The position numbers and the translations under genes are program-made. Of a stretch of 64,000 bases of DNA, positions 1 through 64,000 are shown in pieces. Every line of letters starts with the position of its first letter. Within the stretch, counting starts at the first letter, position 1. The stretch comes from Tepidamorphaceae bacterium (lineage in GTDB: Bacteria; Pseudomonadota; Alphaproteobacteria; Rhizobiales; JAKSCL01). The notes beneath the pieces were generated by a model. The model was not told the origin of the DNA. It worked only from the letters and a program-made list of their open reading frames with translations, and did not search any database. The stretch covers positions 62,001 through 126,000 of the forward strand of contig JANQPO010000017.1 in assembly GCA_028289445.1 (NCBI GenBank), read 5' to 3'.

Positions 1-1
1 C

Positions 2-445
2 ATCTCCTGCGCCCGCGAGGGACCGGATCGTGGGCAGAAGATTGGCGCGTGGATCGCCGACGGCGTGTCGCGCGTGTCAGGTCGGCCGTTCCCCGATCAC
101 GAAGTCAATCAGCCGGGATACCTGCTCATGCCGGCCGGGCGGCTCGGTCCGGCCTTTATCGCAACCGAAAACTTCTACGTGCTGAAGACCTACAATGAAT
201 CCGACGTCTATGCTCTATTCGTCGGTCATCTGGCGGACCGCTATGGCAACAACAAGTCGCTGGTGGGGACCTGGAAGAAGGTGCCGACCGTGTCGCGCGG
301 CAATGTGCGCAAGCTGCAATTGCAGTTGGAAGGCGTCGGCTATGACGTCGGCGGGGCCGATGGCCTGATCGGCTTCAAGACACGCCGCTCGATCGGTGAA
401 TCGCAGCAGAAGAAGGGCCGCTCACCAACCTGTTGGATCGGCTAA
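2..445 (+). CDS. Lytic murein transglycosylase, C-terminal part (gene enters from left edge)
   Basis: The reading frame is open from the window edge and ends at TAA 443-445, so only about the last 147 codons are present. The visible part carries YVLKTYNESDVYALFVGHL, the end of the MltB-type transglycosylase domain, followed by a peptidoglycan-binding-like tail with GYDVGGADGLIGFKTRRSIG and a cysteine near the end. This arrangement is characteristic of alphaproteobacterial periplasmic lytic transglycosylases, which cleave the MurNAc-GlcNAc bond to form 1,6-anhydro ends. The signal peptide and catalytic glutamate lie outside the window, so activity cannot be judged. Family assignment is from recognised motifs. 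Confidence 0.8.
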   Translation: MSCAREGPDRGQKIGAWIADGVSRVSGRPFPDHEVNQPGYLLMPAGRLGPAFIATENFYVLKTYNESDVYALFVGHLADRYGNNKSLVGTWKKVPTVSRGNVRKLQLQLEGVGYDVGGADGLIGFKTRRSIGESQQKKGRSPTCWIG

Positions 446-514
446 AGCGGCGCTTGATATTGATCGCCGGGCGATCAATATGGCGTCTATCCGATTGCGG
501 CAGGAGGAATGACG

Positions 515-2356
515 GTGCGGCACCAACAACCACGCGCGCGACACATGGCGGCTGTCGAGGCCGGCGCTTCGACGCTTGGCGCCCTACCGGAATGGGATCT
601 GAGCGATCTCTATCCGGGCATCGCGTCCGACGCGGTCAAGACCGATCTTGATCGCGCACTCTCGGAATCGCAGGCGTTCGAGGACGCGCATAAGGGCAAG
701 GTCGCCAGCTATGCGGTGACCGATGACGGCACGCCGCTCGGCAAGGCCATCGTCAGCTATGAGGCTCTGCAAGACCTTCTCGGTCGGCTGGTGTCCTATG
801 CCGGCCTGGTTTACGCGGGCGACACGTCTGATCCGGAACGCTCGAAGTTCTATGGCGATGTCCAGGAACGCATCACGGCCGCCTCGTCGCATCTGATCTT
901 TTTCGAACTGGAGCTGAACCGGATCGAGGACGCCGTTTTTGAAGCGGTTCTGGCGGCTCCCAATGTCGCCAAGTACCGGCCCTGGCTAGAGGATATCCGC
1001 AAGGAGAAACCCTATCAGCTTGAGGACCGGCTGGAGCAGCTCTTTCACGAAAAGGCGATTTCCGGGCGGACGGCCTGGAACCGATTGTTCGACGAGACGA
1101 TGACGGCGCTTCGCTTCGATGTCGACGGCGAAAGCTTGGCGATCGAACCGACGCTCAATCTCCTTCAAGACCCGGACGAAGCGCGCCGTCGCGCCGCGTC
1201 AGAGGCTCTGGCGAGGACTTTTTCGGAGAACCTGCGGACGTTTTCGCTGATCACCAACACGCTGGCGAAGGACAAGGAGATTTCAGACCGCTGGCGCGGG
1301 TTCGAGGACATCGCCGATTCCCGCCATCTGGCCAATCGCGTGGAGCGGGACGTTGTGGATGCGTTGGCGGAGAGCGTGACCACCGCCTATCCGCGCCTGT
1401 CGCACCGCTACTATGCGATGAAAGCGAAATGGCTCGGCAAGGACGTGTTGGAAAGTTGGGACCGCAACGCGCCGCTGCCGGCGGTCGAGCAGCGCGAATA
1501 CGACTGGGATGAAGCGCGCGAGACCGTCCTTGACGCCTATGGTGCCTTCGCGCCGGAAATGCGCGCGATTGCCGATCGGTTCTTCACCTCGGGTTGGATT
1601 GATGCGCCCGTGAGGCCGGGCAAATCGCCTGGCGCCTTTGCCCATCCGACCGTGCCTTCGGCGCACCCCTATGTTCTCCTCAACTATCTCGGTAAGCCGC
1701 GCGACGTCATGACCCTGGCCCATGAACTGGGGCACGGGGTCCACCAGGTGTTGGCGGCTGATCAGGGCCCGCTGATGGCGCCGACACCGTTGACGCTTGC
1801 CGAAACGGCTAGCGTGTTCGGCGAGATGCTGACGTTCAAGGCCATCCTCAAGGACACTACCGATCCGGTGCAGAGAAAGGCGCTGCTGGCGGCCAAGGTC
1901 GAGGACATGATCAACACGGTCGTTCGTCAGATCGCGTTCTACAGCTTCGAGCGCAAGGTGCACACGGCCCGCCGCGAGGGCGAGTTGACGGCCGACGGGC
2001 TCGGCGAATTGTGGATGTCGGTGCAGGGCGACAGCCTCGGTCCGGCCGTTCGTCTGGGCGAGGGGTATGAGACGTTCTGGACCTATATCCCGCACTTCAT
2101 CCACTCGCCGTTCTACGTTTATGCCTACGCCTTCGGCGACTGCCTGGTGAACTCGCTTTATGCGGTCTACGAGAACGCCGAGGCCGGGTTTCAGGAGAAG
2201 TACTTCGACATGCTGAAGGCCGGCGGGTCTAAGCACCATTCCGAGCTTCTGGCGCCGTTCGGGCTGGATGCCACGGATCCGGACTTCTGGTCGAAGGGTT
2301 TGACCGTCATCGAGGCGCTCATTGACGAGTTGGAGGCCATGGACCGGATCGGCTGA
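515..2356 (+). CDS. pepF: M3-family oligoendopeptidase F
   Basis: About 613 aa, the usual length of M3B oligoendopeptidases, cytosolic zinc peptidases that degrade short peptides. The zinc site HELGH is at about residues 403-407, followed by a GHGVHQ-like context and a downstream AETASVFGEM helix expected to give the third ligand. The N-terminal half has the helical PepF lid region. Start choice: a perfect AGGAGG lies at 502-507. ATG at 509 is only one base away from it, while GTG at 515 has seven-base spacing and is preferred; ATG 545 is a further option. The stop overlaps the next start (TGATG), so the downstream small gene is probably co-translated. Confidence 0.9.
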   Translation: MRHQQPRARHMAAVEAGASTLGALPEWDLSDLYPGIASDAVKTDLDRALSESQAFEDAHKGKVASYAVTDDGTPLGKAIVSYEALQDLLGRLVSYAGLVYAGDTSDPERSKFYGDVQERITAASSHLIFFELELNRIEDAVFEAVLAAPNVAKYRPWLEDIRKEKPYQLEDRLEQLFHEKAISGRTAWNRLFDETMTALRFDVDGESLAIEPTLNLLQDPDEARRRAASEALARTFSENLRTFSLITNTLAKDKEISDRWRGFEDIADSRHLANRVERDVVDALAESVTTAYPRLSHRYYAMKAKWLGKDVLESWDRNAPLPAVEQREYDWDEARETVLDAYGAFAPEMRAIADRFFTSGWIDAPVRPGKSPGAFAHPTVPSAHPYVLLNYLGKPRDVMTLAHELGHGVHQVLAADQGPLMAPTPLTLAETASVFGEMLTFKAILKDTTDPVQRKALLAAKVEDMINTVVRQIAFYSFERKVHTARREGELTADGLGELWMSVQGDSLGPAVRLGEGYETFWTYIPHFIHSPFYVYAYAFGDCLVNSLYAVYENAEAGFQEKYFDMLKAGGSKHHSELLAPFGLDATDPDFWSKGLTVIEALIDELEAMDRIG

Positions 2357-2814
2357 TGTATCAGCCACGGACGCGGGGCTACGACAAGTCCGATCCAGTC
2401 AAGCGCTGGAACCTGCCGGATCGCGTCTTCTTCGCGTGCGGCGCGTGCCATATCTTGGCCTACGCATATCTGGAGCGTTTCGCGACCGCGGAAACCTTAG
2501 CACTGTGGATCAAACCGGCCGCCGGCTACACTGGCAATCACATCGTCGTCGCGACCGATACCTTGGTCTTTGACTATCACGGCTGGAGTGATCGTGAGCG
2601 CTACTTTGACCACACCGTCAAGCGGGCTCAGCAGAGATGGCATGGCTGGACGGCCGAGCTGATTCCGCTGCCACCCCATGTTCTAGTCTCGAACGAAGCA
2701 TCGCGCGCCTATGACGGCTTGTGGTTGCGCGAGCCAGATCAGTTCTATCGAGATGCCTTGCCTCGAGCGCGTGCATTTTTGTGTCGACTGCACGTGTCAC
2801 GGGGGCTTTCTTGA
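2356..2814 (+). CDS. Hypothetical protein, translationally coupled to pepF
   Basis: A 152-aa protein whose ATG overlaps the pepF stop codon by one base (TGATG), indicating coupling. No signal peptide or membrane segment is seen. It has a Cys/His motif near residue 30 (FACGACHILAYAYLERF), many aromatic residues, and a WHGW segment near residue 95. I do not recognise the family. The soluble composition and aromatic content suggest a small enzyme or ligand-binding fold, but that is a guess. The junction and even codon use support a real gene. Confidence 0.6.
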   Translation: MYQPRTRGYDKSDPVKRWNLPDRVFFACGACHILAYAYLERFATAETLALWIKPAAGYTGNHIVVATDTLVFDYHGWSDRERYFDHTVKRAQQRWHGWTAELIPLPPHVLVSNEASRAYDGLWLREPDQFYRDALPRARAFLCRLHVSRGLS

Positions 2815-2874
2815 CTGCCCTCGGGCACGGACATATCGTCGCAGGACCGGTCAGGGGACAGGGGGGGACCAGCA

Positions 2875-3366
2875 ATGAAGATGAAGACCGTACTTGTTGG
2901 CTTCCTGGCGGCGATACTCGCATCCCATGCATTTGCTCAGGATTCATCGACGCCGCCGTCGGCCGATGTGCTTGACGCCACGAAACCGGGTCTCATCGCC
3001 CAGGCCTTGCAGGAACTTGGTTATCGTGCGCAGCTTGAAATCGATTCACAAGGCGATCCGGTCATCCGGACCACGTTCGCGCGCTCAAAAACCAATATCT
3101 ACTTCTACTCCTGCACCGAGGGCAAAGACTGCGAGATCATCCAGTTCTCGGCCGGCTTCGACAAGGAAAGCGGCTTCGACGCGGCGTCCATTATCAAATG
3201 GAACCGCGATCGGCTGTTCGGTTCGGCCTATCTCGACGACGAGGACGATCCCTGGGTCAAGCTCACGGTCAACCTGAAGGGCGGCGTTACCGAAGACAAC
3301 CTCAAGGACACCATTGAGTGGTGGGAGGTGGTGGTCGGCCAGTTCAGGGACCATATCGACTTCTAG
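2875..3366 (+). CDS. YbjN domain-containing secreted protein
   Basis: A 163-aa protein with a signal peptide (hydrophobic stretch, cleavage after SHAFA about residue 21). The mature part matches the YbjN pattern: LQELGYRAQLEIDSQGDP, then a FYSC...CEIIQF core with two cysteines, then WNRDRLFGSAYLDDEDDPW and a closing amphipathic helix. YbjN proteins resemble type III secretion chaperones in fold; their role in Alphaproteobacteria is not settled. A strong purine-rich Shine-Dalgarno run lies just before the ATG. It stands alone between the pepF pair and the AarF kinase gene. Confidence 0.7.
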   Translation: MKMKTVLVGFLAAILASHAFAQDSSTPPSADVLDATKPGLIAQALQELGYRAQLEIDSQGDPVIRTTFARSKTNIYFYSCTEGKDCEIIQFSAGFDKESGFDAASIIKWNRDRLFGSAYLDDEDDPWVKLTVNLKGGVTEDNLKDTIEWWEVVVGQFRDHIDF

Positions 3367-3438
3367 TCTCTTCCCGAAAGTTCCCGCGGGCGCTATCTAT
3401 CCGCACCGGGACGCCTGCCGCGGAGCGAGCGACTATCG

Positions 3439-4809
3439 ATGGACCGCGAGGACAATCGCTTTTCAAGACGCCTTCAGCGCTATGCGCGCGTCGGCACCAA
3501 TGTCGGCGGCGCGGCGGCAAAGATGGCCGGCGCGCGGTTTTTCGGCGTTGAGATCGATCGTCAGGAGAATGCGGAGGAAATCGCGGCGGCGCTTGGCGGA
3601 CTGAAGGGTCCGATCATGAAGGTGGCGCAGTTGCTTGCCACTATTCCAGACGCTTTACCCCCCGAATATGCCGCTGAGCTCACCCAGTTGCAGTCCGACG
3701 CGCCGCCCATGGGTCGCGCCTTCTTGAGGCGTCGCATGGCGGCGGAGCTCGGAAAGGACTGGCGTGGACAGTTTGCGGACTTTTCACAAGATGCGTCCGC
3801 TTCCGCGTCGTTGGGCCAAGTGCATCGCGCCACGCATCACGACGGCCGAACGCTGGCCTGCAAGCTGCAATATCCCGACATGCAGTCCGCCGTCGAGGCG
3901 GACCTCAACCAGCTACAGGTTCTTTTCGCGCTCCATCGCCGTATGGACCCCGCAATAGACACAAGCCAGATGTTCACGGAGATCGGGGCCCGTGTCCGCG
4001 AGGAACTGGACTACGACCGCGAAGCGCGGCACATGCGGCTCTACCGCGCCTTCTTCGCCGATGACGATTTGATCCGCATTCCCGAGCCGATCGACGATTT
4101 GTCGACGAAGCGCCTTTTGACGATGACCTGGCTTGAGGGCACCAAGCTTCTCGACCACAAGGAAGCGCCGCTTGAGGTGCGCAACCGGCTAGCGACCGCC
4201 ATGTTCCGCGCCTGGTGGTATCCGTTCAGCCATTACGCGGTCATTCATGGCGATCCGCATCTTGGCAATTACACGGTCTTTGAGGACGGCGGCGCGCCGG
4301 CGGGCATCAATCTGCTCGACTTCGGCTGCGTGCGCCTGTTCCCGCCTGGCTTCGTCAAAGGCGTCATCGATCTCTACAACGGCATCCGCACCGACGATCG
4401 CGATCTGGTCGTCTCCGCCTACGAGACTTGGGGCTTTCGCGGTCTCAACGACGAGCTGATCGAGATCTTGAATATCTGGGCGCGGTTCATCTACGGCCCG
4501 CTCCTGGACGATCGCGTTCGCTCGATTGCCGATGGCATCAGCCCGGCGCAGTACGGGCGAAAACAGGCCTTCCAGGTCCATCAGGCGCTCAAGGAGAAGG
4601 GACCGGTGACCGTGCCGCGCGAGTTCGTCTTCATGGACCGCGCCGCCATTGGGCTTGGCGGCGTGTTCCTCCACCTGCGCGCCGAGTTGAACTATTTCCG
4701 CTTGTTTAACGGCATGATCGAGGACTTCTCCATCGATCGTGTCGCTCAACGCCAGGCGGAGACCTTGGCCAGTGTCGGGTTGGTCCAGTCGGAGCCCGAA
4801 GCGGCCTGA
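3439..4809 (+). CDS. ABC1/AarF (UbiB-family) atypical kinase
   Basis: A 456-aa member of the ABC1/ADCK kinase-like family, associated with ubiquinone biosynthesis and lipid homeostasis. Visible features: GPIMKVAQ at about residues 57-64 (a KxAQ version of the family KxGQ motif), the alanine-rich loop ASASLGQVH replacing a P-loop, HGDPHLGN at about 270-277 (catalytic loop), and LLDFGCVR about 293 (DFG metal site). It lacks the C-terminal membrane anchor of classical UbiB, so it may be an AarF paralogue rather than UbiB itself. Short gene spacing to the next ORF suggests linkage with the cytochrome oxidase subunit and pnt genes. Confidence 0.85.
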   Translation: MDREDNRFSRRLQRYARVGTNVGGAAAKMAGARFFGVEIDRQENAEEIAAALGGLKGPIMKVAQLLATIPDALPPEYAAELTQLQSDAPPMGRAFLRRRMAAELGKDWRGQFADFSQDASASASLGQVHRATHHDGRTLACKLQYPDMQSAVEADLNQLQVLFALHRRMDPAIDTSQMFTEIGARVREELDYDREARHMRLYRAFFADDDLIRIPEPIDDLSTKRLLTMTWLEGTKLLDHKEAPLEVRNRLATAMFRAWWYPFSHYAVIHGDPHLGNYTVFEDGGAPAGINLLDFGCVRLFPPGFVKGVIDLYNGIRTDDRDLVVSAYETWGFRGLNDELIEILNIWARFIYGPLLDDRVRSIADGISPAQYGRKQAFQVHQALKEKGPVTVPREFVFMDRAAIGLGGVFLHLRAELNYFRLFNGMIEDFSIDRVAQRQAETLASVGLVQSEPEAA

Positions 4810-4897
4810 ATGCCGCGGCCAACCGGGATTGTCCGTCCCAGGCCGGTGTGCTAGGCGATCCCCAGTCACCGCAAGACGCGACAAGGACCTCAGCGAG

Positions 4898-5032
4898 ATG
4901 GCCGACGAAACCCCGCCGCAAATGGACTATGACGAGCACTACAAGACCTACAAGCTGTTCATCAATCTTTCGGTGATCGCGACGGCGGCAATCGCGGCGA
5001 TCTTGATTGGGATGGCGATTTTCTTGCTCTGA
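4898..5032 (+). CDS. aa3-type cytochrome c oxidase subunit IV, 44 aa
   Basis: A 44-residue protein with a short acidic N-terminus (MDYDEHYKTYKLF) and one transmembrane helix ending in GMAIFLL. This matches the bacterial aa3 oxidase subunit IV family (PF07835). ATG 4898 has an AAGGA Shine-Dalgarno ten bases upstream. The gene is commonly found just before the pnt transhydrogenase genes in Alphaproteobacteria, as here, away from the other oxidase subunits. It should sit in the inner membrane and pack against the oxidase core. Function beyond assembly or stability is not known. Confidence 0.8.
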   Translation: MADETPPQMDYDEHYKTYKLFINLSVIATAAIAAILIGMAIFLL

Positions 5033-5095
5033 TCGGGTGTTGACGGTCGGCGACCTGGCATAGAGTCGTCAGACCGATGAAGACGGGGGACAACA

Positions 5096-6241
5096 ATGAA
5101 AATTGCCGTTCCGGCGGAGACAACCGAGGGCGAGTCGCGGGTCGCCGCGACGCCTGACAGCGTCAAGCGACTGATTGCGCTTGGGGCATCGGTTGCCGTC
5201 GAAAAGGGTGCCGGCATGGGCTCTCTCGTCCGCGATGCGGACTATGAGGAGGCCGGTGCCACCGTCGATACGCGCGACAAAACGCTTGCCGACGCAGACG
5301 TGGTGCTGACCGTTCAGCGCCCGGCCGACGACATCGTCAAGGCGTTGAAATCGGGCGCTATTCTGGCCGGTATTCTCGACCCCTATGGCGCGCGCGACGC
5401 GCTGACGCCACTCGCGAAATCGGGTGCAGTGGCTTTCGCCATGGAGTTCATGCCCCGCATCACGCGCGCGCAGTCCATGGACGTCTTGTCGTCGCAGGCC
5501 AACATCGCCGGCTATCAGGCGATCGTCGAGGCATCCCATGCGTATGGTCGGGCGCTGCCGATGATGATGACGGCGGCCGGCACGGTTCCTGCCGCCAAGG
5601 TCTTCGTCATGGGCGCCGGCGTTGCTGGACTGCAAGCGATCGCGACTGCGCGCCGGCTTGGCGCCGTCGTCACCGCCACCGATGTGCGCCCGGCGGCCAA
5701 GGAACAGGTCGAGAGCCTCGGCGGCAAGTTCATCGCGGTCGAGGACGAGGAATTCAAACAGGCGGAGACCGCCGGCGGCTACGCCAAGGAGATGTCGGAC
5801 GAGTACAAGGCCAAGCAGGCCGAACTGGTGGCCGGTCATATCGCCAAGCAAAACATTGTCGTTACGACCGCGCTGATCCCGGGTCGACCGGCACCGGTGC
5901 TGGTTTCGAAGGATATGGTGGAATCGATGGGCGAGGGCGGCGTGATCGTCGACCTTGCGGTCGAGCGCGGCGGCAATTGCGAAGTGTCCAAGCTTGGCGA
6001 AACGGTGGTGCACAACGGTGTCAAGATCGTCGGTAAGCCGAACCTGGCCGGCGAGATCGCGGCAACGGCATCGAGCCTTTATGCGCGCAACCTTGTCGCT
6101 TTCCTCGACATACTGGTCGACAAGGAAAAGGGCGAACTGGCGATCGACTGGGAGGATGAAATCGTGACCGCGACGGCGCTGACAAAGGACGGCGACTTCG
6201 TCCATCCGGCGCTGCAGGAAAAGGGGGACGGTGATGAGTGA
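5096..6241 (+). CDS. pntAA: NAD(P) transhydrogenase subunit alpha, part 1
   Basis: A 381-aa soluble NAD(H)-binding domain I of proton-translocating transhydrogenase, the family's normal size when subunit alpha is split. Motifs: [19 protein letters not shown] at the N-terminus, [19 protein letters not shown] about 125-145, the nucleotide-binding [18 protein letters not shown] about 172, and the conserved [10 protein letters not shown]. The enzyme couples hydride transfer from NADH to NADP+ to proton entry. The stop codon overlaps the next gene by 8 bases, and the order pntAA-pntAB-pntB is typical of Alphaproteobacteria. A GGGGGA Shine-Dalgarno precedes ATG 5096. Confidence 0.95.
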
Positions 6242-6686
6242 TCTCACCGCACAGGACGCCGCCCAAAAGGCGGCGGAAGCGGCCGAGGCCGCACAGGCGG
6301 CTGCCGACAGCGCGAAGGGCTTCGCCGACATGGCGATTGCCGCGCTAGAATCCGGCGGCGACGGCATCGCCCATGCTGCCGGTGTCGATCCGTTCATCTT
6401 CAGGATCGCGATCTTTGTGCTCGCGATCTTCGTCGGCTATTACGTCGTTTGGTCAGTGACGCCGGCGCTGCACACACCCTTGATGTCGGTTACCAACGCG
6501 ATTTCCTCGGTTATCGTCGTTGGTGCGCTCCTGGCCGTCGGGTCCTCGGCCCTCGATCTGGTCGAGGGGTCCGGGATCGCACGGTTCTTCGGCTTCCTGG
6601 CGTTGGTCATGGCCAGCGTCAACATCTTCGGCGGCTTCCTGGTGACCCAGCGAATGCTGGCCATGTACAAGAAAAAAGAGCGCTAG
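6234..6686 (+). CDS. pntAB: NAD(P) transhydrogenase subunit alpha, part 2
   Basis: A 150-aa membrane subunit of the three-polypeptide transhydrogenase. It has an Ala/Glu-rich cytosolic N-terminus (about residues 1-40) and then three to four hydrophobic helices, including [20 protein letters not shown] and the conserved [17 protein letters not shown] end. It forms part of the proton channel (domain II) with PntB. ATG 6234 is preferred over the GTG immediately before it. It overlaps the end of pntAA by 8 bases and is followed 9 bases later by pntB, so the three genes form one operon. Confidence 0.9.
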
Positions 6687-6695
6687 GGGGCGTCC

Positions 6696-8093
6696 ATGTC
6701 AGCCAATCTCGCGGCGCTCCTCTATCTCGTTTCGGGCGTTCTCTTCATTCTGGCCCTACGCGGCCTGTCGAGCCCGGAATCGTCCAGGCGCGGCAATCAG
6801 TTCGGCATGGCCGGCATGGCGATCGCCATTGTCACGACGCTGTTCGTGGCGGCGCCGTCCAGTATCGGCATCTCGCTGCTGATTGTCGTCGGCGTTGCGA
6901 TCGGCGGTGGCATCGGTGCGATGATCGCAAGGCAGGTGCCGATGACGGCAATGCCGCAGCTTGTCGCCGCCTTCCACTCGCTGGTGGGTATGGCCGCCGT
7001 CTTCGTCGCCGCCGCGGCGCTTTATGCGCCGCAGGCCTTCGATATCGGTCAACCGGGCGCCATGCACGCGGCGAGCTTGTTTGAGATGGCGCTCGGCACC
7101 GCCATTGGCGCCATCACCTTTTCCGGCTCCGTCATCGCCTTTGCCAAGCTCGATGGCCGCATGTCCGGCAAGCCGATCATGCTGCCGTCCAGGCACGCTA
7201 TCAATATCGGCCTTGCGGTCGCGCTGGTGCTCGCCATCGTTTGGCTGGTCGCGGCCGAAAGCTACGTGGCGTTCTGGCTGATCGTCATCCTGGCGCTCGT
7301 GCTCGGCGTTTTGATCATCATCCCGATCGGTGGCGCCGACATGCCCGTCGTCGTGTCGATGCTGAATTCTTATTCCGGTTGGGCGGCCGCTGGTATCGGC
7401 TTCACGCTTGAGAACACCGCACTGATCATCACGGGCGCGCTGGTCGGATCGTCGGGCGCCATCCTGTCCTACATCATGTGCCGCGCGATGAACCGCTCGT
7501 TCATATCTGTCATCCTCGGCGGGTTCGGTGGCGAGACTGCGGCGGTAGCAGGCGAGATCGAGCAGCGCCCGGTCAAACAGGGCTCGGCCGACGATGCCGC
7601 CTTCATCATGAAGAACAGCTCCAAGGTCATCATCGTGCCTGGCTACGGCATGGCGGTCGCGCAAGCGCAGCACGCGGTGCGTGAGATGGCCGATATGCTG
7701 AAGGCGGAGGGCGTCGAGGTTAAGTACGCCATCCACCCGGTGGCCGGGCGCATGCCGGGCCATATGAACGTGCTGTTGGCCGAGGCCAGCGTTCCCTATG
7801 ACGAGGTGTTCGAATTGGAGGACATCAACTCCGAGTTCGCACAGGCCGATGTTGCCTTCGTGATTGGCGCCAATGACGTGACCAACCCGGCGGCCAAGAC
7901 GGACAAGGCGTCGCCGATTTACGGCATGCCGGTGCTGGACGTCGAAAAGGCGGGTACGGTGTTGTTCGTCAAGCGCGGCATGGGGTCCGGCTATGCGGGC
8001 GTGGAAAACGAACTGTTCTTCCGCGACAACACGATGATGCTGTTCTCCGACGCCAAGAAGATGGTTGAGGAGATCGTCAAATCGCTCGACTAA
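6696..8093 (+). CDS. pntB: NAD(P) transhydrogenase subunit beta
   Basis: A 465-aa protein of normal family length. The N-terminal two thirds form about nine transmembrane helices (domain II). The C-terminal domain III binds NADP(H): KVIIVPGYGMAVAQAQHAV about residues 310-328, YAIHPVAGRMPGHMNVLLAEA, VIGANDVTNPAA, and KRGMGSGYAGVENELF at the end. With PntAA and PntAB it makes the proton-driven NADPH-generating complex of the inner membrane. A GGGGG run before ATG 6696 serves as ribosome site. A GAGGAG run close to its end may drive translation of the following hydrolase frame. Confidence 0.95.
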   Translation: MSANLAALLYLVSGVLFILALRGLSSPESSRRGNQFGMAGMAIAIVTTLFVAAPSSIGISLLIVVGVAIGGGIGAMIARQVPMTAMPQLVAAFHSLVGMAAVFVAAAALYAPQAFDIGQPGAMHAASLFEMALGTAIGAITFSGSVIAFAKLDGRMSGKPIMLPSRHAINIGLAVALVLAIVWLVAAESYVAFWLIVILALVLGVLIIIPIGGADMPVVVSMLNSYSGWAAAGIGFTLENTALIITGALVGSSGAILSYIMCRAMNRSFISVILGGFGGETAAVAGEIEQRPVKQGSADDAAFIMKNSSKVIIVPGYGMAVAQAQHAVREMADMLKAEGVEVKYAIHPVAGRMPGHMNVLLAEASVPYDEVFELEDINSEFAQADVAFVIGANDVTNPAAKTDKASPIYGMPVLDVEKAGTVLFVKRGMGSGYAGVENELFFRDNTMMLFSDAKKMVEEIVKSLD

Positions 8094-8164
8094 ACGGTCG
8101 AGGATCGCCACTTTTCAAAGCGCTCGGCGCGCTGGTCGCAATCTATCTGGCTGGGCTTGCTGCG

Positions 8165-8902
8165 TTGTTCGCAATGCAGCGGCCAATGCTCTATCCGGCC
8201 GGCGGCGAGGTCCTGCCGCCGGCAGACGTTGGTCTTCAGGCTCTACAAACGGTGCGGCTTGAGACGCCGGACGGCGAAACGCTTCTCGCCTGGCATGGGC
8301 TGCCTTCGCCCGGACAGCCGGTCGTCCTGTTTTTCCAGGGGAATGCCGGCACGCTCGCCACGCGCCAGAACGCGTTCAGACAGATCATCGGTGCCGGCTA
8401 CGGCCTCTTCGCCGTTAGCTATCGCGGCTACGCCGGCTCGACCGGATCGCCGAGCCAAGCCGGATTGATCGCCGATGGTCTTACGGCATTCGACTGGTTG
8501 CACGAACGATACGACCGGATCGTAATCTATGGCCAGTCGCTGGGATCTGGGGTCGCGACACAAGTTGCGGGGCAGCGAGACGCCGCCGCGCTCGTTCTGG
8601 AGGTTCCTTTCTCCGCAGCGGTCGATGTTGCCGCCCACAGCTACCCGATCTTTCCAGTGCGCTTGCTCATGCTTGACCAATGGCGAAGCCGCGACATCAT
8701 CGGCGAAGTCGGGGAACCGGTGTTGATCCTTGAAGCCGCCCACGACCGCATTATCCCTGCCGGTCAGGCCCATCGCCTCTTTTCTGCCGCTCGCCAGCCC
8801 AAGCGACACATCGTTCTCGACGATGTCGATCACAACACCGCCTGGCGCGGCGATCTGTTGCGTCATCTGTCCGCATTTGTCTCTGAGTTTGCGACCGACT
8901 GA
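8165..8902 (+). CDS. Alpha/beta hydrolase, BEM46/YfhR-like, membrane anchored (start uncertain)
   Basis: At least 245 aa of an alpha/beta hydrolase: oxyanion region FFQGNAGT, YRGYAGSTGSPS, nucleophile elbow YGQSLGSGV, then a late Asp (EAAHDRIIP) and His (DDVDHNTAW) completing the triad. The first clear start is TTG 8165 (ATG at 8174), but the frame is open back to about 8069 and encodes LFKALGALVAIYLAGLAALF, exactly the N-terminal anchor expected for this family, with no ATG, GTG or TTG before it. The real start may therefore be non-canonical (see findings) or a base may be wrong upstream. Substrate unknown; family members are esterase or peptidase-like. Confidence 0.8.
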   Translation: MFAMQRPMLYPAGGEVLPPADVGLQALQTVRLETPDGETLLAWHGLPSPGQPVVLFFQGNAGTLATRQNAFRQIIGAGYGLFAVSYRGYAGSTGSPSQAGLIADGLTAFDWLHERYDRIVIYGQSLGSGVATQVAGQRDAAALVLEVPFSAAVDVAAHSYPIFPVRLLMLDQWRSRDIIGEVGEPVLILEAAHDRIIPAGQAHRLFSAARQPKRHIVLDDVDHNTAWRGDLLRHLSAFVSEFATD

Positions 8903-8919
8903 ACGGCGGGCGATCCGCC

Positions 8920-9738
8920 TTACCCTCGGCGCGCCCGCAGGCGCCTCAGGCCCTCCGTCGCCGCTTCTGTGTTGGCGCGGTAGCCGAGTGCCGTCTTATA
9001 GGCGCGTACGGCCTCGTCGCGATTGCCGAGCCCTTCATAGGCCTGTCCGGCACCGACCCACGCCTCCACATAGTTGCGCTTGAGGCGAATGGCGGCGTTG
9101 AAGTCTTCAAGTGCTGCCTTGGCATCCTTTTGCGCCAGATAGCTGACGCCGCGGCCGTAATAGGGTTCCGGCGCCGCCGGATCGAGACCGATTGCGGAGG
9201 CGAAATCCTCGATGGCGAAGTCATGCAGCTTGCGCGCCTGATAGATCAGTGCGCGATTGTGATAGGCGCGCGGATTGTCGGAGTTAAGATCGATCGCCGT
9301 CTTGTAGTCGTTGAGGGCCTGACGGTCCTGGCCGCTTCGCCGATAGATATTGCCGCGCCCGACATAGGCTTCCGAATAGCTCGGCGAGATCTGGATCGCC
9401 CGATTGTAATCAGCGAGTGCCTCCTGATCGCGGCCGAGGCGACGGTAGACAAGGGCACGATTGGCATAGGCCTGGTGAAAGCGCGGATTTAGCTGGATGG
9501 CATCGTTGAAATCGGAGAGCGCGGCGTCGTAATTGCCGGCCTCGCCGTAAGCGATGCCGCGCATGTTCAGCGGCGCCGGATCGGACGGGTTGCCGGCGAC
9601 GACCCGGTTGAGCGAGGAGATGTTGCTGGCCGCACCAGGTGACGTATTGGGACCACCACCGCCGGCGCATCCAGCCAGCACTAGTCCTGCGACAGCCGTG
9701 ATGACGACACCTCGCGCCGCGGGGCGGTTGCGCGCCAC
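8920..9738 (-). CDS. TPR-repeat lipoprotein
   Basis: About 272 aa from GTG 9738. This start gives a textbook lipoprotein signal: a few arginines, a hydrophobic stretch and the lipobox LAGC, with lipidated Cys near residue 24. A longer upstream frame exists but runs into the rpsU terminator and is rejected. The mature protein has about six 34-residue TPR units (for example NMRGIAYGEAGNYDAALSDF, VGRGNIYRRSGQDRQALNDY), ending in a basic ARRG tail. Such proteins scaffold envelope complexes and resemble NlpI; partners are unknown. It converges with the hydrolase gene and lies downstream of rpsU but behind its terminator. Confidence 0.8.
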   Translation of the reverse strand: MARNRPAARGVVITAVAGLVLAGCAGGGGPNTSPGAASNISSLNRVVAGNPSDPAPLNMRGIAYGEAGNYDAALSDFNDAIQLNPRFHQAYANRALVYRRLGRDQEALADYNRAIQISPSYSEAYVGRGNIYRRSGQDRQALNDYKTAIDLNSDNPRAYHNRALIYQARKLHDFAIEDFASAIGLDPAAPEPYYGRGVSYLAQKDAKAALEDFNAAIRLKRNYVEAWVGAGQAYEGLGNRDEAVRAYKTALGYRANTEAATEGLRRLRARRG

Positions 9739-9897
9739 CGTCGTCGGTCGTGGTGTTCTATCCAAACGATTCAATTCCGGTCTTCCGCGTCGCAGGCCGA
9801 AGCCGCACTTAATGCCATTCAAACCGAATATCGCAAGGCTCGCTGATTCCGGCAACCAGGCCAAGGCCGTTGCGTCTTTCGGTCGCGATTTGCACGC

Positions 9898-9920
9898 AAA
9901 AAAGCGGGCCAAGGCCCGCT
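9898..9920 (-). terminator. Rho-independent terminator of rpsU
   Basis: On the minus strand a perfect GCGGGCC-TT-GGCCCGC hairpin is followed by six T residues. It lies 43 bases after the rpsU stop codon, separating rpsU from the TPR lipoprotein gene. Confidence 0.9.
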
Positions 9921-9962
9921 CTTTCATCTGTCGCGCTGCCGGTGTCCCGGCATCACTTGCCG

Positions 9963-10190
9963 TTAGCGGCTGCGCGCCTTGCCTGGGATCAGGCCTTCAC
10001 GCTGGGCGCGCTTGCGGGCCAGTTTGCGGGCGCGGCGGACGGCCTCGGCCTTCTCGCGCGCCTTTTTCTCCGACGGCTTTTCGTAATGGCCGCGCAGCTT
10101 CATTTCCCGGAAGATGCCCTCGCGCTGCATCTTCTTCTTCAGCGCCTTCAGCGCCTGATCGACATTGTTGTCGCGAACGAGAACCTGCAA
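9963..10190 (-). CDS. rpsU: 30S ribosomal protein S21
   Basis: A 75-aa protein beginning [20 protein letters not shown] and ending in a long basic helix rich in Arg, Lys and Ala. This matches the S21 family; the slightly extended basic tail is common in Alphaproteobacteria. S21 binds the small subunit near the anti-Shine-Dalgarno region and assists initiation. It is monocistronic here, with a strong terminator directly downstream and its own upstream region of about 190 bases. Confidence 0.95.
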
Positions 10191-10380
10191 TCGTCTATCC
10201 TAGTCTCGTGTTGTCATCATCATCGGACATGCCAAACCGGCGCCCAACAAGCGTTTGGACGCCGCCAGCACGGTGATGTCCGTTAGGAGCGCGCCGCATA
10301 GCAGAATCGCCGCATCAAGTCCAGGGGCGGCACGTTCAAATCGCGGTGCGACCGTCCATACAGCGACAATGCCGGACTTA

Positions 10381-10623
10381 TCAACGAAGTTTCACGGCAT
10401 TCGGCTGAGCTGAGAAAACTTGGTCGTCCGTCCCATGAACCACGCCTTCCGGTGGTGGTACTCTTTTGACGGGGACACAATCGTATTCGTCTTGGCGCGT
10501 TGCAGCCTTTGCATGTGTCGTGGCGCGTTCGCACATGATGCGCGCGTCCGCTTCCGATTTGGCGCCAATGAAATAGCCTACAAGATTAGTAGTGACGCGG
10601 GGATAGATTAGGAATGTTTGCAT
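10381..10623 (-). CDS. Small hypothetical protein, 80 aa
   Basis: An 80-aa frame beginning MQTFLIYPRVTTNLVGYFIG with a GGAG Shine-Dalgarno five to six bases before the ATG. The protein looks soluble, with two cysteines and an acidic/basic mixed middle (SEADARIMCERATTHAK). I do not recognise it. The surrounding 10.2-10.7 kb has lower G+C than the neighbours and another overlapping minus-strand frame at 10283-10534, which lacks a comparable ribosome site. It could be a recently acquired orphan gene or non-coding; moderate to low confidence. Confidence 0.4.
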   Translation of the reverse strand: MQTFLIYPRVTTNLVGYFIGAKSEADARIMCERATTHAKAATRQDEYDCVPVKRVPPPEGVVHGTDDQVFSAQPNAVKLR

Positions 10624-10699
10624 TTTGGCTCCGTATGCTTGTTACGAGCATATAGGAGAGGGGCTGCGGACTTGGTAGGGTCTTGAATTACTCTCGATC

Positions 10700-11812
10700 T
10701 CAGACTTTGGCACTACCGTCCTCCGACCATCGCAGGCGGTTGATGTGGCCCATCTTGCGGCCCGGCCGGCTCTCCGCCTTGCCGTAGAGATGAATGCAGT
10801 CCCCCGCTTCGCTTGCCAGAGCGGTTATGTCGTTCGCTTCATCGCCGATCAAATTGGTCATCTCGACACGTGGCGCGATCATCTCCGGCGAGCCGAGCGG
10901 CAGGCCGGCGATGGCGCGGATATGCTGCTCGAACTGGTCGGTCGCCGCGCCATCCAGAGTCCAATGCCCGGAATTGTGGACGCGCGGCGCCATCTCGTTG
11001 ATGGCAAGCGACAATTCGCCTTCCCGGTTCACCACGAACATCTCGACACCCATGACGCCGACATAGTCGAGTGTCTCGACGATTCGGCTAGCGATGGCCT
11101 GAGCCTCTTTCGCGAGCGTGTCGGGGATCGGCGCGGGTGCGCGGGTGGTCTTTAGAATATGGTTCTCGTGGATGTTCCAGACCGGCGGATAGGCGGCCGT
11201 GGCACCCGTTTGGTCGCGGGCGATGACGACGGAAATCTCACGCTCGAACGGCACGACGCGTTCCAGGATCGCGCGCGCTTCGCCGATTGTCCGCCAGGCG
11301 CCTTCGGCGTCGTTCGCGGCGTGCACCGTCGTCTGACCCTTGCCGTCATAGCCCAGGCGACGGGTCTTCAGGATCGCCGGCGCGTCGAGTTTGTCGAGCG
11401 CCGCCGAGACGGCTTTTGCGCTGTCGACTGCAGAAAAGGCGGCTGCCGCGATGCCGCGATCGGTGAGAAAGATTTTTTCGTTGCGCCGGTCTTGGGCCAT
11501 GTAGAGCGCGGCGGGCGAGGGCCGCACGGGCACGTTGCGATCCAGATGAAAGGCGCTGTCGACGGGGACATTCTCAAACTCATAGGTGACGACGGAGACC
11601 GCGGCGGCGAAATCGTCCAGCGCTGCGGTGTCCTCATAGGCGGCAACCGTTTGCGCGGCAGCAACATCGAAGGCCGGACTGTCAGGATCGGGGCAGAAAA
11701 TATGCGACCGATACCCCAGTCGTGCGGCCGCCATGGCAAGCATGCGACCGAGCTGTCCGCCGCCCAGGATCCCGATTGTCGCGCCTGGCTCCAGCAGCGG
11801 GTTACTGGTCAT
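10700..11812 (-). CDS. purK: 5-(carboxyamino)imidazole ribonucleotide synthase
   Basis: A 370-aa ATP-grasp enzyme that carboxylates AIR to N5-CAIR with ATP and bicarbonate in purine synthesis. Motifs: [20 protein letters not shown] at residues 9-28, YEFENVP about 85, [14 protein letters not shown] (ATP-grasp glycine loop), and [16 protein letters not shown] near residue 285. ATG 11812 is chosen because homologues start right before this nucleotide-binding loop; an upstream extension would run through purE. It overlaps the end of purE by 11 bases, consistent with a purE-purK operon on the minus strand. Confidence 0.95.
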
Positions 11813-12296
11813 CTTGCGGGTTGGTCGCAACGGACTCGGTCCGTGCGGCGCGCCAGGCTTTGTAGCGTTTCGCGAGATCTGGGTTCGAAAGTGCGAGGAC
11901 GGAAACAGCCAGAAGCGCCGCGTTGATTGCGCCAGCCTTGCCGATCGCCAATGTTCCAACGGGAACGCCGCCCGGCATTTGAACGATCGAATGGAGACTG
12001 TCCTGGCCGGACAGGGCCTGTGATTCGACCGGAACGCCGAAAACGGGAAGGGTCGTCAAGGCGGCTGTCATGCCGGGCAAATGGGCCGCGCCGCCGGCGC
12101 CGGCGATGATCACCTGATAGCCGTTCGCCTCGGCCGACTTGGCGAAGTCGTAAAGTCGCTCTGGTGTGCGATGCGCCGAGACGATTCGCGCATGATACGC
12201 CACATTGAGATCGTCCAGCGTCTCGGCGGCGTGTCGCATGGTCGGCCAGTCGGACTGGCTGCCCATGATAATGGCGATGACGGCGTGATCGGCCAT
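11802..12296 (-). CDS. purE: N5-CAIR mutase
   Basis: A 164-aa class I PurE, which converts N5-CAIR to CAIR. Motifs: [12 protein letters not shown] at residues 9-20, [11 protein letters not shown] about 43, and the glycine-rich [12 protein letters not shown] about 65-76. Length and sequence are normal. It is the first gene of the purE-purK pair, and the DUF465 gene 92 bases upstream on the same strand may share its transcript. Confidence 0.95.
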
Positions 12297-12388
12297 GTCG
12301 GGTGGCTTTCAATCAGTCGTTGTTGGCCGGTTCAGGAAGGGCGGTGATAGCCAATCAGAAGGCGGGCGCGCAAGACCGCATACATAAG

Positions 12389-12595
12389 TCAGGCAATGAT
12401 ATCGGGAAGAAGGTCGATCTCGATCTGCGAGATCCGATCCTTGAGCGCCAGTTTCTTCTTCTTGAGCCGGCGTAGCTGCAGATCGTTTTGAAGACTGGCC
12501 TCGTCCAAGGCACCGATCGCCAGGTCGAGATCGCGGTGCTCCTGACGGAGCTGCTGAAGCTCGGTGCGGAGCTTGTCCTTGGCGTGTGGTATCAT
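12389..12595 (-). CDS. DUF465 (YdcH-family) protein
   Basis: A 68-aa, highly charged helical protein starting MIPHAKDKLRTELQQLRQEH with the family signature LQLRRLKKKKLALKDRISQIE. DUF465 proteins are small coiled coils of unknown function. ATG 12595 is preferred because GGAAGG lies just upstream and homologues begin near here. The gene is transcribed toward purE, and a second DUF465 gene is divergent 205 bases away. Confidence 0.8.
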   Translation of the reverse strand: MIPHAKDKLRTELQQLRQEHRDLDLAIGALDEASLQNDLQLRRLKKKKLALKDRISQIEIDLLPDIIA

Positions 12596-12800
12596 GAGCC
12601 TTCCGCATCGCAGGATGACCTGCCTATCACAGTTTGCATTGTGCCGTTCGCCGGTAGAACTGACAACAAGCCTCATCGATTTCACAACTCTTGGTTAAGT
12701 TTATCACCAGCGTTTCTCGCTTGCCGCGTCCTGGCCCTTGTCTGACTGCGATATTGTGTCACAATACTGTCACCCTCAACTGAACCGTGGGAGGTCCGGC

Positions 12801-12974
12801 ATGGACGCACAGGCTCACCTTGTTGAGTTGCAGCGCAAACATCGCAATCTTGACCAACTGATCGAAGAGGAATTGGCCCATCCGGGCGGAGACGACCTTA
12901 AGATCGGTGAGCTGAAGCGAAAGAAACTCAGGCTCAAAGAGGAGATCGAACGGCTGCGCATCGTCGCGCACTAA
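12801..12974 (+). CDS. DUF465 (YdcH-family) protein
   Basis: A 57-aa coiled-coil protein, MDAQAHLVELQRKHRNLDQ, with the signature LKIGELKRKKLRLKEEIERL. It is a divergent paralogue of the DUF465 gene at 12389-12595. ATG 12801 follows a GGGAGG ribosome site ten bases upstream; an upstream in-frame start has no such site. Function is unknown for the family. Confidence 0.8.
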   Translation: MDAQAHLVELQRKHRNLDQLIEEELAHPGGDDLKIGELKRKKLRLKEEIERLRIVAH

Positions 12975-13281
12975 CCGTATCAAATTCGCCCGCGGGATAG
13001 CGGGCCACACGTTCGTTCCAAGCCGGCGCTCCGGATGGTGCCGGGACTATTTAGTTTTTCCACAGTTTTGATTTTCGATCGCGGCCTGCTTCGCCAGCAG
13101 GGGCGGCTTCGGCTGTCGTCCTGCCGCCTTGTTTCAATCCCTAGATGTACTTTGCCGTAGGTTGGAACGTCTCGCTCCGCTCATTTGCAGATGCATTGTT
13201 CGCGTGGCACTAAGTTTGCACATTAATTAAAATAGTGATTAATTAAATGAGCGAATTAGCTGGACGCGAAAGGGTGTGTCG
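12975..13281. other. Intergenic stretch, AT-rich toward its right end
   Basis: About 307 bases without a supported gene. It holds one DnaA-box-like 9-mer (TTTTCCACA, about 13058) with no cluster around it, and an AT-rich segment from 13200 with the duplicated TTAATTAA block listed separately. The right part should contain the promoter of the DUF1761 gene. No terminator hairpin with a T run was seen. Confidence 0.6.
13223..13246. repeat. TTAATTAA x 2 direct/palindromic repeat
   Basis: Two copies of the palindrome TTAATTAA begin at 13223 and 13239, separated by eight bases (16-bp period). They lie 36-59 bases before the ATG of the DUF1761 gene, in a strikingly AT-rich patch of an otherwise GC-rich region. 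The spacing does not fit a CtrA box (which needs N7). It could be an operator for a dimeric regulator, an UP-element-like region, or simply part of the promoter. Confidence 0.45.
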
Positions 13282-13677
13282 ATGGGAGAGTTGCTGAATG
13301 GCGTGAGTTGGCTGGGTGTCGTGGCGGGCGCCGTCGTTTCGTTCCTGGTCGGATGGCTGTGGTATTCGCCAAAGCTCTTCGGCGTGAAATGGGCCGAGGG
13401 TGTCGATGTTGAACTCGGAGATGCCAGCGAGATGCCTGTCGGTGCCATGGTATCTCAGGTCATCGGCCTTCTTCTGATGAGCTGGTTCGTTGGCGTCACG
13501 GCTGTGTCCAATGCGCTTTTGACCGTCATTCTGGCGACCGTGGCCTTCACGGTGCTCGCTTACTCAGGCGGTATGTTCACCAAGAAGTCCGGTTATGCCC
13601 GCATGGTCGATGCCGGTTACTGGCTGGTGGCGCTGGTCATCATGATCGTGTGCCAGGGCATCTTCCGCAGCCTTTGA
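13282..13677 (+). CDS. DUF1761 domain-containing membrane protein
   Basis: About 131 aa with four hydrophobic segments: VVAGAVVSFLVGWLWYSPKLFG near the N-terminus, VSQVIGLLLMSWFVGV, LLTVILATVAFTVLAY, and WLVALVIMIVCQGIF at the C-terminus. The WLWYSPKLFGVKW motif is typical of DUF1761. ATG 13282 is chosen because AAAGGG lies eight bases upstream; a GTG six bases earlier is too close. The protein should be in the inner membrane; function unknown. Confidence 0.75.
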   Translation: MGELLNGVSWLGVVAGAVVSFLVGWLWYSPKLFGVKWAEGVDVELGDASEMPVGAMVSQVIGLLLMSWFVGVTAVSNALLTVILATVAFTVLAYSGGMFTKKSGYARMVDAGYWLVALVIMIVCQGIFRSL

Positions 13678-13708
13678 TCGTTCGATTGCCAGATAGGGAG
13701 CGACGGCG

Positions 13709-14014
13709 ATGCACGGAATCTCGATCCGATATGAATTCGACGGTGACGAAGCCGCGTGGGAGGCGGCTATTGCGACATTCATCGACGCTGTGAACGGCGA
13801 CGAAGAGATCGCCGGCAAGTTCCATTACCAGGTGAGCAAGGCGAAAGAGGGCAATACACGCATCCACTGGGGACGTTGGGACAAGCCCGAAACCGTTCAA
13901 GCGCTTCAATCGCGCGGCTATTTCAAGACGTTCGCCGCGGCCCTAAAAGGGATGGCGGGCGAGACGCTGAGCGCGGTTCCTTTGACCCGGCATTTGTCGA
14001 CCAAGAGGTACTGA
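13709..14014 (+). CDS. Small conserved hypothetical protein, 101 aa
   Basis: A 101-aa soluble protein, MHGISIRYEFDGDEAAWEAA, with pattern FHYQVSKAKEGNTRIHWGRWDKPETVQAL (two separate shorter motifs) reminiscent of a dimeric alpha-beta barrel such as small monooxygenase-like proteins. That resemblance is weak. GGGAG about 13 bases before ATG is the likely ribosome site. It follows the DUF1761 gene by 31 bases and may share its transcript. It converges with the acyl-CoA ligase gene. Confidence 0.55.
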   Translation: MHGISIRYEFDGDEAAWEAAIATFIDAVNGDEEIAGKFHYQVSKAKEGNTRIHWGRWDKPETVQALQSRGYFKTFAAALKGMAGETLSAVPLTRHLSTKRY

Positions 14015-14037
14015 TCGAGCGCCTCATCGACGCATAG

Positions 14038-15663
14038 TCAGGCCGATTGCGCCATTTCCCGAAGCTTGAATTTTTGGATCTTACCGGTCGAGGTCTTCGG
14101 CACTTCGGCGAAGATGATATGGCGGGGCACCTTGTAGCGGGCGAGATGCTCGCGGCAATAGGCGGTGATGTCTTCAGCCGTCACCTCGGCGCCCGGCGTC
14201 AGCTCGATGAAGGCGCACGGCGTCTCGCCCCATTTGTCGTCGGGCTTGGCGACGACGGCCGCCACCTGGACGGCCGGGTGCTTGTAAAGCACGTCCTCCA
14301 CCTCGATCGATGAGATGTTCTCGCCGCCGGAAATGATGATGTCTTTCGACCGGTCCTTGAGTTGGATGTAGCCGTCCGGGTGCATGACGCCCAGATCGCC
14401 GGAATGAAACCAGCCGCCGGCCAGTGCATCCGTCGTCGCATCCGGGTTCTTGAGGTATCCTCGCATGACGATGTTGCCACGGAACATGACCTCGCCGAGC
14501 GTTTCTCCGTCTGCCGGCACCGGGGTCATGGTCTCAGGGTCCATCACGGTCAAGTCTTCGAGAGCCTGATAGCGCACGCCCTGGCGCGCTTTCTTCGATG
14601 TGCGTTCGCCTGTCTCAAGATTGTCCCAATCGCCATGCCATTCGTTGACCACGGCCGGACCGTAGGTTTCCGTCAGGCCATAGAGATGGGTCACCTGGAA
14701 GCCGGCCTCCGCCATGCCGGCCAACACTGCCTCAGGTGGCGGGGCGGCGGCCGTCATGAAGTGGACATTTTGCGGGAATGTCCGCTTCTCGTCCTCGGCG
14801 GCGTTTAAGAGCGTCGCCATGACGATCGGCGCACCGCACAGATGCGTGACGCCAGCGTCGGCGATCGCGTCGTACATCGCCTTGGCGCGAACCCAGCGCA
14901 GGCAGACATGGGTGCCGGCCACCACTGAGATCGACCACGGGAAGCACCAGCCATTGCAGTGGAACATCGGCAGCGTCCACAGATAGACCGGGTGTTTCGA
15001 CATGTCCCCAGCGACAACGTTGCCGTAGCCCATCAGGTAGGCGCCGCGGTGATGGTAAACGACGCCCTTCGGATTGCCGGTCGTGCCGGACGTATAGTTG
15101 AGGGAGATCGCATCCCACTCGTCACCCGGCGGCGACCAAGCAAAATCGGGATCTCCTTTCGACACGAAATCCTCATAGTCGAGCGAACCGAGCCGCTCGC
15201 CCTCCTGCGGGAATTCGGGATCGTCGTAGTCGATGATGAGGGGGGCGACCTTGGCCTCGGCCAAGGCCGCTTTCATCGTAGTCGCAAACTCTCGGTCGGT
15301 TATGACGATCTTGGAATCGGCGTGGTCGAGCTGAAAGGCGATGATCGCAGCATCGAGCCGCGTGTTCATCGTGTGCAGCACGGCACCGGTCATCGGCACG
15401 CCGTAGTGCGCTTCCAGCATAGGCGGCGTGTTGGGCAGCATGACCGATACCGTGTCGCCGCGACCGATGCCGCGTTTCGCCAGGGCCGACGCCAGTTGCC
15501 GCGCGCGCCGATAGAAGGTCCTATAGGTGGTCGTCGCCTCGCCATGGATGATCGCCGGGTGATCGGGAAACACCTGCGCCGTGCGCGCCAGGAAGGAGAT
15601 CGGCGTCAACGGCTGATAGTTTGCGGGTGTCTTGTCGAGATCGCGGTCGAACGGCGTCGTCAT
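14038..15663 (-). CDS. Acyl-CoA synthetase (AMP-forming), DmdB/FadD-like
   Basis: A 541-aa adenylate-forming ligase. ATP-binding P-loop motif YTSGTTGNPKG at residues 190-200, LYGLTETYGP about 340, GWFHSGDLGVMHPDGY about 415, and the C-terminal KTSTGKIQKFKLRE lysine motif. The block with TLPMFHCNGWCFPW is characteristic of medium-chain or 3-methylmercaptopropionyl-CoA ligases (DmdB-like), but substrate cannot be read from sequence alone. ATG 15663 fits the family start; a longer frame upstream would overlap the permease gene. It lies just downstream of a TauE-type permease on the same strand. Confidence 0.88.
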   Translation of the reverse strand: MTTPFDRDLDKTPANYQPLTPISFLARTAQVFPDHPAIIHGEATTTYRTFYRRARQLASALAKRGIGRGDTVSVMLPNTPPMLEAHYGVPMTGAVLHTMNTRLDAAIIAFQLDHADSKIVITDREFATTMKAALAEAKVAPLIIDYDDPEFPQEGERLGSLDYEDFVSKGDPDFAWSPPGDEWDAISLNYTSGTTGNPKGVVYHHRGAYLMGYGNVVAGDMSKHPVYLWTLPMFHCNGWCFPWSISVVAGTHVCLRWVRAKAMYDAIADAGVTHLCGAPIVMATLLNAAEDEKRTFPQNVHFMTAAAPPPEAVLAGMAEAGFQVTHLYGLTETYGPAVVNEWHGDWDNLETGERTSKKARQGVRYQALEDLTVMDPETMTPVPADGETLGEVMFRGNIVMRGYLKNPDATTDALAGGWFHSGDLGVMHPDGYIQLKDRSKDIIISGGENISSIEVEDVLYKHPAVQVAAVVAKPDDKWGETPCAFIELTPGAEVTAEDITAYCREHLARYKVPRHIIFAEVPKTSTGKIQKFKLREMAQSA

Positions 15664-15698
15664 GGCAGGGTCCCTAAACGCGGAGGCGAGCGGACTGT

Positions 15699-16457
15699 CT
15701 ATAACAGTCCACTGACACCGTCCCAAATCAGTTTCAGCGATGCGATGAAGAAGCACGCATAGGTGAACGTATAAAACGGTCCTTTGGGGACGCGCTTGAC
15801 CAACCAAACGCCGGCGAGCGTGGCCAAGGGCGCCAGCGGCAAGAGGACGGCGGAGGTCATCAGGTTCTCGCCGCTGAACTGGCCCAGAAAGAAGTACGGT
15901 ACGGTCTTGATCAGGTTGACGGTCGTGAAGAACACCACCGAGGTGCCGGCAAACACGAGCGGCTCCAGGCGCAGCGGTAACATGTACATCTGGTAGGGCG
16001 GCGCGCCGGCATGGGCGAGAAAGCTGGTGAAGCCTGTAAGGCTCCCCCAAAACACGCCCTTGGGCGCATTGTGCGGTTGCGCGGTCTGGCGGACCTCGGC
16101 CGGCTTGCGCCAGAAGTCGATGGCGAAGATCAGCGCCGATGCGCCGATCACTAGCCGTACAAGCTGTTCATCGAAGAACCGCGCGGTTGCCCAACCGACG
16201 CCGATTCCAACGACCGCTGCCGGCAACATAATGGTGATGCTGCGACGATCGAACACGTTGCGGTAGGACGCGACGCCGACCATGTCCATGACAATCAGGA
16301 TTGGCAGCAGGATCGCCGCGGCTTTGATCGGCGAGATCACCAGTGCCATCAATGGAACGCCGAGCATCGACAAGGTGCCGCCAAAACCGCCTTTCGACAT
16401 GCCGACAAGCAGAACGGCCGGGATTGCGACGACGTAGAACCAGGGATCGGTGATCAT
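15699..16457 (-). CDS. Sulfite exporter TauE/SafE family permease
   Basis: A 252-aa integral membrane protein with about eight hydrophobic helices and the two half-repeats of the TauE/SafE family. Motifs: GMSKGGFGGTLSMLGVPLMA at residues 19-38 and GSLTGFTSFLAHAGAPPYQM about 140. Members export sulfite, sulfoacetate or organosulfonates. The adjacent DmdB-like ligase makes an organosulfur role tempting, but that is inference. It is divergent from prpE across 135 bases. Confidence 0.85.
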   Translation of the reverse strand: MITDPWFYVVAIPAVLLVGMSKGGFGGTLSMLGVPLMALVISPIKAAAILLPILIVMDMVGVASYRNVFDRRSITIMLPAAVVGIGVGWATARFFDEQLVRLVIGASALIFAIDFWRKPAEVRQTAQPHNAPKGVFWGSLTGFTSFLAHAGAPPYQMYMLPLRLEPLVFAGTSVVFFTTVNLIKTVPYFFLGQFSGENLMTSAVLLPLAPLATLAGVWLVKRVPKGPFYTFTYACFFIASLKLIWDGVSGLL

Positions 16458-16592
16458 GTCGCCCGTCTATCGCAATTCGGGGTCAAGTCAATTCGGCCGG
16501 CCAGTGGCTAGTCTAAAGTCTGGCCACTGCCATCTTGATTGCTGGACCGCAGTGCGGGCACATTGCGCCGGCCGATTGGGGAGGACGATAAA

Positions 16593-18500
16593 ATGCCCAG
16601 CCGCTATCACGACGTCTATGCCGAATGGAAAAAGGACCCTGAGAAGTTTTGGGCCCAGGCGGCACAGGACATCCAATGGGAAACGCCTTGGGATACGGTG
16701 TTCGACGCGTCGAAGGGCGTGTTCGGCCAGTGGTTCGCGGGGGCGTCGTGCAACACCTGCTACAACTGCATCGATCGCCATGTTCAAGGCGGCCGACCAG
16801 GCCAGACGGCGCTGATCTACGACAGCCCGATGACGGGTGCGGTCAGGACCTACACCTATTCCGAACTCCTCGCCGAAGTGCAGGCGTTGGCGCAGGTGAT
16901 GATCGATTTGGGCGTCACAAAGGGCGACCGCGTCATCGTCTATATGCCGATGATCCCCGAGGCTGTGTTCGCGATGCTGGCGTGCGCCCGTCTCGGCGCC
17001 GTGCATTCCGTCGTCTTCGGGGGATTCGCCGCGCGCGAGTTGGCGACGCGGATCGATGATTGCCAGCCGAAGCTTATTCTTTCCGCATCGTGCGGCCTGG
17101 AGCCCGGTCGCGTTGTCGCCTACAAGCCGCTTCTGGACGGTGCCATCGAGCTGAGTGCTCACAAGCCAGACGGATGCCTGATACTACAACGGGAGGCGGC
17201 CGAAGCGACATTAATCGATGGCCGAGACCATGACTGGGCGGCGCAGGTCGGCGCTGCCAAGAGCGCAGGCGCCGAAGTGCCCTGTTGCCCGGTCGATGCC
17301 ACCGACCCGCTCTATATCCTCTACACGTCGGGCACGACCGGCCAGCCGAAAGGCGTGGTTCGCGACAATGGCGGCCATATGGTCGCGCTCAAATGGACGA
17401 TGTCGAATATCTACGGCATCGAGCCCGGCGAGGTGTACTGGGCCGCATCCGACGTCGGGTGGGTCGTCGGCCATTCCTATATCGTCTATGCACCGTTGCT
17501 CCATGGCTGCACGACGATCGTCTTTGAGGGCAAGCCTGTCGGGACACCCGATCCCGGCACGTTCTGGCGCGTCATCAACCAGCACCGGGTCGCGGCGCTG
17601 TTCACCGCCCCGACCGCATTTCGCGCCATCAAGAAGGAAGACCCGGACGGCGCGTTCATCGAGAAGTATGACCTCTCCAGCCTGCGCACCCTGTTCCTCG
17701 CCGGCGAACGGGCCGACCCCGACACCATTCAATGGGCGGAGGAAAAACTCGGTGTGCCAGTGATCGATCACTGGTGGCAGACGGAGACCAGTTGGGCGAT
17801 TGCCGCCAATCCGGTGGGGCTTGGCATGCTGCCGGTCAAGTACGGATCGCCGACCGTCGCGATGCCAGGCTACGACGTTCAAATTCTCGATACGGCCGGT
17901 CATGAGGTTGCCGCCGGCGAAATGGGCTCGATCGCCGTCAAGCTTCCACTACCGCCCGGCAATCTGCCAACCTTGTGGAACAATGATGCGCGCTTTAGCG
18001 ACAGCTATTTGAGCGAGTTCCCCGGCTACTACGCCACGGCGGACGCCGGCTATATGGACGAAGACGGCTATCTCTACATCATGGCGCGGACCGACGACAT
18101 CATCAACGTCGCCGGCCATCGGCTTTCGACGGGCGCGATGGAGGAGGTTTTGGCCAATCATCCAGACGTCGCTGAAACCGCCGTCATCGGTATTGCCGAC
18201 AAGCTGAAGGGTCAGATTCCGGCAGGGTTCATCGTGCTCAAAAGCGGTGTCGATCGCGACAATGGCGAGATCGAGAAGGAAGCCGTTCAGTTGGTACGCG
18301 AGAAGATCGGCCCGGTCGCGGCGTTCAAGACCGCGATCACCGTTCCCCGGCTTCCGAAAACCCGCTCGGGTAAGATCCTGCGCGGCACGATGCGCGCGAT
18401 CGCCGACGGCGTGGATTACAAGATGCCGGCGACGATCGACGACCCTGTCATTTTGGACGAAATCGGTGAGGCGTTGAAGGCGAGAGGCTTTGGTGGTTAA
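16593..18500 (+). CDS. prpE: Propionyl-CoA synthetase
   Basis: A 635-aa acetyl-/propionyl-CoA synthetase. The N-terminus YHDVYAEWKKDPEKFWAQAA is the ACAS N-terminal domain, YTSGTTGQPKGVVRDNGGH at 244-262 is the ATP-binding motif plus the RDNGGH signature of PrpE, DHWWQTETSW about 393 is the adenylate-binding motif, and LPKTRSGKILRGTMR near residue 590 carries the catalytic, acetylatable lysine. It activates propionate for the methylcitrate or methylmalonyl route. ATG 16593 follows GGGGAGGA; upstream in-frame starts lack a ribosome site. Confidence 0.93.
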   Translation: MPSRYHDVYAEWKKDPEKFWAQAAQDIQWETPWDTVFDASKGVFGQWFAGASCNTCYNCIDRHVQGGRPGQTALIYDSPMTGAVRTYTYSELLAEVQALAQVMIDLGVTKGDRVIVYMPMIPEAVFAMLACARLGAVHSVVFGGFAARELATRIDDCQPKLILSASCGLEPGRVVAYKPLLDGAIELSAHKPDGCLILQREAAEATLIDGRDHDWAAQVGAAKSAGAEVPCCPVDATDPLYILYTSGTTGQPKGVVRDNGGHMVALKWTMSNIYGIEPGEVYWAASDVGWVVGHSYIVYAPLLHGCTTIVFEGKPVGTPDPGTFWRVINQHRVAALFTAPTAFRAIKKEDPDGAFIEKYDLSSLRTLFLAGERADPDTIQWAEEKLGVPVIDHWWQTETSWAIAANPVGLGMLPVKYGSPTVAMPGYDVQILDTAGHEVAAGEMGSIAVKLPLPPGNLPTLWNNDARFSDSYLSEFPGYYATADAGYMDEDGYLYIMARTDDIINVAGHRLSTGAMEEVLANHPDVAETAVIGIADKLKGQIPAGFIVLKSGVDRDNGEIEKEAVQLVREKIGPVAAFKTAITVPRLPKTRSGKILRGTMRAIADGVDYKMPATIDDPVILDEIGEALKARGFGG

Positions 18501-18530
18501 GGTCGCGGCGTCCTAACGCTAGAGGATGCC

Positions 18531-19322
18531 ATGAGACTAGAAAACAAGGTTGCGATCGTCACCGGCGCTGCCCAGGGCATTGGCAACGCCATCGCCACCC
18601 GGTTCGCCGATGAGGGTGCGAAGGTCGTCATTGCCGATCTTGATGCCAAAGCCGGCGAAGCCGCCGAAGCTACTTTGACAGAGAGTGGCGCGGAGGCCTT
18701 GTACGTTTCGTGCAATGTCGCACAGCGCCTGGACGTCCATAATCTTCTGGCCTCGACGCTCGACCGCTTCGGCCGTGTCGACATCCTCGTCAACAACGCC
18801 GGTATCGTCGCCAAAGCTGACTTTCTGGAAATCGACGAGGAAACGTTCGACCGGGTCCTGAACATCAACCTGAAGGGTGGGTTTCTCGCCGGCCAGGCCG
18901 TGGCGAAGCAGATGGTCAAACAGATCGAGGCCGGTGATCCGCCCGGGACGATCATCAACATGTCGTCGATCAACGCGGTCTTCGCACTGCCGGACCAGGT
19001 GCCTTACTCGATATCCAAGGGTGGCGTGCAGCAGCTGACGCGCGTCATGGCGCAATCGCTGGCGCGCTATGGCATTCGGGTGAACGCAATCGGACCGGGC
19101 AGCGTCATGACCAAGATGCTGGAGTCGGTCGTCACTCAAAAGGACGCCCGGCGGGCCATTCTGGCGCGCACACCGATTGGTCGCATCGGCGAACCGTCCG
19201 AGATTGCCGGTGTTGCCGTGTTTCTCGCGTCTGACGACGCCAGCTACGTGACCGGTCAGACGGTCTACGCGGATGGCGGTCGTCTTGGCCTCGCCTATAC
19301 GGTGGCCGTCGACGACGACTGA
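18531..19322 (+). CDS. Short-chain dehydrogenase/reductase
   Basis: A 263-aa classical SDR. TGAAQGIG at residues 11-18 binds the dinucleotide, NNAG is at 88-91, the catalytic Ser is about 145 and the YxxxK pair is Tyr159/Lys163. Asp36 after the second strand suggests NAD(H) preference. The closing SDDASYVTGQTVYADGG is the usual substrate-side signature. GAGGA lies before the ATG, 30 bases after prpE, so co-transcription is likely. The substrate is unknown. Confidence 0.9.
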   Translation: MRLENKVAIVTGAAQGIGNAIATRFADEGAKVVIADLDAKAGEAAEATLTESGAEALYVSCNVAQRLDVHNLLASTLDRFGRVDILVNNAGIVAKADFLEIDEETFDRVLNINLKGGFLAGQAVAKQMVKQIEAGDPPGTIINMSSINAVFALPDQVPYSISKGGVQQLTRVMAQSLARYGIRVNAIGPGSVMTKMLESVVTQKDARRAILARTPIGRIGEPSEIAGVAVFLASDDASYVTGQTVYADGGRLGLAYTVAVDDD

Positions 19323-19364
19323 CCAGTTTCCCTCACGAAAAACTATTCTCGCCTCCGGCGAATA

Positions 19365-19388
19365 CTCCTGACAGGATGCTGTCAGGAG
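19365..19388. promoter_or_regulatory. 24-bp perfect inverted repeat upstream of the VOC/WYL-regulator pair
   Basis: CTCCTGACAG - GATG - CTGTCAGGAG: ten paired bases with a four-base spacer. It lies 60 bases before the preferred ATG of the VOC gene and after the SDR gene. It could be an operator for the WYL-type regulator encoded two genes on, or an mRNA stem-loop hiding the AGGAGG that forms its right arm. There is no T run, so it is not a classical terminator. Confidence 0.6.
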
Positions 19389-19447
19389 GGGTGTGCGACA
19401 ACATGCATGGCTCAAATGGAGCTGATGCCCCACCGAAGGAAAGTGAC

Positions 19448-19849
19448 ATGACCGCACCCGCAACCGCAGAAGCCCCGATGACAACACCGGCCAACGCCGC
19501 TGTTTGGTTCGAAATCCCCGTAACCGACATGGAAAAGGCCAAGGCCTTTTACGGCGCCGTTTTGATGACCGCGCTGAGCGATCAAAATGATGGTCCGAAC
19601 CCGATGGCCGTCTTCGCTTATGGTGGTGGCGAGAACGCCGTCTCTGGCCATCTTTATCCTGGCAAGCCGGCGACAGATGGCAATGGCATCACCGTGCATT
19701 TGGCCGCGATCGACAATGTCGAGGCTGCCATGGGCCGGGTCGAAGCCGCCGGCGGCAAGGTCGTCTCGCCGATTATCGACATTCCAGCCGGGCGGTTCGT
19801 CTATTGCCGCGACCCGGACGGCAATTCGATCGGCATCTTTTCGCAGTAG
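19448..19849 (+). CDS. VOC-superfamily (glyoxalase/bleomycin-resistance) protein
   Basis: A 133-aa single-domain VOC protein: VWFEIPVTDMEKAKAFYGAV opening strand and helix, then VEAAGGKVVSPI and FVYCRDPDGNSIGIFSQ at the C-terminus. These match the COG3324 type of small VOC proteins (predicted lactoylglutathione-lyase relatives). ATG 19448 has AAGGA six bases upstream; an in-frame ATG at 19403 is possible. It is followed 16 bases later by a WYL-type regulator gene, and such pairs are common, the regulator probably controlling both. Confidence 0.8.
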   Translation: MTAPATAEAPMTTPANAAVWFEIPVTDMEKAKAFYGAVLMTALSDQNDGPNPMAVFAYGGGENAVSGHLYPGKPATDGNGITVHLAAIDNVEAAMGRVEAAGGKVVSPIIDIPAGRFVYCRDPDGNSIGIFSQ

Positions 19850-19865
19850 CCTTGCGGAGCCGCCG

Positions 19866-20591
19866 ATGCGTCGCGCCGACCGCCTCTTTCGGATTGTCCA
19901 ACACCTGAGGGGTGGTCGGCTGTCGACGGCCGCCAAACTCGCCGAAGCGCTCGAAGTCTCCGAGCGCACGATCTATCGCGATATCGCCGATCTGCAGGCG
20001 AGCGGCGTTCCGATCGATGGCGAGGCGGGTGTCGGCTATGTGCTGCGCTCTGGTTTCGACCTGCCGCCGCTTATGTTCACACACGACGAGATCACCGCGC
20101 TGATGGTGGGCGCCCGTCTGGCGTCGGCTTGGGGTGGCGCGCGCCTGGCGCTGGCGGCCGAGGAGGCGATGGTCAAGATCGATGCCATCCTACCGCCGAA
20201 GCTGAAGACCCGCATCCGCGAAACGCGGATTTACGCACCGACCTTTAAGCTCAGTGCCGATGTTCGTGAACGGCTCGACCGCCTCGACGACGCGATCGGT
20301 GGGGCACGCCTGGTCGAACTCGGCTATCGGCGGGAGGACGGCGAGGCTTCCACCCGCCGTGTGCGGCCGCTTGGCCTGTTCTTTTGGGGTGGCGCCTGGA
20401 CGCTGACGGCCTGGTGTGAGTTGCGTACCGACTTTCGCTCATTCCGTATCGACCGGATGGATGAGCTGACCGTGCTGGATGACCGGTTCTGGCCGGAATC
20501 AGGCAAAACGCTGAAGGACTTCCTTGAGCGCGAGGTCGGCGCGGACGCGGTCGGTCTCTTGACCGGCTTTGTTGAGCCCGGACGGTTTTAG
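19866..20591 (+). CDS. YafY-type transcriptional regulator (HTH_11 + WYL)
   Basis: A 241-aa protein. Residues 1-60 form a DeoR-like winged HTH (RRADRLFRIVQHLRGGRLST, then VSERTIYRDIADLQASGVPI). The remainder is a WYL/YafY effector domain, with WCELRTDFRSFRIDRMDEL near the C-terminus as the characteristic R-x-F-R-x-DRM motif. GGAG precedes the ATG by seven bases. It likely autoregulates the VOC gene and itself, possibly through the inverted repeat at 19365-19388; that link is inference. Confidence 0.88.
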   Translation: MRRADRLFRIVQHLRGGRLSTAAKLAEALEVSERTIYRDIADLQASGVPIDGEAGVGYVLRSGFDLPPLMFTHDEITALMVGARLASAWGGARLALAAEEAMVKIDAILPPKLKTRIRETRIYAPTFKLSADVRERLDRLDDAIGGARLVELGYRREDGEASTRRVRPLGLFFWGGAWTLTAWCELRTDFRSFRIDRMDELTVLDDRFWPESGKTLKDFLEREVGADAVGLLTGFVEPGRF

Positions 20592-20598
20592 CCGGCCT

Positions 20599-21336
20599 CT
20601 AGTCTTCCTCTCGGGTTGTCTTGCCGAATTTCTCCGCGAGCTGGCCGAAAACGGAATCGGCCGTGTATTCCTCTTCCTCCGCCGGCGCTTCGGGTGCGGC
20701 TTCCGGCGCAAGTTCGCCAAACGGTTCCGGCTCCGCAGGCGCCTCTGGCGCTGTCGTTTCTTCCGCCGACAGCAACGTCGTTTCCAGCTCCGGCGGCGGC
20801 GCGGTCACGCCGGCGCGCTTGGCCGCACGTTGCACCTCGTGGTCGAGATCGATCTGGGAGCAAAGTCCGAGCGTGACCGGGTCGAGTGGCTGAAGATTGG
20901 CGGCGTTCCAGTGGGTGCCGTCGCGGATCGCTGCGATTGTCGGCTTGGTCGTGCCGACCAGACGGATGATCTGCGCGTCCGACAGTTCTGGATGATTGCG
21001 CACCAGCCAGCGAATGGCGTTCGGCCGATCCTGGCGGCGCGACACGGGCGTGTAGCGCGGTCCGCGCGTGCGCTTGGTCGGCACCTGCACCTTGGAGCGG
21101 GCAAGCTTTAGCTTGTGGGTCGGATCGGCCTCGGCGGCTTCGATTTCGTCGCGGGTCAACTGACCGTTGCCGATCGGGTCGAGGCCTTTGATGCCTTGCG
21201 CGGCTTCTTCGTCGGCGATCGCCTTTACTTCCAGTTCGTGTAGGTGACAGAAATCGGCGATCTGCCGGAATGAAAGAGCGGTGTTGTCGACCAACCAAAC
21301 GGCGGTGGCTTTCGGCATCAAAGGAACGTCGGACAT
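20599..21336 (-). CDS. trcR: DUF1013 protein, cell-cycle transcriptional regulator TrcR family
   Basis: A 245-aa protein starting with a conserved HTH-like block (PKATAVWLVDNTALSFRQIA, then FCHLHELEVKAIADEEAAQG), a second HTH-like block with WLVRNHPELSDAQIIRLVGT and KPTIAAIRDGTHWN, and an acidic Glu/Ala/Pro-rich C-terminal tail. The core is the DUF1013 family, described in Rhizobiales as the cell-cycle regulator TrcR and conserved in most Alphaproteobacteria. It sits within 3 kb of rcdA and a CtrA box. The acidic tail from about residue 190 is variable and probably unstructured. Confidence 0.85.
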   Translation of the reverse strand: MSDVPLMPKATAVWLVDNTALSFRQIADFCHLHELEVKAIADEEAAQGIKGLDPIGNGQLTRDEIEAAEADPTHKLKLARSKVQVPTKRTRGPRYTPVSRRQDRPNAIRWLVRNHPELSDAQIIRLVGTTKPTIAAIRDGTHWNAANLQPLDPVTLGLCSQIDLDHEVQRAAKRAGVTAPPPELETTLLSAEETTAPEAPAEPEPFGELAPEAAPEAPAEEEEYTADSVFGQLAEKFGKTTREED

Positions 21337-21462
21337 GGTTTTCTCCTGTCGCTTCCCCGGCGTGGCCCCGCCGGAAAAGGGGATCGTTCAGCGAAATTGA
21401 ACGGGAATTGAGCGGCTTATAGGCCGGTTGCGCCGAAGTTTCAATTCTTGTTTGCGCGCATC

Positions 21463-22464
21463 TTATTCGACGCAGAGGACGATCTTGCCGATGTGATCGC
21501 TGGTTTCCATCAACGCATGGGCTGCCGCGGCTTCGACCAACGGGAACGTTGAATGGATCACCGGTTTAACTTTGCCGGCTTCGATCAGCGGCCAGACCTC
21601 GTCTTTGAGGCCTTCGGCGATCCTTGCCTTGGCATCGACTGATTGCGGGCGCATCGTCGAACCGGTGTGGGTCAGCCGCTTGATCATGAGGCGCGTGAAG
21701 TCGACCTCCACCTTCGGTCCGCCAAGGAAGGCGATTTGAACGATGCGGCCTTCGAGCGCTGCGGCGTTGTAATTGCGCTCGATGTAGGCGCCGCCGACCA
21801 TGTCCAATATGACATCGACGCCGTGCTTGCTCGTTTCCTCCTTGATGACGGCAACGAAATCCTCGTCGCGATAGTTGATCGCTCGCCTAGCGCCGAGGTC
21901 TTGGCAGGCGGCACATTTTTTCGCCGAGCCGGCGGTTGCGAAGACCGTTGCTCCGCGCGCCACCGCAAGCTGGATCGCCGTGGTGCCGATGCCGCTCGAT
22001 CCGCCATGGACCAGGAGTGACTCTCCCGCCTGAAGCCCGCCACGCTCGAAGACGTTATGCCACACGGTGAAGAATGTTTCGGGTATTCCGCCGGCCTCGA
22101 TCATGGAGAGACCGTCGGGCACGGGCAGGGCATGGCGCTCATCGACCACACAGTAGGCGGCGTATCCTGCGCCGGCAGCCAGGGCGCAGACCGGTGTTCC
22201 GATGGCATGTCGCGTGGCGCCGTCTCCTGTGGCTGCCACCGTTCCAGCGACTTCGAGACCTGGTCCGGGCGGCGCGCCCGGCGGCGGCGGATAGGCGCCC
22301 TTGCGCTGAAGCACATCCGGGCGATTGACGCCGGCGGCTGCCACCTTGATCAGGATTTGACCGGGCCCTGGCGCTGGCACGGGCACCGTCGCGGGCTTCA
22401 GGACCTCAGGGCCGCCAGGCTCTGAAATTTCAATCGCCGTCATCGTTTCGGGCAGGTCGGACAT
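21463..22464 (-). CDS. NAD(P)H quinone oxidoreductase, PIG3 family
   Basis: A 333-aa zinc-free medium-chain dehydrogenase: MTAIEISEPGGPEVLKPATV N-terminus, GVNRPDVLQRKGAYPPPPGA substrate-domain motif, and the NADPH Rossmann loop HGGSSGIGTTAIQLA at about 153-167. This matches the PIG3/quinone oxidoreductase subfamily reducing quinones or enals with NADPH. It is monocistronic or downstream-coupled on the minus strand, and divergent from the DUF1192 gene across 37 bases, so the two share a short promoter region. Confidence 0.9.
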   Translation of the reverse strand: MSDLPETMTAIEISEPGGPEVLKPATVPVPAPGPGQILIKVAAAGVNRPDVLQRKGAYPPPPGAPPGPGLEVAGTVAATGDGATRHAIGTPVCALAAGAGYAAYCVVDERHALPVPDGLSMIEAGGIPETFFTVWHNVFERGGLQAGESLLVHGGSSGIGTTAIQLAVARGATVFATAGSAKKCAACQDLGARRAINYRDEDFVAVIKEETSKHGVDVILDMVGGAYIERNYNAAALEGRIVQIAFLGGPKVEVDFTRLMIKRLTHTGSTMRPQSVDAKARIAEGLKDEVWPLIEAGKVKPVIHSTFPLVEAAAAHALMETSDHIGKIVLCVE

Positions 22465-22501
22465 TTGCTACACTCCCGGTCTTTGAAAGGTCCTGAATTG
22501 G

Positions 22502-22693
22502 ATGATGACTATGGACGAAGACGAACCGCGCAAGAAGCCAAATTACGAGATCGGCCAAATGCTGGATCCGCTGTCCGTGGACGAGCTTGAGGAGGTCGTT
22601 TCGGTGCTGTCGCAGGAAATAGAGCGGTTGAAAGCGGAAATCGATCGGAAGAAATCGGATCTGTCCGCAGCTGAATCGCTATTTAAAACCTGA
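22502..22693 (+). CDS. DUF1192 family protein
   Basis: A 63-aa protein with core YEIGQMLDPLSVDELEEVVS followed by a coiled coil (LSQEIERLKAEIDRKKSDL), the DUF1192 pattern. In Alphaproteobacteria such genes lie beside rcdA. A small essential cell-cycle factor called FcrX from Sinorhizobium meliloti is encoded near rcdA and may be this family, but I am not certain of that identity. Three in-frame ATGs occur in the first four codons, so the exact start is open. Confidence 0.8.
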   Translation: MMTMDEDEPRKKPNYEIGQMLDPLSVDELEEVVSVLSQEIERLKAEIDRKKSDLSAAESLFKT

Positions 22694-22760
22694 TGAATTT
22701 CAACTGTTTACGCGTTCCCTTCCGAGGTATTTTGCACAAAATCGGCGATTTCTGATCGCG

Positions 22761-22776
22761 TTAACCATTTTTTAAC
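22761..22776. promoter_or_regulatory. Perfect CtrA box (TTAA-N7-TTAAC)
   Basis: TTAA at 22761-22764, seven bases, then TTAAC at 22772-22776. This matches the full consensus for the cell-cycle response regulator CtrA. It lies after the DUF1192 gene and 24 bases before the first of three stem-loops. That is about the distance expected if the box overlaps the -35 region of a promoter starting near 22800. Further TTAAC half-sites occur at 22787 and 22931. Confidence 0.7.
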
Positions 22777-22799
22777 ACCAACAGGGTTAACTAATCCCC

Positions 22800-22894
22800 A
22801 TCCAGTTTTCTGGATCTTTCGAGTGGCTCCTGTCCACTCTGTTTGACGCCTCCCTGTTAGACTCTTCGAGCCGCCTTTTTGGCGGCTCTTTTTT
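22800..22894 (+). ncRNA. Candidate CtrA-controlled small RNA with three stem-loops
   Basis: No ORF of note lies here, but three consecutive perfect hairpins occur: ATCCAG-TTTT-CTGGAT (22800-22815), GAGTGG-CTCCTGT-CCACTC (22821-22839), and the terminator GAGCCGCC-TTTTT-GGCGGCTC with six T (22868-22894). The second loop and the linker before the terminator are C/U-rich (CUCCUG, CCUCCC), a feature of several alphaproteobacterial trans-acting sRNAs that pair with ribosome sites. A CtrA box sits just upstream. It may instead be the structured 3' end of the DUF1192 transcript. Confidence 0.5.
22868..22894 (+). terminator. Rho-independent terminator
   Basis: GAGCCGCC-TTTTT-GGCGGCTC, an eight-base perfect stem, followed by TTTTTT. 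It ends any transcript of the DUF1192 gene and/or the candidate sRNA, and separates both from rcdA. Confidence 0.92.
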
Positions 22895-23076
22895 CGTCTG
22901 GATCCGGACCGCATTTCGACCGGACCTTGGTTAACTATATCCGAACATTGACACCCATCTGGGACGCCATTGGCTTTAAACCGGAGTGACAGTCTCGTCA
23001 CATCTGAGGGCATTGGCTTGTGGCGAGGGCGCAATATGTGCACCATGCCTGCCGCAGTCGCGTTTTCGGAGTTTGC

Positions 23077-23610
23077 GTGTTGTCGGACCGGACTCAGCCA
23101 TCAAATCGAACCGAAGCCGAGGCGATCGCCTTTGTCGAGCGCTTCGCGAATTCGGCGCAGTTCCGGCGTTTCTTTTCCGAAGGCATGGGACTGGTTGAGG
23201 AGACTGCCGACTATCTGGACGGCCAGGGACGGGATGACGTGAAACAGCTGGCGCGTCCGGTCTCGCTTCTCTACGCCTCGGAGAGCATGCGGCTGACCAC
23301 GCGGCTGATGCAGATCGCGTCTTGGCTGCTTCTGCAGCGTGCTGTCAATGACGGCGAGATGACGCGCGAGCAGGCGGCAGACGAGAACCGCAAGGTGTCT
23401 CTGGATACCTTGCCGCCGAACACAGACGACGACAGCTATCTCGACCTGCCGGAAGGTTTGGTGCGATTGATCGACCGGAGCCTCGCCTTTCAGCGCCGTG
23501 TCCGCCGGTTGGATACCTTGCTCTACGGACCGACGACCCAACCGCGTCGACGCAAGAACGATGTTCACGGCCAAGTCAGCCGTCTGGAGCAGATTTTCGG
23601 CGGCCGGTAA
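23077..23610 (+). CDS. rcdA: DUF1465 protein, RcdA-family protease adaptor
   Basis: About 177 aa. The core FVERFANSAQFRRFFSEGM, LVEETADYLDGQGRDDVKQL, SESMRLTTRLMQIASWLLLQ and LIDRSLAFQRRVRRLD matches DUF1465. In Caulobacter this family is RcdA, the adaptor that delivers CtrA and other substrates to ClpXP at the cell pole. GTG 23077 (or TTG 23080) is chosen because GGAG lies five to eight bases upstream; earlier in-frame starts have no ribosome site. A CtrA half-site TTAAC at 22931 lies in its probable promoter region. The downstream rpmE gene converges with it. Confidence 0.85.
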   Translation: MLSDRTQPSNRTEAEAIAFVERFANSAQFRRFFSEGMGLVEETADYLDGQGRDDVKQLARPVSLLYASESMRLTTRLMQIASWLLLQRAVNDGEMTREQAADENRKVSLDTLPPNTDDDSYLDLPEGLVRLIDRSLAFQRRVRRLDTLLYGPTTQPRRRKNDVHGQVSRLEQIFGGR

Positions 23611-23626
23611 GCGTACCACCGCAAAC

Positions 23627-23650
23627 AAAAAACCCCGGCGGGGCCGGGGT
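23627..23650 (-). terminator. Rho-independent terminator of rpmE
   Basis: On the minus strand ACCCCGGC-CCC-GCCGGGGT is followed by a run of five T residues, 27 bases beyond the rpmE stop. The plus-strand side has no T run, so it serves rpmE rather than rcdA. Confidence 0.88.
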
Positions 23651-23676
23651 CTTCGAAGTCTTGTGGCTGTCCCGAC

Positions 23677-23901
23677 TTAGCTGCCGAGAAAACCGTCATA
23701 CTTCTTCTTGAAGCGCGAGACCCGGCCGCCGCGGTCAACGAGGTGCTGGTTGCCGCCGGTCCAGGCTGGATGGGTCTTGGGATCGATGTCGAGAGTTAGC
23801 GTATCGCCTTCCGATCCGTAGGTCGAAAACGTCTCATACTCGGTGCCGTCGGTCATGACGACCTTGATCTTGTGGTAATCGGGATGAATATCGGGCTTCA
23901 T
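23677..23901 (-). CDS. rpmE: 50S ribosomal protein L31
   Basis: A 74-aa L31 beginning [20 protein letters not shown], with [20 protein letters not shown] and the conserved [12 protein letters not shown] tail. ATG 23901 gives the usual alphaproteobacterial length; the in-frame start 14 codons upstream is not supported by homologues. It lacks the CXXC zinc motifs, so it is the zinc-free (C-minus) form. It has its own terminator and a divergent promoter region shared with the ABC transporter gene. Confidence 0.93.
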
Positions 23902-24081
23902 GGCTTCGTCCACGTAAATCGGGTGGCCGCGCTGCGGCATCACACCTCATGTCAGGAATTGCGCTGCGATATAGACCAACGGTTGACGCGGCGCAAGGTC
24001 GACTTCGCGGAAGTACGCCAGTTAGTATTGCCGCCCTACGGCAAGGTGCGGCCGTTGTGACAGATCGACCGGGAGACCTTT

Positions 24082-25896
24082 GTGCGCGACCAAGCTAACG
24101 AGACCACAAACGGCGAAAAGCCGTCGCGCACGGACCTTCGGCCTCTCAGGACACTTGTTCCGTTCGTCATGCGCTATCGCGGCAGACTGCTGCTTGCCTT
24201 TTTGGCTTTGGTCACAGCCTCGGCCGCAACGCTGGCGGTGCCGCTCGCCGTCAGGCGCATGATCGATCACGGATTCACCGGTGACGACGGCGGTTTCATC
24301 GATCGCTATTTCACGATGATGATCATCGTCGTTTTGGTTCTGTCGATTGCCAGCGCCTCTCGCTACTACTTCGTCACCTGGCTCGGCGAACGCGTGGTCA
24401 GCGATCTTCGGGTTGCCGTGTTCGACCATTTGACCCGTCTGTCGCCGGCTTTTTTCGATCGATCGAAATCTGGCGAGGTCGTGTCGCGTTTGACAGCCGA
24501 CACGACGCAGATCAAAGCCGCCGTCGGCGCCAGCGCCTCGGTGGCGCTGCGCAACCTCTTCCTGTTCGTGGGCGCAACGGCGATGATGGTCGTCACCAGT
24601 CCACGCCTCTCCGGCATGGTTCTGATCGCCATTCCTTTTATCGTTTTGCCGATTGTCGCCTTCGGACGCGCGGTTCGGCGCCGGTCGCGCCTGGCTCAGG
24701 ACACATTGGCCGATGCCGCGGCCTTTGCCAGTGAGGCCGTCGGGGCGATCCGCGTGGTGCAGGCCTTCACCCGAGAGCGCGATACCAGGCGGCGGTTCGC
24801 GAACGCCGTCGAAAAGGCGTTTCGGGCGGCGCGGGCGTCGATGGCGGCGCGGGCCGTGTTGACGGCGTTTGCGCTCTTTCTCGTCTTCGCCAGCGTGGTC
24901 GCGGTGCTATGGATCGGTGCGCAAGATGTCATGGCCGGCCGCCTTACGCCCGGGGCGCTCGGTCAGTTCGTGCTCTATGCTGTCTTCGCCGCAGGCGCTC
25001 TTGGCGAGTTGTCGCAGGTCTGGGGCGAGATCGCGCAGGCCTCCGGCGCGGCGGAACGGTTGAGTGAACTTCTCGCCGTTCAGTCGGACGTCGAGCCGCC
25101 GGTGCACGTTGTCTCAATGCCCACGCCTGCTGAGGGTCGCGTTGCGTTCAAGGACGTCCACTTCATCTATCCAGAGCGCGCCGACGCGCGCGTGCTCGAC
25201 AGTTTGAGCTTTGAAATCGAGCCTGGCGAGACCGTTGCCATCGTAGGCCCTTCTGGCGCCGGAAAGAGTACCGTCTTTCAGCTGCTCCTTCGGTTCTACG
25301 ACTCGGTGTCCGGTACGATCACCGTTGACGGCGTTGCGATCGATCAGGCCGACCCGGAAGATTTGCGCCAGCGGATCGCTCTGGTGCCGCAGGACATCGT
25401 CGTTTTCGCCGCAAGTGCCGCCGAGAACATCCGCTTTGGCCGGCCGGGCGCCGCTGACGACGAGGTCCGCGAGGCGGCGCGCCAGGCACGAGCCGACACG
25501 TTCATCGCCGAGATGCCGGAGGGCTATGACACGCTGATCGGCGAGCGTGGTGTCACGCTGTCGGGCGGCCAGCGCCAACGCTTGGCGATCGCGCGGGCGA
25601 TCTTACGGGACGCGCCGGTACTGCTGCTAGACGAGGCGACAAGCGCCTTAGATGCACAATCGGAAGCGCTCGTGCAGGATGCGCTCGACACATTGATGGC
25701 TGGTCGCACAACGCTGGTCATCGCACATCGGCTTGCTACCGTGCAGCGCGCCGACCGAATCCTTGTGCTTGATCGCGGCCGGATCATTGAGGCCGGGACA
25801 CATGCCGCACTTGTCGGCAAGGGCGGGCTTTACGCCGAGCTTGCGGCGCTTCAGTTCGACGCCGATCGGGCGCCGATTAGCGCTGCGTCAGCTTAA
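24082..25896 (+). CDS. ABC exporter, fused membrane and ATPase domains
   Basis: A 604-aa half-transporter of the MsbA/LmrA type. Residues about 30-320 form six transmembrane helices. The nucleotide-binding domain has Walker [10 protein letters not shown] at 389-397, Q-loop [12 protein letters not shown], signature [14 protein letters not shown] about 494, Walker [13 protein letters not shown] and the H-loop IAHRLATV. It should dimerise in the inner membrane to export a lipid or peptide-like substrate, not identifiable here. GTG 24082 follows GGGAG. Its last 20 bases overlap the end of the convergent OmpA-domain gene. Confidence 0.92.
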
Positions 25897-26905
25897 GTTC
25901 GATCCGCCTATTGCGGCGATAGGCGTCCTCGGTGTCGGCGTCGTCAAGCGGTCTGAACTCGCCAAAGCCGGCTGCGACCAGACGATCCGGCGGCACGTCT
26001 TGCGAGATCAGATACTGGACGACCGAAATGGCGCGGGCCGTCGACAAGTCCCAGTTGTCGCGCAGGCGTCCGGTGCCCGATAGCGGGCGTTTATCGGTGT
26101 GGCCGTCAACGCGCAGAACCCAATCGATTTCCTCCGGAATCTCCGCGCTGAGCTCGATCAGCGCATTGGCTAGCTTGTCGAGTTCGGCGCGGCCTTCTGG
26201 ATTGACCGTGTCGTCACCGGTTGAAAAGAACACTTCCGACTGGAAGATGAAGCGGTCGCCGACGACCTGAATATCGGAGCGGGTCGATAGGATTTCGCGC
26301 AGACGTCCGAAGAAATCCGACCGATAGCGGGACAGTTCCTGAACCTTTTGCGCCAGCGCCAGATTGAGCCGGCGGCCAAGGTCGGCAATCCGTGTCTGGC
26401 TTTCACGATCCTTTTGTTCCGAGGCCTCTAGAGCGGCTTCAAGTGCGGCGATCTGCCGCCGGAGCGCCGAGATCTGCTGATTGAGGAGTTCGACCTGCGA
26501 CAGCGCCCGCTGGCTCAGCCGCTTCTCCTCATCGAGTTCGCTCGTCAATGCCAGAATTTGATTGCCTGCGGTGTCGGGCTCTTCCTCGGCTGCCGCGAGT
26601 TGGTTCCTGAGCTGCTCGTTCTCCGCCTCGAACGCCGACAGGCTGGCCGTTACGAGGGAGAGATTGTCCTGCAACCCGCGGCTGGACGCGCGTTCCAGCG
26701 CCAATAGCTCCGTCAGTTCAGCGATCTGCGAATTCAACCGATTCAAGACCGTGTCGCGACCGGTGATCTCCTGGGTCAGGAAAAACTGCGCAATCATGAA
26801 GACGGACAAAAGGAATATGATGACCAAGAGCAGCGTCGCCATCGCGTCGACGAAACCTGGCCAGAAATTCGTGGCGACTACCCGTCGACTTCGTGCAAGG
26901 GCCAT
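25877..26905 (-). CDS. Membrane-anchored OmpA/MotB-like peptidoglycan-binding protein
   Basis: A 342-aa protein with one N-terminal transmembrane helix ([20 protein letters not shown] about residues 18-37), a long coiled coil (about 50-185), and a C-terminal OmpA domain with [12 protein letters not shown] about 268 and [16 protein letters not shown]. The [16 protein letters not shown] start is MotB-like with an Asp in the helix, as needed for a proton-driven stator. It is preceded by a MotA/TolQ-like partner. The pair is conserved in many Alphaproteobacteria outside flagellar clusters; its role is not established. Confidence 0.82.
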
Positions 26906-26923
26906 AGTCTATGTCTCGCTGGT

Positions 26924-27940
26924 CTAGGTCTCGTCGCGTTCGCGCTGGCGGGCGATGGCCTTGAGGATCATCTTGATTTCAGCTTGCTGTTCGGCTTGGT
27001 TCTCAACCCATTCGCGGATCGTCTTCTGCTCCGAGCGCATGTGCTGAACGAGGCCCTGGATGCCCTCAGCCAGATCAGCCATGGCGGCTGTGGCATTGCG
27101 GTTGGGACCGCCAGTATTCACTGCTTGGTTGAGCTGCCGTAGGCTTTCGTAAATCGCCGCTAAGCCGGAGCCGTCGCGAGCACCTGCGCCTGAACCCTGA
27201 GCGCTTCCGACATCGGCGGTGATCTCGGTCACGCCGGTCAGCCAGTCTTCCAACTCGGTGTAGAAGCGATTTTGCGCCTGTCCGGTCTGCAGGTCGAGAA
27301 AACCCAACACCAATGAGCCGGCGAGGCCGAATAGCGACGACGAAAATGCCGTACCCATGCCGGACAGCGGCGCCTGGAGGCCGTTCTTCAGATCCTCGAA
27401 AATGACACCGGCATCGCCGCTTCCCGCGTCCAGCGCGTTAATGGTTTCGGCGACTGAAGACACCGTTTCCAGTAGGCCCCAGAACGTGCCGAGCAGTCCC
27501 AGGAACACCAGCAGGCCGATGAGGTAGCGCGAGATGTCGCGCGATTCATCGAGGCGGCTGGCGATCGATTCCAGTATCGAACCGAGAACAGTTGGGGAGA
27601 TCGCCGTGCGTCCGCCGCGATCGCGCAAGAGCGTCGCCATCGGCGCCAGCAGCTTCGGTGTCTCGACCTCATAGGCCGGGTCCCCGGCGCGAAAGTCGTT
27701 GACCCAGCGCACCTCTGGCCGCAGCACGAGCACCTGGCGGAAGCCATAGGCGATGCCGATCATCAGCGTCAAAAGGATGAGTCCGTTCAAAAACGGATTG
27801 GCGAAGAAGGCGTCAAGAATCTGGCGATAGACGACAAAGGCAAGCAGAGCAACGATGAGAAGGAACGTCACCATGCGGACCAAATAGATCTGCAGGTTCG
27901 ATGATTTTTCCGTTTCGATCTCGTCCACGATTGGTCCCAA
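26924..27940 (-). CDS. MotA/TolQ/ExbB-like proton-channel protein
   Basis: A 338-aa protein with hydrophobic helices about residues 22-42, 50-67, 140-160 and 195-220. The core YLIGLLVFLGLLGTFWGLLE and LSGMGTAFSSSLFGLAGSLV match the MotA/TolQ/ExbB channel signature. The C-terminal part is charged and coiled-coil-like. It is 18 bases upstream of the OmpA/MotB-like gene, so they form a two-gene operon and probably a 5:2-type stator complex anchored to peptidoglycan. No flagellar genes are nearby, and no Zorya zorC/zorD-type genes. Confidence 0.8.
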   Translation of the reverse strand: MGPIVDEIETEKSSNLQIYLVRMVTFLLIVALLAFVVYRQILDAFFANPFLNGLILLTLMIGIAYGFRQVLVLRPEVRWVNDFRAGDPAYEVETPKLLAPMATLLRDRGGRTAISPTVLGSILESIASRLDESRDISRYLIGLLVFLGLLGTFWGLLETVSSVAETINALDAGSGDAGVIFEDLKNGLQAPLSGMGTAFSSSLFGLAGSLVLGFLDLQTGQAQNRFYTELEDWLTGVTEITADVGSAQGSGAGARDGSGLAAIYESLRQLNQAVNTGGPNRNATAAMADLAEGIQGLVQHMRSEQKTIREWVENQAEQQAEIKMILKAIARQRERDET

Positions 27941-28034
27941 CCGCCTTATGTTCCGGCATTTTTCCCATTAGCCGGTCTGCTTTTCAAACCCTCTTAGCGC
28001 GAAATTGCCCGAAACAGAACCGGCAATTCCGACA

Positions 28035-28874
28035 TCAGTGCGGCGTCGGGGGGATTTTCTCTTCGTCCGGCGCCTGCGAATTCTTCACACTGGAAAGGGC
28101 GGTTCGCAAGTGTGCCTGGATCCGATCATTGCCGGCAACGATCTCTCCGGTCTCCAACATCGTGTCTTTGCCGTTGAAATCGGTGACGATTCCACCGGCC
28201 TCGCGAATAAGCAAAGTTCCGGCGGCAAGGTCCCAGGCACTCAAGTTCGCCGCATAGACGCCGTCGAGCCGCCCTGCTGCGACGAAGGCGAGTTCAAGGG
28301 CTGCGGAACCGGACTGTCGAAACCCGGCAACCTGAGGCGTGAGCGCCGCCAACTCACTGAAGACCCGCTTGGCGCTCTTCACACGCGCCAGGCTCGGCAA
28401 TCGCACGCTGATCAGCGCCTCGTTCATGTGCCGGCGGCCGGCAACGCGAATGCGCGTGTCGTTCAAAAAGGCTCCTGCGCCGCGTTCCGCCGTGAACAGT
28501 TCATTGAAAATCGGATTGTAGATGAGCGCGGCGGCCAAGCGGCCCTCGCGTTCAAGCGCCATCGCGATACAAAAATTCGGATTGCCATGGAGAAAGTTCG
28601 TGGTGCCGTCGAGGGGATCGATGATCCAGCGATGGCTTTGGTCGCTGCCTTCGACCCAGCCCGACTCCTCCATCAAGAAGCTGTAGCCGGGTCGCGCCCG
28701 CGAGAGCTCCTCGAACAGAATTTTCTCCGAGCGATTGTCCGCGGCGGAAACAAAGTCGGCCGGACCTTTGACCGAGACCTGGAGTTTCTCGACTTCGCCG
28801 AAATCGCGTGCCAGCGATCGACCGGCCTTGGTTGCGGCCTGCACCATGATGTTGAGGAGAGCGGAGCGGGCCAC
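28035..28874 (-). CDS. Inositol monophosphatase family protein
   Basis: A 279-aa lithium-sensitive phosphatase family member. Metal ligands are visible: EES at 69-71, DPLDGTTNF at 86-94 (two Asp and following Thr), and WDLAAG near residue 220. Homologues hydrolyse inositol phosphates, and SuhB also acts in rRNA antitermination. GTG 28874 is the start that fits the family N-terminus. It follows efp by 20 bases on the same strand. Whether it is SuhB, HisN-like or another phosphatase cannot be decided. Confidence 0.88.
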   Translation of the reverse strand: MARSALLNIMVQAATKAGRSLARDFGEVEKLQVSVKGPADFVSAADNRSEKILFEELSRARPGYSFLMEESGWVEGSDQSHRWIIDPLDGTTNFLHGNPNFCIAMALEREGRLAAALIYNPIFNELFTAERGAGAFLNDTRIRVAGRRHMNEALISVRLPSLARVKSAKRVFSELAALTPQVAGFRQSGSAALELAFVAAGRLDGVYAANLSAWDLAAGTLLIREAGGIVTDFNGKDTMLETGEIVAGNDRIQAHLRTALSSVKNSQAPDEEKIPPTPH

Positions 28875-28894
28875 CGGATCGATCTTTCGAGAGG

Positions 28895-29458
28895 TCAGTC
28901 GGCGCGGCGGACGTAGGTGATGTCGTTGGTGTCGACGACGATCCGTTCGCCAGCAGTAACGAAGGGCGGCACCATGACCTTCACGCCGTTCTCCATAATC
29001 GCTGGCTTATAGGACGACGACGCCGTTTGGCCTTTCACCACGGCATCCGCCTCCGTCACCTCCAGCGTGACCTGGTCGGGCAGCGAAATGCCGATGGGGC
29101 GCTCTTCATGGAATTCGACGGTGACGCCCATACCGTCCTGCAGGAACTGGGCGCGCTCCCCGACAAAGTCTTCCGCCAGATTGATCTGGTCGTAGGTTTC
29201 CATGTCCATGAAGACCAGCATATCGCCCTCGTGATAGAGGTATTGATACTCTTTTTGCTCCAGACGCACGCGCTCGACGGTCTCCGAGGCCCGAAACCGC
29301 TCGTTGAGTTTCGTGCCGTCGATAAGGTTCTTCAACTCGACCTGGTTAAAGGCGCCGCCCTTGCCTGGCTTCACCGCCTGGGTCTTGACGGCGACCCACA
29401 GGCCGCCCTTGTGCTGGATAACATTTCCCGGTCGAATGGCGTTGCCGTCGATCTTCAT
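28895..29458 (-). CDS. efp: Elongation factor P
   Basis: A 187-aa EF-P of exact family length. [20 protein letters not shown] opens domain I, the tip loop [10 protein letters not shown] carries the modifiable lysine (Lys33), and domain III ends [20 protein letters not shown]. It rescues ribosomes stalled at polyproline. ATG 29458 is chosen over an upstream in-frame start because homologues begin MKI. The proline-rich TolA and CpoB linkers encoded in this window are the kind of protein it would help translate. Confidence 0.95.
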
Positions 29459-29568
29459 AGCGGTCCGTTTTGCTGGTGGCGGCCGCGCCAAGGGCGAGGC
29501 CGATTTGGATCGGCGCCCGTTTGCACCAGTTCGCCGGAAAACTCAAGTCTTTGGCCGCGCGCCGTGCG

Positions 29569-30591
29569 CTACTGGCTCCAGAACCGTCCAAGTGTGGCGG
29601 CCTCCGATCGCGCCTCTTCGAACTCGTCGGCTGGCAGACTGGCAAGCATGCCATCGAGCCAGGGGTCGCTGACACCGGCATCGCGCGCAAGCAGATGCCA
29701 TTTCGCAGCCTTGACCAGATTGAGATCGACGCCGCGGCCCGTCGCGTAGAGGCGCGCCAGGCGGTTCTGCGCCACCTGATTGCCGCGCCAGGCGGCCTTG
29801 GCGAACCAAGCGGCGGCGGTTTCCTCATCCTTTGTGACGCCGTTGCCGTTGAAGACGCGGATGCCGTAATCGACCTGGGCTGCGATCAGATCGTTTTGCG
29901 CCGCGCGACCGATCCACTTCGTGCCTTCGACCAAACTCGATTCCACGCCCACGCCTTCCAGGTAAAGCGTGCCCAATGCGTACTGCGCCTCGGCATTTTC
30001 GTTTTCGGCAGAGAAGCGGAACAGTTCGATCGCCTGGGTCTCGTCCTTGGGTTTGCCTTCACCGGTCAGGTACATGAGACCGAGTTCATAGGCCGCGCCG
30101 GCATGGTCGGCGCCCACGGCCTGTTCGAAGTAGTCGGCGGCTGCATCCAGATCGCGTTCGATGCCCGTGCCTGTCAGAAGCAACTGGGCGTAGGCGAACT
30201 GACCGGCCGGGTCGCCGAGATCGGCCGCTTTGCGATACCACTCGGCAGCACGCTCGTAGTCTCGCGGCACGCTCAGTCCGTTCAGGTAAATCTCGCCCAA
30301 CAGCGTCATGGCCTTGGCGTTACCGGAGTCCGCGAGTTGGCTCGCCTCCTCGGCTGCCTTCAGGTAGAGGCCCTTTTGATAGGAGGAGTAGGCGATCTCC
30401 AGAGTGAGGAAGCGCTCGGGCGGTGCGTCCTTCTCGGTGGTCTCGGCGCCCGGTGTTTCGGCTTCGGGCTCTTGCGTTTCGGTTTGCGGTGGATCGCGGC
30501 GCGGCGGCAGCTTGACGCCTTGCGCCAGGGCTTCGCCCGTGATCGCGAAACATAGACCCGTGGCAATTGCCAGGCGAAGCGCGCGGGTCAC
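29569..30591 (-). CDS. Sel1-like repeat protein, secreted
   Basis: A 340-aa protein with a signal peptide (cleavage after ALAQ, about residue 24), a Pro/Glu/Thr-rich linker (about 30-55), then six or more Sel1-like repeats (AMTLLGEIYLNGLSVPRDYE, AQFAYAQLLLTGTGIERDLD, YELGLMYLTGEGKPKDETQA). Such periplasmic solenoids scaffold protein contacts; the partner is unknown. GTG 30591 overlaps the stop of the ThiE-like gene in a GTGA junction, so translation is coupled, linking it to the tkt-fba operon. Confidence 0.85.
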   Translation of the reverse strand: MTRALRLAIATGLCFAITGEALAQGVKLPPRRDPPQTETQEPEAETPGAETTEKDAPPERFLTLEIAYSSYQKGLYLKAAEEASQLADSGNAKAMTLLGEIYLNGLSVPRDYERAAEWYRKAADLGDPAGQFAYAQLLLTGTGIERDLDAAADYFEQAVGADHAGAAYELGLMYLTGEGKPKDETQAIELFRFSAENENAEAQYALGTLYLEGVGVESSLVEGTKWIGRAAQNDLIAAQVDYGIRVFNGNGVTKDEETAAAWFAKAAWRGNQVAQNRLARLYATGRGVDLNLVKAAKWHLLARDAGVSDPWLDGMLASLPADEFEEARSEAATLGRFWSQ

Positions 30592-31217
30592 GACGTAACC
30601 TCAAGCGTTTCGCCAGCCGTGATTTCGGCAAGACGCCGCGAAAGCGTCTCCAAACCCTCAGTCGTCTCCGATGCGGTCCACAGAGACGGAGCCAACGCGA
30701 CGAAATCAGCCCCGGCCTTGGCCAAGGCTTCAGCCTCGGGGATATCCTCGGCGCGCGACACACAGGGCACCGTCATCACGGCTTGCCACCACGACAATAA
30801 ATCGATCCTGGCGTCGAGGGGCAGGGCCGGGCCATTCGGTATGAGGCGCCCGATGGCGATGTAGTCCGCGCCGGCTTCACCCGCCGTCATGCCGTCATCG
30901 CGGCGGGATACGCCGCCAAAGCCAACAATTGCCTCGGGATTGGTTCGCCGCCGGATCGCAAATTGGGTCAGGTCGCCGTCAATGTGTGCGCCATCGAAGC
31001 CATCGAGATTGTCGGCAGTGGTCAATGCGGCAATGCCGGCCTTTTGGGCCTCGGCGGTAAGCTTCGATGCAGCGGCATAGGATGCAGGCAGCAGCAGTGC
31101 GGCGATGTCGCATATGTTTGCTACCGCCGCCAAGCGCTCGGCCAGCGCCGCGTCGCCGGTCTCAGGCGCGATCAGATATAGTCGGATATCGCGGACCTGG
31201 TTCTCTGTTGCCGTCAT
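30588..31217 (-). CDS. ThiE-like (thiamine phosphate synthase family) protein, divergent
   Basis: A 209-aa TIM-barrel protein with RLYLIAPETGD at the start and GADYIAIGRL and AGADFVALAPSLW near the end, the overall ThiE pattern. The diphosphate-binding QLRxK segment of true ThiE, expected after the first helix, is not present; the equivalent strand reads DIAALLLP. It may therefore have another function. It lies 98 bases after fba and overlaps the Sel1 gene by 4 bases. The same position downstream of glycolytic genes is common in Alphaproteobacteria. Confidence 0.7.
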   Translation of the reverse strand: MTATENQVRDIRLYLIAPETGDAALAERLAAVANICDIAALLLPASYAAASKLTAEAQKAGIAALTTADNLDGFDGAHIDGDLTQFAIRRRTNPEAIVGFGGVSRRDDGMTAGEAGADYIAIGRLIPNGPALPLDARIDLLSWWQAVMTVPCVSRAEDIPEAEALAKAGADFVALAPSLWTASETTEGLETLSRRLAEITAGETLEVTS

Positions 31218-31315
31218 CGCCGTTATCCGTGCGGGAGTGCCGCCGGGAATCGCCGACGCTCCACAGCGCCTTACCTTGGCGCGCTGGATGGCGATTTCAA
31301 GGCGCCCGCCGGAGC

Positions 31316-32404
31316 CTATTCCGCGGCGTGGCGCGCGGCGCCAATCACCGGGTCGAGATCACCGGTCGCATAGCGCTTCGCCATTTCGGCGGTCGTGAGG
31401 ACCCGGTTGATCTTCGATGCCTGGCCTGCCGTGTTGAACGCTTCCAGGCGCTCCCTGCACAGCTTGGTCATGGCCTCGATTGCCGGCTTCAGATATTTGC
31501 GCGGATCGAATTCGCTCGGGTTCTCTGAGAGAACACGGCGAATTTGACCGGTGATCGCCATGCGGTTGTCGGTGTCGATGTTGATCTTGCGGACGCCGTT
31601 TTTGATGCCGCGCTGGATTTCCTCGACCGGCACGCCCCAGGTCTGGGGCATCTCACCACCATACTTGTTGATGATGTCCTGAAGGTCCTGCGGCACGGAC
31701 GAGGAGCCGTGCATGACGAGATGGGTGTTCGGCAGTTTCTGGTGGATTTCCTCAATCACGTGCATCGCCAAGATCGCGCCGTCGGGCTTGCGCGAAAACT
31801 TATAGGCGCCGTGCGAGGTGCCCATGGCGATGGCGAGGGCATCGACCTTGGTCTCGGCGACGAATTTCACCGCCTCGTCCGGGTCGGTCAAAAGCTGATC
31901 CTGAGAGAGCTTTCCCTCCGCGCCATGGCCGTCCTCCTGATCGCCTTCGCCTGTTTCAAGCGACCCGAGCACGCCGAGCTCGCCCTCGACGGAGATGCCG
32001 CCCAGATGAGCCATATCGGTGACGATCTTGGTGACGCCGACATTATAGGTCCAGTCGGCCGGCGTCTTTCCGTCTTCCTTCAAGGAACCATCCATCATGA
32101 CGGACGTGAAACCGGCCTGGATCGCCGTCATGCAGGTCGCCGGCGCATTGCCATGATCGAGATGCACGCAGACCGGGATGTGCGGATACATCTCCGTCAC
32201 CGCGTCCATCATGTGGGTCAACATAATGTCGTTGGCGTAGGCGCGGGCGCCGCGCGACGCCTGGATGATCACTGGCGCGTCGACGGCATCGGTCGCTGCC
32301 ATGATGGCCAGCGCTTGTTCCATATTGTTGATGTTGAAGGCGGGAACGCCGTAGTCGTGCTCTGCGGCGTGATCGAGAAGCTGTCGAAGCGTGATGCGCG
32401 CCAT
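31316..32404 (-). CDS. fba: Class II fructose-1,6-bisphosphate aldolase
   Basis: A 362-aa zinc aldolase (CbbA-type). Motifs: [20 protein letters not shown], the zinc-binding HLDHGN about 81-86 and FTSVMMDGS about 97, GTSHGAYKF about 205, and MHGSSSVP about 240. Splits FBP to DHAP and G3P in glycolysis, gluconeogenesis and the Calvin cycle. ATG 32404 has AGGA upstream; six extra upstream codons are not conserved. Its order after pgk, gap and tkt suggests one carbon-metabolism operon. Confidence 0.95.
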
Positions 32405-32464
32405 GGTCCTATCCTTTCCCAATTCCTCTGTCGGACGGGACAGCGAACCCCGTCGAAAGTCAAG

Positions 32465-33658
32465 TCAGGCGTCCAAAGCCGCCACTCCTGGCAGGGTCTT
32501 GCCCTCCAGCCATTCCAGAAACGCCCCTCCGGCTGTCGAAATGTAACTGAAGTCACCGGCGACGCGGGCATGAGCCAAGGCGGCAACCGTGTCGCCCCCA
32601 CCGGCGACGCTCATCAGCTTGCCGGTCTTGGTGCATTCGGCCGCGAACCGGGCACAGGCGACCGTCGCACGGTCGAACGGTTCGATCTCGAATGCGCCGA
32701 GTGGGCCGTTCCAGACCAAGGTCTTGGCTTGAGCGATCCAAGTGTTGATCGCATCGATCGAGGCCGGGCCGGCGTCCAGGATCATGTGATCGGCGGGAAC
32801 TTGGCTGACCAGATCGGTGACCGCTTCCGCGTTGACCGCGAATTCCTTCGCTGCGACCGCGTCTTCCGGAAGGACGATGGCGCAGCCGTTCTTCTCCGCA
32901 GCCTCCTCGATGCGCTTGGCGGTCTCGGCGAGGTCGTGCTCGCAGAGAGACTTACCGACATCGATACCGCGCGCCGCAAGGAAGGTGTTGGCCATGCCGC
33001 CGCCGATGACCAGGGCGTCGACCTTGGTGACCAGGTTCTCAAGCAGATCGATCTTTGTGGAAACCTTGGCACCGCCGACGATCGCGACGACCGGCCGCTC
33101 GGGCTTGCCGAGCGCGGCGTTGAGCGCGGACAGTTCGCGTTCCATAAGCCGGCCGGCATAGGCGGGCAGGCGTCGGGCGAGGCCATGGGTCGTGACATGG
33201 GCGCGGTGGGCGGCGGAAAAGGCGTCGTTGACATAGGCGTCGCCGAGCGTCGCCATTTGATCGGCAAGCGCCGCATCGTCCTTTTCCTCACCGGCATGGA
33301 AGCGCGTGTTTTCCAGGAGCAGGATATCGCCGTCGGTCATCGTCTCGATCGCCTGGCTTGCCGGTTCGCCGACGCAGTCCGCGGCGAACGCCACCGGTCG
33401 CCCGATCCGGTCCGATACCGCCGGGGCGATCGGCTTGAGCGACATCTCGGGCACGACCTGGCCCTTCGGCCGGCCGAAATGGGCAAGCAGGACGACCTTG
33501 GCACCCTGATCGACTAGCTCGGTGATTGTCGGCTTGATCGCGTCGATCCGGGTGAAGTCGGTGATCTGGCCATCGACGACGGGGACATTCAGATCGACGC
33601 GCACCAGAACCCGCTTGCCGGCGGCATCGAGGTCGTCGAGGGTTTTGAAACCGGTCAT
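32465..33658 (-). CDS. pgk: Phosphoglycerate kinase
   Basis: A 397-aa [15 protein letters not shown] at 17-28, HFGRPKGQ about 60, [17 protein letters not shown] about 190, and the ATP-site GGGDTVAAL near the C-terminus. Converts 1,3-bisphosphoglycerate and ADP to 3-phosphoglycerate and ATP. It lies between the MOSC gene and fba on the minus strand, 34 and 60 bases from each. Confidence 0.96.
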
Positions 33659-33692
33659 TACGATCCTTGTCGCGCGAAGTCAGACAAGAGTG

Positions 33693-34271
33693 TCAGGCGG
33701 CATTGGGCTCCGCATTGCGCTTGGTCATGCGATCACCGACCCGAACGATGCCATCTTTGACGACACGGCCATAAACGCCGCGCAGTCGGTTGGCCTTGCC
33801 CGGTCCCACGTTGACGAAAACGCAGGCATCGCGGCCGTAGCGTTCGATGAAAGAATCGCAACCGGCGTGGGGAACCGCGGTGATCTCGATCTCTGCCGTC
33901 CCGAGTTGAAGACGCTGGCCGACCGGCAGGTTCTCCGGCGACAAATCCATGTCGATGAAGAGATTGTCACCGGCAAGCGCCCAGCGCGATCGGTCGCCAG
34001 CCGCCACCAGATCGATGACCCGCGCGTTCATGATACAGATTTGAACGTCGGGATGCGGCTTTCCGTCATTGGTGGAGAGCCAGCAGCCCTTCGCCCAATG
34101 GTCGCCTTCGACGCCGCCCGCCAATGTCAGCGTGGCTTCATCGCGCTCCAAGCGCGCCCCCTGGTTTGGCCGCGCGACGATCATCTCGATCCGCCCGTCG
34201 TCCTTCGGCGCCGTCAGGATTTCAGGCAGGCCGGCGTTCAACTCGTCGCGGGTGAGGTGTTTGATCGTCAC
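33693..34271 (-). CDS. MOSC domain-containing protein
   Basis: A 192-aa single MOSC domain. Features: [11 protein letters not shown] near residue 52, [21 protein letters not shown] and the conserved cysteine in [15 protein letters not shown] about 140. MOSC domains bind molybdenum cofactor or deliver sulfur in Moco enzymes. GTG 34271 overlaps the gap stop in a GTGA junction, which fixes the start and implies translational coupling. An upstream in-frame ATG lies inside gap and is rejected. Why it sits between gap and pgk is unclear. Confidence 0.8.
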
Positions 34272-35269
34272 ACGAGTTTTCCCATCGCCACCGCGACATC
34301 GGACATACGGTTGGAGAAGCCCCACTCATTGTCATACCAAGTCAGGATACGGCCCATGACACCGTCCATGACCTTGGTCTGATCGAGATGGAAGATCGAG
34401 GAATGGGGATCGTGGTTGAAGTCGATGGAGACCAGCGGTTCGTCGCAAACGCCTAAAACGCCCTTCAGTTCGCCATCGGCGGCGGCCTTCACCGCGTCGT
34501 TGATCTCTTCGACTGTCGTCGGACGAGAGGCGACGAAAGTCAGATCGACGACTGAGACATTGGCTGTCGGGACACGGATGGCGACACCGTCGAGTTTGCC
34601 GTTCAGTTCAGGCAGCACCAGGCCGACTGCCTTCGCGGCGCCGGTCGACGTCGGGATCATCGACATCGCTGCGGCGCGGGCGCGGTAAAGGTCTTTATGA
34701 AGCGTGTCCAGCGTCGGCTGATCGCCGGTATAGGCGTGGATCGTCGTCATGAAGCCTTTGTCGAGGCCGATCGTCTTGTGGAGCACATAGGCTACCGGCG
34801 ACAGACAGTTCGTGGTGCACGAGGCGCAGGAGACGACCTTGTCGTCGGCGGTCAGGCTGTCGTGGTTGACACCGTAGACGATCGTCTTGTCGGCGTTGGC
34901 GCCCGGCGCTGAGATCAGTACCCGCTTGGAGCCGTTTTCAAGGTGCGCCGCCGCCTTGTCGCGCGAGGCAAAGATGCCCGTGCACTCAAGAGCTACGTCG
35001 ACATCACCCCAGGGCAGTTCTTTCGGATCGCGGACCGCGGTGACCTTCATCGGACCGCGGCCGGCATCGATCGTGTTGCCGTCGACGGTAACGGTGCCCG
35101 GGAACCGGCCGTGCACGCTGTCATAACGCAGCAGATGAGCGTTGGTCTCAACCGGACCAAGATCGTTGATGGCCACGACTTCGATATCGGTGCGGCCGGT
35201 CTCGATGATGGCGCGAAGAATATTGCGTCCGATCCGCCCGAACCCGTTGATCGCCACTTTTACCGTCAT
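34268..35269 (-). CDS. gap: Glyceraldehyde-3-phosphate dehydrogenase, type I
   Basis: A 333-aa GAPDH. NAD-binding [12 protein letters not shown] at 5-16, SCASCTTNC with catalytic Cys151, and the closing [12 protein letters not shown]. The residue pattern after the second strand (AINDLGP, Asp at 36) suggests NAD specificity. It follows tkt by 29 bases and precedes the MOSC gene with a 4-base overlap. It would work in both glycolysis and gluconeogenesis. Confidence 0.96.
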
Positions 35270-35298
35270 GTTCGTCTCCTTGAGCGTCTCTCAGCGTT

Positions 35299-37338
35299 CT
35301 AGCGGCCGAGCGCTGCCTTGGCGGCAGCGACGACCTTGTCGGCGGTGATGCCGAAATGATTGTAGAGATCTTGATAGGGTGCACTTTCACCGAATGATGA
35401 CATGCCGATGAACGCGGCATCCGTTCCGATGATCGCGTCCCAGCCCTGGCGCACTGCTGCCTCAATGCCGATTTTCGCCGGCGCCTCGCCGATTACCTGT
35501 TCGCGGTATTCGTCCGGTTGGGCGGCGAACAGCTCGAAACAGGGGATTGAGACCACACGTGTTGGAATCCCGTCGGCTTCAAGTGCTGCGCGAGCCTCCT
35601 GAGCGATGCTGACCTCGGATCCCGTCGCAAACAGCGAGACCTGCGCAGTCTCGGAGGCCGCCACGGCCTCATAGGCGCCGCGTGCGCAGCGATTGCGATC
35701 GCCTGCCTCCGTGCGAAGCGGCGTGCAGTTTTGGCGGGTTAGCGCGAGGATGCTGGGCGTGGCTTTCGACCTCAGTGCGAGTTCCCAGCACTCCGCCGTT
35801 TCAACGGTGTCGGCCGGCCGGAAGACCTGGAGATTCGGGATCGCGCGCAGTGCGGCGAGATGCTCCACCGGCTGGTGTGTCGGCCCGTCTTCGCCAAGCC
35901 CGATGGAGTCGTGCGTCATGACATGGATAACGCGCTGCTTCATCAGTGCGGCAAGTCGGATCGACGGTCGACAATAGTCGGAGAAGATCAGGAAGGTCCC
36001 TCCGTAGGGAATGATGCCACCGTGAAGCGCCATGCCGTTCATTGCCGCCGCCATGCCGTGCTCGCGCACGCCGTAGTGGATGTAGCGCCCCGAGAAGTCT
36101 TCGGCGGACACGATTCCCAGGTCCGGTGTGACGGTGTTGTTGGACCCGGTCAGGTCAGCCGAGCCGCCGATGGTCTCCGGCACGACCGGGTTGATCGCGG
36201 CCAAGGTCGCCTCCGACGATTTGCGGGTCGCCATCGGCTTGGCGGCCGCTGCGTGTTCGGCCTTGAACTTGGCGATTTCGGTCTCAAGGCTCGGGGGCAC
36301 GTCGCCGCGAAGCCTACGGTGGAACTCTCCCTTAAGGGCCGGGTCCATCGCCTCGACACGGGCCTCCCAGGCCTTGTAATCGCGGGCATGGCGCACGCCG
36401 GCGAGGCGCCAGGCATCACGGATATCAGCGGGCACCTCAAACGCCTCGTGCGGCCAGCCGAGGGCTTCGCGAGCACCAGCCAGTTCGTCTGCACCAAGCG
36501 GCGCGCCGTGGGACGACGCGGTTCCGGCCTTGTTCGGCGCGCCAAGGCCGATGGTTGTTTTGCAGGCGATCAATGACGGCTTGTCGGATGATTGCGCCGT
36601 CTCGATAGCCGCCGCGATGGCGTCCGGGTCGTGGCCGTCAATTGAAACGGCGTCCCAGCCAGCCGCTTCGAAGCGACGGACCTGGTCGCCCGATTCCGCC
36701 AGTGCCAGCGGGCCGTCGATCGAGATGCCGTTGTCGTCGAACAGAACGATGAGCTTTGAAAGCTGCAAATGCCCGGCCAGCGAGATTGCTTCGTGGCTGA
36801 TGCCTTCCATCAGGTCGCCGTCGGAGGCAAGCACATAAGTGAAGTGATCGACGGCCTCGGATCCGAACTGAGCGGCCAGAAGACGCTCGGCCATCGCCAT
36901 GCCGACGGCATTCGCCAGCCCCTGACCCAATGGACCGGTCGTCGTCTCGATACCGGCCGCCGCGCCATATTCCGGGTGGCCTGCCGTCCGCGCGCCAAGC
37001 TGTCGGAAGCGTTTGATTTCGTCGATCGTGATGTCGTCATAACCCGACAAATGCAGGAGCGCATAAAGCAGCATGGAGCCGTGGCCCGCAGACAGGATGA
37101 AGCGGTCGCGATCGGGCCAGTCCGGATGCCGGGGATCGAACTTCAAGAACCGGGTAAAGAGCACCGTCGCAATGTCTGCGGTCCCCATGGGCATCCCGGG
37201 GTGACCGCTCTTCGCGGCCTCCACGGCATCGGCGGCAAGCATGCGGATGGCGTTTGCCATGGCGCTGAAATCGTCGGTGGCGGATGCGGCCATAGCGGTA
37301 TCGGCCTGCGCATCCACAGAGGCTTCGGAAGACGACAT
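35299..37338 (-). CDS. tkt: Transketolase
   Basis: About 679 aa. Thiamine diphosphate motif [13 protein letters not shown] about 175, [16 protein letters not shown] about 85, [14 protein letters not shown] about 480 with the catalytic Glu, and [14 protein letters not shown] near the C-terminus. First gene of the minus-strand carbon block. ATG 37338 is used; an internal ATG at 37296 is another possible start, since the first 14 residues are Ser/Ala-rich and not conserved. Divergent from the DUF4164/zapA pair, the usual alphaproteobacterial arrangement. Confidence 0.94.
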
Positions 37339-37654
37339 GTGCGGGTCTAGCCTTGTCTTATGGGCGGGTCCGGCTTGCCGCGCTTTGCCTATCGGCCCAT
37401 GGAGCGGGCTGCCAGAAATTGAGTTTCGGCGGCAGACACATACCACCGAGCCTGCTTAAGTCAACGCAAGGACGCGGCCGCTCACCGGTTCTGTGATCAA
37501 GGTGCCTTCGTGGCCGCCGGGCGCCTGGTTACAGTGCCGACTTATTTTCTTATTATAACCCCCTGCATGCGCTTGCTTTTCTGCGCGGAGCGAATAATAT
37601 CGAAGCGCCAGGGGCAGGCAGCGAGCTTTGCAACCACAGGACCCGAGGTGGAGT
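37339..37654. other. Divergent intergenic region between tkt and the DUF4164-like gene
   Basis: About 316 bases with no supported gene. An AT-rich segment near 37540-37560 is the best place for the plus-strand promoter toward zapA. The tkt-side promoter should lie about 37340-37450. No hairpin with T run, tRNA or riboswitch-like structure was recognised. Confidence 0.6.
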
Positions 37655-37981
37655 ATGGGGACCATGGCGAACGAACGCGACGAATCGACGTCGACCAACT
37701 CAACCGATCGACTGACAGAGGCACGCCAGCGCATGGACCTTGCGCTCGGGCGTCTGGAGGCCGCCGTCAACGAGCGTTTGTCGCGTGGCGCCGATGTTTC
37801 CGCGCTTGAACAACAGATTCAGCATCTGACCGTGGATCGCGGCCAGATGGCGGAAGAGATCGATGCCTTGAAGCGCCAGACGCGGGAGCTGCTGGCCGTC
37901 AACACGAGCGCCGTCAAGCGGATCGACGCGGCGATGGATGCGGTTGAGACGGTGCTGACCCCGAGCGGGGCGGATACCTAA
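37655..37981 (+). CDS. Small coiled-coil protein, DUF4164-like
   Basis: About 108 aa: a Ser/Thr-rich N-terminus, then an uninterrupted coiled coil with heptads (RLTEARQRMDLALGRLEAA, DVSALEQQIQHLTVDRGQMA, EEIDALKRQTRELLAV). DUF4164 proteins precede zapA in many Alphaproteobacteria, as here (17 bases apart), so a role in division is plausible but not shown. GAGGTGGAG lies before the start; ATG 37655 and ATG 37664 are both possible. Confidence 0.65.
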   Translation: MGTMANERDESTSTNSTDRLTEARQRMDLALGRLEAAVNERLSRGADVSALEQQIQHLTVDRGQMAEEIDALKRQTRELLAVNTSAVKRIDAAMDAVETVLTPSGADT

Positions 37982-37998
37982 AGCGGACGACGGAAGTT

Positions 37999-38379
37999 AT
38001 GGCACAAATCAACGTCACAATTGCCGGCCGGACCTATCGCATGGCCTGCGACGATGGCCAGGAGGAGCACCTGTTCGGGCTGGCGGAACAGGTCAACGGT
38101 CACATCGAACACCTGCGCGAGGGCTTTGGCGATGTTGGCGATATGCGCCTGCTCATCATGGCGTCGCTGGTGCTTGCGGACGAACTCCACGAATCCCGCC
38201 GCGAGGCCTCAGAAGCAGCCACCGAAGCGCGTCGCTTGAACGACGCCAAGGCAGCGATCAACGAGACCATCCGCTCCGCCCAGGCGGCTACGGCCGATGC
38301 CCTGGATGCCGCCAGTAAGCGGATCGAAGGCGTGGTCGCAACGCTATCGGAGAGCGCAAGCAAAGGCCCGGCGGCGTGA
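37999..38379 (+). CDS. zapA: Cell division protein ZapA
   Basis: A 126-aa ZapA: INVTIAGRTYRMACDDGQEE strand-turn domain, HLFGLAEQVNGHI, and MRLLIMASLVLADELHE, followed by a coiled coil. ZapA bundles FtsZ filaments at mid-cell. It follows the DUF4164-like gene and precedes 6S RNA, the conserved zapA-ssrS-ygfA order. The helix after residue 65 is the tetramerising part. Confidence 0.92.
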   Translation: MAQINVTIAGRTYRMACDDGQEEHLFGLAEQVNGHIEHLREGFGDVGDMRLLIMASLVLADELHESRREASEAATEARRLNDAKAAINETIRSAQAATADALDAASKRIEGVVATLSESASKGPAA

Positions 38380-38431
38380 TCAAACGCTGAAATTTGTGAT
38401 GGTGCTTCGCTGTGCGACACCCTATATGCTG

Positions 38432-38575
38432 GCGCCAGCAGGGCTGTGATCCGCGTGAGGATAAGCATATCCCCGGGGCCTTACCGATCCTAACGGGAGC
38501 TGTCCCTGCCTTGGTTCGTGGACCGGGGCACACGGCGCCCACCTACTTACGTAGGTTCCCGGGATCGCACCATCC
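38432..38575 (+). ncRNA. ssrS: 6S RNA
   Basis: Lies between zapA and the formyl-THF cyclo-ligase gene, the conserved position of 6S RNA. Closing stem visible: TGTGATCC (38445-38452) pairs with GGATCGCA (38562-38569), with one G-U pair. The characteristic 3' hairpin ACCTAC-TTAC-GTAGGT is at 38541-38556, and the middle strands (CCCCGGGGCC region and GACCGGGGC) can form the long arm around an open bubble. A CCTATATGC -10-like element is at 38421-38429. Ends are approximate. 6S RNA mimics an open promoter and holds RNA polymerase. Confidence 0.85.
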
Positions 38576-38622
38576 CACGGTTTCGCGGCTCTGCAGTGTT
38601 ACTCTCCAACCCGGCCTTGCCG

Positions 38623-39228
38623 ATGACTGATCTCAACCTCGACTGGGCCGAGTCGCTCGCGAACGCGAAGGCCGACCTGCGCAAACGCATCCTTGCACGC
38701 CGCGACGTCTTGCCGTCCCACGTGAAGGCCAGCGCCGAAAACGCCATCCGGGCGCGTGTGCTTTCCTTCGTCCTTGCGCGGCCCGGGATCGTGTCGGGGT
38801 TCCTGCCGATTCGTTCCGAGGTCGATATCGCGCCGGCGCTTGGCGACCTGATCAAAGCCGGCCGGACGGTCGTGCTCCCCGTCGTGATCGACCGCACGAC
38901 ACTTGAGTTCCGGCAGTGGGACGGAAGCGATGCGTTGGTCGACGCCGGCTTCGGGACACGCGGTCCCGGTCCAGAGGCAGCGGTCGTCGATCCGCAGATC
39001 CTTCTTACGCCGCTTGCTGCCTTTGATCGCCGAGGCGGGCGGCTAGGCTACGGCGCCGGTCACTACGATCGGGCACTCGCTCGGCTGGACGCCTCGGAGT
39101 CTGTGATCGCGGTCGGAGTGGGTTTTGCGCTCCAGGAGACCGAGGCAGTTCCAACAGGCGAAACGGATCGTCCGCTCGATGCCATCATCACGGAAAGCGA
39201 AACCATCATCTGCGGCGCGAAGAGATGA
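38623..39228 (+). CDS. 5-formyltetrahydrofolate cyclo-ligase
   Basis: A 201-aa enzyme (YgfA/FAU1 type) that converts 5-formyl-THF to 5,10-methenyl-THF with ATP. Motifs: KADLRKRILARRD at the N-terminus, GFLPIRSEVDI about 63, and the signature RRGGRLGYGAGHYDR about 141-155. ATG 38623 fits homologues; the frame extends upstream but into 6S RNA. It overlaps the next gene by 4 bases (ATGA). Confidence 0.93.
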   Translation: MTDLNLDWAESLANAKADLRKRILARRDVLPSHVKASAENAIRARVLSFVLARPGIVSGFLPIRSEVDIAPALGDLIKAGRTVVLPVVIDRTTLEFRQWDGSDALVDAGFGTRGPGPEAAVVDPQILLTPLAAFDRRGGRLGYGAGHYDRALARLDASESVIAVGVGFALQETEAVPTGETDRPLDAIITESETIICGAKR

Positions 39229-40037
39229 GGCTGCTATTCCTGGGCGATGTGGTCGGGCGTGCTGGGCGGCGGGTGGTGGCGCAGCACTTGTCCGACCTTA
39301 AGGGCCGTCTCAAGCCGGATCTGGTGATCCTCAACGGAGAGAACGCCGCCGGCGGGTTCGGGATCACCGAGGCGGTGTATCATGAACTGCTCGAAGCCGG
39401 CGCCGACGTCATTACGCTTGGCAATCATGCCTTCGATCAGCGTGAAGCGCTCGTCTTCATCGAGCGCGTCGACAGCCTGATCCGACCGCTGAATTTTCCT
39501 ACTGGCACGCCGGGCAAGGGCGCGGTTCTGGCGACGGCGCAAAGTGGCGCACGCGTGTTGGTGCTGAACGCGCTTGGCCGTATCTTCATGGACCCGCTGG
39601 ACGATCCCTTTGCGGCGCTCGATCGTGAACTGGAGGCATGTCCGCTTGGCGCCGGCGCCGATGCGATCGTGGTGGATTTTCATGCCGAGGCAACATCGGA
39701 GAAGCAAGCCTTGGCCACGCATGTCGACGGGCGCGTGAGCCTATTCGTGGGGACCCACACGCATGTGCCGACCGCCGATCATCGCATTCTGCCGAATGGA
39801 ACCGGCTACATCACCGATATCGGCATGTGCGGCGTCTACGACTCCGTCATCGGCATGGATAAGAGCGAGCCGTTACATCGCTTTCTGCACAAGATCCCAT
39901 CGAGCCGTTTCGAGCCGGCAAGCGGCGACGCGTCCATATCCGGTGTCCTGGTCGATGTGGGTGCCAACGGGTTATCGACCGGCATCTGGCCGGTGCGCAC
40001 AGGCGGCCACCTCGATCCGGTGATACCGGAGCCCTAG
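39225..40037 (+). CDS. YmdB-type metallophosphoesterase
   Basis: A 270-aa protein of the TIGR00282 family, related to YmdB phosphodiesterase of Bacillus. Metal-site motifs: FLGDVVGRAGRR at the start, NGENAAGGFGIT about 38, GNHAFDQ about 66, and GTHTHVPTADHRILPNGTGY about 176-195. It overlaps the cyclo-ligase stop (ATGA). Homologues hydrolyse 2',3'-cyclic nucleotides; the role in Alphaproteobacteria is not known. yebC follows 60 bases later. Confidence 0.9.
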   Translation: MRLLFLGDVVGRAGRRVVAQHLSDLKGRLKPDLVILNGENAAGGFGITEAVYHELLEAGADVITLGNHAFDQREALVFIERVDSLIRPLNFPTGTPGKGAVLATAQSGARVLVLNALGRIFMDPLDDPFAALDRELEACPLGAGADAIVVDFHAEATSEKQALATHVDGRVSLFVGTHTHVPTADHRILPNGTGYITDIGMCGVYDSVIGMDKSEPLHRFLHKIPSSRFEPASGDASISGVLVDVGANGLSTGIWPVRTGGHLDPVIPEP

Positions 40038-40097
40038 ACTTACCGGCGGCCTCCCGCCTATATCCGGTCCCGAACGACGAAAGACGGAGATTCCGCT

Positions 40098-40847
40098 ATG
40101 GCGGGCCATTCCAAATTCAAGAACATCATGTACCGCAAGGGCGCTCAGGACGCGAAGCGGTCGAAGCTCTTTTCCAAGTTATCGCGCGAGATCACGGTCG
40201 CTGCGAAGATGGGCGATCCCGATCCCGATGCCAATCCTCGCCTGCGGCTTGCCGTGCAGAACGCCAAGTCGCAGTCGGTGCCCAAAGACGTGATCGAACG
40301 GGCGATCAACAAGGCGGCGGGCGGCGACGCGGAGAACTATGACGAAATCCGCTACGAGGGCTATGGGCCGGGCGGCGTGGCACTGATTGTCGAGGCGTTG
40401 ACCGACAACCGCAACCGGACGGCCGGCAACATCCGCGCCTCCTTCACCAAGAATGGTGGCGCGCTCGGCGAGACCGGGTCGGTTGGCTTTATGTTCGACC
40501 GGGTTGGCGAGATCGTCTATGCGGCTGCCTCCGGTGACGCGGAAGCGGTGTTCGAGGCGGCGATCGAGGCGGGTGCCGACGATGTGGTGAGCGATTCCGA
40601 CGGCCATACGATCTATTGCGCGTTCGAGGACCTGGGCGAGGCCGCGAGCGTGCTTGAAGCGTCACTTGGCGAGCCTGAGTCTGTGAGCCCGGTGTGGAAG
40701 CCGCAGAACACCGTGCCCGTCGATGAGGAGAAGGCGCAGACGCTGATGAAGCTGATCGCCGCGCTCGAAGATGATGACGACGTTCAAAATGTCTACGCCA
40801 ACTACGAAATTGACGACGCGGTGATGGAGCGCCTCTCGGCGGCATAG
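40098..40847 (+). CDS. yebC: YebC/PmpR family protein
   Basis: A 249-aa protein: [40 protein letters not shown], and the acidic C-terminal domain. YebC proteins were named transcriptional regulators and are now linked to rescue of ribosomes at problem sequences. It precedes ruvC in many Proteobacteria, as here with a small secreted-protein gene in between. A GGAG ribosome site lies before ATG. Confidence 0.95.
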
Positions 40848-40913
40848 ACGACCGCTCCACCAAATCGAACCGACTGTGATCGAGATTACAGCGGTATCGA
40901 TCTTCTGACACCA

Positions 40914-40956
40914 CCTCCGCATGCAAGGCGCGACGATGTCGCGCCGGCAGCGGAGG
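40914..40956 (+). promoter_or_regulatory. Two-tier mRNA hairpin sequestering a Shine-Dalgarno site
   Basis: Outer stem: CCTCCGC (40914-40920) pairs perfectly with GCGGAGG (40950-40956), and the right arm is the ribosome site GGAGG of the gene starting at ATG 40964. Inside it, GGCGCGAC-GAT-GTCGCGCC (40927-40945) forms a perfect eight-base stem. The internal loop is six bases on the left and four on the right. Fifteen pairs in total would hide the ribosome site, suggesting an RNA thermometer, or control by a pairing RNA or protein. There is no T run, so it is not a terminator for yebC. Confidence 0.6.
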
Positions 40957-40963
40957 AAAGATC

Positions 40964-41329
40964 ATGTCACGCACGATGCAAGCGGCGATTGTCGTAGCAG
41001 CAATGTCTGTGGCTACCCCGGCAACCGCACAATCGATTCACTGCTATCAGGGCAGCGATTATACCGGCGCACCGGCTGAGATTCGGCTCCAGGTGCAGCA
41101 ATTCGTAACGTTCGCCGAGATCTATGGGGTCATCCAATCCCGGGCGATCGGTACGATGCAGCTCAAGGCCGATTTTGCGTCCGGCGCCGGCCGGGCATTC
41201 TACCGCCACGAATACGAAGGCGGTGCCGTGTTCATCAACTTTACCCAAGTGTCGCCGGACTATTCGGCCTTCGTGCTCGATGTTCAGGATTTTGGCCGGT
41301 ATCCGTTCACGCGGACCGCGTGCCGATGA
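40964..41329 (+). CDS. Small secreted hypothetical protein
   Basis: A 121-aa protein with a signal peptide (cleavage after TPATAQ, about residue 23). The mature domain is small with one Cys near each end (SIHCYQGSDYTG and the C-terminal TACR), suggesting a disulfide, and has alternating strands typical of a beta-rich fold. I do not recognise the family. Its GGAGGAAAG ribosome site is inside the hairpin at 40914-40956. It is located between yebC and ruvC. Confidence 0.65.
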   Translation: MSRTMQAAIVVAAMSVATPATAQSIHCYQGSDYTGAPAEIRLQVQQFVTFAEIYGVIQSRAIGTMQLKADFASGAGRAFYRHEYEGGAVFINFTQVSPDYSAFVLDVQDFGRYPFTRTACR

Positions 41330-41426
41330 CGTCTATCGAAATATCGCGCCGAACATCGCAGAAAGGATCGGCTCTTATCAAACAGAACACATGACTTAAC
41401 TGAGTCCGGACCCTAGGCTGCCCCTT

Positions 41427-41939
41427 ATGGCGAAAGCGATTCGAATTCTAGGGATCGATCCGGGGCTGCGACGCACGGGGTGGGGTGTCGTCGATGTCGA
41501 GGGGACGCGCTTGACCTATTACGCGAGCGGCATCGTGACATCCGATGGCAACCGGCCGCTCGCCGAACGGCTGGCCGCTCTTTATGACGGGATCGTCGCC
41601 GTTATCGCTGATCACCGGCCGGCCGAGGTGGCGGTCGAGGAAACTTTCGTGAACACCAACGCGGCGGCGACGTTGAAGCTCGGACAGGCGCGCGGCATCG
41701 CACTTCTGGCGCCGGCGCGGGCGGGTCTGGTCGTGGCGGAATATGCGCCGAACCAGGTGAAGAAAGCGGTTGTCGGCGCCGGTCATGCTGGCAAAGACCA
41801 GATCGCCATGATGGTCAAAGTCCTGCTTCCCAAAGCCGCACCGCAATCGGCCGACGCCGCCGATGCGCTGGCGCTGGCGATTTGCCACGCCCATCATCGC
41901 GGCCAATCCGTCGACCGGCTGGCGAAGGCCGCGTCATGA
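41427..41939 (+). CDS. ruvC: Holliday junction endonuclease RuvC
   Basis: A 170-aa RuvC resolvase. [15 protein letters not shown] with catalytic Asp11, [20 protein letters not shown] with a catalytic Glu about residue 72, and [16 protein letters not shown] near 142-158 with the C-terminal Asp pair. Cleaves Holliday junctions after RuvAB migration. The stop overlaps the ruvA ATG by 4 bases (ATGA). Confidence 0.95.
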
Positions 41940-42553
41940 TCGGCAAGCTCAAAGGCCTGATTGACTCCTACGGTGATGACTGGGTGATCGTCGACGTTCA
42001 GGGCGTCGGCTATCACGTCCATTGCTCGACGCGCACGCTCGGCACGCTGCCACGAGTGGGCGAGGCGGCGACGCTATCGATTGAAACCTATGTCCGCGAG
42101 GACATGATCCGGCTTTTCGGCTTCTCGTCGGACGCCGAGCGCGATTGGTTCCGCGCGCTGATGACGGTGCAGGGGGTGGGCGCGAAGGTGGCGCTCGCGA
42201 TCCTCTCGACGCTGTCGCCGGGCGACCTCGCGTCGGCGATTGCGCTCCAGGACAAGGCGCAGGTGGCGCGGGCGCCGGGCGTCGGCCCCAAGGTCGCCCA
42301 GCGTATCGTCTCAGAGTTGAAGGACAAGGCCCCGGCGCTCTCGGCCGGCGATCCGGCGCTGGCGCAGTTGCAGTCCGACATCGGCGAGGGCGCCGCCGCG
42401 CCGCCCGTGGCCGATGCCGTTTCGGCGCTGGTCAATCTCGGCTATTCGCGGCAGCAGGCCTCCGGCGCGGTCGCCGCCGCGATGAAGGCGGCGGGCGAGG
42501 GGGCGGAAACCTCTGACCTCATTCGGCATGGCCTGAAGGAGTTGGCGGGGTGA
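41936..42553 (+). CDS. ruvA: Holliday junction branch migration protein RuvA
   Basis: A 205-aa Ruv[23 protein letters not shown]-fold, two helix-hairpin-helix motifs ([14 protein letters not shown] and [14 protein letters not shown]), and a C-terminal domain with [20 protein letters not shown] that contacts RuvB. Normal length. ATG 41936 overlaps the ruvC stop, and its own stop overlaps the start of a foreign low-GC ORF (GTGA), where ruvB would normally follow. Confidence 0.95.
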
Positions 42554-43095
42554 ATTGGACAGCAGAATCGTTGAGAATCACGATTCAAGCAGGTCAGTTA
42601 TTGACCACTGCTTTCGCAGTAGCAGCGGCGATCTGGGCTTTTCGCAAATGGCGCATGAAAGAAGAATTGGTTCCGAGAATACATTTCGAGATAGATATAA
42701 TATTTGTGGGTATGAAAGATGGTAAATTAATATCAGAGATAGTTGCAACAATGGAGAATCGCGGAATTGTTCCGATCAAGATTAAACGTTTCTTTTTTGT
42801 AATTCGGTCTCTGAAAAAAGAAGATTCGTTGGAATTTGGAGGTGATGAGATACGGAATCAATTGTTCTTCAAAAATAAAGTTATTGAACAGAGTTTCATA
42901 CCAAAAAGTTGGGATTATACGTTTATATATCCGGGCGTTCGCACGGAGTACAATCATGTTGCCGCCTTTGAAAACGATTTAGATTTTGTCAGAGTCGAAG
43001 GTCATTTTGACTATCCTAACGATGTTGGCTCCCACCATGCGGCTCGGGTAAGAAAAGTCCCTTCATTTGGCGCACCAGAAGGGAACTCACGCTGA
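42550..43095 (+). CDS. Low-GC membrane-anchored hypothetical protein inserted between ruvA and ruvB
   Basis: A 181-aa protein with one N-terminal transmembrane helix (about residues 13-30, [18 protein letters not shown]), a basic flank, and a soluble beta-rich domain. I do not recognise a family; anchors of this design occur in many orphan proteins of mobile or defence-related DNA. GTG 42550 overlaps the ruvA stop (GTGA). Base composition is unlike its neighbours: 19 of 60 bases are G or C at 42661-42720, against 47 of 60 at 42241-42300 in ruvA, which points to horizontal acquisition. No flanking repeats or integrase are seen. It would be co-transcribed with ruvCAB. Confidence 0.75.
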
Positions 43096-44129
43096 CTACT
43101 GGCGATCGCCTCATCACCGCACTCGATGCCGCCGACGACGACGCGTCGCTTCGGCCGCTGGCGCTCGACGCCTTTATCGGCCAAGCGCAGGCGCGGTCGA
43201 ATCTCAGGGTCTTCATCGAGGCCGCCAAGTCGCGCGGCGAGGCGCTCGACCATGTGCTGTTCGCCGGACCGCCGGGCCTCGGAAAGACAACGCTCGCGCA
43301 AATCGTCGCCCGCGAGCTTGGTGTCGGCTTTCGGGCGACATCCGGCCCGGTGATCGCCAAGGCTGGCGACCTGGCGGCGCTTCTCACCAATCTGGAAGAG
43401 CGGGATGTTCTCTTCATCGATGAAATCCACCGGCTCAACCCGGCGGTGGAGGAAATCCTCTATCCTGCGATGGAGGACTTTCAGCTCGACCTGATCATCG
43501 GCGAGGGGCCAGCGGCACGCTCGGTGCGGATCGATCTAGCGAAATTCACGCTGGTCGGCGCGACCACCCGTACCGGTCTCTTGACCACGCCGCTGCGCGA
43601 CCGGTTCGGCATCCCCGTCAGACTCAATTTCTACACGGTCGACGAGTTACGCGAGATCGTTCGGCGCGGTGCAAGGGTGCTTCAGATTGAGATGTCCGAC
43701 GACGGCGCGACCGAAATCGCCAGGCGGGCGCGGGGCACGCCGCGCGTAGCCGGCCGGCTGTTGCGCCGGGTGCGGGATTTCGCGGCCGTTGGCGGAGCGG
43801 ACAGCATCGATTCGAACGTTGCCGATGCCGCCTTGAAGCAGCTGGAGGTGGATGCGCTCGGCCTCGATGCGCTCGATCACCGCTATTTGATCTGTATCGC
43901 GGAGAACTATGGCGGCGGTCCGGTGGGCGTTGAGACGCTCGCGGCCGCGCTGTCGGAGCCGCGCGACGCGATCGAGGACATTATCGAGCCCTATCTGATC
44001 CAGAGCGGCTTCATCCAGCGTACGCCGCGCGGCCGGATGCTCGCGGAAAAAGCTTTCAAACATTTGGGTTTGACCGCACCCGCGACGATTGCACAGGCGC
44101 AGTTGTTCCAGGGCTCCGACGATGAGTGA
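43092..44129 (+). CDS. ruvB: Holliday junction branch migration ATPase RuvB, apparent CTG start
   Basis: About 345 aa if it starts at CTG 43092, the normal family length. The protein then opens [11 protein letters not shown], and [11 protein letters not shown], Walker [10 protein letters not shown] (59-67), FIDEIHRL and [18 protein letters not shown] follow in order. No in-frame ATG, GTG or TTG exists between the upstream stop codon (43017) and GTG 43254, which would delete the conserved N-terminal helix. AGAAGGGAA, a good ribosome site, ends about seven bases before the CTG, and the CTG overlaps the previous ORF's stop (CTGA). It ends by overlapping ybgC by 8 bases. Confidence 0.88.
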
Positions 44130-44580
44130 GGTCTTCGGCGGCGCCTTCGACGGGTCTTTCCACCGGCTGCCGATCCGCGTCTACTATGAGGACACGGACT
44201 TCTCTGGCGTGGTCTACTACGCCAACTATCTGAAGTTTTGCGAGCGCGGGCGCACGGAATTCCTGCGGGCCCTGGGTATCCACCACGCCGAACTCCATGG
44301 CAACGATCTGCAAGGCCGCACTGCCTTTGCGGTTCGCCGATTCGAGGGCGAGTTCTTGAAGCCGGCCGGGATCGACGATCTGCTGACCGTCGAGACCCGC
44401 CTCGCGGAGCTGCGCGGTGCGTCCATCCGCATGGCGCAGCAGGTTCTGCGCGGCGACGCCGCGTTGTTTCGCTTGACCGTCCAAATCGCCGTCATCGATG
44501 GGCGGCAAAGACCGGCTCGGATTTCAGACGATATGCGGGCGTTGTTGTCGCCAATCCTCGCAACCAACAATTCGGCGTGA
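44122..44580 (+). CDS. ybgC: YbgC-type acyl-CoA thioesterase (Tol-Pal associated)
   Basis: A 152-aa hotdog-fold thioesterase. [20 protein letters not shown] (about residues 19-38) carries the catalytic Asp, and the following [11 protein letters not shown] is the family pattern. YbgC homologues hydrolyse acyl-CoAs and are encoded in front of tolQ. ATG 44122 overlaps the end of ruvB by 8 bases. A 14-bp near-duplication covers its stop codon (44566-44593). Confidence 0.9.
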
Positions 44581-44589
44581 ACAACTCGG

Positions 44590-44608
44590 CGTAAAGGGTT
44601 CCTTTACG
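44590..44608. repeat. Inverted repeat after ybgC
   Basis: CGTAAAGG-GTT-CCTTTACG, an eight-base perfect stem with a three-base loop, followed by TTGATTTTCGATT. It lies 10 bases after the ybgC stop. It could be a weak intrinsic terminator of the ruv-ybgC transcript or a processing or binding site before tolQ. The T run is interrupted, so termination is uncertain. Confidence 0.5.
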
Positions 44609-44812
44609 TTGATTTTCGATTAATGCGACGGCAGCAACAGACTGGCCGGTTGCTCTGGAAATGCGCCGCAGTTTAACCACATTTTGTTGGCCTACCGTCG
44701 CGGCCCGACGCACAGTTTTACGTTTTTCCGTTTTGGATGCGGACAGATCCGTCAATCGGCCTGCAGGCAAGGACATTGGCCGCGCCGGCGCGGTCAGGGA
44801 ATGCGAGGACTA

Positions 44813-45523
44813 ATGGATCCGCTCGACATCGCGCAATCGACCTTGGCCAGCCAAGGCGACTTCTCGCTTCTCGGTCTGTTCTTTCAGGCGCATATCGTCG
44901 TCAAGATCGTCATCATCGGACTGATTTTGGCATCGGTCTGGACCTGGGCGATCATGATCGATAAATGGCGGATATTCCGCAAAGCCCGGCGCGAATCGGA
45001 CCGGTTCGAGAAGATCTTCTGGTCCGGACATTCGCTGGAAGACCTCTATCAGACGCTGGCGACCCGCCGTAATCAGTCGATGGCCGCGGTGTTCGTCGCC
45101 GCCATGCGCGAATGGAAGCGCTCGCAACAAGGACAAGCTCGGACCTTCACGCACCTTCAAGAGCGGATCGAAAAGGTGATGAACGTGACGATCTCCCGTG
45201 AGATGGATCGGCTTGAAACCGGCCTTCTTTTCCTGGCGACCGTGGGGTCGACGGCGCCTTTTATCGGCCTTTTTGGCACGGTATGGGGCATCATGACTTC
45301 GTTTCAGGCGATCGCCGTTTCAAAGGACACAAACCTTGCCGTCGTCGCGCCCGGCATTGCCGAGGCGCTGTTTGCGACTGCACTCGGCCTCATTGCCGCT
45401 ATTCCCGCGGTGGTGGCCTACAATAAGTTCACCAGCAACGTGAACCGGATGTCGAGCCGTCTTGATGGCTTCGCCGAAGAATTCTCGACGATCTTGTCGC
45501 GGCAGATCGAGGAGCGGGGTTAG
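44813..45523 (+). CDS. tolQ: Tol-Pal system proton channel TolQ
   Basis: A 236-aa TolQ with three transmembrane helices: about residues 22-45 (VVKIVIIGLILASVWTWAIM), 135-160 (LLFLATVGSTAPFIGLFGTV) and 170-195 (LFATALGLIAAIPAVVAYNK). The channel signature GSTAPFIGLFGTVWGIM is intact. ATG 44813 has GAGGA upstream. With TolR it energises TolA for outer-membrane constriction. It is the first gene of tolQRAB-pal. Confidence 0.93.
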   Translation: MDPLDIAQSTLASQGDFSLLGLFFQAHIVVKIVIIGLILASVWTWAIMIDKWRIFRKARRESDRFEKIFWSGHSLEDLYQTLATRRNQSMAAVFVAAMREWKRSQQGQARTFTHLQERIEKVMNVTISREMDRLETGLLFLATVGSTAPFIGLFGTVWGIMTSFQAIAVSKDTNLAVVAPGIAEALFATALGLIAAIPAVVAYNKFTSNVNRMSSRLDGFAEEFSTILSRQIEERG

Positions 45524-45526
45524 GCG

Positions 45527-45976
45527 ATGGGCGCGGCCTACGCGGGAGGCAGAACCTCCGTTAAGCGCCGGCGTCGGCTACGGCACTCGACGCCGATGTC
45601 GGAGATCAACGTCACGCCGTTCGTCGACGTGATGTTGGTGCTGTTGATCGTCTTTATGATTTCGGCGCCGCTTTTGACCATCGGCGTGCCGATCGATTTG
45701 CCGCAGACCCAGGCCAATCCGCTGCAAAGCGATCAGGAGCCATTGACCGTTTCAGTCGATCAGGCCGGCACGATCTTTCTGCAAAACTCCGAAACCGAAT
45801 TCGAGGACCTCGTTCCCCGGCTCATGGCGATTTCGGAGGAGAATCTTGAAACGCGGATCTTCGTGCGCGGCGACCGCACCGTCGACTACGGTACGGTGAT
45901 GCGAGTGATGGGCGCGCTGTCGACGGCCGGCTTCAGCCGCATCGGACTCGTCACCGAGACGGAACGGGAGCAATAG
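45527..45976 (+). CDS. tolR: Tol-Pal system protein TolR
   Basis: A 149-aa TolR/ExbD protein. An N-terminal basic cytoplasmic stretch (RRRRLRH) precedes [20 protein letters not shown], with the proton-path aspartate at residue 34 in the single transmembrane helix. The rest is the periplasmic domain ending [18 protein letters not shown]. It is three bases after tolQ and four before tolA. Confidence 0.93.
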
Positions 45977-45980
45977 GGCC

Positions 45981-46880
45981 ATGAGGCTCGGCGTCGCCGT
46001 TTCTTCCGTTGCGCATGCCACGATCCTGGCTTTTGCCATGGTGTCGCTGCCGTCGCCTGAGGAATACGATACGTCGAGCTTTGAATCGCTGCCCGTTGAG
46101 ATCTTCTCCGTCGAAGAGTTCACCAATCTTCGGCAGGGCGAGATCGACGCGCCGGATACACCGGAGCCCTCGCCGCCGCCGGCCGAAGAAGCGGTCGCCG
46201 AACCTGAGCCGGAGCCGGAAGCGGCACCGCAGGAAGAGGTCGTGGCATCGCTGCCGCCGGACACGATCGAGCCGACGCCCGAGGTTGAGCTGGAACCCGA
46301 GCCAGCACCGGAACCGGTCGCCGAGCCTGAGCCTGCTCCTGAACCTGTCGCTGAGCCGGAACCTGAGCCCGAGCCTCAAGCGGCGGAACTGCCGGCCCAG
46401 CTGCCGATTGCACGCCCGACCAATATTCCGGTCCGCAAGCGCGAAGAGGAGAAGCCAGACTTCTCCAACGACATCGCGGCGTTGCTCGACAAGGAGAAAT
46501 CCGAGAACCAGCGGCGTATCGAGGGTGAGGGAACTGGCGGTCAGGTCGCCTCGCTGGGGGCGCCGTCCGGCACGCAGTCGGCGCTCAGTCAAAGTCAGCT
46601 CGATTATCTGCGTGGCCAGATATCGCGCTGCTGGAGCCCGCCAATCGGTGTCGTCGATCCCTCGGATCTCGTCGTTCGAGTCCAGATGGCGATGAACCCG
46701 GACGGCAGCCTGGCCGGCGCCGAGATTCTGGAGTTCCGGGCGAACCCGCTTGGCAAGGCCGCGGCCGACAGCGCGCTACGGGCGGTGCGTCGCTGCCAGC
46801 CCTATGACCTGCCGGCGGATAAGTACGCCACATGGCAAACCATCAACGTGCGGTTCGACCCGCGCGACATGCTGAACTGA
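45981..46880 (+). CDS. tolA: TolA (energy-transducing protein of the Tol-Pal system) with Pro/Glu-rich linker
   Basis: A 299-aa TolA/TonB-type protein: short cytoplasmic start, one transmembrane helix (residues about 5-22), then a linker (about 54-134) dominated by Pro, Glu and Ala ([10 protein letters not shown]-like units), then a domain with [17 protein letters not shown] and [13 protein letters not shown] and two cysteines (SRCWSP, RRCQPY) typical of domain III. The linker differs from the long Ala/Lys alpha-helix of enterobacterial TolA and is probably extended polyproline-like. It is placed between tolR and tolB. Confidence 0.85.
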
Positions 46881-46893
46881 TCAGGATCGATAC

Positions 46894-48231
46894 ATGATGA
46901 GGCCGACACGCAAACTCTTTGGCTGGCTCCGCCGGATCGCGGCGGTATCGGCGGTGCTCCTTGCCGTGCCGATGCCGGCGTGGGCGCTGATCGAGATCGA
47001 TATCACCCAGGGCAACATCGAACCGTTACCGGTCGCTATCCCCGATTTCGTCGCCGGCAGCGGTTCGGAAGCCGAGGTCGCGGCGAACATCTCCAACGTG
47101 GTCGAAGCGAACCTTGAGCGCTCCGGCCTGTTCCGTCCGCTCAACGAGCAAGCCTTCATTCAGACGATCACCAATCCGGACCTGCCGCCGCAGTTTGCCG
47201 ATTGGCGGGTGATCAACGCTCAGGCGTTAGTGACTGGCCGCGTCACACGGCTTGGCGATGGTCGTCTGAAGGCGGAGTTTCGGTTGTGGGATGTGTTTGC
47301 GGGCCAGCAGATGACCGGCCAGCAGTATTTTACCGCTCCCGACAACTGGCGTCGCGTGGGCCATATCATCGCCGACGCGATTTATGAGCGGCTGACTGGT
47401 GAGAAGGGCCATTTCGACACGCGGATCGTGTTTGTCGATGAAACCGGCACCAAGGACTCAAGGACGAAGCGTTTGGCGATCATGGATCAGGATGGCGCCA
47501 ACATCCGTTACCTCACGAATGGGCGCGACTTGGTTCTGACCCCGCGCTTTTCGCCGTCGAGCCAGGAAATTACCTATATGTCCTATGGCAGCGGAGAGCC
47601 GCGCGTGTTCCTGCTCAACATCGAAACCGGACAGCGCGAGATCGTCGGCAATTTTCCGGGCATGACCTATTCGCCACGTTTTTCGCCGGACGGACAGCGG
47701 GTCCTGATGAGCCTGCAACAAGGCGGAAATGCCAACATCTACGCCATGGACTTGCGCAGCCGTCGCACGACCAGGTTGACCAATTCGCCGTCCATCGATA
47801 CGGCGCCGTCCTATTCTCCCGACGGGCGGCAGATCGTGTTTGAGTCGGATCGCGGCGGCACCCAGCAGGTCTATGTGATGGACGCCAATGGCGGCAACGC
47901 CCAGCGCATCAGCTTCGGCGAGGGTCGTTACTCGACGCCAGTCTGGTCGCCGCGCGGCGATCTGATCGCGTTCACCAAACAGCTCGGCGGCAAGTTCCTG
48001 ATCGGCGTTATGAAGCCGGATGGGTCGCGCGAGCGCATTCTGACGGAAGGCTTTCACAACGAGGGTCCGACCTGGTCGCCGAATGGACGCATCATCATGT
48101 TTTTTCGAGACGTGCCGGGTGCGGGTGGTGGCCCGCAGCTTTGGGCCGTGAACTTGACTGGGCGCAATGAGCGGCGCGTGCCGACGCCGTCCTTTGCCTC
48201 CGATCCAGCCTGGTCACCCTTGCTTAACTAA
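46894..48231 (+). CDS. tolB: Tol-Pal system beta-propeller protein TolB
   Basis: A 445-aa periplasmic protein. A signal peptide (cleavage about residue 31, after PAWA) precedes an N-terminal domain beginning [20 protein letters not shown]. Then come about five PD40 propeller repeats with motifs such as [28 protein letters not shown] and [20 protein letters not shown]. It links TolA and Pal in the envelope. It is 13 bases after tolA. Confidence 0.95.
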
Positions 48232-48355
48232 GAGCCAACCAATACCGTCGCACTATCCCGATCGCCCTTCGATTAACCCCGTCCGGTCCAGCGCCTAAGA
48301 GCGCCGTTCAGCCAGCCCGGATAAGCGCCACAGGCGCAATGAATGGAGAACACAC

Positions 48356-48847
48356 ATGTCGGGTCTTTTTCCCTCCAAATCCCTTTTGAATCTGGCTGTC
48401 GTCCTGCTGGTCGCGGTGTCGCTCGCGGCTTGTGCCGGTCGGGCCAAACAGGCCGACGTCGCTGGACAGGCGGTACCCGGAAGTCAGCAAGACTTCGTTG
48501 TCAATGTCGGTGACCGGGTCTTCTTCTCCGTCGACTCTTCGGTGTTGTCCGCGACATCGCAGGACACGTTGCGCAAACAGGCGGCGTGGCTGGCGCAGTA
48601 TCCGAGCTATCAGGTGATGATCGAAGGCCATGCCGACGAGCGCGGCACGCGGGAATACAACCTCGGCCTGAGCGCCAGGCGCGGCGATGCCGTGAAGAAC
48701 TACTTGATCAGCCAGGGTGTGCCGTCGAACCGGCTGAAGATGATCGCCTATGGCAAGGAACGGCCAGTGGCCGTCTGCGACAACGAAAGCTGCTGGAACC
48801 AGAACCGGCGCGGCGTGACTGTGCTTTCAGGTGGTGCTGGAAGCTAA
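48356..48847 (+). CDS. pal: Peptidoglycan-associated lipoprotein Pal
   Basis: A 163-aa lipoprotein with lipobox LAAC (lipidated Cys about residue 26) and a C-terminal OmpA-like domain with FFSVDSSVL, MIEGHADERGTREYNLGLSA and GKERPVA. Binds diaminopimelate-containing peptidoglycan and anchors the outer membrane. A 124-base gap to tolB includes a GCGCC-ACA-GGCGC hairpin (48325-48337) just before GGAG, so it may have its own promoter or leader. Confidence 0.95.
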   Translation: MSGLFPSKSLLNLAVVLLVAVSLAACAGRAKQADVAGQAVPGSQQDFVVNVGDRVFFSVDSSVLSATSQDTLRKQAAWLAQYPSYQVMIEGHADERGTREYNLGLSARRGDAVKNYLISQGVPSNRLKMIAYGKERPVAVCDNESCWNQNRRGVTVLSGGAGS

Positions 48848-48865
48848 GCCAATCCACTTAGAGCT

Positions 48866-48896
48866 AAAAAGCCCGGCCATCGGCCGGGCTCTTTTT
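48866..48896. terminator. Bidirectional terminator between pal and the PLD-family gene
   Basis: AGCCCGGCC-ATC-GGCCGGGCT, a nine-base perfect stem, with an A run on its left and TTTTT on its right. It serves pal (plus strand) and the convergent phospholipase-D-like gene (minus strand). Confidence 0.9.
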
Positions 48897-48909
48897 ATGG
48901 CCTCGCCGC

Positions 48910-50454
48910 TCACAACATCGATTCGATGGGAAGCAGGCGATAGACGCCCGTCTTCAGGCGCCTGACGGGTCCGTTTCGCGGTTCGCGATAAGACGTCCTG
49001 ATTTCCCCATCGACCCGCGTTTCCCAGACGATGGCGCCCGGCTGCGCCAAATCTGAGGTGAGCCTGAGCCGGTAAGCCATTGAGTCGAGGTCGCGATCGA
49101 GCGAGGTCGAGAGAGACTGAGCGAACGCTGGTGACTCGTAGACGACTGCGATTTCGGTGTTTTCGAAGACGGAGCGGGGATCGAAGTTGAACGATCCGAC
49201 AAAGACGCGCGCTCGGTCAATGATCAGCGCCTTAGCGTGCATGAGGCGCCAGTTTTCAAGGCCGTATTGGTCGTCACCCTCATCCACACGCGCTTCGTAG
49301 AGTTCGACGCCGCCGGCAAGCAGTGCGCGTCGATACTTGGCATAGTGCGCGTGGACGAAATGGTAATTGATGGTGTCGACGCCATTGGTCAGGACACGGA
49401 CGCGAACGCCTTCCGCGACCATCGCGGTGAGAGTGTGGACGCCCACGCGTCCAGGAATGAAATAGGGCGTGATGATCGTCACTTCTTTGGTCGCTTGTGA
49501 CAGTGCGGTGTCGATCTTCTCCGCAACCCCAAAATGAGATGGATCGCGCTTGTTCGTGACCTTCCTCGGATCGTCGGAGAAAGCGCGCGCTGGACCATGA
49601 AACACCTGCATCTGATCGTGCCGGGGCCGGACGTCGACGTCCAAGCCTTGCAAGTCAGCGGAATAGGGGGGTGGGTCGTCTTGCAATCGTGTGACATCAC
49701 GCTTGGGCTGCTGCGCTCTTGCTAACGCCAAATGTGGTTTCGGATTGGCCAGCACAGCTATCGGATAGGCCAAATCACTGTTCCAATAGGTGTCGAACGA
49801 ATGCGAGATCTCGCTGACGACCGGCCCAGCCACCAGCATGTCGAGATCGGCCAACCTGCGGTCGGGGCGGGTGGCGAAGTCCTTGTCGCCGACATTGCGG
49901 CCGCCGACGATCGCCGCCCGATTGTCCACAATGAATGTCTTGTTGTGCATGCGCCTGGTGGCGGTCCCGAAACGCGTCGCGAACTGCGGCAAGCGCGGTC
50001 CGGCGCGGCTAAGCGGATTGAAGGACCGGACGTGGATATCGGGGTGTGCGTCAAGCGCCAACAACCGACTATCATGTCTGCCGCCAAGTGCGAAGTCGTC
50101 GATCAAGAGGCGAACGCGAACCCCGCGATCCGCGGCCTCGGCGAGATAGCTGATGAAAAGCTTGCCGGCTTTGTCGTCTCTCAGGAGGAAGTACTGCGCA
50201 TCGATCGTGTGCTGGGCGCGGCGTGCCAAGGCGGCACGCGCGACAAAGGCATCCATGCCGCCTTCGATTGGCATGAAGCTGGACTTGGCGCCAGTTGCGC
50301 GACTGAAGCCGACAAGCTTGGCATCAAGCGCTGGGTCTCGGTGTGCGGCGACCGCGTAGCTTTCGGTTCGCGCGCTGATGTCCGGCAGGCTGGCGCAGCC
50401 AGCAAGCGCGACAAGACAGACAAAAAGGCACGATACTGTCCGTGTTGTCCCCAT
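48910..50454 (-). CDS. Phospholipase D/cardiolipin-synthase-like lipoprotein
   Basis: A 514-aa PLD-superfamily protein with two HKD motifs, MHNKTFIVDNRAAIVGGRN about residue 170 and MHAKALIIDRARVFVGSFN about 405, as in ClsC/YmdC cardiolipin synthases. The N-terminus is a lipoprotein signal with lipobox LAGC (Cys about residue 20). ATG 50454 is preferred over a longer frame because it starts just before this signal. It lies antisense between pal and cpoB, splitting the usual tol-pal-cpoB cluster. The substrate is probably a membrane phospholipid. Confidence 0.85.
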   Translation of the reverse strand: MGTTRTVSCLFVCLVALAGCASLPDISARTESYAVAAHRDPALDAKLVGFSRATGAKSSFMPIEGGMDAFVARAALARRAQHTIDAQYFLLRDDKAGKLFISYLAEAADRGVRVRLLIDDFALGGRHDSRLLALDAHPDIHVRSFNPLSRAGPRLPQFATRFGTATRRMHNKTFIVDNRAAIVGGRNVGDKDFATRPDRRLADLDMLVAGPVVSEISHSFDTYWNSDLAYPIAVLANPKPHLALARAQQPKRDVTRLQDDPPPYSADLQGLDVDVRPRHDQMQVFHGPARAFSDDPRKVTNKRDPSHFGVAEKIDTALSQATKEVTIITPYFIPGRVGVHTLTAMVAEGVRVRVLTNGVDTINYHFVHAHYAKYRRALLAGGVELYEARVDEGDDQYGLENWRLMHAKALIIDRARVFVGSFNFDPRSVFENTEIAVVYESPAFAQSLSTSLDRDLDSMAYRLRLTSDLAQPGAIVWETRVDGEIRTSYREPRNGPVRRLKTGVYRLLPIESML

Positions 50455-50610
50455 CGCCCAATGTCCTGCCCCGAACTCTTCAGGCATCGTAGCGAAAGCG
50501 AGGCGGAAACGCGACCGGCCCGCCAACAGCTTTGCCCATCGCCGTACTTTGGCCATGTCGCCGGCAATGATATGACTTTGGCGACTCAGTTTCCCTTGGA
50601 GATTGCGCCC

Positions 50611-51606
50611 ATGCGCCTCGCTCGTCCCCTCGTTCTCGTTTTTGGATTGACGGCCTTCGCCGCGTCGGCCAATGCCCAGTCACGCGCCGATTTCATCTAT
50701 CTGCAAGACCGGGTCCAGCGGCTTGAAGCTCAAATGGGAGCGGGTCTACAGGGTGGCTCGGCGATTGCGCCCCAGACGGAAGCGCAACTGTCGCTCCGGA
50801 TCGGACAGCTAGAGGAGCAGGTGAGGGTTCTCACCGGCCAGGTCGAGGAAGCGCGCTTCAAAGCGCAGCAGTTGGAAGAACAGTTGCGCCGTTTCCAGGA
50901 AGACACCGAATTTCGGTTTCGCGACTTGGAAGGTGGCGGCATCACGGCGATTCCCGATAACACACCCCCAACCGGCCAGAACCCGATCGGTCAGCAATTG
51001 TCTCAGCAGCCGTTGCCCGGCGAGCCAGCACTTGGTCAGCCGCCGCTGGCACCGACTCCGCAAATCCTAGGTCAGTTGACGGTCGACCCCCCCACCGCGC
51101 CGGCGGACGACTTGTCCGGGAGGCCGCTTGATCTCTCGGCGCTTGCCGGCGGTTTGTCTCAGACCAATCCGTTGCAAGGCCAGCCAGCAGTTCCGGGCCA
51201 GGAGTTGGCAGTGGCCGTTCCGGTCGACCCGCGCGCGGAGTTCGAGCTTGGTTATTCGCTCATCATTACCCAGGACTATGTCGGTGCGGAGGGTATCTTC
51301 CGGGAGTTCATCGGCAGCTATCCCGATAACGCCCTCGTGCCCGATGCCTACTACTGGATCGGCGAAAGCCAGTTCCAGCGCGGCGCATTTCGCGAGGCGG
51401 CCGACACCTATCTCGCGATCTACAATCGCTATCCGACGACGCCTCAGGCGGCACCTAGTCTGCTGCGGCTTGCACAGTCCCTTGATCGGCTCGGTCAGCG
51501 TCAGGCGGCCTGCACCACGCTTGGTGAACTGCAGGCAAAGTATGGCACCACCGTTCCAACCATCACCGAGCGCGCCAACCAGGATGCCCGTCAGTGGGGA
51601 TGTTGA
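50611..51606 (+). CDS. cpoB: Tol-Pal coordinating protein CpoB (YbgF)
   Basis: A 331-aa periplasmic protein. A signal peptide (cleavage after ANAQ, about residue 26) is followed by a trimerising coiled coil (about 30-100, LRIGQLEEQVRVLTGQVEEA), a Pro/Gln/Leu-rich linker (about 110-210) that is longer than in E. coli, and a C-terminal TPR domain with DYVGAEGIFREFIGSYPDN and QRGAFREAADTYLAIYNRYP. It coordinates peptidoglycan synthesis with Tol-Pal constriction. ATG 50611 follows GGAG; an earlier in-frame ATG at 50572 adds 13 residues. Its stop overlaps the tilS start. Confidence 0.9.
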   Translation: MRLARPLVLVFGLTAFAASANAQSRADFIYLQDRVQRLEAQMGAGLQGGSAIAPQTEAQLSLRIGQLEEQVRVLTGQVEEARFKAQQLEEQLRRFQEDTEFRFRDLEGGGITAIPDNTPPTGQNPIGQQLSQQPLPGEPALGQPPLAPTPQILGQLTVDPPTAPADDLSGRPLDLSALAGGLSQTNPLQGQPAVPGQELAVAVPVDPRAEFELGYSLIITQDYVGAEGIFREFIGSYPDNALVPDAYYWIGESQFQRGAFREAADTYLAIYNRYPTTPQAAPSLLRLAQSLDRLGQRQAACTTLGELQAKYGTTVPTITERANQDARQWGC

Positions 51607-52919
51607 ACCAAATCGAAGAACCGCTGGAGCGGGGCACGGATCCCAACAATCTCTTTGCCGGATTGGAGGAAGTCAAAGGCTTTGCGCTTGGCGTGTCGGG
51701 CGGCCCGGATTCCATGGCGCTCATGGCGCTGTTTGCCCAGTGGCGTAAGCGCACCGAAGATGAACGGCCAGCGGTTGTTGTTGCCGTGGACCATGGCCTG
51801 CGCCCGGAAGCCGCCGAAGAGTGCGCGTATGTGTCCGAAGTCGCCGAGCACTTCGGGCTCGATGCCCGCATCTTGCGCTGGCGGCCGGCCGCCGGAACCG
51901 CAATTTCTCAGACGACGGCGCGCGAGGGTCGGTATCGCCTTGTTTTCGAGACGATGCGACGGCATGGGCTTAGCCATCTTCTTCTCGCCCATCATCGTGA
52001 CGACCAGGCCGAAACGATCGTCATGCGGTTCTTGAACGGCTCCGGCCTGGACGGCATGGCCGGAATGGCGCGGACGACCGCGCGCGACGGTGTCGTGATC
52101 GTGCGGCCTTTGCTTGAATTCTCTAAGGCAGAGCTGCGCGCATGGCTTGATCGCGCGGGCCTCGCGTCCTTCGACGATCCCTCCAATCTCGACGCCCGCC
52201 ACGAGCGGACCCGAATTCGCCAGTTGATGCCGTTGCTCGCCGAAGCGGGCGGCACGGTCGAAGCGATTACCCGGTTTTCGGAGCGATGCGTGCGCGCCGG
52301 CGATGCGCTGGAGACGATCGCCAAGCGGCTGACAACGGATCATTTCAAGATCGATGCTTTTGGTTTTGGCACGCTGAGCTTTCAACCGGTCGCCGACGCG
52401 CCGGCCGAGATTCGCATTCGGGTTCTCCGACGCGCGATCGAGGCGGTTTGCGGCGTGCGGGAACTGAGGCTTGAGCGGTTGGAGCGGGCGCAAAGTTCGC
52501 TATTCGACCTCGATTCTCCGGGATTGACCTTGTCGGGTTGCCGGTTCAACCGCCACGACGACGTCGTCACAATCTGTCGCGAAGCACGCAATCTGCCGCG
52601 CCTGCCGCGCCAACTCTCGCCTGGCGATGACATTGTCTGGGACAATCGGTTCCGCGTCGTCGTTGCCGGCGATGCGCAGGCCGAGCTTTCCATTACACCG
52701 CTCGGCGAGACTGGTTGGGAGGAAGCCAGCGGGCAGTTCGACGCACTTCCCGATGTGCCGGTTGATGCGCGTCCCAGCCTACCAGCCGTGCGCCGCGACA
52801 AGACCTTGATCGTCATTCCGGGTCTTGATGCTAAACTCCTTGCGGACGCGGGGGTTTCGATTACATTTGACGTTCAACGAGCCAATGCAGGCGAGGCACC
52901 TCAGGAAGCGCCTCTTTAA
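51600..52919 (+). CDS. tilS: tRNA(Ile)-lysidine synthase
   Basis: About 439 aa. ATP-pyrophosphatase loop SGGPDS at 33-38, AVDHGLRPEA about 62, and AHHRDDQAETIVMRF about 133. TilS converts C34 of tRNA-Ile(CAU) to lysidine, so AUA is read as Ile, and is essential. ATG 51600 (or GTG 51594) overlaps the cpoB stop. The less conserved C-terminal domain is present. ftsH follows, the standard tilS-ftsH order. Confidence 0.93.
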   Translation: MLNQIEEPLERGTDPNNLFAGLEEVKGFALGVSGGPDSMALMALFAQWRKRTEDERPAVVVAVDHGLRPEAAEECAYVSEVAEHFGLDARILRWRPAAGTAISQTTAREGRYRLVFETMRRHGLSHLLLAHHRDDQAETIVMRFLNGSGLDGMAGMARTTARDGVVIVRPLLEFSKAELRAWLDRAGLASFDDPSNLDARHERTRIRQLMPLLAEAGGTVEAITRFSERCVRAGDALETIAKRLTTDHFKIDAFGFGTLSFQPVADAPAEIRIRVLRRAIEAVCGVRELRLERLERAQSSLFDLDSPGLTLSGCRFNRHDDVVTICREARNLPRLPRQLSPGDDIVWDNRFRVVVAGDAQAELSITPLGETGWEEASGQFDALPDVPVDARPSLPAVRRDKTLIVIPGLDAKLLADAGVSITFDVQRANAGEAPQEAPL

Positions 52920-52956
52920 CGTTCGCGCGTTATTGTGCTGGCGTGACCGGCCGTAC

Positions 52957-52984
52957 CTTGGCAAAACGAGGCGCGGCCCCTATC
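52957..52984 (+). promoter_or_regulatory. Heat-shock (RpoH/sigma-32-type) promoter candidate for ftsH
   Basis: CTTGGC (52957-52962), a 14-base spacer, then CCCCTATC (52977-52984). This resembles the alphaproteobacterial RpoH consensus CTTGAA-N13-15-CCCCAT. The predicted transcription start near 52990 gives a leader of about 75 bases to ATG 53064. ftsH is a known heat-shock gene in many bacteria, which supports the call. Confidence 0.6.
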
Positions 52985-53063
52985 TCAAGCGTATCGATGT
53001 CGCTGAGTTCATCCTGCGTTGTCCCTGGCTCGAACAGGGCGTTCGGCCGAATAGAGGATTAGA

Positions 53064-54992
53064 ATGAACGCAAATTTCCGCAATTTTGCCCTTTGGGTGA
53101 TTATCGCGCTGCTTCTGGTTGCGTTGTTCAATTTGTTTCAAAGCCCGGCCGAGCGGTCGCGATCGAGCGAAATTACGTTCTCGCAGCTTTTGACCGAAGC
53201 CGAGCAGGGCAATGTGCGCGACGTGACAATCTCAGGTCAGTCCGTTGTCGGCCACTTCTCCGACGGGCGAACGTTCCAGACCTTCCTGCCGCAGGACCAG
53301 AACGTCGTCGACCGGCTGTATGACAAGGGTGTTGCGATCTCCGCCAAGCCACCGTCCGAGAACGCACTGTTCTCCGTCTTCGTGTCCTGGTTCCCGATGT
53401 TCCTCTTGATCGGTGTGTGGATTTTCTTCATGCGCCAGATGCAGGGCACCGGCGGCAAGGCCATGGGTTTCGGCAAGTCCAAGGCGAAACTTTTGACGGA
53501 GGCCCATGGCCGCGTGACCTTCGACGATGTCGCCGGCGTCGATGAGGCCAAGGCCGATCTGGTCGAGATCGTTGACTTCCTGCGCGATCCGCAAAAGTTT
53601 CAGCGGTTGGGCGGACGAATCCCACGCGGTGTGCTCCTGGTCGGACCTCCAGGCACCGGCAAGACGCTTTTGGCGCGTTCCGTCGCCGGCGAGGCGAACG
53701 TGCCCTTCTTCACGATTTCCGGTTCGGATTTCGTCGAGATGTTCGTCGGTGTCGGCGCCAGCCGGGTGCGTGACATGTTCGAACAGGCGAAAAAGAACGC
53801 GCCGTGCATCATCTTCATCGACGAAATCGATGCGGTTGGCCGTCATCGCGGCGCTGGTCTTGGCGGCGGTAATGACGAGCGCGAACAGACGCTCAACCAA
53901 TTGCTGGTCGAGATGGATGGCTTTGAGTCGAACGAAGGCATCATCTTGATCGCCGCCACCAACCGGCCCGACGTGCTCGACCCGGCGCTGCTGCGTCCGG
54001 GCCGCTTCGATCGCCAGGTCGTGGTGCCGAACCCGGATATCATCGGCCGGGAAAAGATCCTCAAAGTTCATATGAAGAAAGTGCCGCTGGCGCCGGATGT
54101 TGACATCAAGACGCTGGCCCGCGGAACGCCTGGCTTTTCCGGCGCCGATCTCGCCAATCTTGTCAACGAAGCGGCACTCTTGGCCGCGCGCCGTTCCAAG
54201 CGCATGGTGACAATGGCTGAGTTCGAAGATGCCAAGGACAAGGTGATGATGGGCGCCGAGCGCCGCACCTTGGTGATGAGCGAGGAGGAGAAGAAACTCA
54301 CCGCCTATCACGAAGCGGGTCACGCGCTGGTCGCACTGCACCAGGAGGCGTCCGATCCGATCCATAAGGCGACGATTATTCCGCGCGGACGTGCTCTCGG
54401 CATGGTTATGCGGTTGCCGGAGCGCGACCAGGTGTCGCTGACCCGTGCGAAATGCAAAGCGGACCTGGCGGTGGCCATGGGCGGCCGGATCGCCGAGGAA
54501 ATGGTCTTCGGGCACGAGAAAGTAACCTCGGGTGCGTCGGCCGACATCCAGATGGCAACGCGCCTGGCACGGATGATGGCGACCCAGTTCGGCATGTCCG
54601 ACAAGCTGGGGCCGCTTGCCTACGCCGAAAACGAACAAGAGGTGTTCCTGGGCCATGCCGTGGCGCGCCACCAGAACGTTTCGGAAGAGACCCAGAAGTT
54701 GGTGGACGAGGAGATCAAGATTTTCGTTGACGAGGGCTACGAGACGGCGAAGACGATCCTGACGGAGCACGAGGACCAGCTTCACGCGATCGCCAACGGT
54801 TTGCTCGAATATGAGACATTGTCCGGTGACGAGATCAAGGATCTGCTCGACGGCAAGCCGCCGGTGCGTGACACCGGCGATGCTGCACCGTCTTCGGTTT
54901 CGGCCGTTCCAACCGCCGGTAAGGGTAAATCCAGCGGTGCGGAAAAGGACGAACCGGATGCCGGTGGCGATATGGAGCCGCAGCCAACCTGA
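53064..54992 (+). CDS. ftsH: ATP-dependent zinc metalloprotease FtsH
   Basis: A 642-aa membrane AAA+ protease. Two transmembrane helices (about 7-25 and 103-123) enclose a periplasmic domain. AAA module: Walker A GPPGTGKT (194-201), [13 protein letters not shown], second region of homology [20 protein letters not shown]. The zinc site is HEAGH at 416-420. It degrades unassembled membrane proteins and regulators such as RpoH and LpxC. AGAGGA precedes ATG. The C-terminal 30-40 residues are acidic and variable. Confidence 0.97.
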
Positions 54993-55010
54993 TTTTCGGT
55001 AACGCTTTGA

Positions 55011-55035
55011 AAAAGCCGGCATTTCGCCGGCTTTT
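55011..55035 (+). terminator. Rho-independent terminator of ftsH
   Basis: AGCCGGC-ATTTC-GCCGGCT with TTTT following and AAAA preceding, starting 19 bases after the ftsH stop. It separates ftsH from glmM, which therefore needs its own promoter between about 55040 and 55190. Confidence 0.88.
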
Positions 55036-55190
55036 TCTGTTTGGATATGCCTCAAATGCGGGGCTCTTGTAAGATACGTTCACAAAATCTGAACGCGTGT
55101 GGGCCAAGCATTCCTTCTCAGACTGGCCCGTTTTTTGTATAGGCGCTGTCTACCATCGTTAGTGTTGCGTGCGATGCGGAGAAGGGCACA

Positions 55191-56537
55191 ATGACGCGTA
55201 AGTATTTCGGCACGGACGGGATCAGGGGTCGTGCCAACAAGTATCCGATTACCGCGGATGTCGCGCTTAAGGTCGGTATGGCGAGCGGCCTTGCGTTTCG
55301 TGGCGGCGACTATCGCCATCGGGTTGTTATCGGCAAGGACACGCGGCTTTCGGGCTATATGATCGAGCCCGCGCTACAAGCCGGGTTTGCGGCGGTCGGA
55401 TGGGATGTCTTTCTGCTTGGACCGGTTCCGACGCCGGCGGTCGCTATGCTGACTCGATCGCTGCGCGCGGATCTTGGCGTCATGATCTCCGCGTCGCACA
55501 ACCCCTTCAGCGACAACGGCATCAAACTGTTCGGCCGCGACGGCTTCAAGCTCACCGACGATGTGGAGCATGCGATTGAGCGGTTGATTGACTCCGACAT
55601 GTCTGAGCAGCTCGCACGCCCGAATCATCTCGGCCGGGCGAAGCGGATTGAGGACGCGCGCGCGCGCTATGTCGAGTTTGCCAAGCGCACATTGCCACGC
55701 AACATGCGGCTGGAAGGTCTGCGCGTCGTCATCGATTGCGCCCATGGCGCGGCCTACAAGGTGGCGCCCGAAGCTTTATGGGAGCTGGGTGCTGAGGTCA
55801 TCCGTATCGGGGACGAACCGAACGGCTTCAATATCAACGAGGATTGCGGGTCGACGCAGCCCGATGCTTTGGTCCAGAAAGTCCATGAAGTGCGCGCCGA
55901 TATCGGCATTGCCCTTGATGGCGATGCCGACCGGGTGCTGATCGTCGACGAGAAGAGCCGGATCATCGATGGCGATCAGCTGATGGCGACCGTGGCGCAT
56001 TCCTGGAAGGAAGAAGACCGGTTGTCGACCGACGGTGTCGTTGCCACGATCATGTCGAATCTCGGCTTTGAGCGTTTTCTGGAAGGCATTGGCCTATCTT
56101 TGGCGCGCACCCCCGTTGGCGACCGATATGTCGTCGATCATATGCGCCGACATGGGTACAATGTCGGCGGCGAGCAGTCGGGCCACATCATTCTGTCCGA
56201 TTATTCGACCACCGGCGATGGATTGGTTGCAGCGCTTCAGGTGCTGGCTGTCGTCAAAAAATCGAATCGTCCCATCAGTGAAGTCTGCAACCTGTTCGAG
56301 CCTCTGCCACAGGTTCTCAAGAATGTTCGAACCAAGGCGTCGGACGCGCTGGAAAAAGACCAAGTGATCAAGGCCATCGCGAGTGGCGAGGAAACACTCG
56401 GCGAGACCGGGCGGATCGTGATCCGTAAATCGGGTACGGAACCGGTCATCCGCGTCATGGCGGAGGGGGATGACCCCGTCATCGTCGAGCGCATTGTCGA
56501 CGACATCGTCGATGTCTTGGAACACGTCGCGGCCTAA
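55191..56537 (+). CDS. glmM: Phosphoglucosamine mutase
   Basis: A 448-aa phosphohexomutase: [13 protein letters not shown] at the start, [14 protein letters not shown] with catalytic Ser102, the metal loop [13 protein letters not shown] about 243, and [18 protein letters not shown] near the C-terminus. Converts glucosamine-6-phosphate to glucosamine-1-phosphate for peptidoglycan and lipopolysaccharide. GAAGG precedes ATG 55191. Its stop overlaps the end of a convergent transporter remnant by 4 bases. Confidence 0.97.
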
Positions 56538-57094
56538 TCGGACTTGACCGCCTGCCCGCGCGGCATCTGGCGGGTTTCTGAGACCGCGATGCCGACAAGA
56601 ACGTTCGCCGTCAACTGCTCGCTAAGGGCGACGACGCCAAGGCAGGCAGCAAAGACCGGGATCAGGTAGTTGCAGTAGGCGACAAACCCGACGCCGGCAC
56701 GCTTCAACAGCCAAAACAGAATCAGGCCGGCGATGGCCGTCGGGAGTTTGCCAAGCCAAATCACCGATACCGCCGAGGGCAGGCTTGCGGGCAGGTAGCC
56801 GGACGGCTCCACGACACATGCGATCGCCAATGCGATCCCCGCGCCAAGACCAATTTCGCCGAGCGCCAATTGTACTGGGGTCATCGGTGGCGCGCGGTGC
56901 GCCATGACGCCGTGTGCGGCATAGCAAAATGCCGCGCCGACCGGGGCAAGTTCGCCCAGGAATGCCCCGTCGCCGAAGTCGATGGCGGCAATGCGATCGA
57001 TTCCGATCATCACAAGCAGCTCAACGAAGCCGATGGCGAGGCCAGGGCCCCATGTCTCCTCACCGTTAAAAGAGATCAAGTGATTTTCGAACAA
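56534..57094 (-). pseudogene. DMT/EamA transporter, 5'-truncated remnant
   Basis: Encodes 186 aa with about five hydrophobic helices resembling the second half of EamA drug/metabolite transporters, normally about 300 aa with two repeats. Blocks such as GFVELLVMIGIDRI, GELAPVGAAFCYA and GVGFVAYCNYLIPVFAACLG match the second EamA repeat; helices 1-4 are missing and no trace appears upstream, where the outer-membrane protein promoter lies. The C-terminal end also departs from family sequence (SETRQMPRGQ). I interpret it as a degraded gene. It overlaps glmM by 4 bases at the stop. Confidence 0.65.
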
Positions 57095-57125
57095 TTGAGC
57101 GAAAATCTTCAGGTCTTCCTTAGGC

Positions 57126-57141
57126 TTAAATCAAACTTAAC
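57126..57141. promoter_or_regulatory. Perfect CtrA box upstream of the outer-membrane protein gene
   Basis: TTAA (57126-57129), seven bases, TTAAC (57137-57141): the full CtrA consensus. It is 83 bases before the outer-membrane protein ATG and 32 bases beyond the first codon of the truncated transporter gene. CtrA controls several envelope genes in Alphaproteobacteria, so cell-cycle control of this porin-like gene is plausible. Confidence 0.6.
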
Positions 57142-57223
57142 CTGTTGGGCGCATATTCGCTCGCGATGGGACCCGGCGGGTCGGTGCGGCCAGCCACAGT
57201 TGCTTTAGAAGAGAGGAATTATC

Positions 57224-57961
57224 ATGGGCAGCCATCGCAAGAGCGTAATTGTTGGCGCTGTGTTTGCTATGCTTGCGGCGCCAGCCCTGGCGGCAGATCT
57301 TCCGCCGGTGGTCGAACCGCCGGTCACACCGCCGCTTGAAGACTTCTCGGCTTGGTATATCCGTGGCGACATTGGCTATAAGATGTACTCTGATCCTGAG
57401 GTGAACTATGCCAACGGGGCCGTCGAACTCGGCGAAGAGGAGTTTGACAACACCTGGATGGTTGGCCTTGGCGTCGGTTATCAGTTCAATCGCTACCTGC
57501 GTGCCGACGTGACCGTCGATTACGAATTCGAAGCTGACTTCGATAGCCGCACAGCCTGCGTGGGCGCCTGCGGTGCGACACTCGGTTCGACGACTGATGA
57601 ATCGAACATGACCGTATGGACGTTCATGCTGAACGGTTATGTCGATCTTGCTCACTGGAACGGCTTCACGCCTTACGTCGGCGCGGGTATCGGTGTCGCC
57701 TATATCGACATCGACGAGCTGGTCGAAACCTCTGGCTTCGGCAACCCGCCGATCCCGGGTGGTGAACAGTGGAACTTCGCCGCGAACGCGATGGCCGGTG
57801 TCGCATTCAACATCACCGAATATCTCCTCGTCGATGCCAACTACCGCTATCTGTGGCTTGGCGATGTCGAGGGCGATCGCGACGTTGGTGGCAACAGGCT
57901 GGAATACGAAGATCTGGCCGCGCACGAGATCCGCGTCGGTCTGCGCTACATGATCTACTGA
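57224..57961 (+). CDS. Outer-membrane beta-barrel protein, Omp25/OmpW-like
   Basis: A 245-aa protein with a signal peptide (cleavage after APALA, about residue 24) and an eight-stranded barrel pattern: WYIRGDIGYKMY, VGLGVGYQFNRYLRADVTVD, MLNGYVDLAHWNGFTPYVGA, MAGVAFNITEYLLVDANYRY and the closing EIRVGLRYMIY with a terminal aromatic, the outer-membrane assembly signal. This is the small porin family (Omp25/RopB-like) of Rhizobiales and relatives. GAGAGGA precedes ATG. It has a CtrA box upstream and a strong terminator downstream. Confidence 0.9.
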   Translation: MGSHRKSVIVGAVFAMLAAPALAADLPPVVEPPVTPPLEDFSAWYIRGDIGYKMYSDPEVNYANGAVELGEEEFDNTWMVGLGVGYQFNRYLRADVTVDYEFEADFDSRTACVGACGATLGSTTDESNMTVWTFMLNGYVDLAHWNGFTPYVGAGIGVAYIDIDELVETSGFGNPPIPGGEQWNFAANAMAGVAFNITEYLLVDANYRYLWLGDVEGDRDVGGNRLEYEDLAAHEIRVGLRYMIY

Positions 57962-57983
57962 CCAGTCAGACAAGCGAATACAT

Positions 57984-58014
57984 AAGGCCGCCGGGAAATC
58001 CGGCGGCCTTTTTT
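57984..58014 (+). terminator. Rho-independent terminator of the outer-membrane protein gene
   Basis: AAGGCCGCCGG-GAAAT-CCGGCGGCCTT, an eleven-base perfect stem, followed by TTTT, starting 22 bases after the stop codon. One of the strongest terminators in the window. Confidence 0.95.
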
Positions 58015-58291
58015 ATTTCTACTTAAACGCGATTAATTTCATCGCATAGACGCCAAAGGCGTTATGTCACGCGTTTTGCGCGCAAGATGCGTGCGCTTCG
58101 CCTCGCTTCCGAACCGTACGCTTCCCCTAAGCTCCACTGTCCGCTACGTTTTTCGTCCGGTCTTGGGAGTTTTATCTCATTCGAATCAGACGTTCCGGGG
58201 GGAGCGCCGGCGAGAGGAAACGCACAATGCCGTGAAGGATGCGCTCTGGCTTGGTAAAGGCCCGAGCGCCCTTCTTGTTTCTTCGCGAAGT

Positions 58292-58309
58292 ATCGATTCT
58301 CGAATCGAT
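58292..58309. promoter_or_regulatory. 18-bp perfect palindrome 16 bp before the GNAT-like gene
   Basis: ATCGATTC-TC-GAATCGAT: eight paired bases with a two-base spacer, directly before the ribosome site of the GNAT-like gene. The length and symmetry fit a dimeric regulator operator. It may also form an mRNA stem-loop next to the ribosome site. The upstream 58021-58291 stretch has no supported gene. Confidence 0.5.
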
Positions 58310-58325
58310 GGAGTACGGGGGCGGA

Positions 58326-59045
58326 ATGACATACATCGATCCAATCCACGCAAGTCGGTGCCTTAGTCGATTGGAGAAAATACTTAAGAAAACTGACCTG
58401 CTCGTGCGCCTGAAAAACGACTTTGAGCAGTTTCGCGAGGCGGCGGTTCAGATCGACAAGAAGTCGAGCGTGACGGGCTTGTTCTCGACATCCGAGAATA
58501 CTTTCACGCCGGCCGTCGCGTTCTGGGTCGGTCTTTGGGATACGTCCGATCGCATCCGCGGCGTGGTGGCAATCCGCTTCGATGACATCACCGGCATGAC
58601 CTTGCAGCAGTTCTTGAAACCTCATTGGGAGCGGGTCTTTGCAGCGCGCTCTAAAGTTACGCCAGTCATGGCGCTGGATCAGCCTTCGGTTCTGTCCGAA
58701 TTGACCGGGCGAACCGTCTATGTCGGCGATCTAGCCATCGACTCGGCGATCAGCGGGACAGGGGCGGCGATGGTGCTGACCAAGATCGCGATGGTCGCAG
58801 CGGCGCTGCGGTGGAACCCTGATTATATTTATGGCTTCAACGAACTGAAAAACGCCGAGCGAGGGTTCTCAACGACATTGGGCTTCAGGCATGTGAATGA
58901 AATGACGCCACGGTGGAGCGTTCCGCCATCGCACCTAAGCCCAGACCTCCATCTGGTATGGAATACCCGTCGGGATCTTGTTGATCTGATAGAGAGTTTA
59001 GCGGATGCACCTGCACTGGCGAAGACAGGACAACCAAGGCTTTAA
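58326..59045 (+). CDS. GNAT-like acyltransferase candidate, accessory locus
   Basis: A 239-aa protein with no signal peptide. Residues about 65-190 resemble a GNAT fold: strands AFWVGLWDTSDRIRGVVAI and VYVGDLAIDS, then a helix beginning SGTGAAMVLTKIA (a loose acyl-CoA-binding loop), then YIYGFNELKNAERGFSTTLG, like the last strand and helix. This assignment is by pattern only. ATG 58326 follows GGGGGCGGA. Its 3' end overlaps the convergent PAS-like gene by 161 bases. The function is unknown. Confidence 0.6.
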   Translation: MTYIDPIHASRCLSRLEKILKKTDLLVRLKNDFEQFREAAVQIDKKSSVTGLFSTSENTFTPAVAFWVGLWDTSDRIRGVVAIRFDDITGMTLQQFLKPHWERVFAARSKVTPVMALDQPSVLSELTGRTVYVGDLAIDSAISGTGAAMVLTKIAMVAAALRWNPDYIYGFNELKNAERGFSTTLGFRHVNEMTPRWSVPPSHLSPDLHLVWNTRRDLVDLIESLADAPALAKTGQPRL

Positions 59046-59466
59046 GCCCGCCCAGCGTGAAGGGCGCGATCAGACGCTCGTAAACGACGTGGACGGCAGG
59101 TGTTTGCTTGGTGACGGACATGGAGATGTGACTGTAGGAGGGTTCGCCACACATGGCCTTGTGGTAACCGGCCGCGCACATCGGTTCGTGGTCGCGATCC
59201 GGCCACCGCTGCCCTTGCGGGGGAATGGCCGCCCATTCAGAGCCGACGACCTTGGTGGCGAGAGACTCAAGCCCGGCGAATAGGAAAGGGGGCGTTCCGG
59301 TGTTCTCGTAAGGGACGCCGGTAATCAAAAGCCACGGTGAAATCGCCAAGAGATCGTCCGATTCACGCCCGCTTGTCGTTCGCCAGATTCGCCACAGCTC
59401 AACAAGTCGGTCAGAATCCGTGCGTGCGTCCAGAATCGAAAGCGGCAGTTCTTCGCTATAGTTCAT
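58885..59466 (-). CDS. PAS-like sensory protein candidate with antisense C-terminal run-on
   Basis: A 193-aa protein. Residues 1-145 resemble alphaproteobacterial PAS-type domains: LVELWRIWRTTSGRESDDLL start, PPFLFAGLESLATKVVGSEW, and VHVVYERLIAPFTLGGLKAL end. Beyond about residue 145 the sequence is Ser/Gly/Asp-rich, without family character, and is the antisense of the GNAT-like gene, suggesting loss of an earlier stop codon. ATG 59466 overlaps the stop of the upstream 79-aa ORF (ATGA), so the genes are coupled. Confidence 0.5.
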   Translation of the reverse strand: MNYSEELPLSILDARTDSDRLVELWRIWRTTSGRESDDLLAISPWLLITGVPYENTGTPPFLFAGLESLATKVVGSEWAAIPPQGQRWPDRDHEPMCAAGYHKAMCGEPSYSHISMSVTKQTPAVHVVYERLIAPFTLGGLKALVVLSSPVQVHPLNSLSDQQDPDGYSIPDGGLGLGAMAERSTVASFHSHA

Positions 59467-59702
59467 TGGAACAGATCACGTTGCATCTTCGCTTCCAGCA
59501 GCACCGCCCGGCAGGCGTCCATGACAACATTCCATTGAACTTCGTCCATCTCGTCCAGCTCAAAATGGCCGCACGTCCGAAAGGCAGTGATGCGCACGAA
59601 AAAATGCAGGTCGCACTCGCCAACGATCCGCAGAAATTCACGCTTGCGTTGGGTGAACGATTTCTTCAACCCGAATAAATCAGGACACTGAACCTTTTCC
59701 AT
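59463..59702 (-). CDS. Small hypothetical protein, 79 aa
   Basis: A 79-aa ORF, MEKVQCPDLFGLKKSFTQRK, with several charged and aromatic residues and two cysteines near the middle. It is not recognised. Its start overlaps the end of the HTH gene by 23 bases and its end overlaps the PAS-like gene by 4 bases, so the three probably form one operon. It could be an adaptor or partner of the regulator; I see nothing to decide. Confidence 0.55.
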   Translation of the reverse strand: MEKVQCPDLFGLKKSFTQRKREFLRIVGECDLHFFVRITAFRTCGHFELDEMDEVQWNVVMDACRAVLLEAKMQRDLFQ

Positions 59703-60162
59703 TAAGCTTCTTGCGTACCTCCGGATCGATCAGATCATCATACTCTAAGTTCGACCATCCGCCCTTTTGGTCTTTTCGCAAGTCAATGTAATCATAGAAT
59801 TGCGTGAGCAGGAAATAGAAATCGTCGGGGCTAAGCGTATATCCAACAAACGTTTCGAACTTCACGACATAGTCGTAAGCAAGTGTGTAAACCGACCGAT
59901 CGAATTGTCGCTTTTCTTCCCTATTTTGGGTTTCTTGAAGCGATGTGTCTGCATCATCGTCGGGATCCGAAAGGAGCCACTCGGGCGTGCGGCGGAGCGC
60001 TTCGGCGACCTTTTTCAGGTTCTCGCCTCGCACAGATGCCTTTGTGCCGTTGACGATATCGAGGATGAAGACGCGGTTAAGCCCAACCGACAGCGCGGCG
60101 GAAACTGGCTTGAGTTGCTCCTCGTCCAGAGCCTGCTTTACGCGTTGCTGGAAGGCGTTCAT
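59680..60162 (-). CDS. XRE/Cro-C1-type HTH regulator
   Basis: A 160-aa regulator. Residues about 5-65 form a helix-turn-helix (FQQRVKQALDEEQLKPVSAA, then GTKASVRGENLKKVAEALRR and TPEWLLS) of the Cro/C1 family. The C-terminal half (YDYVVKFETFVGYTLSPDDF, DLRKDQKGGWSNLEYDDLID) is a helical domain I do not recognise. ATG 60162 is chosen at the start of the HTH; an upstream frame is AT-rich and unlikely to be coding. Two GACT/AGTC palindromes upstream (60210-60353) are candidate operators. Confidence 0.7.
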   Translation of the reverse strand: MNAFQQRVKQALDEEQLKPVSAALSVGLNRVFILDIVNGTKASVRGENLKKVAEALRRTPEWLLSDPDDDADTSLQETQNREEKRQFDRSVYTLAYDYVVKFETFVGYTLSPDDFYFLLTQFYDYIDLRKDQKGGWSNLEYDDLIDPEVRKKLNGKGSVS

Positions 60163-60209
60163 GAGCGGGAGCCTCGTCGATGTCAGGTGCCTGTTTAGTG
60201 GCATAAATC

Positions 60210-60353
60210 TGACTAAATAGTCAAATTTATATGATCTAAGTTCACAGTGATCGATTGGCGTATCGCAAAATACATTGAAATATTTTATAAATTCCAATCT
60301 CGGCTCAATCACTCTCAAGGTTACGCTTAGTCATGATATTCTGACTTTAGTCG
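60210..60353. promoter_or_regulatory. GACT...AGTC palindromes: candidate operators of the HTH operon
   Basis: TGACTA-AA-TAGTCA (60210-60223, perfect) and GACT-TT-AGTC (60343-60352), plus a TTAGTCA / TGACTT pair at 60327-60347. They lie in an AT-rich intergenic stretch (18 of 60 bases G or C at 60241-60300) between the HTH start and serC. The first site lies 48 bases upstream of the HTH ATG, as expected for autoregulation. Confidence 0.5.
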
Positions 60354-60394
60354 AATTCCACCACGCTTGCGAAACGTCTGAGCTTTCCGTATAA

Positions 60395-60448
60395 GCCGCC
60401 GCGGGACACCCCTCCCCAACGAGGGGCAACTATCTGGAAGGGTAGGCT
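60395..60448 (+). promoter_or_regulatory. serC leader RNA element (serC-motif candidate)
   Basis: GCCGCCGCGGGAC is followed by the hairpin CCCCTC-CCCAAC-GAGGGG (60409-60426), and the ribosome site GGAAGGG lies just before the serC ATG. A conserved structured RNA called the serC motif has been reported upstream of serC in Alphaproteobacteria; location and GC-rich hairpin fit it. I cannot align it to the published consensus, so the match is by position and general form. Confidence 0.5.
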
Positions 60449-61612
60449 ATGACCGCGACTGACCAACCGGCCCGACGGCCGGACAATCCCCGTTTCTCAT
60501 CTGGACCTTGCGCCAAACGTCCCGGCTGGACGCCGGCGGCGCTTGTCGGCGCGAGCCTCGGGCGCTCGCACCGTTCGGCCGAGGGCAAGGCGAAGCTCGC
60601 ACAGGCGATCGACGACACACGTGCGCTTCTTGGCGTGCCGGACAACTATCGCATCGGCATCGTGCCCGCCTCCGACACGGGTGCTGTCGAAATGGCGATG
60701 TGGTCGCTGCTCGGCGCGCGCGGCGTCGATCTTCTGACCTGGGAGTCGTTCGGCAAAGGCTGGGTGACCGATGCCGTCAAACAACTCAAGCTGGACGATG
60801 CCCGCGTGCTTGAGGCCGAGTATGGGCACCTGCCTGACCTGTCGACCGTCGACTTCGACCGCGACGTCGTGTTCACCTGGAACGGGACCACGTCCGGTGT
60901 TCGGGTACCGCACGCCGATTGGATCGCCGCCGACCGGACAGGTTTGACGATCTGCGATGCGACCTCGGCCGTCTTCGCCCAGCGTCTCGACTGGGACAAG
61001 CTCGATGTGGTCACATACTCCTGGCAGAAGGTGATGGGCGGCGAGGCGGCACACGGCATGCTGATCTTATCGCCGCGCGCCGTCGAACGTCTGGAGACCT
61101 ACACGCCACCATGGCCCTTGCCTAAGATCTTCCGCTTAACCAAGGCCGGCAAGCTGATCGAGGGCGTGTTTCGCGGCGAGACCATCAACACGCCGTCTAT
61201 GCTGTGCGTGGAGGACTATCTGGACACGCTCGCCTGGGGGCGCCGGGTTGGCGGGCTCGATGGCCTGATCGGCCGCGCCGATGCCAATCTGGCCGTGCTG
61301 ACCCAGTGGGTCGATCGCACGGACTGGGTCGATTTTCTGGCGGTCGATCCGAAGACGCGATCGAATACGTCCGTTTGTCTGTCGCTCGCGGACCCGCGTC
61401 TTGCGGGGCGCGAGGCCGAATTCGCCAAGGCGCTGGTCAAGCGCCTTGAGGGCGAGGGTGTTGCTTATGACATCGGCGCCTATCGCGATGCGCCGCCGGG
61501 TCTACGCATCTGGGCCGGCGCGACGGTGGAGGCCGATGACCTTGTCATCTTGACCGAATGGCTCGACTGGGCCTTCGCCGCCGAAGCGGCATCGCTTTCG
61601 ACCGCCGCTTAA
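60449..61612 (+). CDS. serC: Phosphoserine aminotransferase
   Basis: A 387-aa PLP-dependent enzyme of the alphaproteobacterial SerC type: [15 protein letters not shown] start, [11 protein letters not shown] about 151, and the Schiff-base lysine in [15 protein letters not shown] about 194. Converts 3-phosphohydroxypyruvate and glutamate to O-phosphoserine. GGAAGGG precedes the ATG. serA follows 45 bases later, forming the serC-serA pair. Confidence 0.94.
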
Positions 61613-61657
61613 GCGGCCATCCATCCAGTTTAGAATTGCAAGCCAGGGAGCCTGACC

Positions 61658-63244
61658 ATGGCACCGAAAGTCTTGATTTCCGACAAGCTCTCCGAAACCG
61701 CCGTCAACATCTTCAAAGAGCGCGGTCTCGACGTGACCTTCGATCCCGATCTCGGCAAGGACAAGGACCGTCTCGCCGAAACGATCGCTGACTATGATGC
61801 GATCGCCATTCGCTCGGCGACCAAGATGACCGAGAAGGTGATTGCCCGCGCCGATAATTTGAGGGCGATTGGGCGGGCCGGTATCGGCGTCGATAATATC
61901 GATCTGAAGGCGGCGACCCAAAAGGGCGTCATCGTGATGAACACGCCGTTCGGTAATTCCATCACGACCGCCGAGCACGCGATTTCACTCATGCTGGCGC
62001 TGGCGCGGCAGATTCCCTCGGCCGACGCCTCGACCCGGGCCGGCAAATGGGAGAAATCGCGCTTCATGGGCGTCGAGATCACCGGCAAGACGCTGGGCAT
62101 TATCGGTTGCGGCAATATCGGCACTATCGTGGCCGACCGCGCACATGGGCTTTCGATGAAGGTCATTGCGTTCGATCCTTTCCTGTCGCAGGACCGGGCC
62201 GTTGAAATCGGAGTCGAGAAGGTCGAGCTGGAAGACCTCCTACGACGGTCGGATTTCATCACGTTGCACACGCCGTTGACCGACAAGACGCGCGACATCA
62301 TCGATGCCGACGCTCTGGCGAAAACGAAGAGAGGCGTGCGGATCATCAATTGCGCGCGGGGCGGGCTCATCGTCGAAGACGCATTGTTAGAGGCATTGAC
62401 GTCGGGCCAGGTCGCTGGCGCCGCTCTTGACGTGTTCGCTGTCGAACCGGCGACTGAGAGTCCGCTGTTCGATCTTCCGAACGTGATCTGCACACCGCAT
62501 CTTGGCGCTTCCACCACTGAGGCCCAAGAAAACGTGGCGCTGCAGGTGGCCGAGCAACTCGCCGACTACCTCCTGACGGGCGCCATCCGCAACGCGCTCA
62601 ACAGCCCGTCCGTGACGGCCGAGGAAGCGCCGATCCTCAAGCCTTTTCTCAAGCTTGCCGATTCACTTGGGTCCTTTGCAGGGCAACTCACCGAGACGGG
62701 GATCAAGGGCATGCGGATCGAGTATGAGGGCGACGTCTCGACCATGAACACCAAGGCGCTCACCGCGGCGGCGATCACCGGCGTGCTCAGCCCCTTGCTC
62801 CAGGACGTCAACATGGTCAGCGCGCCGGTGCTTGCACGAGAGCGCGGCATGAAGGTCGAGGAGGTGCTGCGCGAACAACAGGGCGCATATGAGAACTACA
62901 TCCGGCTGACCATCATGACTGAGCGCCAGAGCCGCTCGGTGGCTGGAACCGTCTATTCCGACGGCCGCCCTCGGATCATTCAGGTTAAAGGCGTCAACAT
63001 GGAGTCGGAGTTCTGGCCGCACATGCTCTACGTCACGAATGAGGATAAGCCGGGCTTCATCGGTGCGCTCGGCACGCTCTTGGGGGATCTTGCCGTCAAC
63101 ATCGCCACCTTCGCGCTCGGCCGCGAGAACCAGGGCGGTAGCGCCATCGCACTCGTCGGCATCGATGATCCGCTCAGCGAGGAGTCGTTGGCTGTGGTCA
63201 ACCAGCTACCGCATGTCCGCAGTGCCAAGGCGCTCGCGTTCTAA
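61658..63244 (+). CDS. serA: D-3-phosphoglycerate dehydrogenase, long form
   Basis: A 528-aa type 1 PGDH. Catalytic and nucleotide-binding domains: GRAGIGVDNIDLKAATQKGV about 72-91, GKTLGIIGCGNIGTIVADRA about 143-162, and ARGGLIVEDALLEAL. The intervening ASB domain (about 320-450) and a C-terminal ACT domain (about 455-528, TNEDKPGFIGALGTLLGDLA) are both present, giving the long, serine-regulatable form. It makes the first step of serine synthesis from 3-phosphoglycerate. Confidence 0.96.
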   Translation: MAPKVLISDKLSETAVNIFKERGLDVTFDPDLGKDKDRLAETIADYDAIAIRSATKMTEKVIARADNLRAIGRAGIGVDNIDLKAATQKGVIVMNTPFGNSITTAEHAISLMLALARQIPSADASTRAGKWEKSRFMGVEITGKTLGIIGCGNIGTIVADRAHGLSMKVIAFDPFLSQDRAVEIGVEKVELEDLLRRSDFITLHTPLTDKTRDIIDADALAKTKRGVRIINCARGGLIVEDALLEALTSGQVAGAALDVFAVEPATESPLFDLPNVICTPHLGASTTEAQENVALQVAEQLADYLLTGAIRNALNSPSVTAEEAPILKPFLKLADSLGSFAGQLTETGIKGMRIEYEGDVSTMNTKALTAAAITGVLSPLLQDVNMVSAPVLARERGMKVEEVLREQQGAYENYIRLTIMTERQSRSVAGTVYSDGRPRIIQVKGVNMESEFWPHMLYVTNEDKPGFIGALGTLLGDLAVNIATFALGRENQGGSAIALVGIDDPLSEESLAVVNQLPHVRSAKALAF

Positions 63245-63256
63245 GCCACAGCAGCG

Positions 63257-63293
63257 GGCGGCTGCCATGCCGGATTGGCATGGGTGGCCGCCG
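63257..63293. other. Long GC-rich hairpin after serA
   Basis: GGCGGC-TG-CCATGCC pairs with GGCATGG-GTG-GCCGCC around a short loop. It begins 12 bases after the serA stop. No T run follows, so it is not a classical intrinsic terminator; it may stabilise the 3' end or act with a termination factor. Confidence 0.45.
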
Positions 63294-63354
63294 CCGGCAT
63301 GGCTATAGTGAGGTCTTGAAACAGACCGAATCGGCCAAGGCACGGTAGAAAACG

Positions 63355-64000
63355 ATGGCGGAATCCAGACCGGGGGCGCGGTCGTCGACAGTAATTGGGG
63401 GGCGTCTGCTGCCGATCTATCTCTCCGCCGGTATTCTGCTTGCCGGTAATGGTCTGCTCGTCACGCTGGTGGCTATTCGGGCGAGCGCCGAAGGCTTCGG
63501 CAACACCTTCATCGGTTTGCTGGGCGCCGGCTACTTCGCCGGCTTCTTGGTCGCTTGCATCGTCACACCGAAGCTGATCCAGCGCGCCGGCCATATCAGG
63601 GTCTTTGCAGCACTTTCCGCGGGTGCTGCCGTGGCGGCGCTGACAATGATTATGTCGGTGACGCCGGAAACCTGGCTGGTTGCCCGCATCCTGTCGGGCT
63701 TTTGCTTCTGCGGCACGGCAACGGTGCTTGAAAGTTGGCTCAATGCGATTGCCGACAACTCCAACCGAGGCCGGCTTCTGGGTGTCTATCGGGTCGTCGA
63801 TCTTGGGTCCGTCATGGGTGGACAGTTCGTTCTGCCGGTGCTTGGCACCGGCGGCTTTCAGATCTTTGTCTTTGCCGGAATTCTGTTGGCAACGGCGCTG
63901 ATCCCCGTCTCGCTGTCGCGCCAGGCAAGTCCCGCGCCGCCGGAGAGCGCCAAGGTTCGACCTAGCTTGGTTTGGGCGATCTCGCCTACGGCGGCCTTTG
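63355..64000 (+). CDS. MFS transporter, N-terminal part (runs off right edge)
   Basis: Open frame from ATG 63355 to the window end, no stop, at least 215 codons. It encodes about six membrane helices with LLPIYLSAGILLAGNGLLVT at the start, a GYFAGFLVACIVTP helix, ARILSGFCFCGTATVLESWL and NRGRLLGVYRVVDLGSVMGG. This resembles the YcaD-type major facilitator subfamily. The substrate is unknown. It follows serA after about 110 bases. Confidence 0.82.
   Translation, partial: MAESRPGARSSTVIGGRLLPIYLSAGILLAGNGLLVTLVAIRASAEGFGNTFIGLLGAGYFAGFLVACIVTPKLIQRAGHIRVFAALSAGAAVAALTMIMSVTPETWLVARILSGFCFCGTATVLESWLNAIADNSNRGRLLGVYRVVDLGSVMGGQFVLPVLGTGGFQIFVFAGILLATALIPVSLSRQASPAPPESAKVRPSLVWAISPTAAF

Follow-up and report, generated by a model that had tools for sequence, protein, structure and literature searches.

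A stretch of 64,000 nucleotides from a Tepidamorphaceae bacterium (the window) carries a local copy of the alphaproteobacterial small RNA (sRNA) BjrC1505 (RF02356), preceded by a CtrA-type box that keeps its place across the order Rhizobiales. The locus is a true sRNA of a family already catalogued, reportedly by Madhugiri et al. in 2012. What seems to be new is the order-wide, positionally fixed box, and because the box has both of these properties a CtrA-dependent sRNA is the best reading. We consider it likely that the locus produces a CtrA-driven, separately terminated BjrC1505 sRNA that acts in trans. Its features are as follows.

22502-22693, + strand: DUF1192 protein of 63 aa, upstream neighbour (Pfam PF06698, E 2.9e-21)
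22761-22776, + strand: CtrA-type box TTAACCATTTTTTAAC (TTAA-N7-TTAAC), first T at -39 from the predicted start, conserved in 103/104 relatives at ≤1 mismatch
22787-22795, + strand: putative -10 region TTAACTAAT, a weak match placed by aligning the spacers of 52 relatives
22800-22894, + strand: BjrC1505-family sRNA (RF02356, 86.8 bits; fold z -7.5), predicted start at box + 39
22800-22815, + strand: stem-loop 1 (ATCCAG TTTT CTGGAT), 96% of cells paired, 3/5 pairs with compensatory changes
22821-22839, + strand: stem-loop 2 (GAGTGG CTCCTGT CCACTC), 98.8% of cells paired, 2/6 pairs with compensatory changes
22841-22859, + strand: conserved segment GTTTGACGCCTCCCTGTTA with anti-Shine-Dalgarno-like CGCCUCCCUGU, proposed seed, 14-base block invariant
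22868-22894, + strand: intrinsic terminator, 8-bp stem and T6, 6/8 pairs with compensatory changes
23020-23610, + strand: rcdA (DUF1465), downstream neighbour (Pfam PF07323, E 1.8e-54), true start probably later, near 23077

The Rfam covariance model places the RNA firmly in the BjrC1505 family. RF02356 matches 22753-22895 over model positions 1-140 of 140, its 86.8 bits standing above the gathering score of 50 bits, and no difference excludes the locus from the family. The RNA itself, ~95 nt long and placed at 22800-22894 (+), has a folding energy of -40.3 kcal/mol (z -7.5 relative to shuffles) and ends in a strong terminator, a stem at 22868-22888 followed by TTTTTT at 22889-22894. Its start at 22800 is predicted by a box + 39 rule; the same rule yields exactly 100 nt in Sinorhizobium meliloti, the published length of SmelC671. 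Some relatives have 4-5 additional bases (GCGTA) between box and RNA, so the start may move by that much. A preliminary description of this DNA had proposed a compact RNA of ~95 bases, starting near 22800, ending at 22894 and independent of its neighbours; family membership, order-wide conservation and the published detection of a probable orthologue all speak for it.

The boundaries of the Rfam model probably need trimming, because it includes a promoter with the CtrA box. Model positions ~1-46 reach upstream of the likely transcription start and take in the promoter and the box, the latter at positions ~7-23; the true RNA is probably only the last ~95 of the 140 positions. Two other families, MmgR/suhB (RF00519) and SorX (RF02784), resemble the locus in a CCUCCCU segment before the terminator. 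They score 23.8 and 24.7 bits, below their gathering scores of 41 and 46.6, and we rejected membership in either, the motif alone being shared.

BjrC1505 is essentially an order-level sRNA, since model searches found it in 331 of 397 genomes sampled evenly from the order, against just 30 of 289 drawn from the class, and with no match in a Caulobacter vibrioides control genome. The 19-mer core of the RNA, at ≤1 mismatch, was present in 218 of the 397. Among 30 genomes chosen mostly for missing or weak RF02356 matches, seven also lack rcdA; others, including Bartonella-like genomes of 1.5-1.6 Mb, keep rcdA without a recognisable sRNA, and two of the Bartonella-like genomes retain a one-mismatch version of the rcdA-side box where the sRNA is not recognisable. 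At three loci outside the order, RF02356 homologues share an identical box TTAATTGTAATTTAA and an oxidoreductase upstream, with no rcdA within the 1.5-kb flank.

The sRNA occupies a conserved gene neighbourhood. Its neighbours in the window are DUF1192 and rcdA, which are + strand genes, with rpmE coming next on the opposite strand, and the conserved order is oxidoreductase, DUF1192, sRNA, rcdA, rpmE. The adjacency to rcdA remarked on in the preliminary description holds in relatives, with rcdA downstream and co-directional at 82 of 89 loci; DUF1192 lies upstream of the sRNA in 66 and the oxidoreductase is present in 75 of the same 89.

The position of the box follows the RNA, not the neighbouring genes. 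Its distance to stem-loop 2 averages 58.8 bases with a standard deviation of only 3.6, against 53 for the distance to rcdA and 104 for that to DUF1192. Shuffled windows would contain on average 0.03 matches to TTAA-N7-TTAAC, and the window itself has three, two of which are one near-palindromic site; the perfect copy reported earlier ahead of the RNA is indeed there, at 22761-22776. We scored the best TTAA-N7-TTAA inside a 40-base zone upstream of the RNA at 104 distinct loci. At 103 of these it had at most one mismatch (0 in 31, 1 in 72, 2 in 1) and lay at a near-constant distance from the RNA, compared with background rates at the same threshold of 0.9% in flanking zones of the same loci and 6.5% in mononucleotide shuffles. 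About 70% of boxes carry one mismatch among the eight core bases. Because the Rfam model contains the box, its matches could be biased towards it, and we re-collected loci by the 19-mer RNA core, which excludes the box; all 27 distinct loci retrieved by this core alone had it.

Box position and gene content are consistent with control by CtrA. The first T of the box (22761) precedes the first base of stem-loop 1 (22800) by 39 bases, and a full CtrA motif at -39 is described as activating in Caulobacter (PMC4287350). Counted from the predicted start, the TTAA-N7-TTAA thus stands at about -39, in the activating position that the preliminary description had assigned to it, and CtrA may bind and activate there. 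The window's genome has a ctrA gene, with 85% identity to the query over 226 residues. At the place of the -10 region many of the 52 relatives with aligned spacers have TATTACT or TATGACT; the -10 of the window itself matches poorly, and no consensus sigma-70 promoter was called at the locus.

An ordinary promoter could in principle mimic this arrangement. BjrC1505 would then be a real sRNA, with the two TTAA sites as a conserved A/T-rich element of its promoter and no role for CtrA, as might be read from the many boxes with one mismatch and from an earlier S. meliloti study that described the promoter of the SmelC671/Sm84 sRNA only as sigma-70-like (PMC2573895). We judge this unlikely: two TTAA half-sites exactly 7 bases apart are kept across most sampled families of the order, the box sits at a known CtrA activating distance, and ordinary promoters do not need a two-part motif.

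A variant arrangement in Rhizobiaceae separates the box of the sRNA from that of rcdA. A pattern search found it in 120 stretches from named records, S. meliloti 4H41 included. At 108 of 108 Rhizobiaceae loci a second, perfect CtrA box (often TTAACCCTTTCTTAA) lies between the sRNA terminator and rcdA, ~50-80 bases before the gene; as rcdA has its own perfect box there, the first is not needed for it. Before rcdA in the window, a search for a second box found only the half-site TTAAC at 22931-22935. The layout in 4H41 is DUF1192, box TTAACCGCAAATTAA, sRNA, terminator, second box TTAACCCTTTCTTAA, rcdA, rpmE, and box + 39 to the end of the T-run spans exactly 100 nt.

Judged by position and length, SmelC671/Sm84 is very probably the orthologue in S. 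meliloti. This published sRNA is 100 nt long, lies on the forward strand between the forward genes SMc03988 and SMc03989, and was detected as a ~80 nt Northern band and by microarray signals under six stresses (PMC2873474, PMC2573895). The 4H41 locus agrees with it in the layout of DUF1192, box, sRNA, rcdA and rpmE, in a length of 100 nt both predicted and published, and in a 6S RNA upstream, which in S. meliloti is on the opposite strand to the sRNA (14.2 kb away in 1021, 12.4 kb in 4H41), as it is, at ~13 kb, in another Rhizobiaceae genome. The S. meliloti RNA differs from that of the window in stem-loop 2 and the spacer; what the two clearly have in common is limited to the CUCCCUGU core, stem-loop 1 and the terminator. 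In the open-access literature that we searched, no paper that we read on SmelC671/Sm84 connected it with CtrA, and BjrC1505 was named only in a Herbaspirillum list; phrase searches there for a CtrA-regulated sRNA gave none, an absence limited to that literature.

CtrA binding near rcdA in S. meliloti may reflect the sRNA. ChIP-seq there placed a CtrA peak at the rcdA promoter, and rcdA mRNA was unchanged on CtrA depletion (PMC4433202). Mapping of CtrA regulons in Rhizobiales has dealt with protein genes; one survey at least, a motif scan that lists rcdA among motif genes, covered only the regions upstream of open reading frames (PMC3616915). The sRNA box offers one explanation for CtrA near rcdA without an rcdA response; as the second box sits nearer rcdA at all 108 Rhizobiaceae loci, assigning the published peak to the sRNA box needs the peak coordinates.

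The same data weigh on a rival proposal, in which the box belongs to rcdA, the hairpins serve the rcdA mRNA as leader or attenuator, and termination there yields the short RNA as a by-product. In Caulobacter rcdA is a direct target of CtrA activation (PMC4433202, PMC4287350), and rcdA follows on the same strand in the great majority of relatives, as counted above. We nevertheless regard this proposal as improbable, given that the box holds its distance to the RNA far more tightly than to rcdA, that an invariant seed and a full terminator fit a separate RNA, that in Rhizobiaceae a second box stands beside rcdA, that CtrA depletion in S. meliloti brings no rcdA response, and that some RF02356 matches outside the order have no rcdA in the 1.5-kb flank.

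Covariation supports the hairpins of the RNA. In an alignment of 41 diverse sequences, 93.6% of cells were paired and 13 of 27 pairs had changed on both sides, values that none of 500 shuffles reached. The alignment thus bears out the call for covarying pairs: the support stems from stem-loop 1, stem-loop 2 and the terminator, and the middle hairpin is weak. Three stem-loops had been described, and three conserved hairpins do stand, the terminator among them (22800-22815, ~22821-22839 and 22868-22888); the minimum-energy fold of the window, however, has four, and its CCUCCC hairpin (22841-22862) is only partly kept. Many relatives cannot form its outer pairs, and RNAalifold does not pair it.

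The middle segment resembles a pairing seed, because the hairpin breaks in relatives while the 14-base block TGACGCCTCCCTGT stays invariant, identical in 41 of 41 aligned sequences. The CCUCCC segment is thus likely a seed, which would act by direct pairing, and not a conserved hairpin. The C/U-rich, anti-Shine-Dalgarno-like segments remarked on at the outset are present, and such segments occur in several alphaproteobacterial sRNAs.

We propose the following course of events for a CtrA-driven sRNA. Phosphorylated CtrA would bind the box at 22761-22776, overlapping the -35 region, and with sigma-70 RNA polymerase would start transcription at ~22800. The terminator would end the RNA at 22894, apart from DUF1192 and rcdA. 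Acting in trans, the RNA would pair through the invariant CGCCUCCCUGU, perhaps together with the loop of stem-loop 2, with purine-rich ribosome-binding sites of target mRNAs, and such pairing would lower their translation.

Two known sRNAs resemble BjrC1505 in part. CcnA of Caulobacter crescentus is apparently expressed under CtrA and pairs through a C-rich loop near ribosome-binding sites (PMC8959179), but it lies in the replication origin and not beside rcdA, and RF02356 has no match in the Caulobacter control genome. EcpR1 (SmelC291), a Rhizobiales cell-cycle sRNA, uses a G+C-rich loop as its seed (PMC4414408), but it lies between pleD/celR2 and rpmG under stringent-response control and is listed beside Sm84 as a separate gene in one table. 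We rejected EcpR1 as the identity of the RNA on its locus, the flanks here being DUF1192 and DUF1465/rcdA and not pleD-divK/rpmG.

Searches for targets of the seed, which had been expected to pair with ribosome sites, gave nothing specific relative to controls. Searching 41 genomes for ribosome-binding-site complementarity (ACAGGGAGG-N2-9-ATG) returned solute-binding proteins as 8 of 16 Pfam-identifiable genes. A permuted control, CAAGGGAGG, yielded several as well, as judged by eye from N-terminal sequences, so the enrichment reflects strong ribosome sites and not seed specificity, and we rejected these genes as seed-specific targets. The extended complementarity ACAGGGAGGCGT found no recurrent target in 397 genomes, and several of its matches were the sRNA's own antisense strand. 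Separately, GGGAGG-type ribosome-binding sites strikingly often precede genes for periplasmic solute-binding proteins in the order, with either of two trinucleotides ahead.

Feedback of the RNA on CtrA proteolysis, as first suggested, is unsupported. Duplexes of the seed with the leaders of rcdA and DUF1192 in the window, and with the genome's ctrA leader, had energies no better than shuffles, the ribosome-site searches returned no specific targets, and a conserved neighbour is not evidence of a target; we therefore rejected feedback on rcdA or ctrA as supported by sequence. A loop in which the CtrA-driven RNA pairs with rcdA or ctrA mRNA to tune CtrA proteolysis or synthesis, an addition to our reading and not an alternative, has in its favour the conserved rcdA adjacency and the action of the apparently CtrA-activated CcnA on ctrA and gcrA mRNAs in Caulobacter (PMC8959179), but chance-level pairing leaves it with poor prospects.

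A CtrA-dependent BjrC1505 would give the CtrA regulon a post-transcriptional arm. If the box drives the sRNA, this arm would be conserved in most of the order, including rhizobia, agrobacteria and many other groups. There would be one explanation for CtrA occupancy near an unresponsive rcdA, and the Rfam family, which has no known role, would acquire one that can be tested in tractable laboratory strains, the probable orthologue having already been detected there. We lean, with some reserve, towards a broader view in which BjrC1505/SmelC671 is an ancient order-wide sRNA of the CtrA regulon, inherited with its box and rcdA, through which CtrA signalling extends to post-transcriptional control in most of the order, and in which part of the S. 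meliloti CtrA signal at rcdA is its promoter.

The window has further features of note. A 6S RNA (RF00013, 77.7 bits) lies at 38438-38595 (+), ~15.7 kb from the sRNA. It is also near the sRNA in S. meliloti and several Rhizobiaceae genomes, on opposite strands there, unlike in the window, which suggests a local inversion. A serC leader (RF00517, 73 bits) is found at 60399-60450 (+). Another perfect TTAA-N7-TTAAC, at 57126-57141 (+), stands ~83 bases before the open reading frame 57224-57961, whose outer-membrane beta-barrel-like product is possibly another CtrA target.
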